64,000 nt of DNA from Phycisphaerales bacterium (GTDB lineage Bacteria > Planctomycetota > Phycisphaerae > Phycisphaerales > SM1A02). Numbering within the stretch: the first letter of the stretch is position 1; every line of letters starts with the position of its first letter. The stretch covers positions 1 through 64,000 of the forward strand of contig JABAAL010000024.1 in NCBI GenBank assembly GCA_014238785.1. Reading direction: 5' to 3'. The notes under the pieces are model-generated. The model did no database searches and was not told the origin of the DNA. It saw only the letters and a list, made by a program, of their open reading frames with translations. The translations under genes and the position numbers were made by a program. Positions 1 through 64,000 of this stretch are shown here, one piece after another.

Positions 1-385
1 CTTTAATGTCTTGTTTCGCCGAATCATCGTTGTAGCCGCTGTATAGACCGTATGTAATGACAGAACCTCTACTTCGATCTCGCACCCTAAGATGGGGCGC
101 CAGTGCCGAATGCCTCGACGAGAGCGAAGCGTGTGCAGCGTTGGCGTCGCTTTTGTGCCCCCCACCTGTAAACGTCGCCACGACAATCGAAAACTGGTCT
201 TGGGTTTGTTGCCCACTTTCATAGTTCGTAGCGGACTTATCCCCGAAATCCCATGTTGAAACATCCATAATGTCATCGGAGTTCGTCGTCTTTAGAGGCC
301 GCGGAGCAGTGGTTTTCTCTGGGCCACAACCAACGTAGGCAAAAGCCAAGAGGATCAAAACGAGCAGTGTTGGAGAAAGTTTCAT
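1..385 (-). CDS. Lipoprotein of unknown function (3' part beyond window)
   Basis: The reading frame opens with ATG at 385 and stays open to the window edge, giving 128 visible codons. Residues 1-20 form a lipoprotein signal peptide with lipobox A-Y-V-G-C (Cys20), so the product should be anchored to a membrane on the periplasmic side. The mature part has a low-complexity Thr/Pro/Asp stretch and then a folded-looking segment with a Y-G-x-Y-S-G-Y-x-D motif. I do not recognise the family. A TACGAT hexamer lies 7 bases before the ATG, which suggests a leaderless mRNA. The gene is divergent from the FlgM-like gene across 262 bases. Confidence 0.7.
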   Translation of the reverse strand, partial: MKLSPTLLVLILLAFAYVGCGPEKTTAPRPLKTTNSDDIMDVSTWDFGDKSATNYESGQQTQDQFSIVVATFTGGGHKSDANAAHASLSSRHSALAPHLRVRDRSRGSVITYGLYSGYNDDSAKQDIK

Positions 386-391
386 ATTGAA

Positions 392-518
392 TATCGTACA
401 CGCCAAAAAGGGGGAGGAAAACCAATGATATTGACCAATAAGTGGGAGTTATATCGGACTTTACGAAAACTTTGAAAAATCACGTAAAGTTCAAGCAAAA
501 CAGGGGTTGTGTACGATA
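392..518. repeat. Spaced 10-base inverted repeat in a divergent intergenic region
   Basis: TATCGTACAC at 392-401 is the exact reverse complement of GTGTACGATA at 509-518. The arms are 107 bases apart and both lie in the region between the two divergent genes. The left arm contains the putative -10 of the lipoprotein gene. An operator pair is possible, but this is inference. Confidence 0.4.
393..398 (-). promoter_or_regulatory. Candidate -10 element, leaderless start of the lipoprotein gene
   Basis: TACGAT on the minus strand ends 7 bases before the ATG at 385. It lies inside the right-to-left arm of the inverted repeat 392-401/509-518, so a protein bound to that repeat could control this promoter. 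Confidence 0.45.
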
Positions 519-647
519 ATTATAAGGTGCTCGTTGTATTGCTTGGTGGCTTCAATGGGCAACTCGCTTGAAGGGGGTTGGGGAGGACAGGGAAGTGTTA
601 GGATTTGAGGAAATCGTCGCACAGCGACATAGTAAAGGTGTAAAAAA

Positions 648-938
648 ATGTCTGAAATCTCCGCAATCGGAAACGCAGTAGTTGGGTCTGTACGACCAGC
701 GTCGCCAACAACACCAGTCGAGGTTGTCGCTCCAGCGTCTGACCTTGATGCCGCTTCAACAGCGGACTCTGTTGAGTTTTCTGAACAAGCGCAAATGCTT
801 GAGAAAATTCACCAACTTCCCGACGTTCGCCAAGATCAAATTGATGCCATCAGGGGTGCAATCGCAAATAACACGTACTTAACAGATGAAAAAGTTGACA
901 TTGCGCTTGGTCGTCTTGTTGATGACGTCACCCGTTAA
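648..938 (+). CDS. flgM: FlgM-like anti-sigma-28 factor
   Basis: A 96-residue protein with a disordered Ala/Ser/Pro-rich N-terminal half and a helical C-terminal half (about residues 45-96). The C-terminal half has the FlgM pattern: a short helix, then V-R-x-x-x-I-x-x-I-R-x-x-I-x-x-x-x-Y-x-x-x-x-x-x-D and a final basic/acidic helix. FlgM proteins hold the flagellar sigma factor FliA inactive until the hook-basal body is complete. The start is ATG with AAGGTG 8 bases upstream. A lipoprotein gene follows after 11 bases. No other flagellar gene is in the window, so the role rests on the C-terminal pattern alone. Confidence 0.68.
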   Translation: MSEISAIGNAVVGSVRPASPTTPVEVVAPASDLDAASTADSVEFSEQAQMLEKIHQLPDVRQDQIDAIRGAIANNTYLTDEKVDIALGRLVDDVTR

Positions 939-949
939 TTAATATACTT

Positions 950-1459
950 TTGATACAGCCATCCAAAAAAAAAATCGTCGCCATACCATGGATTGTTATG
1001 GCGACATCTTTTTTGGGCTGTTCATCATCGCAAAAACAAGTTGGACCAACATCTGTTACAGCGGCGGGGTATGAGCAATACGCAATTTACACCCCAATCA
1101 CCGTAAAAATTCACCCATTAAGTGGAATACGAACTGACGGCGAAGACGGAACTGATGCCGCAGTCGTTTCACATGTTTCATTCCTTGACGGTGATGGGTT
1201 CATGTGTAGGGGAGTGGGAACACTTTTTGTTGAAACGGTATCTGAAAGTAACAACCGCATAGAAACAACAACGTACGACCTGCGGGACCCAGAAGTTAAC
1301 CGTGAATTGTTTGATATGGTCACAAGAACCTACCGCATCAAACAACCAACACAATCAAACACACCCTCAGTCAAAGTGCGGGTTTCCCTAAAAACTGACG
1401 GGGGAAAAACCCTTTCAAGCAAGAAAAAAACGCTTATAAATAACAATTTTGCCGATTAG
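950..1459 (+). CDS. Lipoprotein of unknown function
   Basis: A 169-residue protein from a TTG start 11 bases after the flgM-like gene. No ATG or GTG in frame would keep the signal peptide. Residues 1-24 form a lipoprotein signal with lipobox S-F-L-G-C (Cys24). The mature part is beta-rich and has a conserved-looking segment Y-D-L-R-D-P-E. It is probably cotranscribed with the FlgM-like gene. Its 3' end overlaps the convergent truncated aldehyde dehydrogenase gene by 4 bases. I do not recognise the family. Confidence 0.65.
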   Translation: MIQPSKKKIVAIPWIVMATSFLGCSSSQKQVGPTSVTAAGYEQYAIYTPITVKIHPLSGIRTDGEDGTDAAVVSHVSFLDGDGFMCRGVGTLFVETVSESNNRIETTTYDLRDPEVNRELFDMVTRTYRIKQPTQSNTPSVKVRVSLKTDGGKTLSSKKKTLINNNFAD

Positions 1460-2328
1460 CAGGCTGATGGATGCCAGATTGTTTTCATTTCAACAAACGG
1501 CTCAATATTCCACGGGGATGCCGCAATGGAACTGTCATACCAATCGTCATTTTCCAAGGAACTAAAGCGGACACGCTTCATGCTGTTGGCAGCTCCTCGC
1601 TCCACAACAATACGATCCTTTTTGCGCAATGCTGCAGAATATATACCTGCAACTTGGCGATGGCTCGCAACATGTTCGAGCAATTCGGACTGCGAACCAG
1701 TGAGCAAATTAATAACCCCAGCTGGAACGTCTGAAGTTTGACAAACCTCGCCAAAGATTGCTGTTGGAATTGGATTGGTGTCTGAACCCAATGCAACAAT
1801 TGTATTGCCAGCGCAAAGCGGCGCGCCAATGAGTGTTACAAGACCAAGCAGTGACGGTGCCTTTGGTGCAATAACTGCAACAACACCTTGTGGTTGTGGC
1901 ACCGTAAAGTTGTAATAGTTGCCTGCAACTGGATTTGCGCACCCAAGGACTTGTTGCAATTTATCTGTCCAGCCTGCAAATCGAACGAGGCAGTCAACCG
2001 AGGCATCGACTTCTTTTCTCGCGGAAGCCGCAGTAATATTTTGGGTAGTTTGAATTGCCGAAGCAAATTCTTCTCGTCGACCTTCGAGCATCTCAGCCAT
2101 GCGGTATAAAATCTGTCCGCGTAAATACCCCGTAATACCCGACCAAGAATCAAATGCTTTTGTGGCCGATTCTACAGCCTCGCGAAAATCTTTTCTGGAG
2201 CCATGGCAGATGTGCGCAGAGATGTTGCCCTTTACATCTTCAATCGCGATGGATCTTCCAGATTCTGTTCTTGGAAATTTTCCACCAATATAAAGTTTAT
2301 ATGTTTTTGCTACTGTTAATCGAGACAT
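1456..2328 (-). CDS. Truncated, non-catalytic aldehyde dehydrogenase-like protein
   Basis: A 290-residue protein that matches the N-terminal, NAD-binding half of the aldehyde dehydrogenase superfamily (A-Y-L-Y-I-G-G-K-type N-terminus, G-R-S-x-x-I, and a helix-rich Rossmann region). It ends before the catalytic-Cys domain: there is no E-L-G-G-K and no C-A-G-S-R motif, and the usual P-W-N-F-P segment is replaced by A-P-K-A-P. A tail after residue 230 ends in M-K-T-I-W-H-P. Family ALDH16 enzymes carry a second, truncated ALDH domain, and this gene looks like that domain encoded separately. It starts 13 bases after the active ALDH gene with GAGGAA before the ATG. A structural partner role is inferred. 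Confidence 0.75.
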   Translation of the reverse strand: MSRLTVAKTYKLYIGGKFPRTESGRSIAIEDVKGNISAHICHGSRKDFREAVESATKAFDSWSGITGYLRGQILYRMAEMLEGRREEFASAIQTTQNITAASARKEVDASVDCLVRFAGWTDKLQQVLGCANPVAGNYYNFTVPQPQGVVAVIAPKAPSLLGLVTLIGAPLCAGNTIVALGSDTNPIPTAIFGEVCQTSDVPAGVINLLTGSQSELLEHVASHRQVAGIYSAALRKKDRIVVERGAANSMKRVRFSSLENDDWYDSSIAASPWNIEPFVEMKTIWHPSAC

Positions 2329-2341
2329 GTTATTCCTCTTC

Positions 2342-3811
2342 TTACACTCCGCCTAGCCGTACATAGGGTCGAAGTCCTTGCATTCCACCTTCGCGACCAA
2401 ATCCAGATTCTTTAAAACCGCCAAATGGTGAGGCAGCATCAAATTTGTTATACGTGTTACACCAGATAATTCCTGCGTCAAGTTGTTTCGCCACTTCGTA
2501 TATTTTTGAACCCTTATCGGTCCACACGCCTGCAGCTAGTCCATAGGGGGAATTATTTGCCCTTGCAATTGCCTCCTCTGGCGTCCTAAACGTCATCACC
2601 GAGAGGACCGGACCAAAAATTTCCTCTCGAGCAATTCTGTGGCTCGGTTGAACGTCCGTGAAGAAGCACGGGTTGCACCAATACCCTTTGCTTGGCAAAC
2701 GTTGCTCGTTCGCCTTGTGTAATTGTGCGCCCTCTTTTATGCCGGATGTAATGTAGCGCTCAACAGTTTCTAGTTGGCTCTGTGAATTAATCGCACCGAG
2801 GTCTGTGTTTTTATCTAAAGGATCACCAATGCGAAGCGAGCCAAGTCGTTGTGTAAGTTTGTGAATGACTTCTTCAAGGATAGATTCTTCCACAAAAAGA
2901 CGAGAGCCGGCACAACAGACGTGACCCTGATTAAAATAAATCCCAGATATTATCCCCTCAACAGCTTGGTCTATCGCGGCATCTGCAAAAATAATGTTTG
3001 CACTTTTGCCGCCCAGTTCTAGCGTAAGTTTTTTGCCTGTTCCTGCGGTTTCTCGCATGAGCAATTTGCCTACCTCTGTGGATCCCGTAAATGCAACCTT
3101 GTTCACAAGTTTGTGTTCTGCTAGAAACCTCCCAGTGTCGCCTGCTCCCGTCACAATGTTCGCCACACCATCTGGAAGTCCTACTTCTTGGAATACTTCT
3201 GCCAAGCGCAGCGCAGTGAGCGAGGTTGTTTCTGCCGGCTTGAGGACACTTGTGTTTCCACACGCAAGTGCGGGGGCTAGTTTCCACGCAGCCATCAGAA
3301 GGGGGAAGTTCCAAGGAATTATCTGTGCGCAAACGCCAACTGGGGATGGTTTGCTTCCGGGGAATGCGTACGAAAGTTTATCTGCCCAGCCTGCGTAATA
3401 AAAGAAGTGCTGTGCAACAAGTGGAATGTCAACGTCTCTGGATTCTTTGATTGGCTTGCCGCCATCCATCGTCTCAAGAATTGCAAATTCTCGTGCGCGC
3501 TCTTGAATACGCCTCGCAATTCTATATAAATATTTTGCGCGTTCCGTTCCGCTCAGCCGCGACCATTTTGGTTGGGCAGCCTTTGCAGACCGAACCGCAG
3601 CGTCGACGTCTGCCTTACCTGCACAGGCAATGTCTGCCAGTTTTTCTTCGGTGGCCGGGTTAATCGATGCAAACCAAGAACGAGATTTGGGGGAGACAAA
3701 CTTACCACCAATAAACAACTTGTTCTTTTGTTCAATTGTTATTTTTGTGCTATCGGGAGCTGGACTATAGTCCCAGCCACCAACAGTGTCTGATTGTGTT
3801 GTAATTGTCAT
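2342..3811 (-). CDS. NAD(P)-dependent aldehyde dehydrogenase
   Basis: A 489-residue protein of the aldehyde dehydrogenase superfamily that oxidises an aldehyde to the carboxylate. Key residues are visible: P-W-N-F-P with Asn168, E-L-G-G-K with the general-base Glu265, and G-H-V-C-C-A-G-S-R with the catalytic Cys at 299. It lies 3 bases downstream of deoC, whose reaction releases acetaldehyde, so acetaldehyde is the likely substrate. It is followed by a truncated ALDH gene. The pair resembles the two halves of ALDH16. Confidence 0.9.
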   Translation of the reverse strand: MTITTQSDTVGGWDYSPAPDSTKITIEQKNKLFIGGKFVSPKSRSWFASINPATEEKLADIACAGKADVDAAVRSAKAAQPKWSRLSGTERAKYLYRIARRIQERAREFAILETMDGGKPIKESRDVDIPLVAQHFFYYAGWADKLSYAFPGSKPSPVGVCAQIIPWNFPLLMAAWKLAPALACGNTSVLKPAETTSLTALRLAEVFQEVGLPDGVANIVTGAGDTGRFLAEHKLVNKVAFTGSTEVGKLLMRETAGTGKKLTLELGGKSANIIFADAAIDQAVEGIISGIYFNQGHVCCAGSRLFVEESILEEVIHKLTQRLGSLRIGDPLDKNTDLGAINSQSQLETVERYITSGIKEGAQLHKANEQRLPSKGYWCNPCFFTDVQPSHRIAREEIFGPVLSVMTFRTPEEAIARANNSPYGLAAGVWTDKGSKIYEVAKQLDAGIIWCNTYNKFDAASPFGGFKESGFGREGGMQGLRPYVRLGGV

Positions 3812-3814
3812 TCG

Positions 3815-4732
3815 TTACGCCTCGCTAAAATCATAGGTTGCCCCATACCGCCCCGTGTTTTGTTTTATTAATTGCCGTAGAACGTCGTTTGTTAAACTAG
3901 ATGCCCCAAACCTAAATAGGTGTGGGGAAAGCCAACTATCACCAAGCGTTTCTTTTACCATCACAAGGTAATGCAACGCTTGCTTTGCTGTTTTAATTCC
4001 ACCTGCAGGCTTCATGCCAATTCGTATACCCGTCTTCTCGTAATGCTCTCTAATTGCCTCAAGCATCACGAGGGTCACCGGCATTGTTGCAGATGGGCTT
4101 ACTTTTCCAGTCGAGGTTTTGATAAACACCTCGCCATCTTCAATTGGTCCCGTTGATGCTGCGGCCTGCATAGCAAGATCAGAAGCAGCGCGAACATTTT
4201 CAAGGGTCTCAAGTTCACCAGTTTCTAGAATAATTTTCAAATGAGCACTGCCACATGCAATTCGAACTTGTGCAATTTCCTCGGCGACCTCTTCAAAATA
4301 CCCTGATAAAAATGCCCCGCGGTTAATGACCATATCTATTTCATCTGCACCCGCTTTAACAGCCTCTGTCACATCATTAAGGCGAACGGCTAATGGATAT
4401 TGCCCGCTGGGAAAACCGGTTGCAACCGATGCAACCGAAACACCCGAACCCTCCAGCGCATGTTTGGCAACCTGTACCAAACTTGGATAGACGCAAACCG
4501 CAGCAACCGAAGGTAGCGGAGGATCAAGAATGCCTTCCCATGGTGCAATAGCCTTGCGGCAAAGCGAGCGCACTTTTTCGGGAGAGTCCTTTCCCTCGAG
4601 TGTCGTGAGATCAATCATGGAAAGTGCAAGGCGTAGTCCCTGTTGTTTTGAATCGGTTTTAATAGATCGCCGAGTAAAAGAAGCGGCGCGCTGTTCCACC
4701 ATCACAGTATCAACGGGTCTTCGCATGGTCAT
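3815..4732 (-). CDS. deoC: Deoxyribose-phosphate aldolase
   Basis: A 305-residue protein that cleaves 2-deoxyribose 5-phosphate to glyceraldehyde 3-phosphate and acetaldehyde in deoxynucleoside breakdown. The Schiff-base lysine is K205 in V-F-I-K-T-S-T-G, and the partner lysine is K241 in G-M-K-P-A-G-G-I. The N-terminal extension of about 35 residues makes it longer than the E. coli enzyme (259). It heads the deoC-ALDH-ALDH-like operon. A TACAAT hexamer abuts the ATG at 4732, so the in-frame ATG at 4726, 6 bases later, may be the real leaderless start. Confidence 0.92.
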   Translation of the reverse strand: MTMRRPVDTVMVEQRAASFTRRSIKTDSKQQGLRLALSMIDLTTLEGKDSPEKVRSLCRKAIAPWEGILDPPLPSVAAVCVYPSLVQVAKHALEGSGVSVASVATGFPSGQYPLAVRLNDVTEAVKAGADEIDMVINRGAFLSGYFEEVAEEIAQVRIACGSAHLKIILETGELETLENVRAASDLAMQAAASTGPIEDGEVFIKTSTGKVSPSATMPVTLVMLEAIREHYEKTGIRIGMKPAGGIKTAKQALHYLVMVKETLGDSWLSPHLFRFGASSLTNDVLRQLIKQNTGRYGATYDFSEA

Positions 4733-4738
4733 ATTGTA
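4733..4738 (-). promoter_or_regulatory. Candidate -10 element of the deoC operon
   Basis: TACAAT on the minus strand directly abuts ATG 4732 and stands 6 bases before ATG 4726. This is the spacing seen at other putative leaderless starts in the window. Confidence 0.45.
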
Positions 4739-4749
4739 TCGACCGATGC

Positions 4750-5055
4750 TTAATTCCGAGCCGTTTTAAACATTGTCGGTAAAAACCATGTTGCAACGGT
4801 TTCTATTGATTTTTTGTTTTGGGGGTCTGGAATGTTGTACACCATATACATTGATGTTGCGTTATCAATGACGTGTAAAAAATCTGTTCCTTGACCATTT
4901 GAGGTTGTTAAGATCGTAAAGCCATCAGCGGTGTTCGTACTATTAGCAACTGCACGGGATGTGTGTTGACCCGCCGCTACAAATATTAAGGCGGCAATAA
5001 AAAAAGCAGTCCCCCAAAGCACGGTGTTTCCCTTTGAAGTTTCGTTGTCTTTCAT
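4750..5055 (-). CDS. Small membrane-anchored protein of unknown function
   Basis: A 101-residue protein with one hydrophobic segment near the N-terminus (about residues 13-30) and a soluble domain that contains H-V-I-D-N-A-T-x-x-M-x-V-Y-N. The preceding gene's stop codon lies within the Shine-Dalgarno sequence GAGGAG, which sits 9 bases before ATG 5055; an ATG at 5064 would touch the Shine-Dalgarno. It is the last gene of a four-gene run behind metF. Its V-I-D-x-A core resembles the I-V-D-T-Q core of the neighbouring 96-residue protein, so the two may be distant paralogues. Function unknown. Confidence 0.62.
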   Translation of the reverse strand: MKDNETSKGNTVLWGTAFFIAALIFVAAGQHTSRAVANSTNTADGFTILTTSNGQGTDFLHVIDNATSMYMVYNIPDPQNKKSIETVATWFLPTMFKTARN

Positions 5056-5068
5056 ATTAGTCATCTCC

Positions 5069-5359
5069 TCAGCGCCTCATTGCTGCTGCGGCATCTTTGG
5101 ATAGCGACCGCTTTCCAAGAATTTCTATTCGATTTGCGTTATAGTTCCATGAACTAGCGATAAGTGTGCCTTGGCCAAGTTGCGTGTCAACAATATACAC
5201 AACCCCAGAGCCGAGACCATTGACCATTCCTGATACGGCTAGGTATTGGTTTTGTGTTGGAACTTGGGCCTCTGTTACCGGCACAAGTGACACCGCGGCA
5301 AGCACGGCAAGGAGTGCTGTATTTAAGGCAATCAAGCCGTTTCGAGATGTTGATTTCAT
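5069..5359 (-). CDS. Secreted protein of unknown function
   Basis: A 96-residue protein with a signal peptide (hydrophobic residues about 8-26, cleavage after T-E-A-Q-like sequence). The mature part has a short beta-rich core, V-V-Y-I-V-D-T-Q, then I-A-S-S-W-N-Y-N-A-N-R-I-E. The start at 5359 is chosen because AGGAGAA lies just upstream; a longer frame to 5404 has no such site and would overlap the next gene. It sits between two other small envelope proteins behind metF. I recall similar planctomycete proteins only as unnamed families. Confidence 0.6.
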   Translation of the reverse strand: MKSTSRNGLIALNTALLAVLAAVSLVPVTEAQVPTQNQYLAVSGMVNGLGSGVVYIVDTQLGQGTLIASSWNYNANRIEILGKRSLSKDAAAAMRR

Positions 5360-5387
5360 TCTTTTCTCCTCTGGTTGGTCTTGTAGT

Positions 5388-5591
5388 TTAATCTTGATGT
5401 CCACGTTTTGATGACATCAAATTAATTGTTACAACTACAGCAAAAAATATAAAAATTAAACCAAAGCCCATCCACGCCGCTGGTGATTTTCGTAAACTGG
5501 GTTCTGGTGGTGGCATTGGCACGTTGGCAAGAACTTTTGACACAATGCTGGAGCATAAAAATAAAATAATGAGTCGTTGAATTGTTTGCAT
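5388..5591 (-). CDS. Small membrane protein with signal peptide
   Basis: A 67-residue protein: an N-terminal signal peptide (about 1-24), a short Pro-rich stretch (P-M-P-P-P-E-P), then a transmembrane helix (about 41-60) and a basic tail. This topology leaves almost no soluble domain, so a structural or accessory role is plausible but unproven. The start at 5591 gives a sensible signal peptide; the frame continues upstream into metF without one. It follows metF by 26 bases and precedes the two secreted-protein genes. Confidence 0.55.
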   Translation of the reverse strand: MQTIQRLIILFLCSSIVSKVLANVPMPPPEPSLRKSPAAWMGFGLIFIFFAVVVTINLMSSKRGHQD

Positions 5592-5617
5592 TACGTAAGG
5601 ATACCCTCTATTAGTTC

Positions 5618-6508
5618 TTATTGTGGATTTCGCAGTTGTACGCTGCTTGTTGCACCCAAGGAGCGATATATTTCTTCTGTTGCAAAGGATTGGTTCATTG
5701 TAAAAAAGTGGATGCCACGCACATTGTGGTCTAGCAATTCGGCACATTGTTCTGCTGCCCAACTTGTGCCGATTTTACGAACAGCATCCTCATCATCTTG
5801 AAATTTATACAAGCGTTTCTGAAGTTTTGCGGGGAAATTGGCGCCTCCTGCAAGTTCTGCCATCCTTCTCATACCTGCAATGGATTGAATTGGCATGATG
5901 CCTGCAAAAATTGGTGATGTAATGCCCGCAAGCTCACAGCGCTCTACCCAGTCAAAGAATGCTGCATTGTCAAAAAAGAGTTGTGAGCAAATCCAATCAA
6001 TACCACGATCTACCTTTAGCTTAAGGTGATCCATTTGTACCAAACGATTTGGAGTTTCTGGATGACCTTCTGGAAAACCCGCAACTCCAACTCCGAACGA
6101 ATTGCCGGTACATTCGTGAATACATGTAATTAAATCTGAAGCTTGTCTAAAATCACTCTTGCTATCTCCGTCGAGCAGTCGGTCACCACGAAGAGCGAGA
6201 ATGTTATCTATTCCTGTGTCGATATACGATTGCAAAATAGTGGAAACTTCCTGTTTGCTATGGCCAACACACGTAAGGTGCGGTATTGGGTCAAGCGATG
6301 TTTTAGACGCTATGTGACAAACTAATTCGTGTGTTTTAAATCGAGTTGAACCGCCTGCACCGTAGGTAACGGAAACAAAGGAAGGCTCTAGGGCCTCAAA
6401 CTTATGCAGCCTGTCTGTGAGTCCTACCCAACCAGCCTCTGTTTTTGGTGGGAAAAACTCAAAACTAAAGACAGTTTGGTCTCGTTCTAATATTTCTCGC
6501 ATCTTCAT
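5618..6508 (-). CDS. metF: Methylenetetrahydrofolate reductase
   Basis: A 296-residue TIM-barrel flavoprotein that reduces 5,10-methylene-THF to 5-methyl-THF for methionine synthesis. Family signatures are present: F-S-F-E-F-F-P-P-K near residue 15, V-T-Y-G-A-G-G-S-T near 50, L-A-L-R-G-D near 107 and Q-L-F-F-D-N near 178. Length matches bacterial MetF. The ATG is preceded at 7 bases by TATCCT, which suggests a leaderless mRNA. Three small envelope-protein genes follow on the same strand. Confidence 0.95.
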   Translation of the reverse strand: MKMREILERDQTVFSFEFFPPKTEAGWVGLTDRLHKFEALEPSFVSVTYGAGGSTRFKTHELVCHIASKTSLDPIPHLTCVGHSKQEVSTILQSYIDTGIDNILALRGDRLLDGDSKSDFRQASDLITCIHECTGNSFGVGVAGFPEGHPETPNRLVQMDHLKLKVDRGIDWICSQLFFDNAAFFDWVERCELAGITSPIFAGIMPIQSIAGMRRMAELAGGANFPAKLQKRLYKFQDDEDAVRKIGTSWAAEQCAELLDHNVRGIHFFTMNQSFATEEIYRSLGATSSVQLRNPQ

Positions 6509-6515
6509 GAGGTAT

Positions 6516-6521
6516 AGGATA
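6516..6521 (-). promoter_or_regulatory. Candidate -10 element, leaderless start of metF
   Basis: TATCCT on the minus strand is 7 bases before the metF ATG. Confidence 0.4.
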
Positions 6522-6590
6522 GTGTCTCGAGTAATTAAGCGACACTTTTTTATTTGTTATATTCACCATATACTTCTGTTTTATAGAGGA

Positions 6591-6824
6591 ATGCCCAAAA
6601 ATTCCAAAATCGACCGCAAGGCGATTGAGCCTTTGTCTCAGAAAACTCGAGGCACGAAAAGATGCAGAGTTAGCTTTAATTTATTCAAGCCAACTCGGCG
6701 AGGTACTCGGTCTCACGAGTGCCCAGGCTCGAGAGGATTTGCGACCTTTGGTACGTTTGGTAGACCGAGTGTTGGTTACACCATTATACCGCTATGTAAA
6801 CAACTATCGACTTTTATTGAGTAA
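6591..6824 (+). pseudogene. Stand-alone Rex-type winged-helix DNA-binding domain, frame-disrupted
   Basis: Translation in three pieces restores a Rex N-terminal domain of about 77 residues. ATG 6591 is in frame 3. From 6592 to about 6752 the homology is in frame 1 (K-I-P-K-S-T-A-R-R-L, then S-S-Q-L-G-E-V-L-G-L-T and A-R-E-D-L). From about 6755 it returns to frame 3 with F-G-T-F-G-R-P-S-V-G-Y and stops at 6824. Rex is the NADH-sensing repressor; its DNA-binding domain has this I-P-x-x-x-x-R-L and F-G-x-x-G-x-x-G-x-G-Y pattern. An extra base near 6593-6603 and a missing base near 6750-6756 explain it. The NADH-binding Rossmann domain is absent. Either a decayed gene or sequence error. Confidence 0.7.
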
Positions 6825-6840
6825 CCAAAAGCGCCCGGTG

Positions 6841-7602
6841 CTACGCCTCTGTGGGCGTTTCCTGCGGAACAGCGTTTTCACCAAACAATGCCGTGCCAAC
6901 GCGCACAATATTTGCGCCACACTCAATAGCAACTTCAAAATCGTTCGACATTCCCATAGAAAGAATGTTAAAAGCACCGCCTGAATTTTTATCGAGTTTC
7001 ATTTCTTCAAACAACTCAGAACAGCGAGTAAACACTGCTCTTGAGTCTTCGGGATTTTCGGCGATAGGCGCCATGCACATCATGCCCCGTGGTTTAACAC
7101 ACGACATTGTTTCGAGTTGTTCCAACAAATATCCAATCGCGGCTGGTGCAATTCCCGTCTTTTGCCGTTCCTTTGAAATGTTTATTTGCAACAATACTTC
7201 GATTACCTGTTTTCGTTTTTCGGCAATTTCTTGAATTTCTTCTGCCAGTCGCAAGGAGTCTAGCGTATGGATCAACCGTGTTAGAGGTAAAACGCGACGA
7301 CATTTGTTTCTTTGTAAATGACCGATGAAGTGCCAACGAATTGGATTAACTAAAGCTGGTTCACCAAGTTCTTTTCGTCGATCAGCATACTCCTCTATTT
7401 GAGCTGCCAGTTGCGTAAAGTGTTGCAATCGGTTCTCACCAAAATCAGCGTGCCCCAAATCAACAAGTTGTCGAACTTCATCAACGGATGCGTGTTTTGT
7501 CACAGCGACCATGTGGATCTTAGAAGCATCGCTACCAACTCTATCGGCTGCGTCTGCTATTCTTTGTTGTACTGCTTGGTATCGTTCCTTGATTGTTTGC
7601 AC
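6841..7602 (-). CDS. YggS/PLPBP-family pyridoxal-phosphate homeostasis protein
   Basis: A 253-residue protein of the YggS (PROSC) family, which binds pyridoxal 5'-phosphate without known catalysis and helps maintain B6 and amino-acid balance. The PLP lysine is K36 in V-A-V-T-K-H-A. Other signatures are F-G-E-N, W-H-F-I-G-H-L-Q-R-N-K, and M-G-M-S-N-D-F with A-I-x-x-G-A-N-I-V-R-V-G-T at the phosphate end. The start is GTG with AAGGAGG upstream. It follows sucD on the same strand after 42 bases. Confidence 0.92.
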   Translation of the reverse strand: MQTIKERYQAVQQRIADAADRVGSDASKIHMVAVTKHASVDEVRQLVDLGHADFGENRLQHFTQLAAQIEEYADRRKELGEPALVNPIRWHFIGHLQRNKCRRVLPLTRLIHTLDSLRLAEEIQEIAEKRKQVIEVLLQINISKERQKTGIAPAAIGYLLEQLETMSCVKPRGMMCMAPIAENPEDSRAVFTRCSELFEEMKLDKNSGGAFNILSMGMSNDFEVAIECGANIVRVGTALFGENAVPQETPTEA

Positions 7603-7644
7603 GTGTATTCCCCTCCTTGGGATTCGTGTATGACAGCATACCTT

Positions 7645-8601
7645 CTATTTTGCAACTACGACTAATCCTAATGCCTCGGCCATTGTTTCTCCAATATCTG
7701 CTGGGCTGTCTGAGGCCATCAGCCCTGAGGCTCGAAGTGATTCTATTTTAGCTTGAGCCGTATCATCTTCGCCGCCAACAATTGCCCCAGCATGACCCAT
7801 TCGTTTCCCTTTTGGTGCAGTAATGCCGGCAATGAATGTAACGACAGGTTTGGACATATTTTCTTTTACCCACTTTCCTGCTTCTGTTTCATCGCTCCCG
7901 CCAATTTCGCCAATCATGACAACACCATCCGTCTCATCGTCTGCCTCAAATCGAGCAAGCAAATCGATGAAGTTCGCGCCCTTGATTGGATCTCCGCCAA
8001 TTCCAATACAGGTAGATTGCCCCATGCCAAGAGAACTTGTTTGCCATACCGCTTCGTAGGTCAACGTACCTGAGCGGCTAATTATTCCAACGCTTTTGCC
8101 GCTTGTGGAGTCGGAGGGGGCGGTATGGATGTACCCCGGCATAATGCCAATTTTACATCCACCCTCAAACGTTGCGTTTGCTCCGTCTCCCGAGACTTTC
8201 TTTCCGGGAGTAATGATTCCAGGGCAATTTGGACCAATAAGAACGGTTTTTGGGTATTCTTTGAGTGCTGACTTGACACGCATCATATCTGCAACTGGAA
8301 TTCCCTCAGTAATTGCACAAATTAACTCAATCCCGGCGTCTGCCGCTTCCAAGATGGAATCCGCCGCAAATGGCGGTGGGACAAAAATCATTGATGCGTT
8401 TGCGCTCGTTTCCTTAACTGCTTCTGAAACAGTATTAAAGATTGGTAGCCCATTGTCATCTTTTTGTCCGCCCTTGTTTGGGGTAACGCCACCAACCATA
8501 TTCGTGCCGTATTCCAGGCAGCCTTTTGTGTGAAATGCACCAGATGAACCGGTTATTCCTTGGCAGATGACTTTTGTTAAGTTGTTTACAAGAATTGACA
8601 T
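7645..8601 (-). CDS. sucD: Succinate-CoA ligase, alpha subunit
   Basis: A 318-residue protein: the CoA-binding and phosphohistidine subunit of succinyl-CoA synthetase in the TCA cycle. The phosphorylated histidine is H270 in R-M-G-H-A-G-A-I, and the CoA-binding N-terminal Rossmann domain has G-I-T-G-S-S-G. The protein is about 25-30 residues longer than usual (E. coli 289) owing to two inserts, about residues 134-148 and 159-169, that flank the [10 protein letters not shown] segment. The beta-subunit gene sucC is not next to it. The start has GGAGTAAAGC upstream of ATG. Confidence 0.94.
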
Positions 8602-8652
8602 GCTTTACTCCATTTAAGACAATGCAGGATACCGCCAACAGGCCAAGATGAC

Positions 8653-8658
8653 TACACT
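8653..8658 (+). promoter_or_regulatory. Candidate -10 element, leaderless start of purM
   Basis: TACACT lies 6 bases before the purM ATG at 8665, too close to leave a normal leader. Confidence 0.5.
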
Positions 8659-8664
8659 TACCGT

Positions 8665-9756
8665 ATGTCTTCCCCAACAAAAAAACCATTAACATACGCA
8701 GAGTCTGGTGTCGACATCGAAGCAGGCGATCGACTCGTGGGGCTCATTCAAACAATGATGAAAAGGACGCATGGACCTCGTGTCCTTGGGGAACACGGGG
8801 GGTTCGCGGGCATGTTCAGGCTTGATTTCAATGAACGCCTATTCAAACGCAATTACAAAGACCCTGTTCTTGTTGCCTGTACCGATGGTGTCGGCACGAA
8901 AGTAAAGCTTGCGTGCGAGCTTCGTATATATGACACTGTTGGAATAGATTGCGTCGCAATGAATGTAAATGACATGATTGTGCAGGGAGCCGAACCGCTC
9001 ATTTTCTTGGACTACCTTGGACTTCATACACAAGATCCAGAAACAACCGCAGCTATTGTCTCGGGTGTTGCCAAGGGGTGCGAAATATCCAACTGCGCAT
9101 TAATTGGCGGTGAATGTGCTGAAATGCCAGACATCTATAGAGAAGGAGATTTTGATATTGCTGGTTTTGCTGTTGGTGTCGTTGAACTTGACCGAGCGAT
9201 TGACCCAAGCAGAGTTGAGGCGGGTGACGTTGTCATTGGCCTTCCGTCAAGTGGCGTGCATTCGAATGGCTTCACCCTTGCTCGTGCAGCGATTGCTGAT
9301 TTAGATTTGCAAAAAGTATATCCAGAACTTGATACTGAAAAAACGTTAGGGCAAGTCTTGCTCGAGCCAACAAAGATTTACGTTGAACCAATTGTTAAAT
9401 TATTAAAGCAATACAAGGTTAAAAAAGTTGTATCTGGAATGGCACACATTACCGGCGGGGGAATTGCGGGAAATCTTTGTCGATCTCTTTGTGACTCTGT
9501 TGATGCAACAATTCATCTCGACCGATGGGAAACGCCGACGATTTTTTCATTCCTACAAGAACACGGAAACATCGAAACAGAAGAAATGTATCGAGTCTTT
9601 AATATGGGAATTGGATACATTTTACTAGTCCGTCCTGCGTTTGCAGATTCAATAATGGCACACCTTGAACAACTTGGTGAATCACCCATCGTTCTTGGCG
9701 AAATCACTGGTGGATCAGGAAAAGTCCACGTTATTGAAAGGGAAGACAATGCTTGA
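8665..9756 (+). CDS. purM: Phosphoribosylformylglycinamidine cyclo-ligase
   Basis: A 363-residue AIR synthetase: the fifth step of purine synthesis, closing the imidazole ring with ATP. Signatures: Y-A-E-S-G-V-D-I near residue 11, D-G-V-G-T-K near 75, G-G-E-C-A-E-M-P near 149, and H-I-T-G-G-G-I near 262. It is slightly longer than the E. coli enzyme (345). It overlaps the next gene by 8 bases. A putative -10 hexamer lies 6 bases before the ATG. Confidence 0.96.
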   Translation: MSSPTKKPLTYAESGVDIEAGDRLVGLIQTMMKRTHGPRVLGEHGGFAGMFRLDFNERLFKRNYKDPVLVACTDGVGTKVKLACELRIYDTVGIDCVAMNVNDMIVQGAEPLIFLDYLGLHTQDPETTAAIVSGVAKGCEISNCALIGGECAEMPDIYREGDFDIAGFAVGVVELDRAIDPSRVEAGDVVIGLPSSGVHSNGFTLARAAIADLDLQKVYPELDTEKTLGQVLLEPTKIYVEPIVKLLKQYKVKKVVSGMAHITGGGIAGNLCRSLCDSVDATIHLDRWETPTIFSFLQEHGNIETEEMYRVFNMGIGYILLVRPAFADSIMAHLEQLGESPIVLGEITGGSGKVHVIEREDNA

Positions 9757-10534
9757 GGTGGCGCTTATCTCTCTTTGTTTTGGGCTTCAAGATGTAGAGC
9801 CTACACAGCCCCAAGCACTTATCCGCGCCGGCGTTTGGTTGCCTCGGCTTGGCGGTACCATTGAAGATGGTGGTGGCGAAATTGATTTTGAAACTTCCAT
9901 TGATTTAAGGACAAAAGAAACCATTCCTTTGGTTGAGTTTTCTATTACACCAATCAAAGACATTACCATGACCATGTCGTTTTTTGATTTTTCAACATCT
10001 GGAACCGGTCAGTTTGTTGGGAATGATGTCTTTGGTGGAATGGAAATGCGTGATGGTGACTCGTGGTCGGCAACCACAAAACTGCAGTCTGTTGGAATTG
10101 AAGCTTCGTGGAATATTTGGACACCATATTCAACTGATGGCAACGCAACACTTTCGTTTGCACCCGTTGTTGGAATTCGGTGGTTCGGTGTTGAATCGAC
10201 GCTTGGTAACCGAACAACTTCACGAGATGTACTGCATAAAAATTCTTGGATAGCAATTCAGGGTGGCTTCGAGATGGCATTCACGTGGGATACTCGGGAA
10301 ACACTTGGCTGGGCAGATACTGTTTCTATTGAAGCGCAATTGCTCGTGGGATCGATGTTTGGGGCGGATGGGGGAACAATGGCAAGTGTTCAAGCAGGGC
10401 TTTCTATTGATTTTACGCCGAGCATTGGTGGGGTTTTTGGATATCGTTTACAAGAACTAGGGGCAGAAGACGGTGATTACGCCTTTAATGCGGGTTTACA
10501 GGGGCTGTTTATTGGTGGGGAAATTCGTTTTTAG
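9749..10534 (+). CDS. Outer-membrane beta-barrel-like protein of unknown function
   Basis: A 261-residue protein that starts at ATG 9749, inside the last codons of purM (8-base overlap, suggesting translational coupling). The N-terminus is a short hydrophobic signal (about 1-13). The rest alternates polar and hydrophobic residues in many beta strands, with frequent aromatic residues, and ends G-G-E-I-R-F with the C-terminal phenylalanine typical of BAM-inserted barrels. No enzyme motif is seen. Coupling to purM is surprising and may be only positional. Confidence 0.65.
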   Translation: MLEVALISLCFGLQDVEPTQPQALIRAGVWLPRLGGTIEDGGGEIDFETSIDLRTKETIPLVEFSITPIKDITMTMSFFDFSTSGTGQFVGNDVFGGMEMRDGDSWSATTKLQSVGIEASWNIWTPYSTDGNATLSFAPVVGIRWFGVESTLGNRTTSRDVLHKNSWIAIQGGFEMAFTWDTRETLGWADTVSIEAQLLVGSMFGADGGTMASVQAGLSIDFTPSIGGVFGYRLQELGAEDGDYAFNAGLQGLFIGGEIRF

Positions 10535-10569
10535 CGAACGCTTCCACGATTACTCCGTACAAGAAAACT

Positions 10570-11418
10570 ATGTCAAAGACAAACCGACCATCTGGCAAAT
10601 TCCTCCGAGCAAAAGCACGACATGTACTTTTTGCAGCTGGGCCGAATAAGTTAAGCCGAGGCCGTTTGTTTAAAAAACACTTCGACCAATCTATTGATTT
10701 AAAAAAGGTTGAGATAACTTCGCCTTCCTGGCCGAGTGCTTTTGATGGCCTTCGAATTGGTCATGTAAGTGATTTTCATCTTGGTGATCTTATGCCACTG
10801 GATCGTGCGCTTGGTGCAATTGATACGTTAGTATCTCAAGAACCCGACATAGTCGTGTGTACCGGTGATGTCGTTGATTTACACGTCAATGGCGCTCTTC
10901 CGCTTTTAGAGGCGCTTGCAAATATAGGCGCGCCGCTTGGCACCATGTTAGTCCTTGGAAATCACGACGAGCTTGATTGCGCTAGCGCGTTAAGTTTGAT
11001 GGCACAATCGTCTGGAGTTCGATTGTTGCGAGATGCCTCATGTCAAATACACCACAACGGCAATGTACTTACTGTTGCTGGGATTGACTGGGCAAAAACA
11101 TCAAAACAATGCAAAAGTAAAGTTGAAAAAGTTTGTGATGACCAAACCCACATTCTCCTTTCACACAACCCAAAGGCGTTTACAACAGCATCTGAAGTTG
11201 GAGTGCCTCTTACGCTTTCTGGTCATACCCACGGTGGTCAGGTTGCGATGCCAAACCGCAGGGGAGCTAACCTTGCGGTTGCTCACCGGTACACTGCGGG
11301 CGTGTACGAACGCGGCGACAGTCGGCTGTTTGTAACCGTAGGTGTAGGCGCTTGGTTTCCACTTCGCATTAATTGCCCCGCAGAAGTTGCACTTATTACT
11401 GCAACATCATCGAGCTAA
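10570..11418 (+). CDS. Calcineurin-like metallophosphoesterase (YkuE-like)
   Basis: A 282-residue protein with the complete dinuclear metal site of the calcineurin-like family: H-V-S-D-F-H-L-G (D68, H70), T-G-D-V-V-D (D100), G-N-H-D (N131, H132), L-S-H-N-P and S-G-H-T-H-G-G-Q. The last motif is typical of the YkuE/LpxG-type membrane-associated subgroup, though no transmembrane helix is present here. The substrate is unknown; UDP-diacylglucosamine-type or other phosphodiesters are possible. Its 3' end overlaps convergent rdgB by 23 bases. Confidence 0.85.
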   Translation: MSKTNRPSGKFLRAKARHVLFAAGPNKLSRGRLFKKHFDQSIDLKKVEITSPSWPSAFDGLRIGHVSDFHLGDLMPLDRALGAIDTLVSQEPDIVVCTGDVVDLHVNGALPLLEALANIGAPLGTMLVLGNHDELDCASALSLMAQSSGVRLLRDASCQIHHNGNVLTVAGIDWAKTSKQCKSKVEKVCDDQTHILLSHNPKAFTTASEVGVPLTLSGHTHGGQVAMPNRRGANLAVAHRYTAGVYERGDSRLFVTVGVGAWFPLRINCPAEVALITATSSS

Positions 11419-11998
11419 TTTTTCGAACGGCATTACCTCGATGTGATTGCGCATTTTTTTCTTTTGGTGACATTTCCGCACTTGTTTTGTTTGCACTTGG
11501 AACAACGAGTAGGGGGTCGTACCCAAAACCATTCTCTCCCCTTGGTATAAAACCAATGATTCCGCCGAAGGTGCCTGTCGATTCAGCAATAATTGTTCCG
11601 TCTGGATCGGCCACACAAATAGCACAGACAAACCGCGCCGTTCTTTCGTTTGCTGGAACATCTTGCAATTGTTGCAACAGCAGCGCATTGTTCTCCCGAT
11701 CTCTCTCTTCTCTTGTGTCCCCTTTGCCAGCAAATCGCGCAGAATACACGCCTGGTCTACCGTCAAGGGCATCAACAGAGAGGCCCGAGTCATCCGCCAT
11801 GCATCGAATACCTGTTGCTTTGGCGTACCCCACTGCTTTTATTTTTGCGTTGCCTTCAAAGGTGTCGGCATCTTCGTTGGGTTCTTCGTACGTTGCTTCA
11901 GTTGAGTCTAAGCCATCGACTTCTACGCCTAGTGGTTCTAATATTTCCCGAACCTCTTTAAGTTTATGTTCATTTGAGGTTGCAAGAAGAATTCGCAT
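11396..11998 (-). CDS. rdgB: Non-canonical purine NTP pyrophosphatase (RdgB/HAM1)
   Basis: A 200-residue protein that hydrolyses ITP, dITP and XTP to the monophosphate and keeps deaminated purines out of nucleic acids. Signatures: L-L-A-T-S-N-E-H-K near residue 4, M-A-D-D-S-G-L near 65, and G-V-Y-S-A-R-F-A-G just after. The C-terminal F-G-Y-D-P-L motif is also present. The start at 11998 is chosen because it falls one base after the queF stop codon; a frame extending to 12034 would overlap queF by 35 bases. Confidence 0.93.
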   Translation of the reverse strand: MRILLATSNEHKLKEVREILEPLGVEVDGLDSTEATYEEPNEDADTFEGNAKIKAVGYAKATGIRCMADDSGLSVDALDGRPGVYSARFAGKGDTREERDRENNALLLQQLQDVPANERTARFVCAICVADPDGTIIAESTGTFGGIIGFIPRGENGFGYDPLLVVPSANKTSAEMSPKEKNAQSHRGNAVRKISSMMLQ

Positions 11999-11999
11999 G

Positions 12000-12368
12000 T
12001 TACGTACCTTGCCAACAAGCTGGTACGTTTCCATGCGTAGCTGTAATCGTGCTACGTATGCCTCCCCGCCCCTTCCAGTTCGTCACGATTTGTAACCACG
12101 TTGGATCCATGCATTGCACGAGGTCGTCTCGCATTTTGTTTGTAACCGCTTCATAAAAGATGCCTTCGTTGCGAAATGATTGGTGATACATCTTCAAACT
12201 TTTCAGTTCAATGCACGAACTCGCTGGCTCGTATCGGAGTGTGATCGTTCCAAAATCTGGATGCCCAGTCACTGGACAAACCGAAGTAAATTCTTCATTT
12301 ACATGTTCAATCAAAAACGGCGTTTTAGTCGGCGTTTCAAACGTTTCTAGCAAACTCACATCAGGCAT
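12000..12368 (-). CDS. queF: NADPH-dependent 7-cyano-7-deazaguanine reductase QueF, short form
   Basis: A 122-residue type-I (unimodular) QueF that reduces preQ0 to preQ1 in queuosine synthesis. The nucleophile is Cys31 in T-S-V-C-P-V-T-G-H-P-D, with the proton donor Asp38. The QueF motif appears as I-E-L-K-S-L-K-M-Y, followed by S-F-R-N-E-G. TAGAAT lies 6 bases before the ATG, and those 6 bases read AGGTGG, so initiation could be leaderless. rdgB follows directly. Confidence 0.95.
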   Translation of the reverse strand: MPDVSLLETFETPTKTPFLIEHVNEEFTSVCPVTGHPDFGTITLRYEPASSCIELKSLKMYHQSFRNEGIFYEAVTNKMRDDLVQCMDPTWLQIVTNWKGRGGIRSTITATHGNVPACWQGT

Positions 12369-12374
12369 CCACCT

Positions 12375-12380
12375 ATTCTA
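12375..12380 (-). promoter_or_regulatory. Candidate -10 element of queF-rdgB
   Basis: TAGAAT on the minus strand is 6 bases before the queF ATG. Confidence 0.45.
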
Positions 12381-12439
12381 CATTGGTGTCTGACGCCTGA
12401 ACTACGACGAGCGCTAGTTTTTTATATTCGTGATGAACC

Positions 12440-13444
12440 TTACAGGCCGTAACGGAGGACGAGCGTAATAACTTGGGGCTGGTCGGGGTTGATTACCAGC
12501 GAATGGCGAAAGGAAAGTCGCGCTTCTTGAAAAGCGTCGATATCAGTTTTTTCACCCAAAAGCCAGGTATTGAGTCGGTTCACACCTATACCGTTAAGCG
12601 CTCGCCAGTTTTGCTCGTCGTACTCAATGGCTACTTTGTACGCATTGACGGATGCTTGATAATCACCAAGACGGAATTCCGCCCATCCAAGTTGTTCGAA
12701 GGTGTCGGTAGTTGGTTCAAGTTGCACTAGCTGCTCCGTTGTGTTTACCACTTCTTGATACCGTTTTTCTTGTGTTAATAAGTAAATGATATTTCGCATC
12801 AATTGCGGAGAAGGATTCTCCATAACTTCTGATGCGGCTATGTAAGAATTAAGCGCGTCCTGTGGTCGTTGTAACAATTGATATGTTGCCGCTAACGTTA
12901 CTTGAGCCTGGGCTACTCCACCATCAATTTCGACTGCACGTTCCGCAAACACCAGCGCGCTTTGCGGGCGCCCCATTTGGAGATATGTTGTTGCAATATT
13001 TGTATTAGCTCCAACATTCTCTGGGTGAATCGTCAGCGCTCTGTGGTATGCCCTAACAGCATCAATATATTTCTTCAGCATTTGCAACGAGACGCCATAT
13101 CCAAATTGGGCATCAAAATTTCGCGGCTCAAGTTTTATCGCTCGAGCAAAAACGGGCTCCGCCCTCTCCCACTCTTTCTTTATGAGGCAAATATCACCAA
13201 TGCCAACCAGCGCATCGGTCGCAACAGGATTTTGCCAAAGTACTTCTTTAAACATTTTCAATGCTTCATCGTAGTCGCCGTGATTTTTGGCAATTTCAGC
13301 AGCATGTATGGTGACCTGCTGCATATCGGTGACTACCTCGGTAGCAATTGGTGCAACATCGTCCACTTCTGTTGTGGGCGAAATAGCGTGGCAGCCAACT
13401 CCAAAAAGAATGCTGGCATATAGAATTAAATGAATCGATTTCAT
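12440..13444 (-). CDS. TPR-repeat lipoprotein
   Basis: A 334-residue protein with a lipoprotein signal (lipobox F-G-V-G-C, Cys18) and about seven tetratricopeptide repeats from residue 50 to 290, shown by repeated A-x-x-x-x-x-x-x-x-P-x-x-x-x-A-x-x-x-x-G spacing. Such proteins scaffold envelope complexes; no partner can be named from the neighbours. TATTCT lies 9 bases before the ATG. Confidence 0.82.
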   Translation of the reverse strand: MKSIHLILYASILFGVGCHAISPTTEVDDVAPIATEVVTDMQQVTIHAAEIAKNHGDYDEALKMFKEVLWQNPVATDALVGIGDICLIKKEWERAEPVFARAIKLEPRNFDAQFGYGVSLQMLKKYIDAVRAYHRALTIHPENVGANTNIATTYLQMGRPQSALVFAERAVEIDGGVAQAQVTLAATYQLLQRPQDALNSYIAASEVMENPSPQLMRNIIYLLTQEKRYQEVVNTTEQLVQLEPTTDTFEQLGWAEFRLGDYQASVNAYKVAIEYDEQNWRALNGIGVNRLNTWLLGEKTDIDAFQEARLSFRHSLVINPDQPQVITLVLRYGL

Positions 13445-13453
13445 GTCGTGTTT

Positions 13454-13459
13454 AGAATA
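13454..13459 (-). promoter_or_regulatory. Candidate -10 element, leaderless start of the TPR lipoprotein
   Basis: TATTCT on the minus strand is 9 bases before ATG 13444. It lies just beyond the end of nfo. Confidence 0.4.
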
Positions 13460-13474
13460 CTTGGAATGGGTTCG

Positions 13475-14401
13475 CTATCGGCTTTTTTTTGCTAATTTCG
13501 CCATTTTTCGTAATTTTGAGATATTCACCACGTCCATCGATATTCCTTTTTCATTATCCTCTTTGGAGGTTTCAAGAATCTTTGGCACGTCCTCAAAAAG
13601 TGGATGGCCGAGTATTGCCTTAAAGCAACTCAACCCACAGGTTCCGGCGCCAATATGCGCGTGCCGATCAAGCCGTGAGCCAACTTGGCCTATCGAGTCG
13701 TTGAAATGAAACACCTTGATGTTTTGAAGACCGGCAGCATCCTCAAATTGCTGAAGAACCTGTGATGCTTTTTTTGTCGTTGTCATGTCGTAGCCACCTG
13801 CAGTCACATGGCACGTGTCAAAACAAAAACCAATACGACTTGGTTCACAAACATTTTCTCTAATCCAACCAAGGTGTCGAAAATCATAGCCAAGATTTGT
13901 ACCTGATCCGACAGTTGTTTCAAGGCAAGTCATTGTTTTGTACCCAGCAAGATCTCCGTGAATTTGGTCCATCGCAGAAACGATTCGTTGCAACCCAGCA
14001 ATCTCTTCTTTTGAAATTGGTTCCTCTAGTTCGTTTGGTTCACCACGTTTTCGGGGTGAACCAAGCCGCGCGCCTGGGTGCGAAACCAAAAAAGGAATGT
14101 GCAATCGTTCACATCGTTCTATTTCTTCGCGTTGTAACTCTATTGATTTGATTTGAGAATCTGATTCGGGTGAAGCTAGGTTTACCAAGTAGCTGTTGTG
14201 GCTCACAGTTCTATTTGTTCCATCCCATTCCATTTTTTTAAGGGTTGAAACCCACAAATCAACTTCTTCATCTACCAATGGCTTTGCTTTCCATTGCCGC
14301 TGATTTTTGGTAAACACCTGAACGCAATCCATCTCCTGCGCAGAAGCGGCATTCAATGCATTCACCATTCCTCCAGCTATTGAAAGATGCGATCCAAACA
14401 A
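13475..14401 (-). CDS. nfo: Endonuclease IV (AP endonuclease)
   Basis: A deoxyribonuclease IV that cuts 5' of abasic sites in base-excision repair. Metal-site motifs are intact: G-S-H-L-S at the N-terminus, F-C-F-D-T-C-H-V-T-A-G-G-Y-D in the middle and H-F-N-D-S, then R-x-D-R-H-A-H-I-G near the C-terminus. I chose TTG 14401, 4 bases after the ferritin stop, because residue 2 onward (L-F-G-S-H-L-S) matches the family start. An ATG at 14476 would add 25 unrelated residues and overlap ferritin. Third gene of the tkt-ferritin-nfo operon. Confidence 0.9.
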   Translation of the reverse strand: MFGSHLSIAGGMVNALNAASAQEMDCVQVFTKNQRQWKAKPLVDEEVDLWVSTLKKMEWDGTNRTVSHNSYLVNLASPESDSQIKSIELQREEIERCERLHIPFLVSHPGARLGSPRKRGEPNELEEPISKEEIAGLQRIVSAMDQIHGDLAGYKTMTCLETTVGSGTNLGYDFRHLGWIRENVCEPSRIGFCFDTCHVTAGGYDMTTTKKASQVLQQFEDAAGLQNIKVFHFNDSIGQVGSRLDRHAHIGAGTCGLSCFKAILGHPLFEDVPKILETSKEDNEKGISMDVVNISKLRKMAKLAKKSR

Positions 14402-14405
14402 AATA

Positions 14406-14888
14406 TTACGCTGACAGGTGTCGGTCAAATTCAAGAAGCGCCGCTGGGTTGTCTCCAACCATGCGAATTCTTGCAAGATTATCTCGGGCGTTCACTTCTT
14501 CTTCCACTTGTTCGGTAATGAACCACTGAAAGGCAACCTCGACGTGCCACGATTTTTCATCTCGTGCCATACTGAAAATGTCAGTAATTTGCTCAGTTAC
14601 TACTCGTTCTTGTCCAAGCGCTGCTTCAAAAACAGACTCAGCATTTTTAAATATTGCAACTGGGCTTGGGGGGCTAATAAGAGTAATCGGCAAATCCCAC
14701 TCACCCAACAGGCTAACTATTTTCATCGCGTGTTCGTGCTCTTCTGCTGCTTGTGCAAGAAACCACTTTGCCATCCCTGGTAGGTTTTCTTGCTCAAACC
14801 AAAAAGACATCGCAAGATATTGCATCTCGGCACCAAGTTCATGGGTGATTTGTTCGTTCAGTTTTTTTTGTAGTTTTTCACTTACCAT
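14406..14888 (-). CDS. Ferritin
   Basis: A 160-residue non-haem ferritin that oxidises and stores iron in a 24-subunit shell. Ferroxidase ligands are visible: E-L-G-A-E-M-Q-Y near residue 17, E-E-H-E-H-A near 50 and T-E-Q-V-E-E-E near 127. The start at 14888 has GAGGGAA before ATG and gives the usual ferritin length; the frame extends further into tkt without support. It is 16 bases after tkt and directly precedes nfo, so iron storage and DNA repair are cotranscribed, which fits oxidative-stress protection. Confidence 0.93.
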   Translation of the reverse strand: MVSEKLQKKLNEQITHELGAEMQYLAMSFWFEQENLPGMAKWFLAQAAEEHEHAMKIVSLLGEWDLPITLISPPSPVAIFKNAESVFEAALGQERVVTEQITDIFSMARDEKSWHVEVAFQWFITEQVEEEVNARDNLARIRMVGDNPAALLEFDRHLSA

Positions 14889-14904
14889 GTTTGTTCCCTC
14901 ATTA

Positions 14905-16866
14905 TTATGTTGCAGCAACTCCAAGAAGTGATGCTGCAGATTGTGTAATGTCAGTGTAGTGCAAACCACACATTCGCAAGATTGATTCTGGCGAACGCGC
15001 TGATTTTGGTATGCGTTGTACATGCAGTTGTTTCACGGTAAACGCATCACCAGAAGGTGCGCAAGCATCCGCAACTGCTGAGCCCATTGACGCTCCATAG
15101 TTATCTTCAACAACAAGAACAATTCCGTTATTTTCATTCACTATGTCAAGAAGTCGTTCCTCGTCAAACGGAAGTGAATACAAATCGAGCAACGTTGCAT
15201 CGACGCCCATGCGGTCCAGTTCTTCGATTGCTTTATTGCACTCGTGAATCATGTAGCCCGCAGAAACAATAACTAAGTCTCGTCCTGCTGTAAGTACTTC
15301 CATCCCACCAAGCTCAAACTTGGTTGATTCGTTATAAATCATTTCAACCTCGGGGCGGAACGTTCGAAGATAACAACACCCCATATGATCAGCCATGGCG
15401 TGCGTCAAACCGTATGCTGCCCAAGCATCCGCGGGTTGCAACACATAGCAACCTGGATTTCCGTGGTGATCCTTCATGGTTCCAAAACTTCTAAACCAAG
15501 CAATATCTGGGAGTGACATTTGACTTGGTCCGTCAGCGGCAAGTGAAATGCCACTGTGGGATCCAACAATTTTAATATTCGCGCCAGAGTTGATTGCCAT
15601 TTCTATTTGGTCATACCCACGAGTAATAAATTTTGCGAACGTGGAACAGAATGGAATTTTTCCGGCAGCACTTAAACCAGCACCAACCGAATACATATTT
15701 TGTTCAGCAATTTTACATTCAACAAATCGGTCGCTTAGTTCGCTATCGTTACCAAACGCATTACTAAAAGTTGAGTTGCTTACATCGGCATCGACTGTCC
15801 AGACCTTTTGGTTTGTGTGTCCAAGCGCTCGAAGTGCAATGCCGTATGCGCGACGGGTCGCCATTGTTCCAGATTGGAGCGACGTTGTCATGTCCCATTT
15901 TTCTGCAGCTTGGCTAAGGGTCATTGGCTCAGTGACCAACGCTTCGATAGTGCTCGATTCTGGTGGTGCCAAAACTGCAATGGGGTCTGTTGTCATAGAA
16001 GAGGTAAGCTTCAAGCCTGTTTGGCGAAGCTCTGCAATCACGGTTTCGAGTTGCTTGCCTGTGGCTGGTTTGCCGTGCCAGTTTCCACCCTGCATAGAGG
16101 GTGCGCCCCACCCTTTGACTGTCTTTGCAACAACCGCCATTGGCTGCGTTCGGCCGACGGCGCCAAAGGAATCAAACGCTGCTTTTATTTCGTCGGGCGA
16201 ATGACCATCGATAACGGCGACATCAAATCCAAACGCCTCAAGTTTTGCCGCGAGTTTTTTGGGGGATTGTTGTTCGCTCACCGCGCCGGCTTGTCCATAA
16301 CTATTACAGTTAAATATTGGAAGTACGTTCGTGAGGTTGTGGTCCATCATAAAGTCGAGTGCTTCGGTGATTTGTCCTTCGCGCGCTTCGCCATCGCCAA
16401 TGATGCAATATGTTTTACGGCCAGTGTTGTCGGCGCGTGCTGCAAGCCCAAGGCCAGCTGCAACGGATAATCCTTGCCCAAGGGAACCAGTTGCAGCATC
16501 AAAAAAGGCCACCCCTTCCATTGGATTTGGGTGACCATCAAGTGGAGAATCGTCTTCGCGCAATGTTGTAAGATGGTCGCGGTTCAGTTGTACTGGCTCG
16601 CCATTCCAATCAACGATTGCGCCGATATCCGCCATAGCCGCATACACCGCAGGAACTGCGTGGCCCTCTGAGAGAACCAATCGGTCAGATGTCGGGTTAT
16701 TTGGATTGTCGGGAAGCCAGCGCATTGTTCTGTACATCAACACGGCAACAAGGTGCCCAATACTCATGGCAGAGGTCGGGTGACCGCTGCCTGATTCCGC
16801 ACACATTTCAAGCGACATGGTGTCAAGCAAAATCGCTCGAGCGTGAATGGCTGTTTCAAAAGACAT
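14905..16866 (-). CDS. tkt: Transketolase
   Basis: A 653-residue thiamine-diphosphate enzyme of the pentose phosphate pathway that moves two-carbon units between sugar phosphates. The N-terminal G-S-G-H-P-T-S-A-M-S motif, the ThDP motif G-D-G-E-A-R-E-G-Q starting near residue 152, and the pyrimidine-binding region near E-Q-N-M are all present. Length matches the family. AAGGAA precedes the ATG. First gene of the tkt-ferritin-nfo operon and divergent from dnaN. Confidence 0.94.
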   Translation of the reverse strand: MSFETAIHARAILLDTMSLEMCAESGSGHPTSAMSIGHLVAVLMYRTMRWLPDNPNNPTSDRLVLSEGHAVPAVYAAMADIGAIVDWNGEPVQLNRDHLTTLREDDSPLDGHPNPMEGVAFFDAATGSLGQGLSVAAGLGLAARADNTGRKTYCIIGDGEAREGQITEALDFMMDHNLTNVLPIFNCNSYGQAGAVSEQQSPKKLAAKLEAFGFDVAVIDGHSPDEIKAAFDSFGAVGRTQPMAVVAKTVKGWGAPSMQGGNWHGKPATGKQLETVIAELRQTGLKLTSSMTTDPIAVLAPPESSTIEALVTEPMTLSQAAEKWDMTTSLQSGTMATRRAYGIALRALGHTNQKVWTVDADVSNSTFSNAFGNDSELSDRFVECKIAEQNMYSVGAGLSAAGKIPFCSTFAKFITRGYDQIEMAINSGANIKIVGSHSGISLAADGPSQMSLPDIAWFRSFGTMKDHHGNPGCYVLQPADAWAAYGLTHAMADHMGCCYLRTFRPEVEMIYNESTKFELGGMEVLTAGRDLVIVSAGYMIHECNKAIEELDRMGVDATLLDLYSLPFDEERLLDIVNENNGIVLVVEDNYGASMGSAVADACAPSGDAFTVKQLHVQRIPKSARSPESILRMCGLHYTDITQSAASLLGVAAT

Positions 16867-17101
16867 CTTTGATTCCTTCCGTGGAGTGGTGAGGTGAACT
16901 GAGTTTTTTGTGAAATTAGGGGTATTTCACGGTGCGGCAACAAAGGGTGCAGTATTGCATGTTGCGCCGATTAGGGCAACGCAAAAACATAGGAAAAACA
17001 GCAGGTTCGTGAGATAATCGCAATTGCGTGGTACACTCAACATTGTTCTGAAGTCGGCACCTATTGTTTTTAAGAATTTGCGTAGTAGAGAGAGTAAAAC
17101 C

Positions 17102-18241
17102 ATGGTAGTAAAACAAGCAACAAATATAAAAGCCGTCTGTGATCGAGACGCCCTTGTCGAGGCGATGGCCCTCATTACTGGCGTTGTTGCTGGACGAACC
17201 CCGACTCCAGCGCTCCAATGCGTAAGGCTTTCTGGAGAAGATGGTCGTCTCACACTCGCTGCAACCGATGGCGAAGTGGCGCTCACGCTCTCAATCGATA
17301 GAGTTGACTTGGAAGATGGTGGCGAAGTATTGGTTCCTGCTGATAAATTTTCTCAAGTTGCTCGAAGTTGTGACGACACCACACTGACGATTGTCGGCGA
17401 TGGGGATGCGCTCCATGTTCGTTCATCGGATTCTCGTTTCAAAGTATTTGGATTCCCAATTTCAGAAGCCCCTGAAATTCTTGCGTTTGAAGATGCCGAG
17501 CCAGATTTTTCTGTTGACGGGGCTGCATTCCGCGGACTCATGGAGCGAACCGTGTTTGCTGCTGCAACGGATCACAGTCGATACGCAATCAATGGCGTAC
17601 ACCTTGATTTGCAAGGATCTCAGATTAGACTTGTAGCAACAAATGGCCATCGTCTTGCTCTTTCAATGGGACCATGCGATAACAATTGTGAAAAAACGGA
17701 CTGCATCGTCCCAACAAAAGCGATGACGTTACTTAAGCGACTACTTCACGATGGGGGTGGAACCGTTTCAGTAAAAATAGATAACGGCCGAATCGTTTTC
17801 CATGTTGACAATGGTGCCGGTTGTACTTCAACGCTTACAAGCAACCTCGTTGAAGGTACCTTCCCTCCATTTGAAGATGTCATTCCAAAAGACCTTGACC
17901 GAAAAGCTGTTGTGAACAAAGACGCACTACATCGCGCGGTTCGCAGGGCTCATCTTATGACCAACGAAGAGTCACGGGGTGTCAAATTGGTCTTCGATGG
18001 AACGTGCTTAAAAATCACAAGCCGTGCACCCGAAACTGGTGAAGCAGAAATTGAAGTTCCTATCGAATCGTTCACGGGTGACAAACTCGAAATTGCGTTC
18101 AACCCTGTCTATATTATGGATGCGCTCAAAGTAGTCGATGGTGATGATGTAACAATAGAGTTGAAAAAGAGCGAAAAGCCCGGGCTCATTCGCAGCGGCT
18201 CTAATTTTGTGTACATCATCATGCCAGTAAGTTTGTCTTAA
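17102..18241 (+). CDS. dnaN: DNA polymerase III beta subunit (sliding clamp)
   Basis: A 379-residue clamp with three similar domains, closing with the typical Y-I-I-M-P-V-S-L. Signatures include A-T-D-G-E-V-A-L near residue 60, T-N-G-H-R-L-A near 178 and the F-N-P-V-Y-I region near 338. The start at 17102 follows AGAGAG; the frame also opens at 17024 but that would add 26 residues with no family match. dnaN stands alone, without dnaA, recF or gyrB, which is unlike the classical origin cluster. It ends exactly where the convergent redoxin gene ends. Confidence 0.95.
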   Translation: MVVKQATNIKAVCDRDALVEAMALITGVVAGRTPTPALQCVRLSGEDGRLTLAATDGEVALTLSIDRVDLEDGGEVLVPADKFSQVARSCDDTTLTIVGDGDALHVRSSDSRFKVFGFPISEAPEILAFEDAEPDFSVDGAAFRGLMERTVFAAATDHSRYAINGVHLDLQGSQIRLVATNGHRLALSMGPCDNNCEKTDCIVPTKAMTLLKRLLHDGGGTVSVKIDNGRIVFHVDNGAGCTSTLTSNLVEGTFPPFEDVIPKDLDRKAVVNKDALHRAVRRAHLMTNEESRGVKLVFDGTCLKITSRAPETGEAEIEVPIESFTGDKLEIAFNPVYIMDALKVVDGDDVTIELKKSEKPGLIRSGSNFVYIIMPVSLS

Positions 18242-18928
18242 TCAAAGAAGGGGGCCAGGGTTTCTTCCGCGGTTAATTCCGTTGTCTTTAGTGCCGTTTG
18301 AGTATTTCACTGCACAGCCCCAAGGTTTAACGTAACTGGGTACAACTTTTTCACCAGAAATTATTTGATTAACTGCACGCAATACATGTGTTTCTGCGTC
18401 TTTGCCTTTTTTAAATCTTTTATCATCACTCAACGCGCCCTGATAAACAAGCACACCTTCTGTGTCTATTACAAACAGGTGGGGTGTTGTTTTTGCGTCG
18501 TACAAATGGCCGACCTCGCCATCGTAATCCATTAACATTGGTATATCTGCGTCGAATTCTGCTAAAAACTTTGTTCCACTTTTTAGAATATCTTTTTCTG
18601 AACGGTTGGCGGTTGAGTTAATCGCAATATATACAACCTCTGTTTTTGTGTCTTCAAGATCTTCCAAGAGTTTGGGGATAACGCCAAAGCCCCAAGCTTT
18701 CATACAATAGGGACACGAGTCGTTAAACCATTCAAGAATAACAATTTTCCCTTCGTAATCAGAAAGCGTATGCGTTTTTCCATTTTGGGATTCCAGTGTA
18801 AATGCTGGTGCCGGTTCACCAATTTCTGCGGTTAATTTTTCTGGTGCGGGTTCTGGTTTCGGTTGCGCTGCTGCAACAAGAAAGAGAGAAGAAAAAACGA
18901 TTAACAGTGATTTTAAAATAGATTGCAT
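18242..18928 (-). CDS. Secreted thioredoxin-fold (redoxin/ResA-like) protein
   Basis: A 228-residue protein with a signal peptide (about 1-21) and an AhpC/TSA-type thioredoxin fold: G-E-P-A-P-A-F-T-L, then the active-site D-S-C-P-Y-C (Cys72, Cys75) and T-T-P-H-L-F-V with the cis-proline. A C-terminal segment holds one more Cys in P-W-G-C-A-V-K-Y, a pattern seen in redoxins coupled to DsbD-like reductases. It lies 11 bases after the DsbD-N-like gene, so the two probably form an electron relay in the periplasm. Confidence 0.85.
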   Translation of the reverse strand: MQSILKSLLIVFSSLFLVAAAQPKPEPAPEKLTAEIGEPAPAFTLESQNGKTHTLSDYEGKIVILEWFNDSCPYCMKAWGFGVIPKLLEDLEDTKTEVVYIAINSTANRSEKDILKSGTKFLAEFDADIPMLMDYDGEVGHLYDAKTTPHLFVIDTEGVLVYQGALSDDKRFKKGKDAETHVLRAVNQIISGEKVVPSYVKPWGCAVKYSNGTKDNGINRGRNPGPLL

Positions 18929-18939
18929 ACCTAGCTCCT

Positions 18940-19770
18940 TTATTTTTTAGTTGTATCAGGTTTTGCCACAACTTGCACAACGTAGCATGGGTCATATTCA
19001 TTGCCACCCAACAGTAGTAACCCCTCTATCGTAAACGAACCGGCGCTTGCTGCTGCATAATCCAATTCTATGGGTATTGTTAGTACAAACTGGTCTTTTT
19101 CTAAACGCAATTGATTGGTTCCAAGGAAACGGACTCCACGTTGCTCAACCCCTATAAAACTAATAGTTGTTTCGCTCGTTGTTCCTGTAATTTCAATTTT
19201 GTTATTCGAAACTAATTGCGTTGCCTTTGAAAGTTCGGAGAGTTCTTTTGGCAAAAGATTTTTCCATCGCTTTAAGCGCATGTCTCGATGCAGTGGCCCT
19301 TGAGTCGTTTTATTTGTTTTTATTTTTACAACTTGTTCTTGCTCACCAATAACGCAAATCTTTTTGCATGCAAGCCAATGGGTGTTCACTTCAAAAACAA
19401 CCTCGTCGGTTTGTATGATTTTTGGAGACATCACAGGAATAAAAATTGCGCATTGTTTGTCGTATCCGTATGTTGTACCCTCTTTACTCTTGAATAATGA
19501 CGGGCGAGGAAATATCGGCTTGCCAACTTTGAATCCCTCGGGGGTGTTGACTTCTATTTCGATTGGTGCGCCGCTTGCGCCAGAATCTTTCCAATACACG
19601 CGCCAGCCCTCTTCTGGAGTAAGCAAGACGAGGAGGTTGAACGCTTGCCCCGGACCAACCCAGCCAATATCAGTTCGAACCTCAACGGCAGCCTGTCCGG
19701 AGTGGATTTGCGTAGGGGGTGGGGGGTTCGTTAAAAAAATGAGTAGAAATGATATAAGTGCAAGGGACAT
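18940..19770 (-). CDS. DsbD N-terminal domain-like periplasmic protein
   Basis: A 276-residue protein with a signal peptide (about 1-14) and an immunoglobulin-like DsbD-alpha domain: W-R-V-Y-W-K-D-S-G and the pair W-L-A-C-K-K-I-C-V (Cys135, Cys139), matching the redox-active W-L-x-C-x-x-x-C of DsbD. The membrane domain of DsbD is absent. It is cotranscribed with the redoxin gene and divergent from the rhodanese lipoprotein gene, 32 bases away. Confidence 0.82.
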   Translation of the reverse strand: MSLALISFLLIFLTNPPPPTQIHSGQAAVEVRTDIGWVGPGQAFNLLVLLTPEEGWRVYWKDSGASGAPIEIEVNTPEGFKVGKPIFPRPSLFKSKEGTTYGYDKQCAIFIPVMSPKIIQTDEVVFEVNTHWLACKKICVIGEQEQVVKIKTNKTTQGPLHRDMRLKRWKNLLPKELSELSKATQLVSNNKIEITGTTSETTISFIGVEQRGVRFLGTNQLRLEKDQFVLTIPIELDYAAASAGSFTIEGLLLLGGNEYDPCYVVQVVAKPDTTKK

Positions 19771-19789
19771 ATAAAAACTCCATTTGGTG

Positions 19790-19795
19790 TATTCT
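19790..19795 (+). promoter_or_regulatory. Candidate -10 element, leaderless start of the rhodanese lipoprotein
   Basis: TATTCT is 7 bases before ATG 19803. The whole divergent intergenic space is only 32 bases, so the promoter of the opposite gene must overlap it. Confidence 0.45.
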
Positions 19796-19802
19796 GCTCA
19801 GT

Positions 19803-20228
19803 ATGGTAAAACTATTCCCCACATTTGTCTTGTTGATTCTATTGTCAAGCATGGGGTGCGGTGGAGGCATTAGTGATAAGAATATCTCCTTTGTTGGGGC
19901 ATCCGACACGGCGGTCTTGATGCTTGATGGAGTTAGTGAGTTATTTGGCACAAAAACAAGGACGGTGCTTATTGATTGCCGTGAGTCTTGGAGATACAAC
20001 AAGGCGTCTATTCCCAATGCAATCAATATTCCTTTTGGTCAGATGAGAAACAAGTTATATGAACTCGATGATGCTGGAATTATCATTGTTTCTGGGGAAA
20101 CGTATAATGATCCGGTTGCCATTGCAATGAGCAAAACCCTCATGGAGCTAGGTTTTAAGGATGTTAAAACACTCCGGGGCGGTATTATGGGGTGGGAAGA
20201 CGCCGGAGAACCGGTAATTACAAAATAA
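19803..20228 (+). CDS. Rhodanese-domain lipoprotein without the catalytic cysteine
   Basis: A 141-residue lipoprotein (lipobox S-S-M-G-C, Cys19) with a rhodanese-like fold: V-L-I-D-C-R-E-S-W-x-Y near residue 57, I-P-N-A-I-N-I-P near 71 and a closing L-R-G-G-I-M-G-W. In active rhodaneses the loop after the fourth strand carries Cys; here it reads I-I-V-S-G-E-T-Y with Ser in its place. It therefore probably binds rather than transfers sulfur. The frame extends to 19758 but ATG 19803 gives the right signal peptide. Confidence 0.8.
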   Translation: MVKLFPTFVLLILLSSMGCGGGISDKNISFVGASDTAVLMLDGVSELFGTKTRTVLIDCRESWRYNKASIPNAINIPFGQMRNKLYELDDAGIIIVSGETYNDPVAIAMSKTLMELGFKDVKTLRGGIMGWEDAGEPVITK

Positions 20229-20424
20229 TAAAAACATTTCTTTCTTGCCTTTGGTTTAACCTCGGGTTATTCTTGCTAAGGATACCGCTATATATGTTAG
20301 TGTTATAGGACCTTTTGGCAACCGTTGCGCCCTCTTGTGCGTATAGATATGACTTGAAGCCGACAAATAGGAACTCGTTCGAAAACGACTACCCTCAACA
20401 ATGGCTTGTAGGAGAGAATAAAAA

Positions 20425-21981
20425 ATGATTTCAAGAACTTTACTTATTACATCAATCGCGGGCCTTTGCTTGGTCCTTGCTGGCAAAGCAATAAAGCCAG
20501 CTGCGCACACTGGACAAGATTCAGTAATTTCCCACACTGGACAAGATCCAGTTAAATCGCACACGGGTCAAGACCCTGTTCATTCATTTGGCACGGGCTT
20601 TACTTCGATTCGACTCGTCACTGGTTTGGCAAGACCTGTTCAAGTTGTTGCGCCACCGAATGATTTTGATCGAATTTTTATTGTCGAGCAGCGTTCGGGA
20701 AGTACGGGTCGCATTCGAATTTTTAATCTTGATACAAACACATTAAACTCGACCCCATTTTTATCTTTAACGGTAAGCACAAGTTCAGAACAAGGGTTAC
20801 TTGGTCTTGCGTTCCATCCTAACTACGATCAAAACGGCCAGTTCTATGTGAACTACACAGCGAGCAATGGTGACACATACATCAAACGATATACTGTTTC
20901 TTCTAATCCAGACATCGCAGATTCGGGTAGTGGGTACACAATTATGACAATCGACCAGCCCTATACAAACCACAACGGTGGTTGGCTTGGATTTGGTCCT
21001 GATGGATACCTTTATATAGGTACTGGCGACGGTGGTAGTGGTGGTGACCCCGGCAACCGAGCGCAAGATATAACAAACCAAAAACTTGGCAAGATGTTGC
21101 GAATAGATGTGGACGGTGGGCTACCCTACTCCAATCCTCCCTCAAACCCATTTGTGGGCATAACAGGGGATGACGAAATCTGGGCGTATGGCCTTAGGAA
21201 TCCCTGGCGGTGTAGTTTCGATAGCGAAACCGGCGATCTTTGGATGGGCGATGTTGGCCAAAACGCCTACGAAGAAGTTTCATTCCAACCTGTAACAAGT
21301 ACTGGTGGAGAAAATTATGGATGGCGTTGTTATGAAGGTAACCACACGTATTCGACAGGTGGTTGCCCAAACCAATCTACGATGACATTTCCTGTTTGGG
21401 AATATCCCCATTCTTCTGGCTGTTCCATCACCGGCGGAGAAATATATCGCGGGACAGCGATTGCTGGGCTTCAAGGAACATACTTTTTTGCAGATTATTG
21501 CTACAGCACAATATGGTCATTCCGATACGACGGCTCATCGGTGTACGATTACCAAAATCGCACCAGTCAACTCTCACCTGACATAGGTTCCATCAGTTCT
21601 ATCTCTGGTTTTGGACGAGATGCTGCGGGTGAGATTTATATATGTGATCTTAATGGTGAAGTGTTTAAAATTGTCCCGACACCTGCAACGGGCGCGTGTT
21701 GTGTTGGCACAACTGGAAGTTGCATACATATTTATGAAACGAATTGCTTGGGTGGTGGTGGAACATGGCTTGGTCCAAACACCGATTGTGCCGACGGCGG
21801 CTGTGATCCCAATAATTGTCCGGCTGACATCGATGGCGATGGCGCCGTTGGCGTTAATGATATTTTGGCCCTGATTGGTGATTGGGGCGCATGCTCTGGG
21901 TGCGATTCTGACATCAACGATGACGGCGTGGTCAATGTCACCGATTTACTCGAAGCAGTGGGCTCATGGGGTCCTTGTTAG
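20425..21981 (+). CDS. Secreted PQQ-dependent sugar dehydrogenase-like protein with GC-type dockerin
   Basis: A 518-residue protein. Residues 1-26 are a signal peptide. Residues 28-54 are three copies of a 9-residue unit H-T-G-Q-D-x-V-x-S. Residues about 58-420 are a glucose/sorbosone dehydrogenase beta-propeller, with L-L-G-L-A-F-H-P, G-P-D-G-Y-L-Y-I-G-T-G-D-G-G, G-L-R-N-P-W-R and G-D-V-G-Q. A Cys-rich segment follows, then a GC-type dockerin (about 460-518) with two D-x-D-x-D-G loops and a terminal W-G-P-C. This tail is characteristic of planctomycetes. AGGAGAG lies 8 bases before the ATG. Its substrate is unknown. Confidence 0.88.
   Translation: MISRTLLITSIAGLCLVLAGKAIKPAAHTGQDSVISHTGQDPVKSHTGQDPVHSFGTGFTSIRLVTGLARPVQVVAPPNDFDRIFIVEQRSGSTGRIRIFNLDTNTLNSTPFLSLTVSTSSEQGLLGLAFHPNYDQNGQFYVNYTASNGDTYIKRYTVSSNPDIADSGSGYTIMTIDQPYTNHNGGWLGFGPDGYLYIGTGDGGSGGDPGNRAQDITNQKLGKMLRIDVDGGLPYSNPPSNPFVGITGDDEIWAYGLRNPWRCSFDSETGDLWMGDVGQNAYEEVSFQPVTSTGGENYGWRCYEGNHTYSTGGCPNQSTMTFPVWEYPHSSGCSITGGEIYRGTAIAGLQGTYFFADYCYSTIWSFRYDGSSVYDYQNRTSQLSPDIGSISSISGFGRDAAGEIYICDLNGEVFKIVPTPATGACCVGTTGSCIHIYETNCLGGGGTWLGPNTDCADGGCDPNNCPADIDGDGAVGVNDILALIGDWGACSGCDSDINDDGVVNVTDLLEAVGSWGPC
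20506..20586 (+). repeat. Three tandem 27-base units encoding H-T-G-Q-D-x-V-x-S
   Basis: Three in-frame copies of a 9-codon unit lie just after the signal peptide. Synonymous differences between copies (for example gga/ggt and cca/cct) mean the duplication is not recent or that selection keeps the peptide. Confidence 0.8.
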
Positions 21982-22163
21982 AGACTGTCCCCAAACTGTT
22001 GAAAGCAGCAATCAGAAAAACGTACTTCGCGCAATACATAGACTTCGTAGTTGTGCTTAGCAAAATGACTATCCCCTTTGCCGGGTGACAGTTACTTTCA
22101 TACGGTGAACAAGTGTGGTTCGATATGAAAATCTCAATATGGTGTGACTGTCATTGGATTTGC

Positions 22164-22169
22164 TATAAT
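22164..22169 (+). promoter_or_regulatory. Promoter -10 element of the tRNA-Ile gene
   Basis: A perfect TATAAT with an extended TG motif (TGC directly before) is 30 bases before the mature tRNA. No clear -35 is seen at the usual distance. Confidence 0.65.
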
Positions 22170-22199
22170 CCGCGACCGAGTTTCTTTTAGAAACTTTTA

Positions 22200-22273
<74 letters not shown>

Positions 22274-22275
22274 TT

Positions 22276-22312
22276 AAAAACAGGCATAGACGAAGCGTCT
22301 GGCCTGTTTTTT
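22276..22312 (+). terminator. Rho-independent terminator of tRNA-Ile
   Basis: The stem AACAGGC..AGACG / CGTCT..GCCTGTT closes around a short loop (AAG) and ends in a run of six T. Confidence 0.85.
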
Positions 22313-22318
22313 ACTTGG

Positions 22319-22396
22319 GCCAATGCGAATGATGATGGTATTGTCGACGTCTCTGATCTGTTGATAGTGGTTGGCAACTGGGGACCTTGCGATTAA
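22319..22396 (+). pseudogene. Remnant of a GC-type dockerin C-terminus
   Basis: Reading from 22319 gives A-N-A-N-D-D-G-I-V-D-V-S-D-L-L, then I-V-V-G-N-W-G-P-C-D and a TAA stop. This is the second half of a GC-type dockerin, close to but different from the tail of the gene at 20425-21981. There is no start codon, and the frame runs back through the tRNA terminator. It is probably what is left of an older gene, perhaps cut by the tRNA insertion or by a duplication. Confidence 0.7.
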
Positions 22397-22439
22397 TTAA
22401 CGCGCTCAGAATGCTCGCTGGTCTTATAGGAATAATGAA

Positions 22440-23849
22440 TTACATTTTCTTATAAAGAATAAACGGGGTGACGATAATGGAAGTAAATGCTAAAAGAATG
22501 ATAGGGGTGAACCACGTTGCATTTATCGTCACGTTAGACATTTCTGGGGGCACAAACATAAAACAAATGCCAAGGACACTTGCAAGCAAGCCCGTGCCAG
22601 CAACGAGCCATAGACCTGTTTTTCCACCTGGAATTCGGAAGGAACGTTCGATTTCAGGTTTCGTAAACCTAAGCACAATAACCGACACAAACATTAGTGC
22701 GTACATCACTAAATAAATTTGCGCTGAAACCATAGTCAATACATAAAACACGCTATTTAAATCGATCAACATACCGAGCAAACAAATTATTGAAACGATG
22801 ACCGCTTGTAAAAGCATAACGTTTTTTGGGGCACCACCTTTGGTCATCTTTTGAAATGTTTTTGGAATGAGGCCATCGTTTGCAGCAACTCGCAATGATT
22901 CGGTTGGCCCGATGACCCAAATCATAATATGTCCAACCATACCAAGAAGCGCGCACCCCGCAACAATCGGGAGTAACCACCCAACGCCGAGCACGTTCAG
23001 TACTTTATCGAAAACTTGCAGTGTTCCCGCCGCTAGATTAATGCTGTCAACAGGAACGAGCACTGCAACACTCAGAGCGCCCAGTATTGAAACGGCAAGC
23101 ACCAAGACGCCTGATATAAGTAGCGACCTTGGAATATCCCGCTGTGGGTTCTTTGCGTTTCTAAAGTGCACAGAATTGACTTCTAATCCAGACAAAAAAG
23201 AGAATATTGCAAGCACGCCGACAACTTGCCCTACCGAAGAAATGTCTGGAATGATCTCTTTAATGTCAAGGGAGATTGCAGATGGTCTCCCATCAAGGAG
23301 CCACCACCCCGCAAGGCCAATAGCTGCAAGAACAGGAAATAGTGTTCCTACAATTAATAAAAACGAGGTCATCCAACCGCTTTCGTGAATGCCTTTGAAA
23401 TTAATAATCGTCGCAAACCAAAAAACACCTAGGCTTACAATAAGCACGAACCAAGCCTTCTCGCCGAAGGCTGGATCAAATATGTACGCAGTGGAAACAG
23501 CACAGACTGCAAGTACGGTCGGATACCAAACCAAAATTTGCAACCACTGGCACCAAATGGCAAGGAACGCCATGCGTTCTCCGAGTGCTTCTTTTACCCA
23601 GCGATACACGCCACCTTCGCCTGGCCAACCAACTCCAAGTTCGGCGGCAACAAGTCCAACGGGCAAGAAATAGATGAGTGTGAAAATGGCGTAATAAAAA
23701 ACAAGCGAAAGACCAAACGACCCAACCTCTGGCAATCCTTCAAGACCAACCACCACTGCGGTATTCATCATTGCAAGCATGAACAGTGAAATTGTTTTTT
23801 GTTTTCTAGGGATACCTTCCACCTCCGTATCGTAGTGCACTATCAACAT
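22440..23849 (-). CDS. APC-family amino-acid permease/antiporter (GadC-like)
   Basis: A 469-residue protein with about twelve transmembrane helices. It matches the amino acid-polyamine-organocation superfamily, nearest in feel to glutamate/GABA antiporters: G-E-G-G-V-Y-R-W-V near residue 77, N-F-K-G-I near 145 and G-P-T-E-S-L-R near 315. Substrate cannot be read from sequence. The frame opens at 23939, but ATG 23849 is kept because the longer start would overlap the divergent gene at 23879. Confidence 0.8.
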   Translation of the reverse strand: MLIVHYDTEVEGIPRKQKTISLFMLAMMNTAVVVGLEGLPEVGSFGLSLVFYYAIFTLIYFLPVGLVAAELGVGWPGEGGVYRWVKEALGERMAFLAIWCQWLQILVWYPTVLAVCAVSTAYIFDPAFGEKAWFVLIVSLGVFWFATIINFKGIHESGWMTSFLLIVGTLFPVLAAIGLAGWWLLDGRPSAISLDIKEIIPDISSVGQVVGVLAIFSFLSGLEVNSVHFRNAKNPQRDIPRSLLISGVLVLAVSILGALSVAVLVPVDSINLAAGTLQVFDKVLNVLGVGWLLPIVAGCALLGMVGHIMIWVIGPTESLRVAANDGLIPKTFQKMTKGGAPKNVMLLQAVIVSIICLLGMLIDLNSVFYVLTMVSAQIYLVMYALMFVSVIVLRFTKPEIERSFRIPGGKTGLWLVAGTGLLASVLGICFMFVPPEMSNVTINATWFTPIILLAFTSIIVTPFILYKKM

Positions 23850-23863
23850 AAGTACATCAATGT

Positions 23864-23869
23864 TACACT
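23864..23869 (+). promoter_or_regulatory. Candidate -10 element, leaderless start of the CubicO-type gene
   Basis: TACACT lies 9 bases before ATG 23879, within the 29-base divergent spacer to the permease gene. Confidence 0.4.
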
Positions 23870-23878
23870 GTTCGTCCA

Positions 23879-26284
23879 ATGAAAAAAATCGCAATACTAT
23901 TTCTTTTTTTACTTTCAGTCGCAGGAACAGGATTAGCACAAGAAAATTCTACGCTTGAACAACGGCTTGCCCATCTTGTTGAAAAACTTGAAGAAAAACG
24001 AATTGAATACCACATACCGGGCATGGCGATTGCCGTTGTGCTTGATGATAAAATCGTTCTTGAGCACTCCTTTGGCGTCTCAGACATGGAGAAGGAACTT
24101 GCCGTTAATGATGACACGTTGTTTGCAATCGGCTCTGTTTCAAAATCCTTTACTTCCGCTGCAATTGGGGTGCTCGTTGACGAGGGCAAGATGGATTTTA
24201 ATGCGCCGATTACAAGGTACCTGCCTTGGTTTGCATTGCCAATTGATGGCGAGGGGGGCGAGGAAGTCCTTGTTCGAGATTTGTTAAGCCACCAAACTGG
24301 TTTTACTCGCATGCACTTTATTGCGATGAATAATTCTCTCTCTCCAGAAAATGCGTTGCGTGCAACTGTACTCTCCGAACCGTGGAAGGGTTTCCGATCT
24401 GCATTTCTGTATAACAACATGCAATTTGTGGCCGCTGGGTTTGCTGCGGGAGTAGTAGCGGGTTCAGATTGGAACACTCTCGTTGAAGAGTGTCTATTTG
24501 CGCCAATCGGTATGGAACATTCCTACACAGCAAAATCTAGAGTGCCCGCTGATCAAACTGTTTCAATTGGATACCAGTGGGATGAAGAGACAGAAGAGTT
24601 TGACACGTACCCGCTGCGAACGATTGATAACATTGGTCCTGCTGGATCTATTCTTTCAACGGTCGGCGATATGGGGCGGTATATACGGTTCCACCTTGGT
24701 AATGGAGAAATTGATGGCAAGCAAGTACTAAGCAGTACGCAACACGAAGAACTTTGGGAGCAACGAATTGAAATTGCACCATCCATGGGATATGGATTTG
24801 GCTGGATGCTACACAGCGACGAGGGTGTTATTGAACACGGCGGGAACGTCCGCGGTGGGTGCGCGCAACTTGCAATGTTCCCAGAAGAAAACTTAGGATT
24901 TGTGCTACTTATGAATGTATCGGCAAATGTTTTACAACAAGAATCCATTTCGATTGTGCGTAAAGCAATGCTTGGGGATATACAAAACAACGAGGAAAAC
25001 AACGTTGATTTCGAGCCTTTCATCGGCGAGTACATCGGGAACTTTGGTCCGTTTACTAACGATACATTTACCGTTCAAGAAAAAAATGGAACGCTTTCGC
25101 TTGATGTTCCAGGGCAAATGCTCTACGAACTCAATTTGCCTGATGAAGAGGGAAAATGGTACTTCGCTCTTACAAATCAAGTAGCTGTGTCGTTTGATAG
25201 GGATGGAGAGGGTGCTGTTACAGGCTTAAAAATGTATCAATCCGGCATGACATTTGAACTTCCTCGAAAGGGGGTGGAAATACAGCCTGAAATTCCGCTG
25301 GATACACTGCAAAAATACCTTGGTGAATATTACAACAAAGAAAAAGATGTTTCGCCAACCATTGTCATCCAAAATAATAGACTTGCGGTAGACGTGCCAA
25401 ACCAAATGGTGTTTGAGTTTTTACCACCAAACGAAGATGGCATTTGGGTTTGCCGTGCAATCGACAAAATGAAGATTACATTTATCGAAGACGAAGAACA
25501 ACAGATAACTGGCTTTATGTTTTTGGGGGGCGAGGGAGAGGGGGAGGATTCAATTTCGTTTGATAGAATTTCTGACGCTGTCATTGAAGAATCCATAACC
25601 GCACAAAGTGTTCTTACTAATTTTGATTTCGATTCGCGAGGCAAGTCCATTGCGGTGCTTGATTGCTTTAAATTTTCGGGTACATCATTCCTAAAGCAGT
25701 CTGGTCTGCGTGGAGACGTAGAACTCCTCATTAGCGCAGATGGACGTTTAAAATCCGAATTAGACCTGGGAAAATTTGGATGGTTTCGGTTTTATGTTAT
25801 TGGTGATGAAGGACTGATGGATATTGCGTTTATCGAATCCGAAGAACTTGGGAGTGTAGAAATCAAGAACATTACAATCGGTTCGCCGCTTGCCTGGGCT
25901 GGCAACTGGCCTGCCTCATACGATTCAATAACATTCGTCGAAGAGGATGAGTTTGAAGGTCACGAAGTATGGACATTAAGGGCACAAAATGGTGATGACC
26001 CACCAAAGGCAATTGCAATTGAGAAGGAAACCGGCGATGTACTTGTGGTAAAATCGCAAAATTATTACCCTGAAGCGGGCATATCGTTGCCTTACACGCT
26101 CATTTTCAGAAACTACAAAGAAGTTGATGGCGTTCGCCTGCCGTTTGAGGTTACGGAAAAAAATGAGATGACTGGAGAGAGCACAAGCACATTCGACTCC
26201 GTTGAAACGCGAATAAAAGCACTCGATGCACAATTCCGTTTCGTACCGCGCGAGCAGCTTCCACCTTGGCTTTCTGTGAAATAG
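23879..26284 (+). CDS. CubicO/beta-lactamase-family serine hydrolase with repeated C-terminal domains
   Basis: An 801-residue secreted protein (signal about 1-20). Residues about 25-370 are a serine beta-lactamase-like domain: G-S-V-S-K with Ser86 and Lys89, L-Y-N-N with Tyr178 and Asn180, and H-G-G-N near 320. These residues form the catalytic set of class C-like hydrolases and peptidases. Residues about 380-570 contain two similar DUF3471-like beta domains (G-E-Y-I-G-N-F and G-E-Y-Y-N-K-E, each followed by a V-P-x-Q-M strand). The last 200 residues form another beta-rich domain of unknown type. Substrate unknown. Divergent from a permease gene. Confidence 0.85.
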   Translation: MKKIAILFLFLLSVAGTGLAQENSTLEQRLAHLVEKLEEKRIEYHIPGMAIAVVLDDKIVLEHSFGVSDMEKELAVNDDTLFAIGSVSKSFTSAAIGVLVDEGKMDFNAPITRYLPWFALPIDGEGGEEVLVRDLLSHQTGFTRMHFIAMNNSLSPENALRATVLSEPWKGFRSAFLYNNMQFVAAGFAAGVVAGSDWNTLVEECLFAPIGMEHSYTAKSRVPADQTVSIGYQWDEETEEFDTYPLRTIDNIGPAGSILSTVGDMGRYIRFHLGNGEIDGKQVLSSTQHEELWEQRIEIAPSMGYGFGWMLHSDEGVIEHGGNVRGGCAQLAMFPEENLGFVLLMNVSANVLQQESISIVRKAMLGDIQNNEENNVDFEPFIGEYIGNFGPFTNDTFTVQEKNGTLSLDVPGQMLYELNLPDEEGKWYFALTNQVAVSFDRDGEGAVTGLKMYQSGMTFELPRKGVEIQPEIPLDTLQKYLGEYYNKEKDVSPTIVIQNNRLAVDVPNQMVFEFLPPNEDGIWVCRAIDKMKITFIEDEEQQITGFMFLGGEGEGEDSISFDRISDAVIEESITAQSVLTNFDFDSRGKSIAVLDCFKFSGTSFLKQSGLRGDVELLISADGRLKSELDLGKFGWFRFYVIGDEGLMDIAFIESEELGSVEIKNITIGSPLAWAGNWPASYDSITFVEEDEFEGHEVWTLRAQNGDDPPKAIAIEKETGDVLVVKSQNYYPEAGISLPYTLIFRNYKEVDGVRLPFEVTEKNEMTGESTSTFDSVETRIKALDAQFRFVPREQLPPWLSVK

Positions 26285-26301
26285 ATTGACTCGAGGTCAA
26301 T
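26285..26301. terminator. Small hairpin between convergent genes
   Basis: ATTGAC / GTCAAT stem around TCGAG fills the gap between the CubicO-type and M48 genes. The rightward copy is followed by a weak T-rich stretch (TTATTT). It may end transcription in both directions. Confidence 0.35.
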
Positions 26302-27105
26302 TTATTTCAATGTATTAATTTTTTGCAAGGCTGATTCATGCGCGATTGCAGTGTCGTAGCGCAACATTGCCTCGGGCATCCACTCGCGAAGTTGTTGTAT
26401 TCGTGTTGTTGAGGACGGGTGCGTAGACATGAATTCCAGCGGAGCGCCCTTGTTTTCCTTGCCCATACGACGCCAGAGTGGTATCGCTTCACGTGGATCA
26501 AATCCTGCTTCCGCTGCAATATACAAACCTAGTTGATCAGCCTCGGATTCTTGTGTCCTTGAAAATGGCAACGCAACGCCAAGCCCATATGCGCTAAGTA
26601 CAATCAACTTGTCGCGCTTATCCATATCGGTCATCGCCATCCCAGCAACACCCGCTGCGCCAATCATGCTATGGCTTGCGCGTTCTGCACCATGCCTTGC
26701 AATAACATGCGCAACTTCGTGCGCCATAACAATTGCTAGCCCGTCTTCGTTCTTTGCTACCGGCAACAATCCTGTATACACCGCGCACTTGCCACCTGGC
26801 AGTGCCCACGCGTTCACCATGTCGTTGTCCTGAATGAGGGCAAATTTCCATTTGTACCCACGCACTGCCTCTGGATACAAACGATCTGCAGCAAGTGCCA
26901 CTTTTTCTCCAACTCGCTGCACCATTTCATATTTTTTGCCTGACGTAACTATTTTTTCTTTTTGTAGAACCTGTGCAAACGCTTCTTGTCCAAGTTTGAT
27001 TTCCTGCGAAGATGACATCCATATAAATTGCGAACGGCCGGTTTCTGGGGCGTGTGAACAACCAAAAAATACTATTGGTAAAAGTATGAATATGAGTCGG
27101 TGCAT
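26302..27105 (-). CDS. M48-family metallopeptidase lipoprotein
   Basis: A 267-residue lipoprotein (lipobox V-F-F-G-C, Cys16) with the zinc motif H-E-V-A-H (H129, E130, H133) and the third ligand in E-S-E-A-D near residue 185. N-A-W-A-L-P-G-G is typical of the Oma1/BepA/LoiP branch of M48, which degrades or helps fold misassembled outer-membrane proteins. No TPR domain, so it resembles LoiP/YcaL rather than BepA. Confidence 0.9.
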   Translation of the reverse strand: MHRLIFILLPIVFFGCSHAPETGRSQFIWMSSSQEIKLGQEAFAQVLQKEKIVTSGKKYEMVQRVGEKVALAADRLYPEAVRGYKWKFALIQDNDMVNAWALPGGKCAVYTGLLPVAKNEDGLAIVMAHEVAHVIARHGAERASHSMIGAAGVAGMAMTDMDKRDKLIVLSAYGLGVALPFSRTQESEADQLGLYIAAEAGFDPREAIPLWRRMGKENKGAPLEFMSTHPSSTTRIQQLREWMPEAMLRYDTAIAHESALQKINTLK

Positions 27106-27280
27106 ATATTTGTTTTTTATAACCGTGCCAAGAACAGGGTTATTCCACCAAGTAGCCCGCCTTGTAGTATTTGTTTCAACATGTCTATAGCATATCCACA
27201 GGGGTGGAATTGATTCGTGTAGAATAGGGTGTTCCCCCAGAATTTTCTAAAAACAACTCATTCAAGAAAAGGTTTAGGCA

Positions 27281-28231
27281 ATGCGAAGAGCAAAAATTAG
27301 CGTTATTGGTGCAGGAAACGTAGGTGCTTCATGCGCCGTTTGGGCAGCGGCCAAGGAACTTGGCGATGTCGTATTGGTTGAGATTCCACACTCAGTCGGT
27401 GTTGCTCAAGGCAAAGCGCTTGACTTATTCTGCGCAAGTCCAATGGAGCGGTTCGATGCAAATATCACTGGCACGTCTGACTACAAAGATGTTGAGGGCA
27501 GCGATGTTGTTATTGTCACTGCCGGCATCCCCCGAAAGCCCGGCATGAGCCGCGACGACCTTATCGCAACAAATGTAAAAATCGTCAAATCCGTTTCAGA
27601 ACAAGTAGCACAAGCTGCACCAAACGCCATCATGATTATCGTTTCCAATCCACTTGATGCAATGGTCTACACCGCTTGGAAGGCTTCCGGCTTCCCAACG
27701 AATCAAATTGTTGGACAAGCGGGCTGCCTTGACGTCGCTCGATTCCGAGCATTCCTCGCAATGGAACTTGATGTGTCTGTCGAAGACATTCAAGCACTTC
27801 TCCTTGGAGGCCATGGCGACGACATGGTTCCACTTCCAAGGTACACATCGGTGCATGGCATTCCCGTTTCGCAACTCCTCCCAGAAGAAACTATTAACGC
27901 GTGTGTTGAACGTGCAAAAGCCGGTGGTGGTGAAATCGTCAAAATGATGGGAACAAGCGCGTACTATGCTCCAGCAAGTGGAAGTGTCCAAATGGCCGAA
28001 GCAATTATTAAAGATAAAAAACGAATCTTGCCTTGCGCCGCATACTGCGATGGTGAATATGGCATCGACGGTCTGTTTGTCGGCGTACCCTGCGTCCTTG
28101 GGAAGAATGGCGTTGAACGTGTTGTACAAATAGAGCTCAACGAAGGCGAACAAGCGATGATGGATGCGTCAGCTTCCCACGTTGCAGACTTGGTCAACAC
28201 CGTAAAAAAGACCTTTCCAGAATTAGGATAA
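27281..28231 (+). CDS. mdh: Malate dehydrogenase
   Basis: A 316-residue LDH/MDH-family protein that interconverts malate and oxaloacetate. It has G-A-G-N-V-G-A near the N-terminus, T-A-G-I-P-R-K-P-G-M-S-R (substrate loop arginine), V-S-N-P-L-D near residue 121, D-V-A-R-F-R and the catalytic histidine in G-G-H-G-D-D-M-V. The motif I-P-R-K-P-G-M favours MDH over LDH. AAAAGG lies 8 bases before ATG. A bidirectional terminator separates it from convergent gap. Confidence 0.94.
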   Translation: MRRAKISVIGAGNVGASCAVWAAAKELGDVVLVEIPHSVGVAQGKALDLFCASPMERFDANITGTSDYKDVEGSDVVIVTAGIPRKPGMSRDDLIATNVKIVKSVSEQVAQAAPNAIMIIVSNPLDAMVYTAWKASGFPTNQIVGQAGCLDVARFRAFLAMELDVSVEDIQALLLGGHGDDMVPLPRYTSVHGIPVSQLLPEETINACVERAKAGGGEIVKMMGTSAYYAPASGSVQMAEAIIKDKKRILPCAAYCDGEYGIDGLFVGVPCVLGKNGVERVVQIELNEGEQAMMDASASHVADLVNTVKKTFPELG

Positions 28232-28250
28232 AAAATAGAACCAACAAAAA

Positions 28251-28276
28251 AGGCGACTCTGTTGAGTCGCCTTTTT
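28251..28276. terminator. Bidirectional Rho-independent terminator between mdh and gap
   Basis: AGGCGACTC / GAGTCGCCT is a perfect 9-base stem with a TGTT loop. A-tracts and T-tracts flank it on both sides, so it serves mdh rightward and gap leftward. Confidence 0.92.
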
Positions 28277-28289
28277 GTTGCGGTTTTGG

Positions 28290-29303
28290 TTATTCGTTTT
28301 CTGCCATCATGCGCAACATATCAACGCACCGGTTTGAATAGCCAGATTCGTTGTCATACCAACTGACTACTTTGAAAAAAGTGTCGTTGAGTTCGATGCC
28401 TGCACCTGCATCAAAAATACTACTTCGAGGGTCGCCAATAAAATCAGAACTTACAAGTTGTTCGTCAGTGTAGCCAAGAACACCAGACATCGAATCTTTA
28501 GATGCCGCTTCCATTGCGCTACATATTGAATCGTAATCTGTCGCCATTTTTGTTTTTACGGTTAAATCAACAACCGAAACATCGGCTGTTGGAACTCGCA
28601 TTGACATACCTGTTAGTTTGCCTTGGAGGTGTGGTAAACAAAGACCTACAGCTTTAGCAGCGCCAGTGCTTGCAGGAATAATATTCATATACGCGTTACG
28701 GCCACCGCGGAAATCCTTTTTGGAAGGTCCATCTTGCGTTGGCTGCGTTGCTGTTGCGGCGTGAATTGTTGTCATTAATCCTTCTTCAAGACCAAAGACG
28801 TCGTCAATGACTTTTGCAATAGGTGCTAAGCAGTTTGTTGTACATGAGGCATTTGAAATCACTTTGTTATTTACTGGATCGTATTGCTTGTGGTTTACTT
28901 TGAACACAAACGTTGGAACTTCGTCTGGTGTTTTTGTGGGTGCGGAAATGAGCACGCGTTTTGCGCCAGCTTCAATATGTTTGTTCGCACCTGTGTAATC
29001 AGTAAAGAACCCCGTAGATTCCAACACATAGTCAACATCAAGGTCACCCCAAGGTAGCGCTGCGGGATTGCGTTCGCTTAAGCATCGGGTTTGCATACCA
29101 TCAACATCAAAACCCTCGTCGGTTACGGTCACCTTTTTTGAAAAGGTCCCATGCATAGTGTCGTACTGGAGTAGGTAACCAAGGTTCTCTTGTGGAACAA
29201 GGTCGTTAATTGCGACGATTTCAAAATCGCCTGACAATGCTGCGGCCCGATATACAAGCCGCCCAATTCTTCCAAATCCGTTGATAGCAATTCTAATAGT
29301 CAT
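28290..29303 (-). CDS. gap: Glyceraldehyde-3-phosphate dehydrogenase, type I
   Basis: A 337-residue [13 protein letters not shown] near residue 8 binds NAD, and the catalytic cysteine is Cys154 in S-N-A-S-C-T-T-N-C. Asp in A-I-N-D-L suggests NAD rather than NADP preference. Its ATG overlaps the end of the adenosyltransferase gene by 4 bases. It is the last gene of the operon that begins with thiE and ends at the terminator at 28251-28276. Confidence 0.96.
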
Positions 29304-29830
29304 GTTGGATCCTTTCCTCTAGGTGTCCATGGTATATCTTTTATACCCTCTTGTTTGTTTGCTAGCCTAGCAAGTGCAAAGAGTAGGTCGCTAAGTCGGT
29401 TTATAAAAATAAGAATCTCTTTTGAACAGCCATCTTCTTGTACCAGCGTAATTATGCTGCGCTCTGCTCGCCTGCAAATTGTACGCGCAAGGTGTAGTCG
29501 CGCTGATGCTGTGCAACCTCCCGGAAGCACAAATGCTGCAAGTCTCTCATTTTGCCCATCGGCATCATCAATCCATTTTTCTAAAAAAGCAATGTCTGTT
29601 GTGTCTATACGGCGGACTGTATCGTGTTCATTTGGAGTTGCAATGTCTGCGCCTACATCAAAGAGCAAGGATTGAATTGGAGTAAGTGTTTCATCTTGTA
29701 CGATACCAATCGCTGCATTTAGTTCGTCAACATTTCCAACTGCATGCATTCGGGCGCTGTTTTTTTCAACGCGTCCACCACCAAACGTACCAGTTGTTCC
29801 ATCGTCGCCTGTCCTCGTATAGAGTGGCAT
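29300..29830 (-). CDS. Cob(I)alamin adenosyltransferase, PduO type
   Basis: A 176-residue ATP:corrinoid adenosyltransferase that makes adenosylcobalamin. The N-terminal ATP loop T-R-T-G-D-D-G-T-T is intact, followed by [16 protein letters not shown] and the C-terminal R-x-x-C-R-R-A-E-R and I-N-R-L-S-D-L-L-F. Its product is the cofactor of methylmalonyl-CoA mutase; a B12-binding/MeaB-like protein is encoded at 58010. It is between atpG and gap in one operon. Confidence 0.93.
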
Positions 29831-29835
29831 TCGAA

Positions 29836-30708
29836 TTACTCGAGTGCAGCGGCTCCCGAGATAATCTCGGTGAGTTCCGTGGTAATTTGTGCCTGGCGAG
29901 CGCGGTTGTAATCGCGCTTAAGATCTTTGCCGAGGTCGTTTGCGTTTTCGGTTGCGGATTTCATTGCAATCATTCGCATGATGTTTTCGCTCACCACTGC
30001 ATCGTTAAACATTTGGAGCATCGTTGTAATAACACTCTTTGGAATCAGGTCATCAAGAATTTCACCGGCCGAAGGGGAAAAATCGTAATTGGCTGAACTT
30101 GTGCTCACCTCTTCGGTTTTAATGGAGTCAGAAGAGAGTGGAAGTATTTGTATAACTTCTGGAATTTGTCGAGCATTTGACTCGAAGCGCATATACGCAA
30201 TTGAAATTTTGTCCCAGTCTCCATTGGCAAACTCTTCCATATAACGAGACGCAACTCGGGCAACATCTTCGTAACTTGGTTTATCGCCAAACGCAAGTTG
30301 GTGACGAGCAACGAGCTTTTGAAACTTGAAAAATGTTGTAGCTTTTTTACCGGCTGTTTCGAGCGTGACTTTTGAGTTGTTTTGTTTTGCACCGCGTGTG
30401 TGTAAAAGTGCCTTGCGAAGAACGTTTCCGTTATACGCACCGCACAAACCACGGTCAGAAGTAATAACGAGCAGTAATTCTTTGCCGGTGAGTTTTGGTG
30501 CCTTAAAGAGGGGGGAATCATAATCGCCAGCGGCACCCGAAACTTCACCAATAAGATTGCCAATCGCGTCGGTGTACGGGCGGCTATTTTTTGCACGAGC
30601 AAGTGCGGCGGTAAATTTAGCCGTCGCAATCATTTGCATCGTTTTGGTGATACGGGCGATTGTTCCAACTGCCGTCATACGTTTTCGGATAGCGCGAATT
30701 TGTGCCAT
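29836..30708 (-). CDS. atpG: ATP synthase F1 gamma subunit
   Basis: A 290-residue gamma subunit: the N-terminal R-I-x-x-I-x-K-T-M-Q-M-I-A-T-A-K coil, T-S-D-R-G-L-C-G-A-Y-N near residue 83, and the C-terminal helix N-R-A-R-Q-A-Q-I-T-T-E-L. It is the rotor shaft of the F1Fo ATP synthase. No other ATP synthase gene is near it; it lies between an MBL hydrolase and an adenosyltransferase, which is unlike the usual atp operon. Confidence 0.95.
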   Translation of the reverse strand: MAQIRAIRKRMTAVGTIARITKTMQMIATAKFTAALARAKNSRPYTDAIGNLIGEVSGAAGDYDSPLFKAPKLTGKELLLVITSDRGLCGAYNGNVLRKALLHTRGAKQNNSKVTLETAGKKATTFFKFQKLVARHQLAFGDKPSYEDVARVASRYMEEFANGDWDKISIAYMRFESNARQIPEVIQILPLSSDSIKTEEVSTSSANYDFSPSAGEILDDLIPKSVITTMLQMFNDAVVSENIMRMIAMKSATENANDLGKDLKRDYNRARQAQITTELTEIISGAAALE

Positions 30709-30740
30709 AAGGCGAGGAATTGTACCAGAATTGGGGGTGT

Positions 30741-31571
30741 TTAGATGCGCAGTCCATCGTATGCGAGGTGTACCGTATCGGGTAAACTTGCCTCTGTGGC
30801 TTCGTGGGCGACACAGTGTGTCATGTGGGTGAAATATGTCTTTTTAGCGCCCACCTGTTCGGCAATTTCAAGTGCTTGGTCAAGGTTGAGGTGGGTGGGA
30901 TGATGTCTAAAACGAAGCATATCGAGCACAAGAACATCTAAACCATCGAGTTGTGGCCACGTTTCGGGTGGAATTGATGAAACGTCGGTGCAGTACGCAA
31001 TCTTGGGGGCAGTCCCCGTAGGGTCTAATCCCTCAATGTGGAAGCCGACAATTGGAAGCCTGCCATGAAGAAGGCGAATGGGCGTGAACGTAACACCGTA
31101 CAGATCAATGGATTCGTCGACCGTTAATTCGTGGGGGATTAAATTAGCGACAAACGAATCATTCACATTTTTGTGCGATTCAAAAACATGTTGGAATACA
31201 CGTGCAAGGTGATCCAGCGTATGTCGCTCTGCATAAATAGCAAGTGGTTGTTGCATCGAAATGTTAAACATTCGAGTATCGTCAAGACCAAACGTATGAT
31301 CAACATGATTGTGTGTAAACAAAATCGCATCACAACGAGTTAACTTTTCTTTGAGCACCTGTTGCCGAAGGTCGGGCGATGCGTCAATCAAGATGACTCG
31401 TTCTTGTCCACCTCCGTCTGTAAATCGTACACACACACTGCACCGCAACCGTGTATCTTTCGGATCACTACTTGTGCACACAACACAATCACATGTAATA
31501 ACTGGTACCCCAGCAGAAGTTCCCGTTCCAAGAAACGTGAACGAGAAATTACTTACTGTCACTTGCAACAC
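30741..31571 (-). CDS. MBL-fold metal-dependent hydrolase, PhnP-like
   Basis: A 276-residue metallo-beta-lactamase-fold protein: G-T-G-T-S-A-G-V-P near residue 15, a Cys pair C-D-C-V-V-C next to it, and the metal motif F-T-H-N-H-V-D-H near residue 85, with a later D and H. This set is that of PhnP-like cyclic phosphodiesterases and related proteins in planctomycetes. The start is uncertain: GTG 31571, TTG 31568 and GTG 31562 are all in frame and overlap the end of the antiporter gene. Confidence 0.82.
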   Translation of the reverse strand: MLQVTVSNFSFTFLGTGTSAGVPVITCDCVVCTSSDPKDTRLRCSVCVRFTDGGGQERVILIDASPDLRQQVLKEKLTRCDAILFTHNHVDHTFGLDDTRMFNISMQQPLAIYAERHTLDHLARVFQHVFESHKNVNDSFVANLIPHELTVDESIDLYGVTFTPIRLLHGRLPIVGFHIEGLDPTGTAPKIAYCTDVSSIPPETWPQLDGLDVLVLDMLRFRHHPTHLNLDQALEIAEQVGAKKTYFTHMTHCVAHEATEASLPDTVHLAYDGLRI

Positions 31572-32796
31572 CTGTTTTTCGAATGAGTGGGCCGATCGTT
31601 AACCCCTGCAACAATAAACTCACAAGCACAACTCCAAATGCAATGGGAACGAGTGTTTGTTTTAGTTCGCCGCTTGGAAGACCAAGCACGAGTGCTAATG
31701 GGATTGAGCCTTTAAGTCCAGACCAAAACACAACATGTTTCCATCCCTTTGGCCAGTGTTTTCCTATGGTAAGTGCCGTTGGGTACACCATAAGTCCACG
31801 AGCTACCATGATGGCGAGGAAGGTTGCGCCAACAGCAAGTAGCACTTCGCCCTTTACTAGCGCTTCTAGTCCTCCTATATCTTGCAACTCAAAGCCGATA
31901 AGTAGGAAGACAATAGAGTTAATTATAAAATCAATTGATTCCCAAAAGGTATTTATTGTTTGGACGGTCTGTTCGCCCATTGCAAGTTTGGTGCCATAGT
32001 TACCAATGATAAGCCCAGCGACAACAACGGAAATTACTCCGGATGCACCCACCTGTTCTGCAACAATAAAAGATCCCCACGCAAGCACAATAGTTATTGC
32101 ATTTTCTAAAACATGATCGTTTAAGCGGCGCAAAATCCAAAAGGCGATAAATCCAAAACCTAAACCAAGCACAACACCAAGTCCCGCAACCTTGACAAAC
32201 TGCACAACACCGTCGACGATAGAAAGCGGAACGTGGGTACCACCCACTGGAAATACTGCCGCTAGTAAAATCAAAAAAAGCACAACACCGGTGCCATCAT
32301 TAAATAAACTTTCGCCCTCGATAAGTGTTTTTAGTCTGCTGGGTGCTTTTGCGGTTTTTAATGTTGCCAACACAGAAATTGGATCTGTGGGGGCAAGCAT
32401 CGCCCCAAATAAAAGCGCAGGAAGCCACGCCTGGTCACCAAGGAATGGGCGAACTGCAACAGCAACAAGCACCATTGACAGCAGCACGCCTGGAATTGCC
32501 AAAATTACAACGGGGACTGCTTTTTTTTGTAATAAATCAATGTCAAGATGAAGCCCTGCTTGAAACAAAAGGGGTGGGAGCAAAAGCACAAGAATTAATT
32601 CTTGTGTAATAACAACACCGTCAGGTGCGGCGCCAAGAATTGCCACCGCAAGCCCCGCAAGCACTAGTGCAATTGTGTATGGAACCTTAACAAACTTTGC
32701 AAAAACACCCACGATGGTTGCAAAAGCGAGCAATGAAATGAACATTGTGAGTGTTGTTGAAACAATTCCGTGATGTTGAGCGGTTGCGAGAATCAT
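31549..32796 (-). CDS. Cation/proton antiporter, CPA1 (NhaP) family
   Basis: A 415-residue membrane protein with about twelve transmembrane helices. The ion site motif G-E-S-L-F-N-D-G-T-G near residue 165 and G-A-M-L-A-P-T-D-P near 130 mark the CPA1 family. It should exchange Na+ or K+ for H+. Its start overlaps thiE by 4 bases, and its end overlaps the MBL gene. Confidence 0.9.
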   Translation of the reverse strand: MILATAQHHGIVSTTLTMFISLLAFATIVGVFAKFVKVPYTIALVLAGLAVAILGAAPDGVVITQELILVLLLPPLLFQAGLHLDIDLLQKKAVPVVILAIPGVLLSMVLVAVAVRPFLGDQAWLPALLFGAMLAPTDPISVLATLKTAKAPSRLKTLIEGESLFNDGTGVVLFLILLAAVFPVGGTHVPLSIVDGVVQFVKVAGLGVVLGLGFGFIAFWILRRLNDHVLENAITIVLAWGSFIVAEQVGASGVISVVVAGLIIGNYGTKLAMGEQTVQTINTFWESIDFIINSIVFLLIGFELQDIGGLEALVKGEVLLAVGATFLAIMVARGLMVYPTALTIGKHWPKGWKHVVFWSGLKGSIPLALVLGLPSGELKQTLVPIAFGVVLVSLLLQGLTIGPLIRKTGVASDSK

Positions 32797-33803
32797 GCAG
32801 ACTGGTGCTCACGTTGTAGTATTTTTGTAACAACTTTTTCTGGGGTTGGCGAGTTTGCAATTGCATAACTTACTGCGACCCCTTTGCAACCCTCGTTATA
32901 TAACTCTTGAACATTTGTCGAAGTAATTCCACCAATGGCAAGGTGGTTGTGCGCCAACACGTTTTTTAATAATGAAAGTGGGGCAACTTTTACTTCTGGT
33001 TTTGTGGAAGACTTAAACATCGCGCCAACGCCAATGTAATCAGCGCCCGACATAATCGAAGATTCGATGTTTTCGGGAGTATGTGCAGTTGCGCCAATGA
33101 TGTACTCTGAACCACACAATGTTCGCGCATCTCGAACAGACATATCGTTCTTGCCAAGGTGTACGCCAGAAACGTTTGTTGCCAGCAACACGTCAACCCT
33201 ATCATTCACAATAACTTGCACGTCGTATTTATCGGTTATCTCTTTTACTTTTAAAACATGGGTTATTAACTCGTTAGTTGTAAGGTTTTTTTCGCGAACT
33301 TGTACGCAATCGCAGCCCGAAACAATTGTCTGCCTTAGCGTGTCTTGCCAAGCCAAAACACAATCGTCTTTTGTTAATACAAAACAAAGTTTCCACTGTT
33401 GTTTTAGTCTGGCGCCAAGTTCACTAAGTACCGCTGCCATCAAATCATACATCTCATATCGAATTTCTTCGACAGTGTTCGCTGTGTTTTGTAGTTTTAA
33501 AAACTCTTCTATAACTCGAAGAGCTTCGCCACATCGGTTGCCCGCAGCTGTTGCGACATCGTGGAGGGAGTTTCTATTAGTTTCTTGCTGAGTTGATATC
33601 GTTGTTCCAACATCACTGCTTGTATTGCGCGAAGCGATGCCCTGTGACTGTTCTCGAAGTGTGTGCCGGCAGTTTTTAATCGCGCCACATAGTTTTTTGT
33701 TTTCTAGAACAAAACGAGCAATGTCTTCGAGTACGCGCATACCTTCGGCGGCCCTGTTTATATTTGCGTCAAGGGTTCGGTGAACAGAGGACATGGTGTT
33801 CAT
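32793..33803 (-). CDS. thiE: Thiamine phosphate synthase with N-terminal ThiD2-like domain
   Basis: A 336-residue two-domain protein. Residues about 5-120 are a helical domain like the ThiD2 extension (R-x-L-D-A-N-x-N-R-A-x-E-G-M-R-V-L-E-D, then R-x-x-E-A-L-R-V-I-E-E). Residues about 135-330 are the ThiE barrel: Q-V-R-E-K, N-D-R-V-D, G-V-H-L-G, Y-I-G-V-G and A-I-G-G-I. It joins the thiazole and pyrimidine of thiamine. ATG 33794 is a second possible start. The first gene of the operon running to gap, divergent from pepA. Confidence 0.92.
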   Translation of the reverse strand: MNTMSSVHRTLDANINRAAEGMRVLEDIARFVLENKKLCGAIKNCRHTLREQSQGIASRNTSSDVGTTISTQQETNRNSLHDVATAAGNRCGEALRVIEEFLKLQNTANTVEEIRYEMYDLMAAVLSELGARLKQQWKLCFVLTKDDCVLAWQDTLRQTIVSGCDCVQVREKNLTTNELITHVLKVKEITDKYDVQVIVNDRVDVLLATNVSGVHLGKNDMSVRDARTLCGSEYIIGATAHTPENIESSIMSGADYIGVGAMFKSSTKPEVKVAPLSLLKNVLAHNHLAIGGITSTNVQELYNEGCKGVAVSYAIANSPTPEKVVTKILQREHQSA

Positions 33804-33812
33804 GGTAGGGTG

Positions 33813-33818
33813 TATCAC
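33813..33818 (+). promoter_or_regulatory. Candidate overlapping divergent -10 elements (pepA and thiE)
   Basis: GTGTATCAC reads TATCAC toward pepA, 6 bases before ATG 33825. The same bases read on the other strand as GTGATACAC with TACACC toward thiE. The two promoters probably overlap. Confidence 0.35.
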
Positions 33819-33824
33819 ATGTTT

Positions 33825-35279
33825 ATGTCTATACAAATTCGTAGTGCGCGCTCAAAGACTATTGTTGTTGGTATTTGGCAAGATACCAAGCGGGTTCCAG
33901 CCGCGCTTTTATCTTGGAACGAGGAGTGCAACGACGCTCTTTCTGCCCACGGTTTCTCTGGAAAACAGGGCGAAACAACTTGTGTTGGCTCGGTAATGTT
34001 TGTTGGCCTTGGCAAAAAAGGTGCATTAAAACGAGATGATCTTCGGGGTATTGGTGGGTCGATTGTTCGATCGCTTCATCGTGCTGAGTTATGTTCTGCA
34101 GAATTGCAGCTTGACTTGACAATACCGCGAGGTGTTGCAAACGAGCATGAAATCGGACACCTTGTTGGCGAGGGTATGACAATCGCAAATTGGCGAGTTG
34201 ATCAGTTTGATGGAGCGGCAACGAAACGTAAGAAAAAAATTGGGGTCCTGAGTCTCACAAGTGGGTCTAAAGAGGTTGTTCGCGGGCTAAAGCGTGGTCA
34301 TATTCTTGGCAGTGCCGTTAACGACGCTCGAAGAATTGCAGCTACGCCACCAAACATTTGCAATCCACCCTGGATGGCAAAGGAAGCGAAGAAAATAGCA
34401 AAAAAATGTGGGCTCAAGTGCAGAATTATTTCGTACGAGCAAGCAAAAGAGTTGGGGCTCAATGGCATCGTCAATGTTGGAATGGGGTCAAAAGAAAAGC
34501 CGTGCATGATTATTCTTGAGCACGCGCCAAAAAGGGGTTCTAAAAAATCAAACGAGCACCTTTGCCTTGTTGGAAAGACCATTACATACGACACTGGTGG
34601 GTACTCGCTCAAAATCAGCAATGGTATGAAGGGAATGAAGTACGACAAAAACGGTGGCATGGGCGTGCTTGGTGCGATGGAAGCCATTGCAAATCTGAAT
34701 GTTCCAACTCGAGTCACGGCAATTTTGCCTTGCGCGGAAAACATGGTTAGCAGCAATGCATACAGACCTGATGACATCATTAAAATGTTTAATGGTGTTA
34801 CTGTTGAGGTAACAAACACGGATGCTGAGGGACGACTTGTTTTAGCAGATGGACTTGCCTGGGCATGCAAAAAAATTAAACCAACAAAAATTGTTGATAT
34901 GGCAACGCTCACGGGTGGCGTTGTTGTTGCACTTGGTTCGTTTTGCGCTGGACTTTGGTGCAACGATTCCACGTTGAAAAAACAAATTGAAAGGGCGGCA
35001 AAAGAAACCGATGAACGAATCTGGGAACTTCCACTTTGGGAAGACCACCGTGATTACATGCGGGCAAAACATGCTGATTTGCACAACTCAGCACCTGCGC
35101 GTGGTGCCCACCCAATTCAAGGCGCTGCCTTTTTAAGTTTCTTTGTTGACGACGATATCCCTTGGGCACATATTGACATTGCAGGAGTTAGTAGTGTTGA
35201 AAGAGATGGCGGTCTTTATTGCGCCGGGCCAACTGGCTGGGGTGTCCGACTTCTCACCGAAATTGCGGAATCACAATAA
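33825..35279 (+). CDS. pepA: Leucyl aminopeptidase (M17)
   Basis: A 484-residue M17 aminopeptidase with two-metal catalysis: the metal lysine and aspartate in G-K-T-I-T-Y-D-T-G-G, the M-K-Y-D-K-N-G-G segment, and N-T-D-A-E-G-R-L with the metal-binding Asp and Glu and catalytic Arg. The family signature is complete. I chose ATG 33825 because a putative -10 lies 6 bases before it; ATG 33819 abuts the -10. Confidence 0.93.
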   Translation: MSIQIRSARSKTIVVGIWQDTKRVPAALLSWNEECNDALSAHGFSGKQGETTCVGSVMFVGLGKKGALKRDDLRGIGGSIVRSLHRAELCSAELQLDLTIPRGVANEHEIGHLVGEGMTIANWRVDQFDGAATKRKKKIGVLSLTSGSKEVVRGLKRGHILGSAVNDARRIAATPPNICNPPWMAKEAKKIAKKCGLKCRIISYEQAKELGLNGIVNVGMGSKEKPCMIILEHAPKRGSKKSNEHLCLVGKTITYDTGGYSLKISNGMKGMKYDKNGGMGVLGAMEAIANLNVPTRVTAILPCAENMVSSNAYRPDDIIKMFNGVTVEVTNTDAEGRLVLADGLAWACKKIKPTKIVDMATLTGGVVVALGSFCAGLWCNDSTLKKQIERAAKETDERIWELPLWEDHRDYMRAKHADLHNSAPARGAHPIQGAAFLSFFVDDDIPWAHIDIAGVSSVERDGGLYCAGPTGWGVRLLTEIAESQ

Positions 35280-35286
35280 ACAACGA

Positions 35287-35727
35287 TTAGCGCATAAGCT
35301 CAACCCGACGCTGGTGGCGACCGCCCTCAAAATCAGTCGTGAGCCAGGTGTCGATAATTGCGTTGTAATCGCTGTTCATCGGACCATTGGCAGCCATGCA
35401 TAGCACGTTAGCGTCGTTGTGCCTTCGGCTCATTTCCGCGGCAACCGGTTCATGTACAAGCGCGGCTCGAATATCGTCAGTCTTATTCGCCGCCATTGAC
35501 ATGCCAATTCCAGAGCCACATATCAAAACTCCACAAATTGCGTCGCCCGAAACAATTTCACCTGTTACTTCGTTTGCGATACATGGATAGTCAACAGAAT
35601 CTGCGTCGTCGCCGTAATGTTTATGCACAGTCCAACCCAAGGGTTTAAGGTGTGCGGCAAGACTGTCAACTATTTCTCGAGCTCTATGATCTGAACCGAT
35701 TGCAATTGTTCCAATTTGAAAAGTCAT
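35287..35727 (-). CDS. rpiB: Ribose 5-phosphate isomerase B
   Basis: A 146-residue RpiB that interconverts ribose 5-phosphate and ribulose 5-phosphate. G-S-D-H-R-A at the N-terminus and C-G-S-G-I-G-M-S-M-A-A-N-K with the catalytic cysteine are present, as is the R-H-N-D-A-N loop. It overlaps the upstream phosphatase gene by 4 bases. In Bacillus the same pair (ywlF and ywlE) are neighbours. Confidence 0.94.
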   Translation of the reverse strand: MTFQIGTIAIGSDHRAREIVDSLAAHLKPLGWTVHKHYGDDADSVDYPCIANEVTGEIVSGDAICGVLICGSGIGMSMAANKTDDIRAALVHEPVAAEMSRRHNDANVLCMAANGPMNSDYNAIIDTWLTTDFEGGRHQRRVELMR

Positions 35728-36164
35728 TTGGATCCCTTGTTTGTCAATAATGTTAGTTTTGTTGAAATTAATATATCCATTTGCTTGGCAAGCGCATCGT
35801 ATACGGATTGGTCTTGGCCAATTGGATCGAGAATATCACCCGGCGGGTCTAATAGTTCTGCATTGTCCACAAATTGATTTACTGCGGCGAGGTGGCTTCT
35901 AGACATACACAAAATTGCTGTCGCTGAAGTCGCCATTTTTTTGGTTATACACTTACTTGTTCCACTGAATGTAATTCCACGTTGCGAGAGTGCCTTGATA
36001 GTCTCTTCACTTGCCGAGCAACCCTCAGAAGCAAAAACCCCCGCAGAAACGGCTAACCAATCGCTAAAGCCGTTTTCATCAAGCCATTTCTGGGCAATAC
36101 CCTCTGCTAATGGGCTTCGGCAAGTGTTGCCAGTGCAAACAAAAAGTACAGTTGAAATAGACAT
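35724..36164 (-). CDS. Low-molecular-weight protein-tyrosine/arginine phosphatase
   Basis: A 146-residue phosphatase with the P-loop V-C-T-G-N-T-C-R-S (Cys10, Arg16) and the general-acid loop D-P-I-G (usual form D-P). Thr at position 2 of the loop (C-T-G-N-T) is the feature that gives protein-arginine phosphatase activity in YwlE, so this may act on phosphoarginine. ATG 36164 is preferred over TTG 36173, which overlaps a TACTAT -10-like sequence 8 bases before 36164. Confidence 0.88.
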   Translation of the reverse strand: MSISTVLFVCTGNTCRSPLAEGIAQKWLDENGFSDWLAVSAGVFASEGCSASEETIKALSQRGITFSGTSKCITKKMATSATAILCMSRSHLAAVNQFVDNAELLDPPGDILDPIGQDQSVYDALAKQMDILISTKLTLLTNKGSK

Positions 36165-36172
36165 CACTTGCA

Positions 36173-36178
36173 ATAGTA
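36173..36178 (-). promoter_or_regulatory. Candidate -10 element, leaderless start of the phosphatase-rpiB operon
   Basis: TACTAT on the minus strand lies 8 bases before ATG 36164. Confidence 0.4.
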
Positions 36179-36232
36179 GCCACTATCGTATTGAATACCA
36201 ATACAATGCACACTAAAGATAGGAATTGATAC

Positions 36233-36802
36233 TTGGATTTTCTCCCAGAACAAGAAATAAACGGCCTACTAACCGAGTTTGGTATCACCAAAACCCAAGT
36301 GGGTGATGATTGTATCGACCTAGAAATGTCTACAGACCGTGCAGATGTTTGTGATTGCCTGTGCCATGAAGGCCAAATGGTTGAAGATACTCTTTGGACC
36401 TGCAAAGTCATGAACGCAGAATCGTTGGTCACGGCGGCAACCGAAAGTATTCGCAAAATTCATCAAGGTCAAACCGTCCTCGTGCCGTCTGGAAAATGGC
36501 GATCTGTTTTTGATGCGGTTGCATTCAGCATGGCTGGTAACGAACTTTGGCAAGAGTTTGACGCATCGGCAACCATTAAGTTAAACACGAGAGACCCGCT
36601 ACTTTTTGAAGCCGGAGACGAACAAATATTAATTTCACTGTTAACCGCCCTGATGAACGATGGCGAAACACCAGAACAAGGTGTGTTTCTTATTTCCGCC
36701 GGTGCTCCAATACTCGTCCACCTTCAACCCGGTGGTCCTGTGAAGTTGTGGTTTGGAAACCGTGTTTTGGCCGATGAAGTGCGAGAGCACTACGCCACGT
36801 AG
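36233..36802 (+). CDS. Protein of unknown function
   Basis: A 189-residue soluble acidic protein starting at TTG; there is no in-frame ATG near the start. No membrane segment, signal or enzyme motif is seen. The C-terminal half is beta-rich (G-V-F-L-I-S-A-G-A-P-I-L-V-H-L). It is the first of three unrecognised genes that lead into lptB, separated from the next by 22 bases. Confidence 0.6.
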   Translation: MDFLPEQEINGLLTEFGITKTQVGDDCIDLEMSTDRADVCDCLCHEGQMVEDTLWTCKVMNAESLVTAATESIRKIHQGQTVLVPSGKWRSVFDAVAFSMAGNELWQEFDASATIKLNTRDPLLFEAGDEQILISLLTALMNDGETPEQGVFLISAGAPILVHLQPGGPVKLWFGNRVLADEVREHYAT

Positions 36803-36824
36803 GTTGCTTTTAAGCAGTATTAAT

Positions 36825-37424
36825 ATGCCAAGAAAAAAAGTAGATCCATGGTTCAAAAAAGAAATTGCTTCGGTTGGGTTGATCGAGCAATCTCGATCGT
36901 CTGAAAACTGGAGCGCCCTTGCAGGTGCCCTTAAAGATCTTTGTGCCTCTAGGCAATCTATGCGCGAGGCGGCAAAAAATGGTAAACGGGTTCAAATTAT
37001 TGATTCGATAGAGAGCAGCGATGAAATCCATGAAAATGGAAGGTATTTAGTGAGGCCGCCACTTGTGGGTCGAGATGCGGGGATTATTGGAAACGCGCTC
37101 CGTGCGAATGGGATTTCTGCGATTGTGGTTTGTCGAGAGCCTTCAACAAGTTTGGGGTATTGTCCAATCGTTGCCCTGGGTAGCGGGGTGATGGTTCGCG
37201 TGCAAATCGAAGAGCCTGCCAATCCAGAAAAACCGACCTGTTCTTGGTTTGATCATGCAATTGATGAACTTGGAAACCACATTTTGAGCAAAATAAATCC
37301 AGAAAGCAAACTCATTCGACAACTTGATTATTTACTGGTACATATTCCTGCCGCTCCAACGCATACTGGGTTATATAAAACCGCCATTCGGTTTTGTCTC
37401 ACACTACAAGCTCAGAGCGTGTAG
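36825..37424 (+). CDS. Protein of unknown function
   Basis: A 199-residue soluble protein with a very basic N-terminus (M-P-R-K-K-V) and a central region rich in Val/Ile/Gly strands. No motif is recognised. ATG 36825 is chosen over a start at 36753 that would overlap the previous gene. It is probably cotranscribed with its two neighbours and lptB. Confidence 0.6.
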   Translation: MPRKKVDPWFKKEIASVGLIEQSRSSENWSALAGALKDLCASRQSMREAAKNGKRVQIIDSIESSDEIHENGRYLVRPPLVGRDAGIIGNALRANGISAIVVCREPSTSLGYCPIVALGSGVMVRVQIEEPANPEKPTCSWFDHAIDELGNHILSKINPESKLIRQLDYLLVHIPAAPTHTGLYKTAIRFCLTLQAQSV

Positions 37425-37451
37425 GATTAAAATATACAGAAAGAAAATGCC

Positions 37452-38237
37452 GTGGCAATAACAACTACTCTTGCAACTAGATACTGGCTTAAGACAATCA
37501 TTATGGCTGTCGTTTGTATTGTCTTGGGCGTGTGGGGGATTTGGGATTACACCGTTGTAATACCAAACGCTTTGCGAGCGTCTGATCGCGCGGAACTGTT
37601 GCGAGAATTCGTGCAGCCGGCACTCAATGTTGAACGCGGGTCACAAGAGCGTGATAGTGCAATGGTGGCACTCAATGTTGCTATTGAAGAAGATGATAGC
37701 CCTGACCAGGGGTGGAGCGATGCGCTGATAGTGTTTGTGGGCGCGGTTTCTGGGGGTGCGGTAGATTCTCAACAAAAAGCAACAAATCTAGTCGAAGATT
37801 ATTTAAACGAGTACGGGAGTGTAACCCGACCAAGCAAATTTGATAGACCGATGCAGTGGATGTTTATTTTATGCCTACCGTTTGGTTTTTATTATCTTTT
37901 TACCTATTCAAAAATGACCAAGCGAGCAAGCATGTATCGGCTTGAAGATGATGGCACCTTGTCAACTCCTGAGGGAACATGGTCAAAAGAGGATATTCAA
38001 GACATCGACATGGAGCGCTGGATTTCAAAGACGGGAAAAGCAAGGACAACGTGGACAGCAAAGGTGTTAGTAGAAAACCATCCGCCAATCTTGCTTGATG
38101 ATTATATCTACAAGGACGCACATTTAATTATTGGAAACCTTGCACACAGGTTCTATCCTGAAAACTGGACCCCACTTGCAAAACGCGTTAAAGTTGAAAA
38201 GCAAGAAGACTCTAAAGAGAACGGGGGCGAGGTATAA
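37452..38237 (+). CDS. Membrane protein of unknown function upstream of lptB
   Basis: A 261-residue protein from GTG 37452. Two transmembrane helices (about 13-32 and 137-155) enclose a soluble periplasm- or cytoplasm-facing domain. The C-terminal domain has a W-x-K-x-D-I-x-D-I-D motif of PH-like type. It ends 3 bases before lptB, so an envelope-transport link is plausible but unproven. Confidence 0.65.
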   Translation: MAITTTLATRYWLKTIIMAVVCIVLGVWGIWDYTVVIPNALRASDRAELLREFVQPALNVERGSQERDSAMVALNVAIEEDDSPDQGWSDALIVFVGAVSGGAVDSQQKATNLVEDYLNEYGSVTRPSKFDRPMQWMFILCLPFGFYYLFTYSKMTKRASMYRLEDDGTLSTPEGTWSKEDIQDIDMERWISKTGKARTTWTAKVLVENHPPILLDDYIYKDAHLIIGNLAHRFYPENWTPLAKRVKVEKQEDSKENGGEV

Positions 38238-38240
38238 CAA

Positions 38241-38975
38241 GTGCCGCTTTTGTCTGCTACAAATTTGGTGAAAAGCTACGGTGGCCGTAAGGTTGTAAAT
38301 GAAGTTTCGCTTGAAGTTAACGAGGGCGAGATCGTTGGTTTGCTTGGTCCAAACGGTGCGGGAAAAACCACGGCGTTCCGAATGATGATTGGAATGATAA
38401 CTCCAGAGGGTGGAAGAGTATCATTTGATGGTGAGGATGTAACCTACCTTCCAATGTATCAACACGCCCGTCGTGGAATGGGGTACTTAGCACAAGAACC
38501 CAGCGTGTTTCGCGGCATGACGTGCAAAGACAACTTGTTAACAATTCTTGAAACGCTTCCAATTCCAAAACTAATTCAAGAACAACGGTGCCGGGAATTA
38601 CTAGAACAGTTTCATCTTGAACACAAAAGCGACCAACTTGCAAGAACGTGTAGTGGCGGCGAGCGAAGACGGTTGGAAATTGCTCGGTCTTTAATTACGA
38701 GGCCAAAATTGATTTTGCTCGATGAGCCCTTTGCTGCCGTTGACCCGCACACTGTCGAAGACGTGCAGGCCGAAGTGAGAAAGCTAGCAGATTCTGGGAT
38801 TGCAATACTTGTCACCGATCACGCGGTACACCAGACGCTCCATATTTGTGACAGAGCATACATAATCTCTGATGGAAGTAATCTTATGGACGGGGACCCA
38901 AAAAAGATTATCAACGACGAATTGGTGCGAAAGCATTATCTCGCCTCAACATTCCGAGGCGACGAATTTGGTTAA
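38241..38975 (+). CDS. lptB: LPS export ABC transporter ATP-binding protein LptB
   Basis: A 244-residue ABC ATPase: Walker A G-P-N-G-A-G-K-T-T near residue 36, signature C-S-G-G-E-R-R-R near 138, Walker B L-I-L-L-D-E-P-F near 157 and a switch histidine in V-T-D-H. The L-D-E-P-F-A-A-V-D-P pattern and the length are those of LptB, which drives LPS from the inner membrane to LptA. LptF, LptG, LptA and LptC are not in this cluster. Start is GTG. Confidence 0.92.
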   Translation: MPLLSATNLVKSYGGRKVVNEVSLEVNEGEIVGLLGPNGAGKTTAFRMMIGMITPEGGRVSFDGEDVTYLPMYQHARRGMGYLAQEPSVFRGMTCKDNLLTILETLPIPKLIQEQRCRELLEQFHLEHKSDQLARTCSGGERRRLEIARSLITRPKLILLDEPFAAVDPHTVEDVQAEVRKLADSGIAILVTDHAVHQTLHICDRAYIISDGSNLMDGDPKKIINDELVRKHYLASTFRGDEFG

Positions 38976-38981
38976 TTCGTC
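38961..38981 (+). terminator. Hairpin at the end of lptB
   Basis: GACGAATT / AATTCGTC, a perfect 8-base stem with a TGGTT loop, spans the lptB stop codon. There is no T-run, so it may be only an mRNA 3' stabiliser. Confidence 0.35.
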
Positions 38982-38999
38982 TCAACCATAAAATTTCTC

Positions 39000-39005
39000 T
39001 ATAAT
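39000..39005 (+). promoter_or_regulatory. Promoter -10 element, leaderless start of the PEGA lipoprotein
   Basis: A perfect TATAAT lies 8 bases before ATG 39014. No good -35 at 17 bases. Confidence 0.55.
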
Positions 39006-39013
39006 CCAACACC

Positions 39014-39409
39014 ATGCGGGTTATTCTCTTTATGGTTTTTGTTGTTGGCGCCTTGGGCGGATGCGTAAAACGAACAATTTCAATCACAAGCACCCCTCCA
39101 CAGGCGTTGGTGTGGGTTAATGATCGTGAGGTTGGACGTACACCGCTCACATTTGATTTTACGTATTACGGGGAATACGATTTGCGAGTTGAACTTGGTG
39201 GGCACGAACCAATCATGACTACCGCATGGACACAACAGCCCATTTGGGATGCCCCGTTCGTTGATTTTGTCGCAGATGTAGCACCGATAAACCTTCAATC
39301 AAACACGGTGTGGCATCTTGAGTTGGAGTTACTACAAAACAACCCCGCACAACTGATGAAGCGTGCCACCTCACTGCGGTCTAAAACTCTGGATGAATAT
39401 GCAAAATAA
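39014..39409 (+). CDS. PEGA-domain lipoprotein
   Basis: A 131-residue lipoprotein (lipobox A-L-G-G-C, Cys17) with a PEGA domain at about 22-70: S-T-P-P-Q-A-L-V-W-V-N-D-R-E-V-G-R-T-P-L. PEGA domains are common on surface lipoproteins. It overlaps the next gene by 17 bases. Confidence 0.8.
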   Translation: MRVILFMVFVVGALGGCVKRTISITSTPPQALVWVNDREVGRTPLTFDFTYYGEYDLRVELGGHEPIMTTAWTQQPIWDAPFVDFVADVAPINLQSNTVWHLELELLQNNPAQLMKRATSLRSKTLDEYAK

Positions 39410-39812
39410 CATAAGGAAGTATGCCGGCACAGTATTTATTTTGGTTATCGCTGCTGGTTTTGCTTGGTGGTCCGGTCGGGTCGAATCAAGCGTTGCAAAT
39501 CATGTCCAAGAAGAAACGGTTCGGCTTGTGCCTCTTTTTCATAACGACCCAACAGTCATTAATGATATTATTACAAACAGTATTATTCAGCCAACACTTG
39601 CTGACTCTCTCACGGCTGTCTTTTTGAAGTCCACGGAACAAGGGGGGCGTTTTGAGGTAATTGTTACAGAGGGCGATGACGCCGTACACGGTGATGGATC
39701 AGCAACACACGTGGCGATTTTTAAAGTTGATACTGAGACCGTTGCGGGTTTAAGAATTATTTGTTTTACTGATACTGACCCCTTGTTAATCACTGGAGCG
39801 TGGATCAAATGA
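39393..39812 (+). CDS. Membrane-anchored protein of unknown function
   Basis: A 139-residue protein: one N-terminal transmembrane helix (about 9-25) and a soluble domain. Starts at 39393 and 39399 are both ATG and overlap the end of the PEGA lipoprotein gene. No motif recognised. Its TGA stop overlaps the aminotransferase ATG (ATGA). Confidence 0.55.
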   Translation: MNMQNNIRKYAGTVFILVIAAGFAWWSGRVESSVANHVQEETVRLVPLFHNDPTVINDIITNSIIQPTLADSLTAVFLKSTEQGGRFEVIVTEGDDAVHGDGSATHVAIFKVDTETVAGLRIICFTDTDPLLITGAWIK

Positions 39813-40741
39813 AGGTATGGTTAAACGGTGCGTTTGTTGAAGATACAGACGCAAAAACAAGTGTGTTTGATGCTGGGTTTCAGCATGGTGTTGGTTTGTT
39901 TGAAACCATGTGTGCAAAAAATGGAAAAGTATTTCGTGCACAAAGCCACATGGAACGACTTGCGGAATCTGCTGCAATGCTGCGTCTCACAGAAAATCTT
40001 CAAACAGCGCCGCTTGTTGAGGCGCTTCAGCTAACCCTAGATAAAAATAATCAACAAGAAGCGCGAATGCGTATAACTATTACGGGTGGAGATTTAAATA
40101 TGCTTCAGCAAACTGGTGAGAGTGGTGGGGGTGATCCAACTATTATCATTCAGACACAACCTCCAACGAAATATCCGGATGGGTTTTATAACAATGGCGT
40201 CATGGTCTCTATTGCTGGTGGAAGGGTTAATCCGTATGATTTTTCTGCAGGACACAAAACCTTAAATTACTGGTCTCGGCTATTAAACCTACAAATGGCA
40301 GCGATGCAGCAGTGTGGAGAGTCTTTATGGCTGACGCCAAGCGCGACTGTTGCGGGCGGAAGTGTAAGTAATATTTTCATCGTGCAAGATGGGGGGTTGT
40401 ACACACCCGCTGCAAGGGGTGAAGAAGAAATAAACAGTGAACCCTCTGCGGTACTACCCGGAATAACTCGTAATGTTGTGCTTGAAATTGCAAAAGAACT
40501 TGGGGTTGGGGTACAAAAAAAAGACATTGCGTTTGATGAGGTTCTTGGAGCAGACGAGGTGTTCCTGACAAATTCAAGCTGGGGCGTGCTGCCGGTCATT
40601 GGAGTGCGGGCGACGGTTCAAACCGAAGAGGGTGCTGGAACGCAGGATCAAAAAATAAGCGACGCAAAGGTGGGTAAACTCACGAAACAGTTACATATTT
40701 CATACCAAGACATGGTAGATCGAGAGACTCTTAGCGTTTGA
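39809..40741 (+). CDS. Aminotransferase class IV (branched-chain aminotransferase / aminodeoxychorismate lyase family)
   Basis: A 310-residue fold-type IV PLP enzyme: F-D-A-G-F-Q-H-G-V-G-L-F-E-T-M near residue 25, the PLP lysine in A-G-H-K-T-L-N-Y and a substrate loop A-G-G-S-V-S-N-I-F. The T-L-N-Y signature fits both pabC-type lyases and IlvE-type aminotransferases, and I cannot separate these. ATG 39809 overlaps the previous stop by 4 bases; a GTG at 39800 is also in frame. Confidence 0.88.
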   Translation: MKVWLNGAFVEDTDAKTSVFDAGFQHGVGLFETMCAKNGKVFRAQSHMERLAESAAMLRLTENLQTAPLVEALQLTLDKNNQQEARMRITITGGDLNMLQQTGESGGGDPTIIIQTQPPTKYPDGFYNNGVMVSIAGGRVNPYDFSAGHKTLNYWSRLLNLQMAAMQQCGESLWLTPSATVAGGSVSNIFIVQDGGLYTPAARGEEEINSEPSAVLPGITRNVVLEIAKELGVGVQKKDIAFDEVLGADEVFLTNSSWGVLPVIGVRATVQTEEGAGTQDQKISDAKVGKLTKQLHISYQDMVDRETLSV

Positions 40742-40970
40742 TACGGACGTTTTTTCGGCCTTCAGAATCCCTGTTGAACAGCGAACGGATTTTGGTATTC
40801 GCCAGCGCTATAAGCAAAAGGACTCCGAATACCACGCTTGCTACGACTCCCGCAAAGAGTAGAAGTGCAAAGATGGGCAAAAGAACAAGCACCCCAAATA
40901 TAATCGCGGCTATTTTTGATGGCGTAGACATCCTTCCGCCGGAACCAAATTGAATTTGTCGCATCACCAT
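40731..40970 (-). CDS. Small hydrophobic membrane protein
   Basis: A 79-residue protein with one long or two short membrane helices (about 17-58) and a strongly basic C-terminal tail (R-D-S-E-G-R-K-N-V-R-I-K-R). It overlaps the convergent aminotransferase end by 11 bases. TATGAT is 9 bases before its ATG. Function unknown. Confidence 0.55.
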   Translation of the reverse strand: MVMRQIQFGSGGRMSTPSKIAAIIFGVLVLLPIFALLLFAGVVASVVFGVLLLIALANTKIRSLFNRDSEGRKNVRIKR

Positions 40971-40979
40971 TAAAAACCA

Positions 40980-40985
40980 ATCATA
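40980..40985 (-). promoter_or_regulatory. Candidate -10 element, leaderless start of the small membrane protein
   Basis: TATGAT on the minus strand, 9 bases before ATG 40970. Confidence 0.4.
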
Positions 40986-41002
40986 GTGGGTTTTGTGTTT
41001 GC

Positions 41003-41008
41003 TATCAT
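41003..41008 (+). promoter_or_regulatory. Promoter -10 element of dnaE
   Basis: TATCAT with an extended TGC before it. Transcription from here would begin near 41015, which excludes GTG 40986 as a start and supports TTG 41031. Confidence 0.45.
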
Positions 41009-41030
41009 AGACATTCGCAAGGATGCACTC

Positions 41031-44000
41031 TTGAGCACAAAAAACGACAAAAATTCATTTATTCACCTCCATCTCCACAGTGAATACTCTCTTCTTGATG
41101 GTGGAAACAAAATCGACGCACTTTTGAAACGGGTCAAAGAGTTTGGTATGGACTCAGTTGCAGTCACCGACCACGGTAACTTGTATGGTGCATTTGAGTT
41201 TTATACAAAAGCAAAAGCCGCCGGCATAAAACCAATTCTTGGAATTGAGGCGTATGTCGCAATAGGCGATCGGAAGGAACGAGTACCAACGGGGATTCGA
41301 GATGGGGGGTTTCACCTTGTTCTTCTTGCGGAAAATAATACTGGTTGGAAAAATCTAGTAAAACTCAGTTCAGATTCTTTTGCAAATGGATTTTATTACA
41401 AACCAAGGATGGACCACGAAACGCTGGAAAATCTCTCCAGTGGCATCATCGCTATCAATGGGCACCTCGGCAGTTCAATTGCATATCATCTATGTCGGTT
41501 TGCCGATGGTGGAAACGAAGAAGATTGGAACAATGCCGTTGAAGAGGCAAAATGGCACGCAAATACTTTTTCTAAAAACAAAAACGGAGAGCCTCGGTTT
41601 TTTATTGAACTGCAGCGCCACGATGTTCAAGAACAAATAACGATTAATCCGTACCTTATTAAACTCGCAAAAGAACTTGATTTGCCGCTGGTGTGTGACA
41701 ACGATGCGCATTACCTAAACAAAGAGGATTGGGATGCACACGACACGCTCTGTTGCATTTCCATGCAAAAACTTAAAGGCGACAGCGAGAGGTTTTTGTA
41801 CTCAAGGGATTTATATGTTAAATCTCAAGAGGAAATGGGTGCGTTGTTCGAAGATGTTCCAGAGGCGATTGAAAATAGTGCTGCAATTGCTCGGCGTTGT
41901 AATGTTTCGATAGATCTAGACAAAAACCATGCGCCGGTTGTCCGTGTAACCGGTCCAAGTTCATTTGAGCCATTTAAAGGGGGGGACCTTACTGAGTGGT
42001 TTAAAGATCACTGTCAAAAATTTACGCTTCATCCGTACGACTCTCAGGTTAACACCGATGTTTCAAAAGACGAACTTAAAAAAGATTGTGACAGTGCACT
42101 TCTTTGCCTTTGCGAGGCCGGGCTCGTATGGAGATATGGGGCAGAGGGCATCACGGTTGAAATTAGGGAACGCCTTGATAGAGAATTAAGGATACTATCG
42201 GACAAGAATATTAGCGCGTATTTTTTGATTGTGTGGGACTTTGTTGATTGGGCAAGGCAAAAGGGAATTCCGGCAAATGCACGTGGTTCGGGTGTTGGGA
42301 CTATGGTTGGGTATGTTCTTGGTTTATCTAATGCGTGTCCGGTTAAGTATGGGTTATTGTTTGAGCGGTTTACAGATCCGGACCGGTCCGAGTATCCTGA
42401 TATTGATATTGACATTTGCCAAAATGGTCGAGCCGATGTTATTAATTTTGTTAGAAAAAAATATGGCCACGTTGCACAAATCATCACGTTTGGTCGCCTT
42501 AAAGCACGAGCGGCAATTAAAGATGTTGCCAGAGTACACGGATTTAGTGCTGGAGAGGGGCAGCGTCTTGCAAACCTCATTCCAGCAGAACTCAACATTA
42601 CCATTGACGATTCATTGAAAAAAAATGATGAGTTTCAATCTGCTTACGATAGTTCAAAAGAAATTAAAGGTGTGGTGGACACGGCTAGGCAACTCGAACA
42701 TCACGCAAGACATGTGGGTGTACACGCAGCCGGCGTCGTCGTTGCAACCGAACCGCTTGACAATATCATTCCACTTTGCAAGGCAACGGGGAGTTCTGAT
42801 GTTGTCACACAGTGGGACGGTCCAACGTGTGAACGAATTGGTTTGCTTAAGATGGACTTTCTTGGGCTTCGAACACTGTCAACCATTGAACTTGCAAAAC
42901 AACTTGTTCGAGAAAGTTTAGAAGACGGTGAAATTTGGTCTGCGGTTAACCGAAAACAAAACGATGGGTCACACCCTCTTAATCTTGAGCGTATCAATTT
43001 AGAAGACCCTAAAGTTCTTGCGCTTTTTGAGCGCGGCGATACTGCTGGAATATTTCAATTTGAATCCGGTGGCATGCGTCGCCTTTTGAAAAAAATAAAA
43101 CCAACTCGGCTTGAAGATTTAATTGCAGCAAATGCGTTGTTTCGTCCTGGACCAATGGATCTTATAGAAACGTTTTGTGCACGGAAGTGTGGTGGAGAAA
43201 AGGTTCCAAAGGTCCACGAAATTGTTGATGGGTTTACTGCAGAAACCTACGGAATTATGGTGTACCAAGAACAGGTTATGCAAATTGTGCACGCCCTTGG
43301 TGATATTCCACTTCGCGAAGCCTATTCGTTGATTAAAGCAATTGGGAAGAAGAAACATAAGGTAATCAATGCCAACCGACCAAAGTTTGTAGATGGTGCG
43401 GTTGAAAAGGGGTTAAGCAGCACATTTGCAAACGACCTATTCGACCTTATTTTGAAGTTTGCTGGTTACGGCTTTAACAAAAGTCATTCGACGGGCTATT
43501 CCATTATCGCGTTTCAAACCGCTTATTTAAAAACATATTTTCCAGTTCAATATATGGCGGCTGTTCTTACATTTGAAAGTGCTGCAAAAAAAACAGAGGA
43601 TTGGTCTCCATATATTGGCGACTGTCGGCGTGTCGTTTTTCCAGATCATTCAAGAGAAAATAAGCACATAGGTTTTGAGGTCGGTCCACCTGACATAAAC
43701 CAATCGGACTCGTTGTTCTCTGTTGTATTCGAAGACGATGAAGAAAAAACGAACTTGAATGGTCACATTAGTTTTGGGTTAAGCGCCGTTAAGGGTGCGG
43801 GATCCACCGCTGTTTCGGCAATTGTTGAAGAAAGAAAATCCGGGGGTTCTTTTGCGACTATTTTTGATTTTTGTTCTAGAATCAGCGGTCGGGCTGCGAA
43901 TCGTACAACTATCGAATCTTTGATAAAAGGAGGCGCGTTTGATTCTATTCATGGTGTTGAAAGCAGGGCTGCGCTACTTGCGGTTTTAGACAAAGCTATT

Positions 44001-44858
44001 TCCATTGGTGCATCTGCAGCAAAAGATAAAGAAAGTGGGCAGGGTGGATTGTTTGGGGGTGGTCATGGCGAGGGTGTTATAGGTAGCGGAGGTGTTGGGA
44101 ATACTGGGGAGGGGGAGGGGGGACAACATGATTTTGCGTGTGTGTTGCCAAGTGTCACGCCATGGACACAGCCAGAGACGTTAGACCACGAAAAAGAAGT
44201 ACTTGGCATTCATGTTTCGGGGCATCCGCTTGACGAACACGATCATCAACTCGAGGCTTGGTGTTCTGCAAACGTGGGTTCTATTCGAGAAGTGGGTGAT
44301 GGTCGAGAAGTTGTTGTGGGGGGAATTATTTCGACGGTTCGAATAATGGTCATCCGAAACGGGAGGAGTGCTGGTCAAAAAATGGCGGTTCTTACTCTTC
44401 AGGATCGTGCCGGAAAAATTGAGTGTGTGATTTTTTCTGATGCATATCAAAAATACGCTCACTTATTGCAACAGGACTCAGTTGTGATTATCGTTGGAAA
44501 AGTTGACCGTTCTCGCGGGGAACTACAACTGCTCGTGAACAGGGTGACCTCTGTTCAAGATGCTTCTCTGTATTTATCAAAAAGAATTGAAATTACTTTT
44601 AACGAACTCGTTTCTGGCAATCGAGCAAAGGGGCAGATGGAAATGGTATCTGGGTTAATAAAACAGGCCGGCGCTTCTAAGGTTTCTCAAGGAGCAACTC
44701 CAGCAGATGTTGTGATTCACATTAACACTGGCGAACACGTTGCAACGTTGCGAAGCCAACAAAGGGTTGTTGTAGAATCTAAACTCGTTCAACAAATCGG
44801 TGATGTGGTGGGACCGGAGAATATTCGGCTCATTTCTGTTTCTGGTAGTTACGCGTAA
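41031..44858 (+). CDS. dnaE: DNA polymerase III alpha subunit
   Basis: A 1275-residue replicative polymerase. The PHP domain opens with H-L-H-S-E-Y-S-L-L-D-G-G (near residue 14). The polymerase active site has Y-P-D-I-D-I-D-I near residue 470 and K-M-D-F-L-G near 610. The OB-fold is at about residues 1095-1160 (V-G-G-I-I-S-T-V-R). A Gly-rich linker of about 35 residues, 1000-1035, lies before it. The start is TTG 41031 with AAGGA 7 bases upstream; a GTG at 40986 lies upstream of the putative -10. Confidence 0.94.
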   Translation: MSTKNDKNSFIHLHLHSEYSLLDGGNKIDALLKRVKEFGMDSVAVTDHGNLYGAFEFYTKAKAAGIKPILGIEAYVAIGDRKERVPTGIRDGGFHLVLLAENNTGWKNLVKLSSDSFANGFYYKPRMDHETLENLSSGIIAINGHLGSSIAYHLCRFADGGNEEDWNNAVEEAKWHANTFSKNKNGEPRFFIELQRHDVQEQITINPYLIKLAKELDLPLVCDNDAHYLNKEDWDAHDTLCCISMQKLKGDSERFLYSRDLYVKSQEEMGALFEDVPEAIENSAAIARRCNVSIDLDKNHAPVVRVTGPSSFEPFKGGDLTEWFKDHCQKFTLHPYDSQVNTDVSKDELKKDCDSALLCLCEAGLVWRYGAEGITVEIRERLDRELRILSDKNISAYFLIVWDFVDWARQKGIPANARGSGVGTMVGYVLGLSNACPVKYGLLFERFTDPDRSEYPDIDIDICQNGRADVINFVRKKYGHVAQIITFGRLKARAAIKDVARVHGFSAGEGQRLANLIPAELNITIDDSLKKNDEFQSAYDSSKEIKGVVDTARQLEHHARHVGVHAAGVVVATEPLDNIIPLCKATGSSDVVTQWDGPTCERIGLLKMDFLGLRTLSTIELAKQLVRESLEDGEIWSAVNRKQNDGSHPLNLERINLEDPKVLALFERGDTAGIFQFESGGMRRLLKKIKPTRLEDLIAANALFRPGPMDLIETFCARKCGGEKVPKVHEIVDGFTAETYGIMVYQEQVMQIVHALGDIPLREAYSLIKAIGKKKHKVINANRPKFVDGAVEKGLSSTFANDLFDLILKFAGYGFNKSHSTGYSIIAFQTAYLKTYFPVQYMAAVLTFESAAKKTEDWSPYIGDCRRVVFPDHSRENKHIGFEVGPPDINQSDSLFSVVFEDDEEKTNLNGHISFGLSAVKGAGSTAVSAIVEERKSGGSFATIFDFCSRISGRAANRTTIESLIKGGAFDSIHGVESRAALLAVLDKAISIGASAAKDKESGQGGLFGGGHGEGVIGSGGVGNTGEGEGGQHDFACVLPSVTPWTQPETLDHEKEVLGIHVSGHPLDEHDHQLEAWCSANVGSIREVGDGREVVVGGIISTVRIMVIRNGRSAGQKMAVLTLQDRAGKIECVIFSDAYQKYAHLLQQDSVVIIVGKVDRSRGELQLLVNRVTSVQDASLYLSKRIEITFNELVSGNRAKGQMEMVSGLIKQAGASKVSQGATPADVVIHINTGEHVATLRSQQRVVVESKLVQQIGDVVGPENIRLISVSGSYA

Positions 44859-44870
44859 TATATGTTTGCG

Positions 44871-45962
44871 TTACGCGGCTTTGCCGTAATTCCACTCGTC
44901 GTCGTCGATTGATTCACTGGGCCATTTTGTTTCTGCGCGGCGGTGTATCTTTAGAATTGTGCCTAGTTGGTATCCAAATATTGATTTTATTGTTTCAAGG
45001 GTGTCTAAAGATTCTTGGTTGAATGGTTTTGTGTCTCCGCGGAACAACACAATTGCAGCCATACAACGATCTTCATAAAAACATCCCATGGTTACAACTT
45101 CACTTCCAGAAAAGTCGTCGGAATCTACATCAGAAATATTTGCGAATGTTTCCCCGTCTTTATATTTTATAACATCGCCCGAACCGGAAATTAGTGGGCA
45201 GGCTTGTGGGCCAACGGACTCAATAAGCGTTTGAAACTGGTCGGGCTGTCGGTCATAATTAATGTACGCGCCAATTCCCCATTCAACCTCACCTTCGTGT
45301 AAATAAACCGCGGCGTTTGTTGCGCCCACTCTTGTTAGCAAATACCCAAGAGCGGTGCGTAACATTGATTCTATTTCTAGTTCTTGGTTTACGAGGGTTT
45401 GAAATTCTGCTGCAATTGATGCTTGTTGAATTTGTTTTTGTGTTTCACAGTGCGTATTAGCAAGGTCGTTACAAAGCGATTCGTTTTCGTCTGAGGCGCG
45501 TTGTAGTTTTTCGTTCATAGAGGTATGCAAACGAAGGTTTTGTTTCGCGGTTTCTTTTAGGTCTTCAGACTTTTGGAATTGACTGAGTATTATATTTACT
45601 CGATCGGAAATTAGTCCAAGGTCTTCTGGGACGCAAAAGAAATCAACCCCGCCTTGTCGAATAAATTCGACCACGCTTGTTGGAGTTGGGTTCGAAGAAA
45701 ACCCAACAACCGGCGTTCCGGGCGTGAGGAGGGAGGTTAATTCAAACAGTTCGTCGGCTGTAAACTTCGATGAACCTGTTGAAGAAACTATAAGATCAAA
45801 AGAGGTATTTTCTGTTGCACTTTCAAGCCCAGAAAGAGATTGGACCTGTGTAACCACATGTCCTGAAATTTCCAATGATGCTCTGATGGACTCTACCGTC
45901 TTTGGAAACGAACCAATCAGTAGTGTTTTTACTTGTTTGTTCGTGTTTGTTTTGTGCTTCAT
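44871..45962 (-). CDS. Pseudo-receiver / coiled-coil / GAF-domain protein
   Basis: A 363-residue protein. Residues about 10-125 look like a response-regulator receiver, but the phosphorylated Asp position reads L-I-V-S-S-T-G, and the acidic pair after strand 1 is missing. Residues about 130-185 are a coiled coil rich in Glu, Lys and Gln. Residues about 190-350 resemble a GAF domain. There is no output domain. It follows the HTH gene by 51 bases on the same strand, so the two may work together. Ligand unknown. Confidence 0.7.
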   Translation of the reverse strand: MKHKTNTNKQVKTLLIGSFPKTVESIRASLEISGHVVTQVQSLSGLESATENTSFDLIVSSTGSSKFTADELFELTSLLTPGTPVVGFSSNPTPTSVVEFIRQGGVDFFCVPEDLGLISDRVNIILSQFQKSEDLKETAKQNLRLHTSMNEKLQRASDENESLCNDLANTHCETQKQIQQASIAAEFQTLVNQELEIESMLRTALGYLLTRVGATNAAVYLHEGEVEWGIGAYINYDRQPDQFQTLIESVGPQACPLISGSGDVIKYKDGETFANISDVDSDDFSGSEVVTMGCFYEDRCMAAIVLFRGDTKPFNQESLDTLETIKSIFGYQLGTILKIHRRAETKWPSESIDDDEWNYGKAA

Positions 45963-46013
45963 CTTGTTCGTGGCCCTGTTGGTTTAGTGTGTATCGTTTT
46001 TTTGGTTTTTGTT

Positions 46014-46580
46014 TCACGCAGAGAGCAGTTCTTGCACTGCGAGTCTAATTACTTCTTTAGGATCGGTCGTGTGGCGTTGCGCATTCAGTCCATTGTGAGA
46101 GTTATTTTGTACTTCAACAATGAGGGGTTTGGTTGAGCCGCTCGATACTAAACACTCGACTATTGCTTGTTTGTTGATCCCATTTATTGTTGGGTTAATC
46201 AATATTAAGCTTGGTTGGCATTCTTTTGACACAAATCCAGCAGACCATGCATCTTCCGCGTATGTTATTTTTACCGTGTGACCCACAGAGTGTGTCTTAA
46301 TGACCGAATCGACACTTTCTGCACTAAGACCTATTACTAGAACTTGTGTACAACCTGATCCAAATCCGTTCATGTTCATGCCATTTTGTTGCATAAACCG
46401 AACAAGTTCTGGTTTGGGGATTCGTCTAAACCGTGATCCCGGAACTTTAAAACCGTTTAAACGGCCACTGTCAAAACATCGAATGATTGTTTGCTGTGAC
46501 ACGTTGCATATCTTTGCCGCTTCGCCGGTGGTAAATACTTGTTTCTCAGCATTGTTGTTTTCGTTTGTCTTGTTATTCAT
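46014..46580 (-). CDS. Excisionase/MerR-like HTH regulator with pseudo-receiver domain
   Basis: A 188-residue protein. Residues about 14-65 are a winged HTH of the BldC/excisionase type: F-T-T-G-E-A-A-K-I-C-N-V-S, D-S-G-R-L-x-G-F-K-V-P-G-S and R-R-I-P. Residues about 78-185 are receiver-like, but the phosphorylated aspartate position is I-N-P and the N-terminal acidic pair is G-L. Planctomycetes have many such HTH-receiver proteins. AAGGA precedes the ATG. It probably binds DNA without phosphorylation. Confidence 0.75.
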   Translation of the reverse strand: MNNKTNENNNAEKQVFTTGEAAKICNVSQQTIIRCFDSGRLNGFKVPGSRFRRIPKPELVRFMQQNGMNMNGFGSGCTQVLVIGLSAESVDSVIKTHSVGHTVKITYAEDAWSAGFVSKECQPSLILINPTINGINKQAIVECLVSSGSTKPLIVEVQNNSHNGLNAQRHTTDPKEVIRLAVQELLSA

Positions 46581-46714
46581 AGTTGCATTCCTTGTAAACA
46601 GTAATGGTTACCAAAAGGCGCTGGTTTTCCTAAACCGCCAAAACTACCATTCGTCCTCAAAAGTACGCAACTTCACACCAAGGTGGATTACTTCAACAAT
46701 TACATGGGATTAGA

Positions 46715-46743
46715 GGCGCTAAAACAGTGTTTGTTTCAGCGCC
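46715..46743. other. Hairpin in the 211-base gap between the HTH gene and tsaB
   Basis: GGCGCTAAAACA pairs with TGTTTCAGCGCC over 11 of 12 positions with a short loop. It lies about 50 bases beyond the tsaB stop codon on the minus strand. There is no T-run in either direction. It could be an mRNA 3' end or a protein-binding site. The rest of this gap holds nothing I recognise. Confidence 0.4.
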
Positions 46744-46791
46744 ACCGTAATTATCGGTCTATTAATTTTGGATGCGTTTACGGGGTTATTG

Positions 46792-47490
46792 CTATTTTGC
46801 TTTGTTATTTTCTTTCCAAAGCCGAACAGCCTCTGGCTCTCTTGGATATAAAGGCAGTAGTTTCAGTGGATTAACGGTCGTGTCTTTGTCGTTTTTGAAT
46901 AGTTGTACGCCCAGCGACAGCAACGACTTTGCGCTCACGGTAGATTCATGTATCTGTATTCCTTCTGAGACACAGAGCGCTGAAACTGATTTGGGTAAAT
47001 ATGAATCTCCAAAGAGCGCTTTGACGGTGTGAATAGATTGTTCTAACTCTAAAGAAGACGATGGGGCCGATTCACAGAACCATATGTTGTTTTTATTGTG
47101 TACTTTAGAAAGCCAAAACGTGTCCTGTTTAACACCGCTCACTACAAAATATGGGCCCGGGCCAATGTTTGCGTTGTGTACGGCACTGAGGGCGGTCTCA
47201 ATTGGAACGATTGCAGCACCGGATACAAGCGATATCATTTTTGCAATAGCAACCGCTGATCGAAGTCCTGTAAATCCACCTGGGCCAATAGAAATAACAA
47301 CCAACTCCAATGAATCGGGCGTGATGTTCAGTTCAGAAGCCAATTTTTGGATTGAGGGCATGACCGAATCTTCTTTGCGACAGTTGTTGTCTATATTTAG
47401 TTCTAACACTCTCCCGGTAGGGGTAGACATGGCAACACTGGCTATTCGTTGAGAAAGCTCTAGCGACAGGGTGATTGGAGTTGAATTCAT
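46792..47490 (-). CDS. tsaB: tRNA threonylcarbamoyladenosine biosynthesis protein TsaB
   Basis: A 232-residue ASKHA-fold protein. I-G-P-G-G-F-T-G-L-R-S-A-V-A-I-A-K near residue 67 is the TsaB signature. TsaB is the partner of TsaD in adding threonylcarbamoyl to A37 of tRNAs reading ANN codons. The C-terminal L-Y-P-R-E-P-E-A is also typical. It overlaps the upstream phosphoesterase gene by 4 bases. Confidence 0.92.
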   Translation of the reverse strand: MNSTPITLSLELSQRIASVAMSTPTGRVLELNIDNNCRKEDSVMPSIQKLASELNITPDSLELVVISIGPGGFTGLRSAVAIAKMISLVSGAAIVPIETALSAVHNANIGPGPYFVVSGVKQDTFWLSKVHNKNNIWFCESAPSSSLELEQSIHTVKALFGDSYLPKSVSALCVSEGIQIHESTVSAKSLLSLGVQLFKNDKDTTVNPLKLLPLYPREPEAVRLWKENNKAK

Positions 47491-48371
47491 TGTTTTGTTT
47501 TCAAACCAGAACTCAGCATAATTGCGCCTGTAATTGTTTTGTTTGCAGTTTCAATTTGTTCAAGATTAATAGGCAACACGGCACCATTACTATGGTCGCT
47601 GTTTATAGAAAGCATGTTTGGAAAGGTTACTTCAATGCCGTTTTGCACGAGCGCGTGTCCAACGCAAAAAAGTTTTACTCCCCACCTTGACCCAAGTTCT
47701 TTAATTTGTTTCTTGGTGTGAGCCCTACCCCACACAACTAAGTTTGCTGAACCAAACACCTCATCAATGTCGGACACCAGCACCTCTCTGTTGATGATGT
47801 TCTCGTCAAAAAGGATCATCTTGTCTTCGTCTGGCAAACTGTGGGTGCACATCAACCCAGATTGAGAGCGAACTGCCAGTGGCATTGAAAATATAAAGGC
47901 GTTTATTGCTTTAAGTACCATTCCAGACTTGGTATCGAAGACACTGTGTACACCTTGAATAAACTTGTGTACAAGATCACCACACCCCTTTGTTATTGGT
48001 TTTCCCATCGCCTGAGAAAGTTCATGATTTGCTAATATGGGGTGAACCTGGTTTGGGTATGCAAGAATAAGCTCCGCCACCCTTACAAGGGTTTGATAAC
48101 TTAGGTCAGTGTCGCCAGACTCGTCACTGGAGTGAATGAGTTCCTGCAATACAAGGTGGTCGGATGTGGTGTCGAGGCACGCAAGCTTCTCAATGGTTTG
48201 CAGGTGTTTTACGTTATCGTGCAAATCTCCTGATACCCAACAGATTCCTGTGGGTGGCAAGTTAACAGTACAGCCGCTCCTGGCTTTGTTTGAGAATAAA
48301 ACATCAGCGGCGCCCAAAAGAGTTTTGCATACCTCGCGTGGGCTTAAGTATGTTGTCTTGTCGTTTGTCAT
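47487..48371 (-). CDS. Metallophosphoesterase-like protein
   Basis: A 294-residue protein with a calcineurin-like phosphoesterase pattern: S-G-D-L-H-D-N near residue 47, A-N-H-E-L near 113, T-H-S-L-P-D near 176 and G-H-A-L near 238. The first motif G-D-x-H-x-N is good, but the usual G-N-H becomes A-N-H. An enzyme on nucleotides or phosphoproteins is possible. ATG 48371 is taken; another in frame lies at 48389. It is cotranscribed with tsaB. Confidence 0.65.
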   Translation of the reverse strand: MTNDKTTYLSPREVCKTLLGAADVLFSNKARSGCTVNLPPTGICWVSGDLHDNVKHLQTIEKLACLDTTSDHLVLQELIHSSDESGDTDLSYQTLVRVAELILAYPNQVHPILANHELSQAMGKPITKGCGDLVHKFIQGVHSVFDTKSGMVLKAINAFIFSMPLAVRSQSGLMCTHSLPDEDKMILFDENIINREVLVSDIDEVFGSANLVVWGRAHTKKQIKELGSRWGVKLFCVGHALVQNGIEVTFPNMLSINSDHSNGAVLPINLEQIETANKTITGAIMLSSGLKTKQ

Positions 48372-48422
48372 TGTTGTATCACCTGACAATATATTTTGTC
48401 GCAGTCATTGCGTGGTGTTTGG

Positions 48423-49073
48423 TTATAGGGTTCCAAAAATGCGATCTCCCGCATCACCAAGGCCAGGGAGAATATACCCATTCTCGTTTAAACCTCTATC
48501 GAGCGATGCTGTGAATATTTTGAGATATGGATGTTCTTGGTACATCCTGTCAACTCCTTCTGGAGCGGCAACAAGGCACATCATTTGTATTTCTTGACAA
48601 TTGTGTTCTTCATGTAATATTTTTGCTGCGTATGAGGCGGATCCGCCCGTTGCTAGCATTGGATCGATTAATAAAACTGGTCCCCTTGAGATGTCTGAGG
48701 GAAGTTTGCAGTAATAAGGAACCGGTTGTTTTGTTTCTTCGTCTCTAAACACCCCAATATGTCCAACCCGCGCCTCGGGAATCATCGCCAAAACTCCATC
48801 TGTCATTCCAACGCCCGCCCGTAGTATCGGAACTAATGTTATGGGGTTTGCGAGTTTAAAGCCAACAGATTCTTCCACGGGGGTTTGAACGGGTATTTCG
48901 TCCACTTTAAAATGTCTCGACATTTGAAAAAACATTAATCCGGCAATTTCGTTTAATAGGCGCCGAAACTCTGCATGTTTCGTTTTATGGTTTCGAATCC
49001 TAGTCAATTTGTCCTGGATAACAGGGTGGGCAAAGGTTTTCAGGTTTGGATGTTTTGGGTTGCTTATTGGCAT
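48423..49073 (-). CDS. upp: Uracil phosphoribosyltransferase
   Basis: A 216-residue type-I phosphoribosyltransferase that turns uracil and PRPP into UMP. The PRPP loop L-I-D-P-M-L-A-T-G-G-S-A and the uracil-binding region G-Y-I-L-P-G-L-G-D-A-G-D near the C-terminus are intact. ATG 49073 (M-P-I-S-N) is chosen since the earlier ATGs at 49088 and 49091 overlap or abut a TATGAT -10-like element. A cytosine deaminase encoded at 53443 would supply uracil. Confidence 0.95.
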   Translation of the reverse strand: MPISNPKHPNLKTFAHPVIQDKLTRIRNHKTKHAEFRRLLNEIAGLMFFQMSRHFKVDEIPVQTPVEESVGFKLANPITLVPILRAGVGMTDGVLAMIPEARVGHIGVFRDEETKQPVPYYCKLPSDISRGPVLLIDPMLATGGSASYAAKILHEEHNCQEIQMMCLVAAPEGVDRMYQEHPYLKIFTASLDRGLNENGYILPGLGDAGDRIFGTL

Positions 49074-49086
49074 TATGGCTTTTCTC

Positions 49087-49092
49087 ATCATA
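49087..49092 (-). promoter_or_regulatory. Extended -10 element of upp
   Basis: TATGAT with TGC before it on the minus strand lies 13 bases before ATG 49073 and overlaps the upstream candidate ATG. Confidence 0.45.
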
Positions 49093-49101
49093 GCAGGGTG
49101 G

Positions 49102-49107
49102 TAGAAT
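49102..49107 (+). promoter_or_regulatory. Candidate -10 element, leaderless start of the TolC-like gene
   Basis: TAGAAT is 7 bases before ATG 49115. The divergent upp -10 is only 9 bases away on the other strand. Confidence 0.5.
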
Positions 49108-49114
49108 CTCTAAT

Positions 49115-50785
49115 ATGAAGAAAAGGGTTTGGTTATTTCTATTTTGCTTTCCGTTTGGTTGCGGTGGAAGCCTAAAGGATATTGACCGTCGAGTGGACGT
49201 GTTGATGTTTTCCACAAGCACCAAAATGGGGGCTGTGCACCCCGAGGCCTGGAGTGATTCTGGTGGTTTTACAGTGGATTCTCTAACGAACGCCGAACCC
49301 ACCACGGTCAACCCGGCGGCGGATCTGCTTGGTTTTATTCCTGCAACAAGGTTAGATGAGGATGAAATCGCAAAATCACTTGATCGTGCCGCGGATGATC
49401 TTGCTTCTTCTGGCGAGGTACTGTCGCTTGAGGAGGTACTTGTTTGGGCCAACGAACATGCGAAGGAAATGCAGTTTGCACAGTATGACTATCTTTCGTC
49501 AACGCTCTCTTTGCTCCGTGAGTTACACCTGTGGGGACCGAGGTTTTATAACAAAATTGATTCAACTGTTTCTGCTGATTCAAGTTCTGGTTTGTACAAC
49601 ACATCGCTGGCAGTGGTAAACGATTTTAATGTTTCGCACAAACTACCAAACGGTGGCACCGTTTCTGCTGGTGCACTCACCACCATTGCTCGTGATATAC
49701 ACACAACCACAACGGAAAATAGCAAATCCTCTTCACTGCAGCTGTCTCTTGATATTCCTTTGCTTCGTGGCGCTGGCACTGCAGCGCAAGAGTCCTTAAT
49801 TCAATCAAAAAGAAATTTGATCTACGCAGCAAGAAGTTATGAGCGGTTTCGAAGATTGTTTTATCGGGAAATTGTTGGGGATTATCTCTCATTAGTTGTC
49901 CAAAAACAATCGCTCGAAAACGCGCAGCGGGGTGTTGATTCTCTTCGGCAACTTGCAAAAAGACAGGCCGCTCTCTATGTATCAGGAAGAACACGCTTGT
50001 ACGATTCCGCTGATGCGGAAAACCAGGCGTTAGCGTCAGTTGCCAGATTAAGCCAATCTTGGGAAAGGTTTCGCCTTGCCTTGGACCGTTTTAAAATAAG
50101 AATTGGGTGGCCTATTGAAAATATTATTCAGGTTGCGCCGGCCCCCCTTGGACTTGTGCCTCCGGACGTTGATGCGGAAATAGTTATTGGTGAGGCACTT
50201 CAATATCGGCTCGATCTACAAAACGAAAAAGATCGTGTGATTGATACTCAAAGGGGGGTTGAAAACTCGCTTAATGATCTTCTTCCTGATTTAAGTTTTA
50301 CGGCATCAAGTTCGCTTGCGAGTAATGATGACCAGGTTTTAGGTTTTGACATGGAGGAGGTGGATTATTTGGCGGGACTCTCGTTGAGCCTTCCACTTGA
50401 TCGGGGTGTTGAAAAAATTAAAGTGCGGCAACAACAAATTGTCCTTGAAAGAGCAAAGAGAAAATACAAGGAATCTCGAGACGATGTCATAGTTTCGGTG
50501 AGGTCCTCCCTGAGGAACATCGAGGTGTTTCAGTTCACCCTTGATCTCCAAGAAAGAAACGTAAAAATTGCAGAGCTTGGTCTTGATTCAATTAATGCCG
50601 ACCCAGACAGGGTCTCCGTCCTTGACCAAACAAGGGCAATTTCTGATTTGCAGGGTGCGCAAGACGCAAGGGATAGTGCAAAAAAGGACCTAGAGCTCTC
50701 AATCCTTGGTTATTTGCTCCAAGCCGGCAGGTTGAGGGTTTCAGAAAATGGGACGCTTCTTCTCCCTGTTTTTCAACAGGAATAA
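49115..50785 (+). CDS. TolC-family outer-membrane efflux protein
   Basis: A 556-residue protein with a lipoprotein-type signal (lipobox C-F-P-F-G-C, Cys16) and two long helical repeats with short barrel strands, as in the OprM-type TolC family (for example S-x-x-x-L-L-R-E-L-H-L-W-G near residue 130, and heptad-rich L-A-x-x-R-x-x-L-Y-x-S-G-R near 290). Its barrel would span the outer membrane. An HlyD-family gene follows, but no inner-membrane pump gene is present. Confidence 0.87.
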   Translation: MKKRVWLFLFCFPFGCGGSLKDIDRRVDVLMFSTSTKMGAVHPEAWSDSGGFTVDSLTNAEPTTVNPAADLLGFIPATRLDEDEIAKSLDRAADDLASSGEVLSLEEVLVWANEHAKEMQFAQYDYLSSTLSLLRELHLWGPRFYNKIDSTVSADSSSGLYNTSLAVVNDFNVSHKLPNGGTVSAGALTTIARDIHTTTTENSKSSSLQLSLDIPLLRGAGTAAQESLIQSKRNLIYAARSYERFRRLFYREIVGDYLSLVVQKQSLENAQRGVDSLRQLAKRQAALYVSGRTRLYDSADAENQALASVARLSQSWERFRLALDRFKIRIGWPIENIIQVAPAPLGLVPPDVDAEIVIGEALQYRLDLQNEKDRVIDTQRGVENSLNDLLPDLSFTASSSLASNDDQVLGFDMEEVDYLAGLSLSLPLDRGVEKIKVRQQQIVLERAKRKYKESRDDVIVSVRSSLRNIEVFQFTLDLQERNVKIAELGLDSINADPDRVSVLDQTRAISDLQGAQDARDSAKKDLELSILGYLLQAGRLRVSENGTLLLPVFQQE

Positions 50786-50795
50786 CGAAAGGGTT

Positions 50796-50801
50796 TACAA
50801 T
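50796..50801 (+). promoter_or_regulatory. Candidate internal -10 element before the HlyD-like gene
   Basis: TACAAT is 8 bases before ATG 50810, between the two efflux genes; it may give extra expression of the adaptor. Confidence 0.4.
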
Positions 50802-50809
50802 CTACGCCT

Positions 50810-52306
50810 ATGCGTCGAGGTATATCTATAGTTGTGCTAGTTGGGGTTGTGGCTGTCTTTCTTGTTGCTGTTTCGTGGGTGGGTTTTTCTAGGGGTGGCA
50901 ACACTGACGCTGGTCGTGTTTTTGCTGGGGAGTTGTATGCGGTTACAGAGGGTTCTTTTGGTGTTACGGTTCCAGCGTCTGGTGAACTAGCAGCAAAAGA
51001 ACAGATAAACATTCACAACTTACTAGAGTCAGACGCGGTCATTATTGGTCTTGTGGACGAGGGTTCGCTTGTTTCTAAGAGCGATGTTCTTGTTACGTTT
51101 AACGACGAAACTATCAAAAACTCTATTAGGCAGTCTGAATTAAATGTAACCGAGGCAAAAAATGCGCTTGACACTTCAAAGTCAAATCTTGTAATCGCGG
51201 GAAAACAACGAGATTCTGACCTCGCCGCTAAGCAGTTGGCAATTGATCTTGCCGACCTTGCGCTAAGTGCATGGAAAGAGGGCGAAGATGTTGCTAGGCG
51301 CCAGCAGTTACAGCTCGCCGTACAAACCGCCGAGAAAGATTATTCGCGCCTTCACAAAAAATATGAATCGTCCCTCATGTTGTTTGAAAAAAAGTTTCTT
51401 AGTAAAGACGAACTTGATCGCGATGAGATTGCGCTGCTTAATTCAGAAGCCACATTAAAAAAAGCGGAACTTGATGTTAAGGTGTATGAAAACTATACCT
51501 TTAAGCAGCAAAAACAAAAAAAGAATTCTGATCTCCGGCAAGCAATAGATGAGCTTGATCGAGCCAAAGACCGACATGTGTCGCTTGTGAGCAACTTGGA
51601 GGCAACTGTTGCAGCGAAACAAAACCGTCTCGATTCTCAAATAAGCAAACTTGAAAAAACCAATGGGCAACTTAAGGCGTGTGTTCTTAAATCACCGGCT
51701 CAGGGAATGGTTATTTATGCAACAAGCATGGGCAACCGAAGGGATGAGGGGGAGCCGCTTAAAATTGGGAAACAAATGCGACGCAACGAACTTGTTATGA
51801 CAATCCCAGACACAACAAACATGATTGCAAGGGCTAAGGTGAACGAGGCGCTTAGTGGCCTTGTTTCTTTTGGACAAAGGGCAACTGTTATATGTGATGC
51901 ATATCCAGACGAGGTCTTTAGTGGTGAGGTGCTGTCTGTTGGTGTGCTTGCAGAAGGTGGTGGGTGGAGAGATCCAAACAGGCGGGATTACACTGTTGAA
52001 ATAAAAATAGACAACCCAGACGATGTTGCGCTTAAGCCCTCTATGCGGTGTTCTGCTGAAATTTATGTAGAGCAAGTTGACAAGGTGTTGTTTGTTCCAA
52101 TACACGCAATTCATAGGAGTGGTGCTGTTGTTTGGGTGTGGACACAAGACGGGTCTGGGTATTCGCAAAAAGAAATTATGATTGGTCGATTCAGTGAGGC
52201 CTATGCCGAAATCGTATCTGGCTTGGGACTTGGTGATGTTGTGTTGTTGCGAGAGCCGCTTCCTAGCCAGGTTATTGGTCGGCTTTCTCTGGACGGCGAA
52301 CAATGA
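50810..52306 (+). CDS. HlyD/MacA-family periplasmic adaptor
   Basis: A 498-residue protein: N-terminal membrane anchor (about 4-26), lipoyl/barrel-sandwich halves near 40-105 and 290-320, a long coiled coil about 100-290 and a beta-barrel domain about 320-400. It would link a pump to the TolC-like channel. The neighbour is ubiX, not an ABC or RND pump, so the pump must lie elsewhere. It overlaps ubiX by 4 bases. Confidence 0.88.
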   Translation: MRRGISIVVLVGVVAVFLVAVSWVGFSRGGNTDAGRVFAGELYAVTEGSFGVTVPASGELAAKEQINIHNLLESDAVIIGLVDEGSLVSKSDVLVTFNDETIKNSIRQSELNVTEAKNALDTSKSNLVIAGKQRDSDLAAKQLAIDLADLALSAWKEGEDVARRQQLQLAVQTAEKDYSRLHKKYESSLMLFEKKFLSKDELDRDEIALLNSEATLKKAELDVKVYENYTFKQQKQKKNSDLRQAIDELDRAKDRHVSLVSNLEATVAAKQNRLDSQISKLEKTNGQLKACVLKSPAQGMVIYATSMGNRRDEGEPLKIGKQMRRNELVMTIPDTTNMIARAKVNEALSGLVSFGQRATVICDAYPDEVFSGEVLSVGVLAEGGGWRDPNRRDYTVEIKIDNPDDVALKPSMRCSAEIYVEQVDKVLFVPIHAIHRSGAVVWVWTQDGSGYSQKEIMIGRFSEAYAEIVSGLGLGDVVLLREPLPSQVIGRLSLDGEQ

Positions 52307-52893
52307 ACCGAAAAAGAATTGTAGTCGGGGTAACCGGCGCGTCTGGTTCTCCTTATTTTCTTCGGGTCTTACGGTTGTTACTTGAGGCGAACACTGAGGT
52401 TCACCTTGCGGTTTCAGATTTAGGGAAAAGGTTGTTGTTCGAGGAATCAAACATCGCGGGTGTTTCCGCTGAAAAACTCGGCGTTCCTGAGTTTGAACAA
52501 AACCTGATCATATATAACGATAAAGATCTTGGTGCTTCCATTGCGTCGGGTTCCTTTTTACACGACGGGATGATTGTTCTTCCTTGCTCAAGCAACACCC
52601 TTGGGGCAATATCATCTGGAATCACCAACTCACTCGTTCAGCGCGCTGCGTCTGTTACATTAAAAGAGCGAAGAACACTTATTGTTGCGCACAGAGAGTC
52701 TCCCCTTAGCTTGATTGATCTTAGAAATATGTGCGCCGTCACGGAGTGTGGTGGTATTATTGTTCCTCTCTCTCCGGGGTTTTATATGCAACCAAAAACA
52801 ATCGGCGACATTGTTGATTTTATGGCAGGAAAAATTGTTGATTTGGTTGGTGTTGAGCACACAATGCCTGTGCGGTGGAAATCTTCTGTTTAA
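52303..52893 (+). CDS. ubiX: Flavin prenyltransferase UbiX
   Basis: A 196-residue flavoprotein that makes prenylated FMN, the cofactor of UbiD-type decarboxylases, from dimethylallyl phosphate and FMN. Signatures: G-V-T-G-A-S-G-S near residue 9, C-S-S-N-T-L-G near 95 and R-E-S-P-L-S near 130. It overlaps the HlyD-like gene by 4 bases. A UbiD partner is not in the window. Confidence 0.93.
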   Translation: MNRKRIVVGVTGASGSPYFLRVLRLLLEANTEVHLAVSDLGKRLLFEESNIAGVSAEKLGVPEFEQNLIIYNDKDLGASIASGSFLHDGMIVLPCSSNTLGAISSGITNSLVQRAASVTLKERRTLIVAHRESPLSLIDLRNMCAVTECGGIIVPLSPGFYMQPKTIGDIVDFMAGKIVDLVGVEHTMPVRWKSSV

Positions 52894-52918
52894 TTAATAT
52901 AACAACCATTGGTTGTGT

Positions 52919-52924
52919 TACACT
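52919..52924 (+). promoter_or_regulatory. Candidate -10 element, leaderless start of the small lipoprotein
   Basis: TACACT is 6 bases before ATG 52931. A short palindrome (ACAACC ATT GGTTGT, 52902-52916) lies just upstream and may be a terminator for ubiX or an operator. Confidence 0.45.
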
Positions 52925-52930
52925 TTTGGT

Positions 52931-53446
52931 ATGAAGCACTTGCTACTACTTATTATTTTATTCTCTGGGTGTACGCCTGTTGCAACCTATCCTCCGGTTG
53001 AAACAGATATTGGTCTTGTTTTTTCTAGTGCATCAAACGAGCCAGTCCCAACAATTTTTGCGGAAATTCTGCTCTATGCAAACAACCATTTTGGGGGGAT
53101 GGATGAAATTGTTTTTAACCTTCCAGAAGGTGTGCCAGCTGAAACGTATACCATTGTTGCAAATAAAATTCCTGGCTCTGCACCAATGAGTGATGTTGAA
53201 CAACTCTCTTACCACATCGTAGAATTAAGGAAGCGCCCATTTCGCGCAGAAGCCGACATTGTTTTTCCTTCGGCCTCTGGTTCTTACAGCCGGGCCACCG
53301 TGTATCTTTCGGCGTCGCTAAGTACGCCGTGGGGTGTTGTTAGGGATCGTGTTTGGGTTGTTCCGGTAAACGAAATTCCAAAACCAAATTTCAACCAACA
53401 AAAGAATAAAGGCACCAAGACGTCTGGAGACGAGTTGGTCCCGTGA
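52931..53446 (+). CDS. Lipoprotein of unknown function
   Basis: A 171-residue lipoprotein (lipobox I-L-F-S-G-C, Cys14). The mature protein is beta-rich. The end holds a Lys/Asn-rich tail. Its stop overlaps the GTG start of the cytosine deaminase gene (GTGA). I do not recognise the family. Confidence 0.65.
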   Translation: MKHLLLLIILFSGCTPVATYPPVETDIGLVFSSASNEPVPTIFAEILLYANNHFGGMDEIVFNLPEGVPAETYTIVANKIPGSAPMSDVEQLSYHIVELRKRPFRAEADIVFPSASGSYSRATVYLSASLSTPWGVVRDRVWVVPVNEIPKPNFNQQKNKGTKTSGDELVP

Positions 53447-53886
53447 ACAAAGAGCTGTTGTGGTTAAACGAGGCAATTAAAGAGGCGGAAATATCTTGGG
53501 CACAAGGTGGAATTCCTATTGGTTCTGTTTTAGTTACCGACAAGGGGGAAATCGTTTCTCGTGGACACAACCAACGAGTACAAACCGGCGATCCGACTGC
53601 GCACGCAGAGGTTGTTTGTTTTAGAAATGCCGGGAGGCGTCGAGACTGGGCGGGGCTTATTCTTGTTTCAACCTTAAGTCCTTGTATCATGTGTACTGGC
53701 ACAACCCTCTTATTTGGTATTAAACGCGTAATTATCGGAGAAAATAAGAATTTCCTTGGCGCAGAGGCGTTAATGTGCTCGAATAGTGTGCAGGTAGATG
53801 TTCTTAATGATCAGCGGTGCATTTCGTTAATGCAGCGAATGAAGGAAGAGCGGCCCGACCTTTGGGCAGAGGACATTGGAAAGTAA
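53443..53886 (+). CDS. Cytosine deaminase, fungal (Fcy1) type
   Basis: A 147-residue CDA-fold zinc deaminase. Zinc and catalytic residues: H-A-E-V-V (His, Glu) near residue 53 and S-P-C-I-M-C-T-G near 80. The sequence fits yeast cytosine deaminase well beyond these motifs: G-I-P-I-G-S near 23, R-G-H-N near 40, R-V-I-I-G-E-N near 97, and the C-terminus R-P-D-L-W-x-E-D-I-G. It would convert cytosine to uracil for upp. Guanine deamination is a less likely alternative. Start is GTG, coupled to the lipoprotein gene. Confidence 0.85.
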   Translation: MNKELLWLNEAIKEAEISWAQGGIPIGSVLVTDKGEIVSRGHNQRVQTGDPTAHAEVVCFRNAGRRRDWAGLILVSTLSPCIMCTGTTLLFGIKRVIIGENKNFLGAEALMCSNSVQVDVLNDQRCISLMQRMKEERPDLWAEDIGK

Positions 53887-53903
53887 CAAAGGAGGCTAAT
53901 TGT

Positions 53904-54035
53904 ATGAAACGCCCAATCACCCCAAAAAGAACTCAGACAACAAGACCAAAAATTACAACAAGGGTGAGTGTAAAAGTTCGCCGCCCCGCGTGTAACAATG
54001 CGCCCGCAAATCGACCAAGCGGCTCCACTCACTAA
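53904..54035 (+). CDS. Small basic protein of unknown function
   Basis: A 43-residue protein, very rich in Arg, Lys, Thr and Pro, with a nearly perfect Shine-Dalgarno AAAGGAGG at 53887-53894, 9 bases before the ATG and one base after the deaminase stop codon. The strong site and the tight position make it likely to be translated. It has no membrane helix and looks like a nucleic-acid-binding or ribosome-associated peptide, but this is only a guess. Confidence 0.55.
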   Translation: MKRPITPKRTQTTRPKITTRVSVKVRRPACNNAPANRPSGSTH

Positions 54036-54103
54036 ACATAGTGCGCAGCGGGTCTATCTTCCAAAAGTTTTTTTGAATCAAGATTTAAACGAAAATTAAT
54101 TAC

Positions 54104-55288
54104 TTACGTTTCAACCAACATTGAAACGGCGTTGCCGCCACCCAAACAGAGGCTTACGATTCCGCGTTTTCCCCCAGTGCGTTGAAGGTGGTGAAGCAAA
54201 GAAACTAAAACACGTGTGCCGGATGCGCCAATTGGGTGACCAATTGCGACACCGCCACCACCAACATTAACTTTTAATTTGTCAAGTCCAAGGTGTTGTA
54301 GGTTTTGTAAAACCTGCACCGCAAACGCTTCATTAATTTCAAATAAATCAATATCTTCTATTGTTAAATCGTTGCGACGCAACAATTGTTCAATACCAAG
54401 TCCGGGCGCAGTAAAAATTTCCTTTGGGGCCACACCAAACGTGTTGTAGTCAATTATTTTAGCCATAACGGTTGCGTTGGCTTCCCGTGCGCTGTCTTGA
54501 CTCATAACAATCACAGCTGCACCGCCGTCAGAAATCTGTGAAGCGTTTCCTGCGGTTACCGTTCCCTCTTTCGCAAAGGCGGGTCTGAGTTTTCCAAGAG
54601 ATTCTGTGGTTGAATCACCCCGAACACCCTCGTCCTCTGTCACATCTGCACGTTGTTTTATTTGACTTGCTTTTAGTGGAATAATTTCGCTCTTATACCA
54701 ACCGTTCTTGGTGGCGCTTGCCGCCTTGTTGTGTGATGCCGCCGATAGCGAGTCTTGCTCATCGCGTGAAATATTAAATTCTTCTGCGGTCCACTCTGCA
54801 GCACAACCCATGCCCCAGTTTTCGAATGGACACGTAAGGCCATCGTGTTGCATGTGATCAATCAATGTGCCCTCACCAAATTTTATTCCGCTTCGCACGT
54901 GTGCTAGGTGGGGGGCGTTTGACATGTTTTCCATACCACCCGCAACGACAACACTATTGTCTCCCGCGTTGATTGATTGCGCGGCCTGCATCACAGATTG
55001 AAGACCGCTGCCACAAACTTTGTTTACCGTAACTGCTGAAATTGATTCTGGAAGCCCCGCCATAAGTGCCGCTTGCCTTGCTGGGTTTTGTCCAACGCCT
55101 GCTTGAAGCACACATCCCATAATACATTCATCGACACTTGTTATATCAATTCCAGACTCTCTAAGAACCGACTCAATTGCAAATGCGCCAAGTTGTGGTG
55201 AAGGAACACGTGAAAGGCCGCCCAAAAAGCGCCCAACCGGGGTTCTTTTGGCTCCAACTATAACTGGGTACTTGTTTTTGTCTGTCAT
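54104..55288 (-). CDS. Acetyl-CoA C-acyltransferase (thiolase)
   Basis: A 394-residue thiolase. Nucleophile Cys in N-K-V-C-G-S-G-L-Q near residue 90; second cysteine and histidine near the C-terminus in C-L-G-G-G-N-A and G-H-P-I-G-A-S-G. It condenses or cleaves acyl-CoA. Biosynthetic (acetoacetyl-CoA) or beta-oxidation use cannot be told from sequence. The frame extends to 55666, but ATG 55288 gives the family start; the rest would cross the fbp promoter. Confidence 0.92.
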
Positions 55289-55321
55289 GTGGTATTTTCT
55301 CTGTCGATCGTAGTTTAAGGT

Positions 55322-55327
55322 AGAATG
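55322..55327 (+). promoter_or_regulatory. Candidate -10 element of fbp
   Basis: TAGAAT lies 67 bases before the fbp ATG, leaving a normal leader with AAGGG before the start. This is one of the few leadered units here. Confidence 0.35.
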
Positions 55328-55394
55328 GGTCTTTTCACACCCTGTGGGTTTGTTACGACATCGTACCGAAACTCTGGTGGAAGGGTTAGTAATC

Positions 55395-56381
55395 ATGGAA
55401 CATAGTTGGACACAGGATAATCTTGAAAGCTTGCAGAGCCACATTCTTGCTGAAGAGCAAAAATGTCTGGGGGCAACAGGTGAGTTCACTTGGATTATTT
55501 CTGCTATTTCGCTCGCTACGAAAGCTATTGGAAACAAGGTGCGCTGTGCCCGAATCCAAGATGTTATTGGTGAGGCTGGCGAAGTTAATGTCCAAGGGGA
55601 AATGCAGCAAAAACTTGACATCATCGCCAATGAAATAATAATGCACTGTCTCGGAAACCGGGACAATGTGGGTGTTTTGGGAAGTGAAGAAAACGAGACA
55701 CCTGTTTTGTTGAGACGAAGAGACGAGGGTGGTCGTTACGCTGTTTTATTTGACCCGCTTGATGGTTCTTCTAATCTTGATATTTCCGTAGGGGTTGGAA
55801 CAATATTTAGTGTACTTCGTTTGTCTGATGAGGGGTCGCGCGAAGAGGCTATGTTGCAACAGGGGGCAAATCAAGTTGCCGCTGGGTATGTGTTGTACGG
55901 TTCATCGACCGTCTTGGTGTTAACTACCGGAAACGGAGTTGACATGTTTGTGCTCGACCAGTCAATTGGATCGTTTGTATTGGTGTCTCGCGGATTAAAA
56001 ATTCCATCTGGTAATAAAACGTATTCAACAAACGAGGCGTACACAGATAAATATAGCCAGGGTATTCAATCGTATCTAAAGTGGGCACACCAAAACGATT
56101 ACTCAAGCAGGTATATTGGTTCAATGGTCGCTGATGTACATAGGGTGTTACTGAAAGGTGGGGTATTCTTGTATCCACCAACAACGGACAAGCCCGACGG
56201 GAAATTACGGTTGATGTATGAGGGAAACCCAATGGCAATGATTATTGAACAAGCCGGCGGAAAGGCTGTTGCTTCTAAAGATAGGATTTTAGATATTGTG
56301 CCCGAGGGGCTTCACCAACGTACAAGTGTCATCCTTGGTTCTGAGGATCAAGTCGATGCAGTTATCAAACACACTACATGA
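55395..56381 (+). CDS. fbp: Fructose-1,6-bisphosphatase, class I
   Basis: A 328-residue FBPase that removes the C1 phosphate in gluconeogenesis and the Calvin-type sugar-phosphate pool. The metal-binding motif V-L-F-D-P-L-D-G-S-S-N near residue 116 is exact, as is the upstream E-E region (S-E-E-N-E). ATG 55395 follows AAGGG; the frame opens at 55344 but has no better site. Its TGA overlaps the PrpD-family ATG. Confidence 0.94.
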   Translation: MEHSWTQDNLESLQSHILAEEQKCLGATGEFTWIISAISLATKAIGNKVRCARIQDVIGEAGEVNVQGEMQQKLDIIANEIIMHCLGNRDNVGVLGSEENETPVLLRRRDEGGRYAVLFDPLDGSSNLDISVGVGTIFSVLRLSDEGSREEAMLQQGANQVAAGYVLYGSSTVLVLTTGNGVDMFVLDQSIGSFVLVSRGLKIPSGNKTYSTNEAYTDKYSQGIQSYLKWAHQNDYSSRYIGSMVADVHRVLLKGGVFLYPPTTDKPDGKLRLMYEGNPMAMIIEQAGGKAVASKDRILDIVPEGLHQRTSVILGSEDQVDAVIKHTT

Positions 56382-57940
56382 TTACAAATACAGATACCGC
56401 GGTTGCTCTTCCAAAAAACTCAAATCAAGCCTTGGGGATTGGGGAATTTGCGGTGCGGTTTATTCGTGGTGGCATTGGCGAGCCGGCACAAGAGGTACTT
56501 GACCGAACTGCTTTGTTTTTTACCGATGCTGTTTTGTGTGGGCTCTCGGCAGTTGCCGTAAAGACCAACGCGCCGACTGTTCTTAGAAACGAAGCGCTAG
56601 AGTTTGGAACAAAAAACGGCGCAACGGTATTTGGTTCAACCAAAACAGTTGTAACAGAAAATGCAATCCTCGCAAACTGCGCGGCTGTTCGCGAGTGGGA
56701 TTCAAATGGTACAAATTTTGGTTACAACCCAGATCTTGGACACACCGCGGGTGAGTTTGGACACAATGATTTTTATGCCGTCCCAGTTGCGGCTGCGCAA
56801 CTCATGGGTTTTGATGGGGCAGCGGCACTCCGTGGAATGGTGTTGCTCGATGAAATTCGAGGGCGCCTTGCCGAGGTGTTTAGTTTAAAGACATATAAAA
56901 TTGACCATGTTGTCCACGGCGCAATCGCCTCTGCTGCGGTGTATGGTGCAATGTGTGGGGCAACCGCCGAGCAAATTGAGGCTGCGGTGGGGATGTCGGT
57001 TGCACACTACATTCCATGGCGCGCAATTCGCGCCGGAAAACAGCTATCTGATTCAAAAGGTTCTTCCGCTGCCATTAGTACGGAGGTGGCCATTGTTTCT
57101 ATGAAGCGGGCGATGAATGGGTTTATGGGGCCAGGGGATATTTTTAGAAATCCAGAATCCGTCTTTAGATATTTTGAACAAACAAGTGGCAATTCGCCCT
57201 TTGATTTAAACCTTTCACACAGCGGAAGTGATTTTGCCGTTATGGGAATGCATTTTAAAATTGGGTTGTATGAACATCAGTCAGCAGGAGCGCTACAGGG
57301 ATTGTTAAACATTATTCAAGGGAATCCAGAAATTGTTTTGGACTCTTCAAAAATTGATGTAATTAAAATCACTGCGTATGAACCTGCGTTTGGAATCATT
57401 GGAGACCCCGCAAAACGAGATCCAAAAACAAGGCAGTCGGCGGACCATTCGATGGTATATATTGTTTCAACCATGTTACGGAAGGCCGAAGAAATATATA
57501 GGTCTGATGGTGTCGGTTTCTTTGCACAACCAAATGATAGTGTTTGGAAACGAATAATGCTCACGCCTTATGATTTTGATATTGATGCAATCAACGACGA
57601 AACAACTAGGTCGATTATGGAAACCATCTTCTTTGAACATGGGGGAGATGAATACGATAAAAATTATCCCGACGGTATTCCAACATCCGTACACATCACC
57701 ATGAAGGATGGGGCTGTCTTTGACAGCGGTTTGGTGATGTACCCAAGTGGACATGCGCGAAATAAGGTGTGTGATGTAAGAGATATTCTTCAGTCAAAGT
57801 TTGCCATGCATGGGCAAATTGCGATGGATAGTCCCGACGAGTTGATTCAGCGGTGTTTAAATGTTGGGTCACTGGATATTGATGGTATCAAAAACATCTG
57901 GGATATAGAAATCGCTGACCGGCCTGTATATAAAGATTAA
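56378..57940 (+). CDS. MmgE/PrpD-family protein
   Basis: A 520-residue protein of the MmgE/PrpD (2-methylcitrate dehydratase-like) family: I-R-G-G-I-G-E-P near residue 28, N-C-A-A-V-R-E-W-D near 94, H-G-A-I-A-S near 180 and a V-V-M-x-x-Y-P-S-G-H-A-R-N-K stretch near 460. The family includes 2-methylcitrate and itaconate-related enzymes. The start overlaps fbp by 4 bases. Its link with fbp is unexpected. Since other PrpD-family members act on different substrates, I do not name the reaction. Confidence 0.87.
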   Translation: MITNTDTAVALPKNSNQALGIGEFAVRFIRGGIGEPAQEVLDRTALFFTDAVLCGLSAVAVKTNAPTVLRNEALEFGTKNGATVFGSTKTVVTENAILANCAAVREWDSNGTNFGYNPDLGHTAGEFGHNDFYAVPVAAAQLMGFDGAAALRGMVLLDEIRGRLAEVFSLKTYKIDHVVHGAIASAAVYGAMCGATAEQIEAAVGMSVAHYIPWRAIRAGKQLSDSKGSSAAISTEVAIVSMKRAMNGFMGPGDIFRNPESVFRYFEQTSGNSPFDLNLSHSGSDFAVMGMHFKIGLYEHQSAGALQGLLNIIQGNPEIVLDSSKIDVIKITAYEPAFGIIGDPAKRDPKTRQSADHSMVYIVSTMLRKAEEIYRSDGVGFFAQPNDSVWKRIMLTPYDFDIDAINDETTRSIMETIFFEHGGDEYDKNYPDGIPTSVHITMKDGAVFDSGLVMYPSGHARNKVCDVRDILQSKFAMHGQIAMDSPDELIQRCLNVGSLDIDGIKNIWDIEIADRPVYKD

Positions 57941-58009
57941 CAAGCAGCGCCGCATCAACTCCATAATAAACCAAACGTTTTGGTTGGAAACGACAGGTGG
58001 GATTGTTTT

Positions 58010-59128
58010 TTAAGCAAACAAGTGGTCGAGTAATTCAACAATGCCCTTGCCCTGTGTGGCAACCGTTTCAAAAATAGGTCTGCCAGAAGCTATATCTAGT
58101 AGCTCCCGAACAAGTGCGCTTTCGCCATCGTAGTCTGCCTTGTTAACGACGAATATGTCTGCAATTTCAAGAATGCCCGCCTTGTCCATTTGTACTGAGT
58201 CGCCCATTCCTGGAACAAGAACTACAACTGTTTTGTCGACCACTTCTCTAATTCCAACATCGTTTTGACCAGCGCCGACTGTTTCTATAAACACGTTGTC
58301 GAATCCAGCGCCACCTATAAGTTCTAGGATTTCTGGAAGTGATGAATAGTCTTCACCAACTCGCGCAAGGCTTCTATAAAAAACGTTTTCGTCAACAACA
58401 TTAAAATCAACACGAAGTCGATCACCAAGAAGTGCACCGCCAGAAATGGTGGACATTGGGTCGTATGCAATAATTGCCATCTTTTCACCGCGGCGAACAC
58501 ACTCTGCCGCCATAGACGCGGAAAGGGTTGATTTTCCTGCGCCGGGGGAGCCTGTTAGGCCAACAACTTTGTTTGGGCGCCTTTTTGGAGCATCAACTTT
58601 TTTGTTGCTCTCAACTAAGCTTATATTTCTTGAAAGTTCAGCGAGAACCGAACCGTTGTTTTTTAGCGGTTTGTGTTGGTGTGTTGCTGATTTAACGGCC
58701 TCAACAATTTCAAGTATTGATGTGCCTGTGTGGTACACCCCGCGAACACCACAATCTAACATTGGTTGAATGTCTTCTTGTGGAATAATTCCTCCAACAT
58801 CAACGATGAGGTCTGGTCTGCCCACGTTGTTTAGCTCGTTCATAAGGCGCGGCACAAGGACAAGGTGAGAGTTGCTCATCATGGAACACGCGATCATGTC
58901 TGCGTCTTCGTCTCTTGCTGAAATTGCAAGTGACCTTGGGGTTTGCCACAGTCCTGAATAAATGACGTGTATTCCACTGTCACGAAGTGCTCTGGCGATG
59001 AGTTTTACCCCTCTATCGTGACCGTCGAGGCCCATTTTTCCGAGTAAAACCCGTGGTCTGTGTGGAAGTTCGCCGCAGCGGTCGATCTTCTCTAGCTCTG
59101 TCGTTGGTCTTGAGGTTGGGGATGCCAT
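58010..59128 (-). CDS. B12-binding domain fused to a MeaB/ArgK-type GTPase
   Basis: A 372-residue fusion. Residues about 25-150 are a cobalamin-binding domain: M-G-L-D-G-H-D-R-G, with D35 and H37 as the D-x-H-x-x-G lower ligand motif, then S-M-M-S-N and G-G-I-I-P. Residues about 180-372 are a G3E GTPase of the MeaB type: G-S-P-G-A-G-K-S-T near 193, V-E-T-V-G-A-G-Q near 280, and N-K-A-D near 329. The order matches the start of IcmF (B12-GTPase-mutase), but the mutase domain is absent. It probably supports a separate mutase. TATAAT is 9 bases before the ATG. Confidence 0.88.
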   Translation of the reverse strand: MASPTSRPTTELEKIDRCGELPHRPRVLLGKMGLDGHDRGVKLIARALRDSGIHVIYSGLWQTPRSLAISARDEDADMIACSMMSNSHLVLVPRLMNELNNVGRPDLIVDVGGIIPQEDIQPMLDCGVRGVYHTGTSILEIVEAVKSATHQHKPLKNNGSVLAELSRNISLVESNKKVDAPKRRPNKVVGLTGSPGAGKSTLSASMAAECVRRGEKMAIIAYDPMSTISGGALLGDRLRVDFNVVDENVFYRSLARVGEDYSSLPEILELIGGAGFDNVFIETVGAGQNDVGIREVVDKTVVVLVPGMGDSVQMDKAGILEIADIFVVNKADYDGESALVRELLDIASGRPIFETVATQGKGIVELLDHLFA

Positions 59129-59137
59129 AGGAAGCCA

Positions 59138-59143
59138 ATTATA
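59138..59143 (-). promoter_or_regulatory. Promoter -10 element, leaderless start of the B12-GTPase gene
   Basis: TATAAT on the minus strand, 9 bases before ATG 59128. Confidence 0.5.
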
Positions 59144-59163
59144 CCATTGTCTAATGTGTGCAT

Positions 59164-59220
59164 AAATTTAATTAGCCTGGGGTCAATTAATATATTAATG
59201 AGCGCTGGGCTAATTAATTT
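59164..59220. repeat. Nested palindromes between the B12-GTPase and argS genes
   Basis: TTAATTAGCC at 59168-59177 pairs with GGCTAATTAA at 59208-59217. Between them lies the perfect 14-base palindrome ATTAATATATTAAT (59186-59199). Together they form a large AT-rich symmetrical element in a 120-base divergent gap, probably a protein-binding site for one or both genes. Confidence 0.6.
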
Positions 59221-59248
59221 GGCTTAATTCGGTATGGTACGCATCTAC

Positions 59249-61075
59249 ATGTCTACAAATATTCAACAACAGATTGGTGAGTCTTTAAAAGAAGCATTTG
59301 GAGCTGTTTTAGGGTTGTCACCAAGCGAAATTGACCCGGTTATTCGTCATGCTCAAAATGCTGACATTGCTGACTTTCAAGCAAATGGGGCTATGGCGCT
59401 TGGTAAAAGGCACGGGCAAAGCCCAAGAGAGCTTGCAGAAAAGGTTGTTGGCGTGGTTGATTTTGGCACGTTCGCCGACGTGCCAGAAGTTGCCGGTCCT
59501 GGTTTTATTAATATCAGGATCAGCGACGGCACAATTACTTCGCTTGTTGAAGAAATGGACACAGACGCTCTTGGTGTGGCGTTAGATGATAACCCCCACG
59601 CTGTTGCCATTGATTTGTGTGGAGTAAACGTTGCCAAGCAACTTCATGTTGGCCATCTACGTGCGACTATTATTGGTGACTCTATTGCAAGAATGTATGA
59701 ACGGGTCGGAAGAAAGGTGTTTAGAGAAAACCACCTTGGTGACTGGGGGCTTCCGATAGCGATGGTGCTTGAACAGCTTTTGTCTTCTGGGGTAAACCTA
59801 GACACACTTTCGCTTGAAGACCTCAATTCTGCGTATAAAAACGCGCAGCTTGTTGCTAAGGATGAATTGCGTGGAGAAAAAACCGCAAAAGCAATGCAGG
59901 CGGGCCCACACCGCCTCATTGAAATTGAAGAACAAAACACCGGGGCCATTGCTGCACAAACCGCTGCAAAAAAATTATTAAACGCGCTACAACAGGGCGA
60001 CGAAAGTCTCTTGAAAGATTGGCAGAAACTAATAGACTGCACCATGAAGTCCGTCTATGAATCCCTTGACTTGTTGCATGTAAACATAGGCCCAGAAAAC
60101 AATCGCGGAGAATCTTTTTATTGTGATCGACTTGGTGGGGTAGTTGATTCGTTCATAGAGCGTGGCCTTGCGGAAGAAGATGGGGGTGCTATTGTTGTCC
60201 GTTTTAAAAACCGCGAACGCCCAATGCTCATTAGAAAGTCTGATGGTGGTTTTTTATACGCAACCACCGATCTTGCCGCCATTAAGTTTAGAACACAAGA
60301 GTTACGGGCGGATCGTGTGGTATATGTGGTTGACGCAAGGCAGCGCGACCACTTCAAAGACTTGTTTGATGCCGCTGGGCTTATTGGTTGGGACAAAACC
60401 CCAGACGGAGCAACGTCTGATCTTGTGCACGTTCCTTTTGGCTCTGTGTTGGGTGCAGACAAAAGTCCCCTAAAAACAAGGAGTGGTTCAAGTGTAACGC
60501 TGTCTTCTTTGTTACACGAGGCGGTTGAGCGGGGAACCTGCGAAGTTATTAGGCGCTCTAAAGATCCTAAGTCACCAACGCACGGCATGGACGAAGACGA
60601 ACTCCGCACAATCGGTCGGCAGATTGGAATTGGTGCTATTAAGTATGCTGATTTATCAAACGATCTTGTTCGGGATTATGTCTTTGACATGGACAGAATG
60701 GTTGCCTTCGAGGGAAACACTGGGCCTTATATTCAATATGCCTGTGCGCGTATTTCGTCGCTCATTCGGGGTGGTGACCTTCAAAAAGATGCGCCACTCC
60801 AGATAGTTGAGGCCCAAGAAAGGGCGTTGGCGTTAAAGCTGCTTCAGTACAACACTGTGCTTCACGATGCCATTGCCCATTTAGAACCACATCGGCTTTG
60901 TACTTGGCTACACGAATTAACCGAAGCCTTTAGCGCGTTTTACCAATCGTGTCCTGTTTTAAAATCAGAAGATGGTGGAACGAAACGGTCTAGGCTTCGT
61001 CTTGCTGACATTACTCGCAGGGTAATTATTGATGGGTTGGGCGTGCTTGGCATTGAGTGCCCAGATAAAATGTAA
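59249..61075 (+). CDS. argS: Arginyl-tRNA synthetase
   Basis: A 608-residue class I synthetase that charges tRNA-Arg. HIGH-type motif H-V-G-H-L-R-A-T-I-I-G near residue 131; the K-M-S-K-like loop is atypical, with L-K-T-R-S-G near 410. The C-terminal DALR anticodon-binding domain ends the protein. Length fits (usual 550-600). ATG 59249 is taken over 59234, since TATGGT 10 bases upstream may be the -10. It is preceded by the nested palindrome. Confidence 0.94.
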   Translation: MSTNIQQQIGESLKEAFGAVLGLSPSEIDPVIRHAQNADIADFQANGAMALGKRHGQSPRELAEKVVGVVDFGTFADVPEVAGPGFINIRISDGTITSLVEEMDTDALGVALDDNPHAVAIDLCGVNVAKQLHVGHLRATIIGDSIARMYERVGRKVFRENHLGDWGLPIAMVLEQLLSSGVNLDTLSLEDLNSAYKNAQLVAKDELRGEKTAKAMQAGPHRLIEIEEQNTGAIAAQTAAKKLLNALQQGDESLLKDWQKLIDCTMKSVYESLDLLHVNIGPENNRGESFYCDRLGGVVDSFIERGLAEEDGGAIVVRFKNRERPMLIRKSDGGFLYATTDLAAIKFRTQELRADRVVYVVDARQRDHFKDLFDAAGLIGWDKTPDGATSDLVHVPFGSVLGADKSPLKTRSGSSVTLSSLLHEAVERGTCEVIRRSKDPKSPTHGMDEDELRTIGRQIGIGAIKYADLSNDLVRDYVFDMDRMVAFEGNTGPYIQYACARISSLIRGGDLQKDAPLQIVEAQERALALKLLQYNTVLHDAIAHLEPHRLCTWLHELTEAFSAFYQSCPVLKSEDGGTKRSRLRLADITRRVIIDGLGVLGIECPDKM

Positions 61076-61095
61076 TACTACACTAGGACAATGAT

Positions 61096-62964
61096 ATGAA
61101 AACATTAAAATCACCACTTTATTGTGCGGGTTCAATTCTGCTCCTTGTAGCAATTTGTGCCTCGTTTATTCTTTCTGGAACAAAGCTAGGGGTTTTTGAT
61201 TCTATTCCTGGTTGTGGCGTTGGGAGTGGATGTGACAATGTAACAAGTGGACCATGGGGGGGTGTCCCTGGAATAAACCTGCCTGTTTCCTTTGTTGGGC
61301 TCGCGTGGTTTTTGGGTCTTCTGAGTGTTTTCCACTGTTGTGTTGCAAACGGTTGTTCAACGCGAATGTTCCGGTGGAGTGTTCGTGTTGGTGTGGTTGC
61401 TTCTGTTGGTTTTATAATTATTATGATTTCTATTGGGAGTTTTTGTAAGTGGTGTGCGCTTGCGCATGTTTGTAATATTTTATTCTGGGTGATTTGTGAA
61501 TTTTGGCTCGCCAAAGACGGTGAAAATTCCGACGCGCCAAAAAAATCTACGCTGTGGGGTTTTTGGCTTGCAAACAAGAATATAGGGTGGCACCTGTGGT
61601 GCCGTTTTGTTTTTATATTGTTTTTACTTTGGGGTGGCGGAAGGGTCCAAGGGGCTCACGAATTAGATCTGAACAAAGCAAGGGCTGAAGAAAATATTAA
61701 AGAAGTTGTTTCTGGAGCCGCCGACGAGTCAACGCTTAAGTTTCTTGAGGGCGGACACAGAATTGGTTCTCCAGAAGCACCAATACAAATCGTTATGTTT
61801 ACAGATTATCAATGCCCAGACTGCAAACGTATTGAAGGGCAACTTGCGTCTATTATGAAAACACGCAATGATATTTCTGTTGTTGTCAAACATTTCCCTT
61901 TTAATTTTGAGTGCAATGACCAAATTGGCACATTTAAATTACACGGGAATGCGTGTTGGGCAGCAAGGGCCGCTGAAGCCGCTGCCATTGTTGGGGGGGA
62001 TGAGGCGTGGGAAAAAATGCACACGTGGTTATTTTCGCAAGAGGGGCGGTTTACAGACGAAACATTTGCGGGAAGTTTAATTGATCTTGGATTTAATCCA
62101 CAAGAAATAATACAAGTCATGATGGGTGACGAAACCATTCGAACGGTAAAAGAAGATTGTGTTGATGGAAAAGCGCTTGGTGTTTATTTCACTCCAATGG
62201 TCTTTATTAATGGTGTTGAGTATCTCTGGTATTACGGGAGCGGAGAATCTTTATTAAATACAATTAATAGCGTTGCCCAAAACATAAAAGACGGAAAAGG
62301 CGAAACAATTGCTCCGCCAAATGCCTCAAAAAAATTGGTTGAGGATTGGCGACGTGGAAAAATACATGAATTCCCAAAATCAGAGATCCTTTCGTGGTCT
62401 GGGGACGGGTCGTTTGATTTTGTTGTTTGGAGTGATTATCAGTCCACCTTAACCAAAGAGATAGACCAAGAAATTAAGGCGCTTATTAAGAATAAAAATT
62501 TAAATGTTCGATACACTTTTAGGCACTTCCCGGTCGACGAGTCGTGTAACGCCGGTGTTGCAAATGCGCCAACTAAATATGATGGATCGTGTGCGCTTGC
62601 CAGGCTTGTTCTTGCTTGTGGCGCCCTTGCTGGCGACTCTGCGAGGTGGAGTATGCATGATTGGATTTTAAAACAAGAAATGCCTCTTGACCTTGATGTC
62701 GCGGAAGAATATGCGGTAAGTCTCACGGGCGTTGGTTTGGGTGTTATTCAAGATGTTGTTGGTGGAATTGATGTTGCCAATCAGATGCGGGCTGATATCT
62801 TTACAAAGAACCGAGTTTGGAGAAGGGGGGTTCCTGTCATTATGATAGATAACCGATTTGTACCAAGGTGGAGGTCAAACGAGGTTTCTGCATCGGAATT
62901 TTTTCAACGAGTTTTGTCTGTGTTAGAGGAAGAGTCCCCTGATCCCGCTGGAACAAGTAAATAG
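61096..62964 (+). CDS. VKOR domain fused to two DsbA-like thioredoxin domains
   Basis: A 622-residue membrane protein. Residues 1-140 form a vitamin K epoxide reductase domain with four helices, loop cysteines 40 and 46 and the redox pair C-K-W-C (117, 120). A fifth helix (about 168-181) leads to a DsbA-like domain with F-T-D-Y-Q-C-P-D-C (240, 243) and a cis-Pro in T-P-M-V-F. A second, C-terminal domain at about 435-610 repeats the fold, but W-S-D-Y-Q-S-T-L-T has lost both active cysteines. VKOR passes electrons from the fused DsbA to quinone to form disulfides. The role of the inactive domain is unknown. Confidence 0.88.
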   Translation: MKTLKSPLYCAGSILLLVAICASFILSGTKLGVFDSIPGCGVGSGCDNVTSGPWGGVPGINLPVSFVGLAWFLGLLSVFHCCVANGCSTRMFRWSVRVGVVASVGFIIIMISIGSFCKWCALAHVCNILFWVICEFWLAKDGENSDAPKKSTLWGFWLANKNIGWHLWCRFVFILFLLWGGGRVQGAHELDLNKARAEENIKEVVSGAADESTLKFLEGGHRIGSPEAPIQIVMFTDYQCPDCKRIEGQLASIMKTRNDISVVVKHFPFNFECNDQIGTFKLHGNACWAARAAEAAAIVGGDEAWEKMHTWLFSQEGRFTDETFAGSLIDLGFNPQEIIQVMMGDETIRTVKEDCVDGKALGVYFTPMVFINGVEYLWYYGSGESLLNTINSVAQNIKDGKGETIAPPNASKKLVEDWRRGKIHEFPKSEILSWSGDGSFDFVVWSDYQSTLTKEIDQEIKALIKNKNLNVRYTFRHFPVDESCNAGVANAPTKYDGSCALARLVLACGALAGDSARWSMHDWILKQEMPLDLDVAEEYAVSLTGVGLGVIQDVVGGIDVANQMRADIFTKNRVWRRGVPVIMIDNRFVPRWRSNEVSASEFFQRVLSVLEEESPDPAGTSK

Positions 62965-64000
62965 ATTTTTCCTTTTGTGGAGTACGGGGAGGCAAATCCA
63001 CATGCAAGTATTTCTCCACTTGGTGTTTCCCCAAAGGATGAAATGGAAATTGGGGGTCTTGTAAGAATCTTTATAGATTTATATTTGGCGTCTTCCTTAG
63101 GAGACTCTACAAGGCGCCATACCCGACCACTTAGGTAATCTGAAAAAATATATTGACCATGTATTTTTGGGATTTTTTTCCCCCTGTAAACGTAACCGCC
63201 AGTGATAGACCCGCCCTGCTTTCGGCCATACTCAAATATTGGGTTTGTCGTGCCCTCTTTGGACTGGGGCTGACCAAAACTGTGCTTGCCTTCGCGAATA
63301 TTCCAGCCGTAGTTTTTTCCTTTTTCAATAATGTCTATTTCTTCCCACTTGTTTTGTCCTACGTCTGCTGCCCATAATTTTCCTGTACTCTTATCGAAAC
63401 TCATTCTCCATGGGTTTCTCATCCCGTACGCCCATATTTCTCCACGAGAGCCGCTCTCTCCAACAAATGGGTTGTCTTTGGGGATCGAGTACGCGCTGTC
63501 GCCCTCGTTGCTATCTATGTCGATCCTTAAGATTGTTCCCAGAAGGGTGTTTTTGTTTTGCCCGTTGTTTTTTGTGTCGTTTGATCCTCCTCCGTCACCA
63601 ACACCAAGGTACAAATAGCCGTCGGGTCCAAATATAACTGTTCCACCGTTATGATTTCCCCACGGCTGCAACACTTCAAGAATTTTTTCTTCGGTGTCTG
63701 GGTCGGCGGTTCCGTTGTCGTTGGTTACAAAACTAGATAGAACACATCGCCTTGGGCTGTGTGCCGTGTACCAAACAAATATCTTTGGTGTCGTTTTGTA
63801 TTCTGGGTGAAACGCAATGGATAACAGGCCCTCTTCTGAGTGCCCAACGTCGACCCTGTCTTTTATGTTTAAAAAAATCGGCTTGTTCGTTTCTGTTTTT
63901 TCTAAAGTAACGCTTCGAACTACGCCTTGTTTTTCAACTATGTATAGTTGGTTCCCGTCAACCCCATCAAACAGCGCTTGTACTGGTTCGTCAAACGTTA
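62904..64000 (-). CDS. PQQ-dependent sugar dehydrogenase-like protein (5' part beyond window)
   Basis: The frame is open to the right edge, giving about 365 codons. It is a glucose/sorbosone dehydrogenase beta-propeller: L-L-S-I-A-F-H-P, N-H-N-G-G, F-G-P-D-G-Y-L-Y-L-G-V-G-D-G-G, Y-G-M-R-N-P-W-R and A-D-V-G-Q. Unlike the gene at 20425, it has no dockerin tail and ends shortly after the propeller (L-L-V-P-A-G-S). Its 3' end overlaps the VKOR-DsbA gene by 61 bases on the other strand. Confidence 0.88.
   Translation of the reverse strand, partial: TFDEPVQALFDGVDGNQLYIVEKQGVVRSVTLEKTETNKPIFLNIKDRVDVGHSEEGLLSIAFHPEYKTTPKIFVWYTAHSPRRCVLSSFVTNDNGTADPDTEEKILEVLQPWGNHNGGTVIFGPDGYLYLGVGDGGGSNDTKNNGQNKNTLLGTILRIDIDSNEGDSAYSIPKDNPFVGESGSRGEIWAYGMRNPWRMSFDKSTGKLWAADVGQNKWEEIDIIEKGKNYGWNIREGKHSFGQPQSKEGTTNPIFEYGRKQGGSITGGYVYRGKKIPKIHGQYIFSDYLSGRVWRLVESPKEDAKYKSIKILTRPPISISSFGETPSGEILACGFASPYSTKGKIYLLVPAGSGDSSSNTDKTR

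Follow-up and report, generated by a model that had tools for sequence, protein, structure and literature searches.

The interval between metF and yggS in the window, the 64,000-nucleotide stretch of DNA analysed in this work, very likely holds an ordinary rex gene that became a pseudogene fairly recently, of which the broken first third extends from approximately 6583 to 6824. Rex is a well-known NAD(H)-sensing transcriptional repressor. A recent pseudogene was one of three options contemplated in the initial annotation, and it is the one supported by the loss of the start codon, an indel, a deletion, changes at invariant residues and the existence of intact syntenic orthologues.

The rex locus

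The metF-yggS interval comprises 332 bases in the window. The features of the locus are as follows:

5618-6508, minus strand: metF (methylenetetrahydrofolate reductase; PF02219, 308.6 bits), left neighbour, divergent; it also adjoins intact rex in relatives
6569-6575, plus strand: TATACTT box, probable -10 element of the old rex promoter, 7 bases 5' of the old start; identical in all five intact relatives
6583-6585, plus strand: ancestral rex start codon, today ATA (ungapped alignment with the ATG of rex in G005, G006 and G012)
6583-6735, plus strand: remnant of Rex helices 1-3 (winged-helix part) in frame 1, last residues ...SAQARE (PF06971, 40.6 bits against a cut-off of 27; own-genome search)
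6591-6593, plus strand: chance ATG in a different frame, taken as the start in the initial annotation; aligned with intact rex, it straddles ancestral codons 3-4
6736-6740, plus strand: frame break in a T run, one base short of the intact relatives (MAFFT alignment of six sequences)
6738-6824, plus strand: remnant of the Rex wing and next helix in frame 0 (FATFGTFGRPSVGY...), with TAA at its end (profile and BLAST matches; windowed identity)
6825-6840, no strand: scar of a deletion reaching as far as the end of yggS; around 400 nt of rex, coding for the NADH-binding domain, are missing, and intact relatives continue here with the remainder of their 211-aa gene
6841-7602, minus strand: yggS (PLP-binding protein; PF01168, 61.3 bits), right neighbour, convergent; it also adjoins intact rex in relatives

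According to windowed identity, homology to rex is no longer clear past approximately 6797-6815, and the frame-0 stop is located at 6822-6824. The position previously given for this stop, 6824, was correct; the stop precedes the end of the convergent yggS by 16 bases.

In another part of the window, two tandem aldehyde dehydrogenase-like ORFs (1456-2328 and 2342-3811) adjoin a deoC-like gene (3815-4732), all of them named from translations alone. The second aldehyde dehydrogenase-like ORF, in order of transcription, has just 290 residues and is possibly a truncated copy.

Identification of the Rex DNA-binding domain

The Pfam model PF06971 matches frame 1 between 6592 and 6750 (E 2.7e-10, 40.6 bits, cut-off 27), above threshold though the winged-helix domain is split across two frames, while the frame-0 ORF opening with the ATG of 6591 gives no Pfam match of its own. 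When the two frames are read in succession, the resulting sequence matches all nine NCBIfam Rex models, with a best E of 2.3e-15; its best score, 57 bits, is far under the 126 bits required of a whole Rex. These matches bear out the earlier recognition of a Rex winged helix. No open frame provided with a start codon covers the domain, given the ATA at the ancestral start and the break at 6738-6740, and the C-terminal NAD(H)-binding Rossmann and dimerisation domain of a Rex protein is absent from the locus.

With a completeness of 97%, the source genome (a metagenome-type assembly) amounts to 1.81 Mb distributed over 47 contigs, and the match at the remnant is the sole one to PF06971 in it. A search with a whole-Rex profile revealed neither a second rex nor a rex Rossmann domain elsewhere in this 97%-complete genome, so that the absence of the NADH domain that had been pointed out from the window holds both at the locus and genome-wide. 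Searching contigs with the 53-residue piece as query gave no match, and the rex-bearing relatives were recovered using an alignment of intact Rex proteins as query. Phage records yielded distant Rex-like matches, none of them tied to the metF-yggS locus.

Intact rex in related genomes, start codon and frame break

Thirteen genomes of the genus were searched, including the one containing the window (G000). A full-length Rex of 211 residues is encoded in five of them (the metagenome-assembled genomes G002, G005, G006, G011 and G012), in all cases as a single uninterrupted frame with both domains (PF06971 and PF02629) and with scores over the NCBIfam Rex cut-offs. The order metF-rex-yggS, with rex divergent from metF and convergent with yggS, is found in G002, G006, G011 and G012; in G005, rex adjoins metF and the contig then ends. 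Intact homologues of about 77 residues, as the initial annotation had envisaged, were not found in the genus; this position is occupied instead by the full-length gene. Weak PF06971 matches in G007 and G010 had no tblastn match to Rex and were not counted as rex.

The start codon and the break were placed on a MAFFT DNA alignment of six sequences against the intact rex genes of G005, G006 and G012. The window aligns with these three without gaps from the TATACTT box as far as codon 51, and the ATA at 6583-6585 corresponds to their start. Since this ATA shares its reading frame with the Rex helices and the ATG at 6591 lies in another one, the +1 shift that had been proposed to follow this ATG is not real. 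A one-base gap appears at a short T run (6738-6740), after which the wing continues in frame 0. The initial annotation was thus right in that the frame changes within the domain, although there is one real break and it lies at 6738-6740 instead of near 6752; in place of two compensating frame changes, the alignment shows the loss of the start, one indel and a large deletion.

The TATACTT box precedes the rex ATG by 6-7 bases in the five intact relatives (rex upstream regions in L005, L006, L008, L015 and L016), a spacing that suggests a leaderless rex transcript. When -10-like boxes just ahead of start codons were considered window-wide, the enrichment was too weak for any claim.

Decay of the remnant and alternative explanations

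Compared with the intact syntenic orthologues, the remnant shows three disabling changes: the start loss, the one-base indel and the deletion of around 400 nt. Constraint is also relaxed in what is left, as expected of a pseudogene. Of the 45 residues that all five intact Rex proteins of the genus share, 9 are altered in the remnant, compared with 0-3 changes in 46-49 such residues when each intact Rex was left out in turn as a control. For family-invariant residues the figures are 4 of 20 in the remnant versus 0-1 of 21-22 in the intact genes. In the solved complex of Thermotoga maritima Rex with its operator, Lys49 and Gly61 touch the DNA (PMC8836258); the remnant has Glu and Ser, respectively, at these positions, so that the set of conserved DNA contacts (Arg48, Lys49, Gly61 and Tyr64, T. 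maritima numbering) is kept at Arg48 and Tyr64 alone. The Rex dimer, the active form, is held together by the C-terminal domain (PMC8836258), which the remnant does not have.

Differences from intact rex are still concentrated at third codon positions, and therefore the gene must have been under selection for most of its history, the break being recent. The good preservation of the 5' part likewise indicates that the decay is young. Pairwise dS values were mostly saturated, making dN/dS of little use. In its winged-helix and wing sequence, and in its genomic position in the sister species, the stretch resembles a Rex repressor (PF06971 plus PF02629; NCBIfam NF003995), from which it differs in lacking a start codon and the NADH-binding/dimerisation domain, in the frame break and in the two altered DNA-contact residues. 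Several independent disabling changes, intact syntenic orthologues in sisters and repeated loss throughout the genus are all features of bacterial pseudogenes resulting from reductive evolution, and nothing notable sets the rex remnant apart from these.

Two observations could be held against a pseudogene: helices and wing are still recognisable with their codon structure well kept, as if under weak selection, and the species is represented by one metagenome assembly. The first of them would fit a functional stand-alone Rex DNA-binding domain of 77-80 residues, translated from the ATA with a -1 frameshift near 6738 and acting on Rex operators without sensing NADH. The two halves are indeed present and joined in register, and the TATACTT box is intact. 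Nevertheless, the sequence at 6733-6746 (GAGGATTTGCGACC) contains neither an X XXY YYZ heptamer nor a long homopolymer, its T run having three bases, and no relative in the genus carries a shifted or stand-alone version of the gene. Such a protein would, moreover, have changes at the equivalents of Lys49 and Gly61, would be devoid of the dimerisation domain and would require two rare events for its synthesis. We consider this possibility very improbable, and the truly shifted reading contemplated initially finds no support, with the slippery sequence absent and no shifted gene in any relative. It is slightly less probable still that the remnant is expressed through non-ATG initiation and frameshifting to give an NADH-blind competitor at the old Rex operators.

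An error of sequencing or assembly, the true gene being intact and the damage an artefact, seems about as improbable as a functional stand-alone domain. The existence of a single metagenome assembly leaves some room for it, and the break consists of a one-base difference in a T run. A missing NADH-binding domain is, however, beyond the reach of base-calling, and this domain was found nowhere else in the assembly; the flanking genes are in their normal order, the loss of the start is a substitution, and nine further substitutions affect invariant residues. The option of a sequence error in two places therefore leaves the around 400 nt of missing NADH-binding domain, the lost start and the changes at invariant residues without an account. 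As for a fortuitous resemblance arising in non-coding DNA of the metF-yggS interval, which the shortness of the gap and its lack of an intact ORF for the domain might bring to mind, it is ruled out by the profile matches (E 2.7e-10 for PF06971 in frame 1), an identity of 59-65% across approximately 72 residues and the fact that relatives carry rex at the syntenic position.

In this preferred explanation, the ancestor had a full-length rex of around 211 codons between metF and yggS. The alignment shows that in the lineage of G000 the start became ATA, a single base dropped out midway through the DNA-binding domain and the entire NADH-binding domain was deleted, in whichever order. The locus would then yield no functional Rex product, and the former Rex targets are presumably free of control by NADH/NAD+.

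Repeated loss of rex in the genus

The gap between metF and yggS is merely 86 nt in G001 and G009, and no rex remnant could be detected in the gaps of G001, G003, G007, G009 and G010. In G007 and G010, a TAG reported alongside the metF match lies outside the aligned coding part and is not a feature. The gap of G004 (L032, approximately 1332-1501) contains a scrap of the 3' end of rex, with an alignment score of 44 versus 31 for the best of 300 shuffled sequences; this is an independent loss, in which the end of rex opposite to that of G000 has been kept. In G008 the contig breaks in yggS, and this genome was not assigned with respect to rex loss. In a tree built on MetF, YggS, SucD and PurM, the rex-less genomes are dispersed, with G004 beside G011, G003 beside G012, G007 with G010, and the pair of G001 and G009 near G005; supports for some branches are only 73-78. 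Such dispersion means that rex was lost on no fewer than four occasions, probably five.

The nitrate reductase gene narG is present in G002, G003, G006, G011 and G012 among the 13 genomes, nearly the same set as rex. It is found in four of five rex-bearing genomes versus one of seven rex-less ones (two-sided Fisher test, p 0.07, with G008 left out and kinship ignored). The loss of rex may follow the loss of nitrate respiration. Perhaps switching in response to redox state brings little benefit to organisms that have also lost anaerobic respiratory genes, a connection that is suggestive only. The distribution of cytochrome bd does not track rex, and class III ribonucleotide reductase, being absent genus-wide, is uninformative in this regard. 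The genus comprises small-genome Phycisphaerae that, judging from isolate names, are marine.

The stretch should be annotated as a pseudogene, and not as a new small protein; on its own it is one more pseudogene. It does catch one of several parallel losses of rex within one genus in which rex-bearing sisters are extant, and these losses, modest as their value may be, allow asking what renders an NADH-sensing regulator dispensable.
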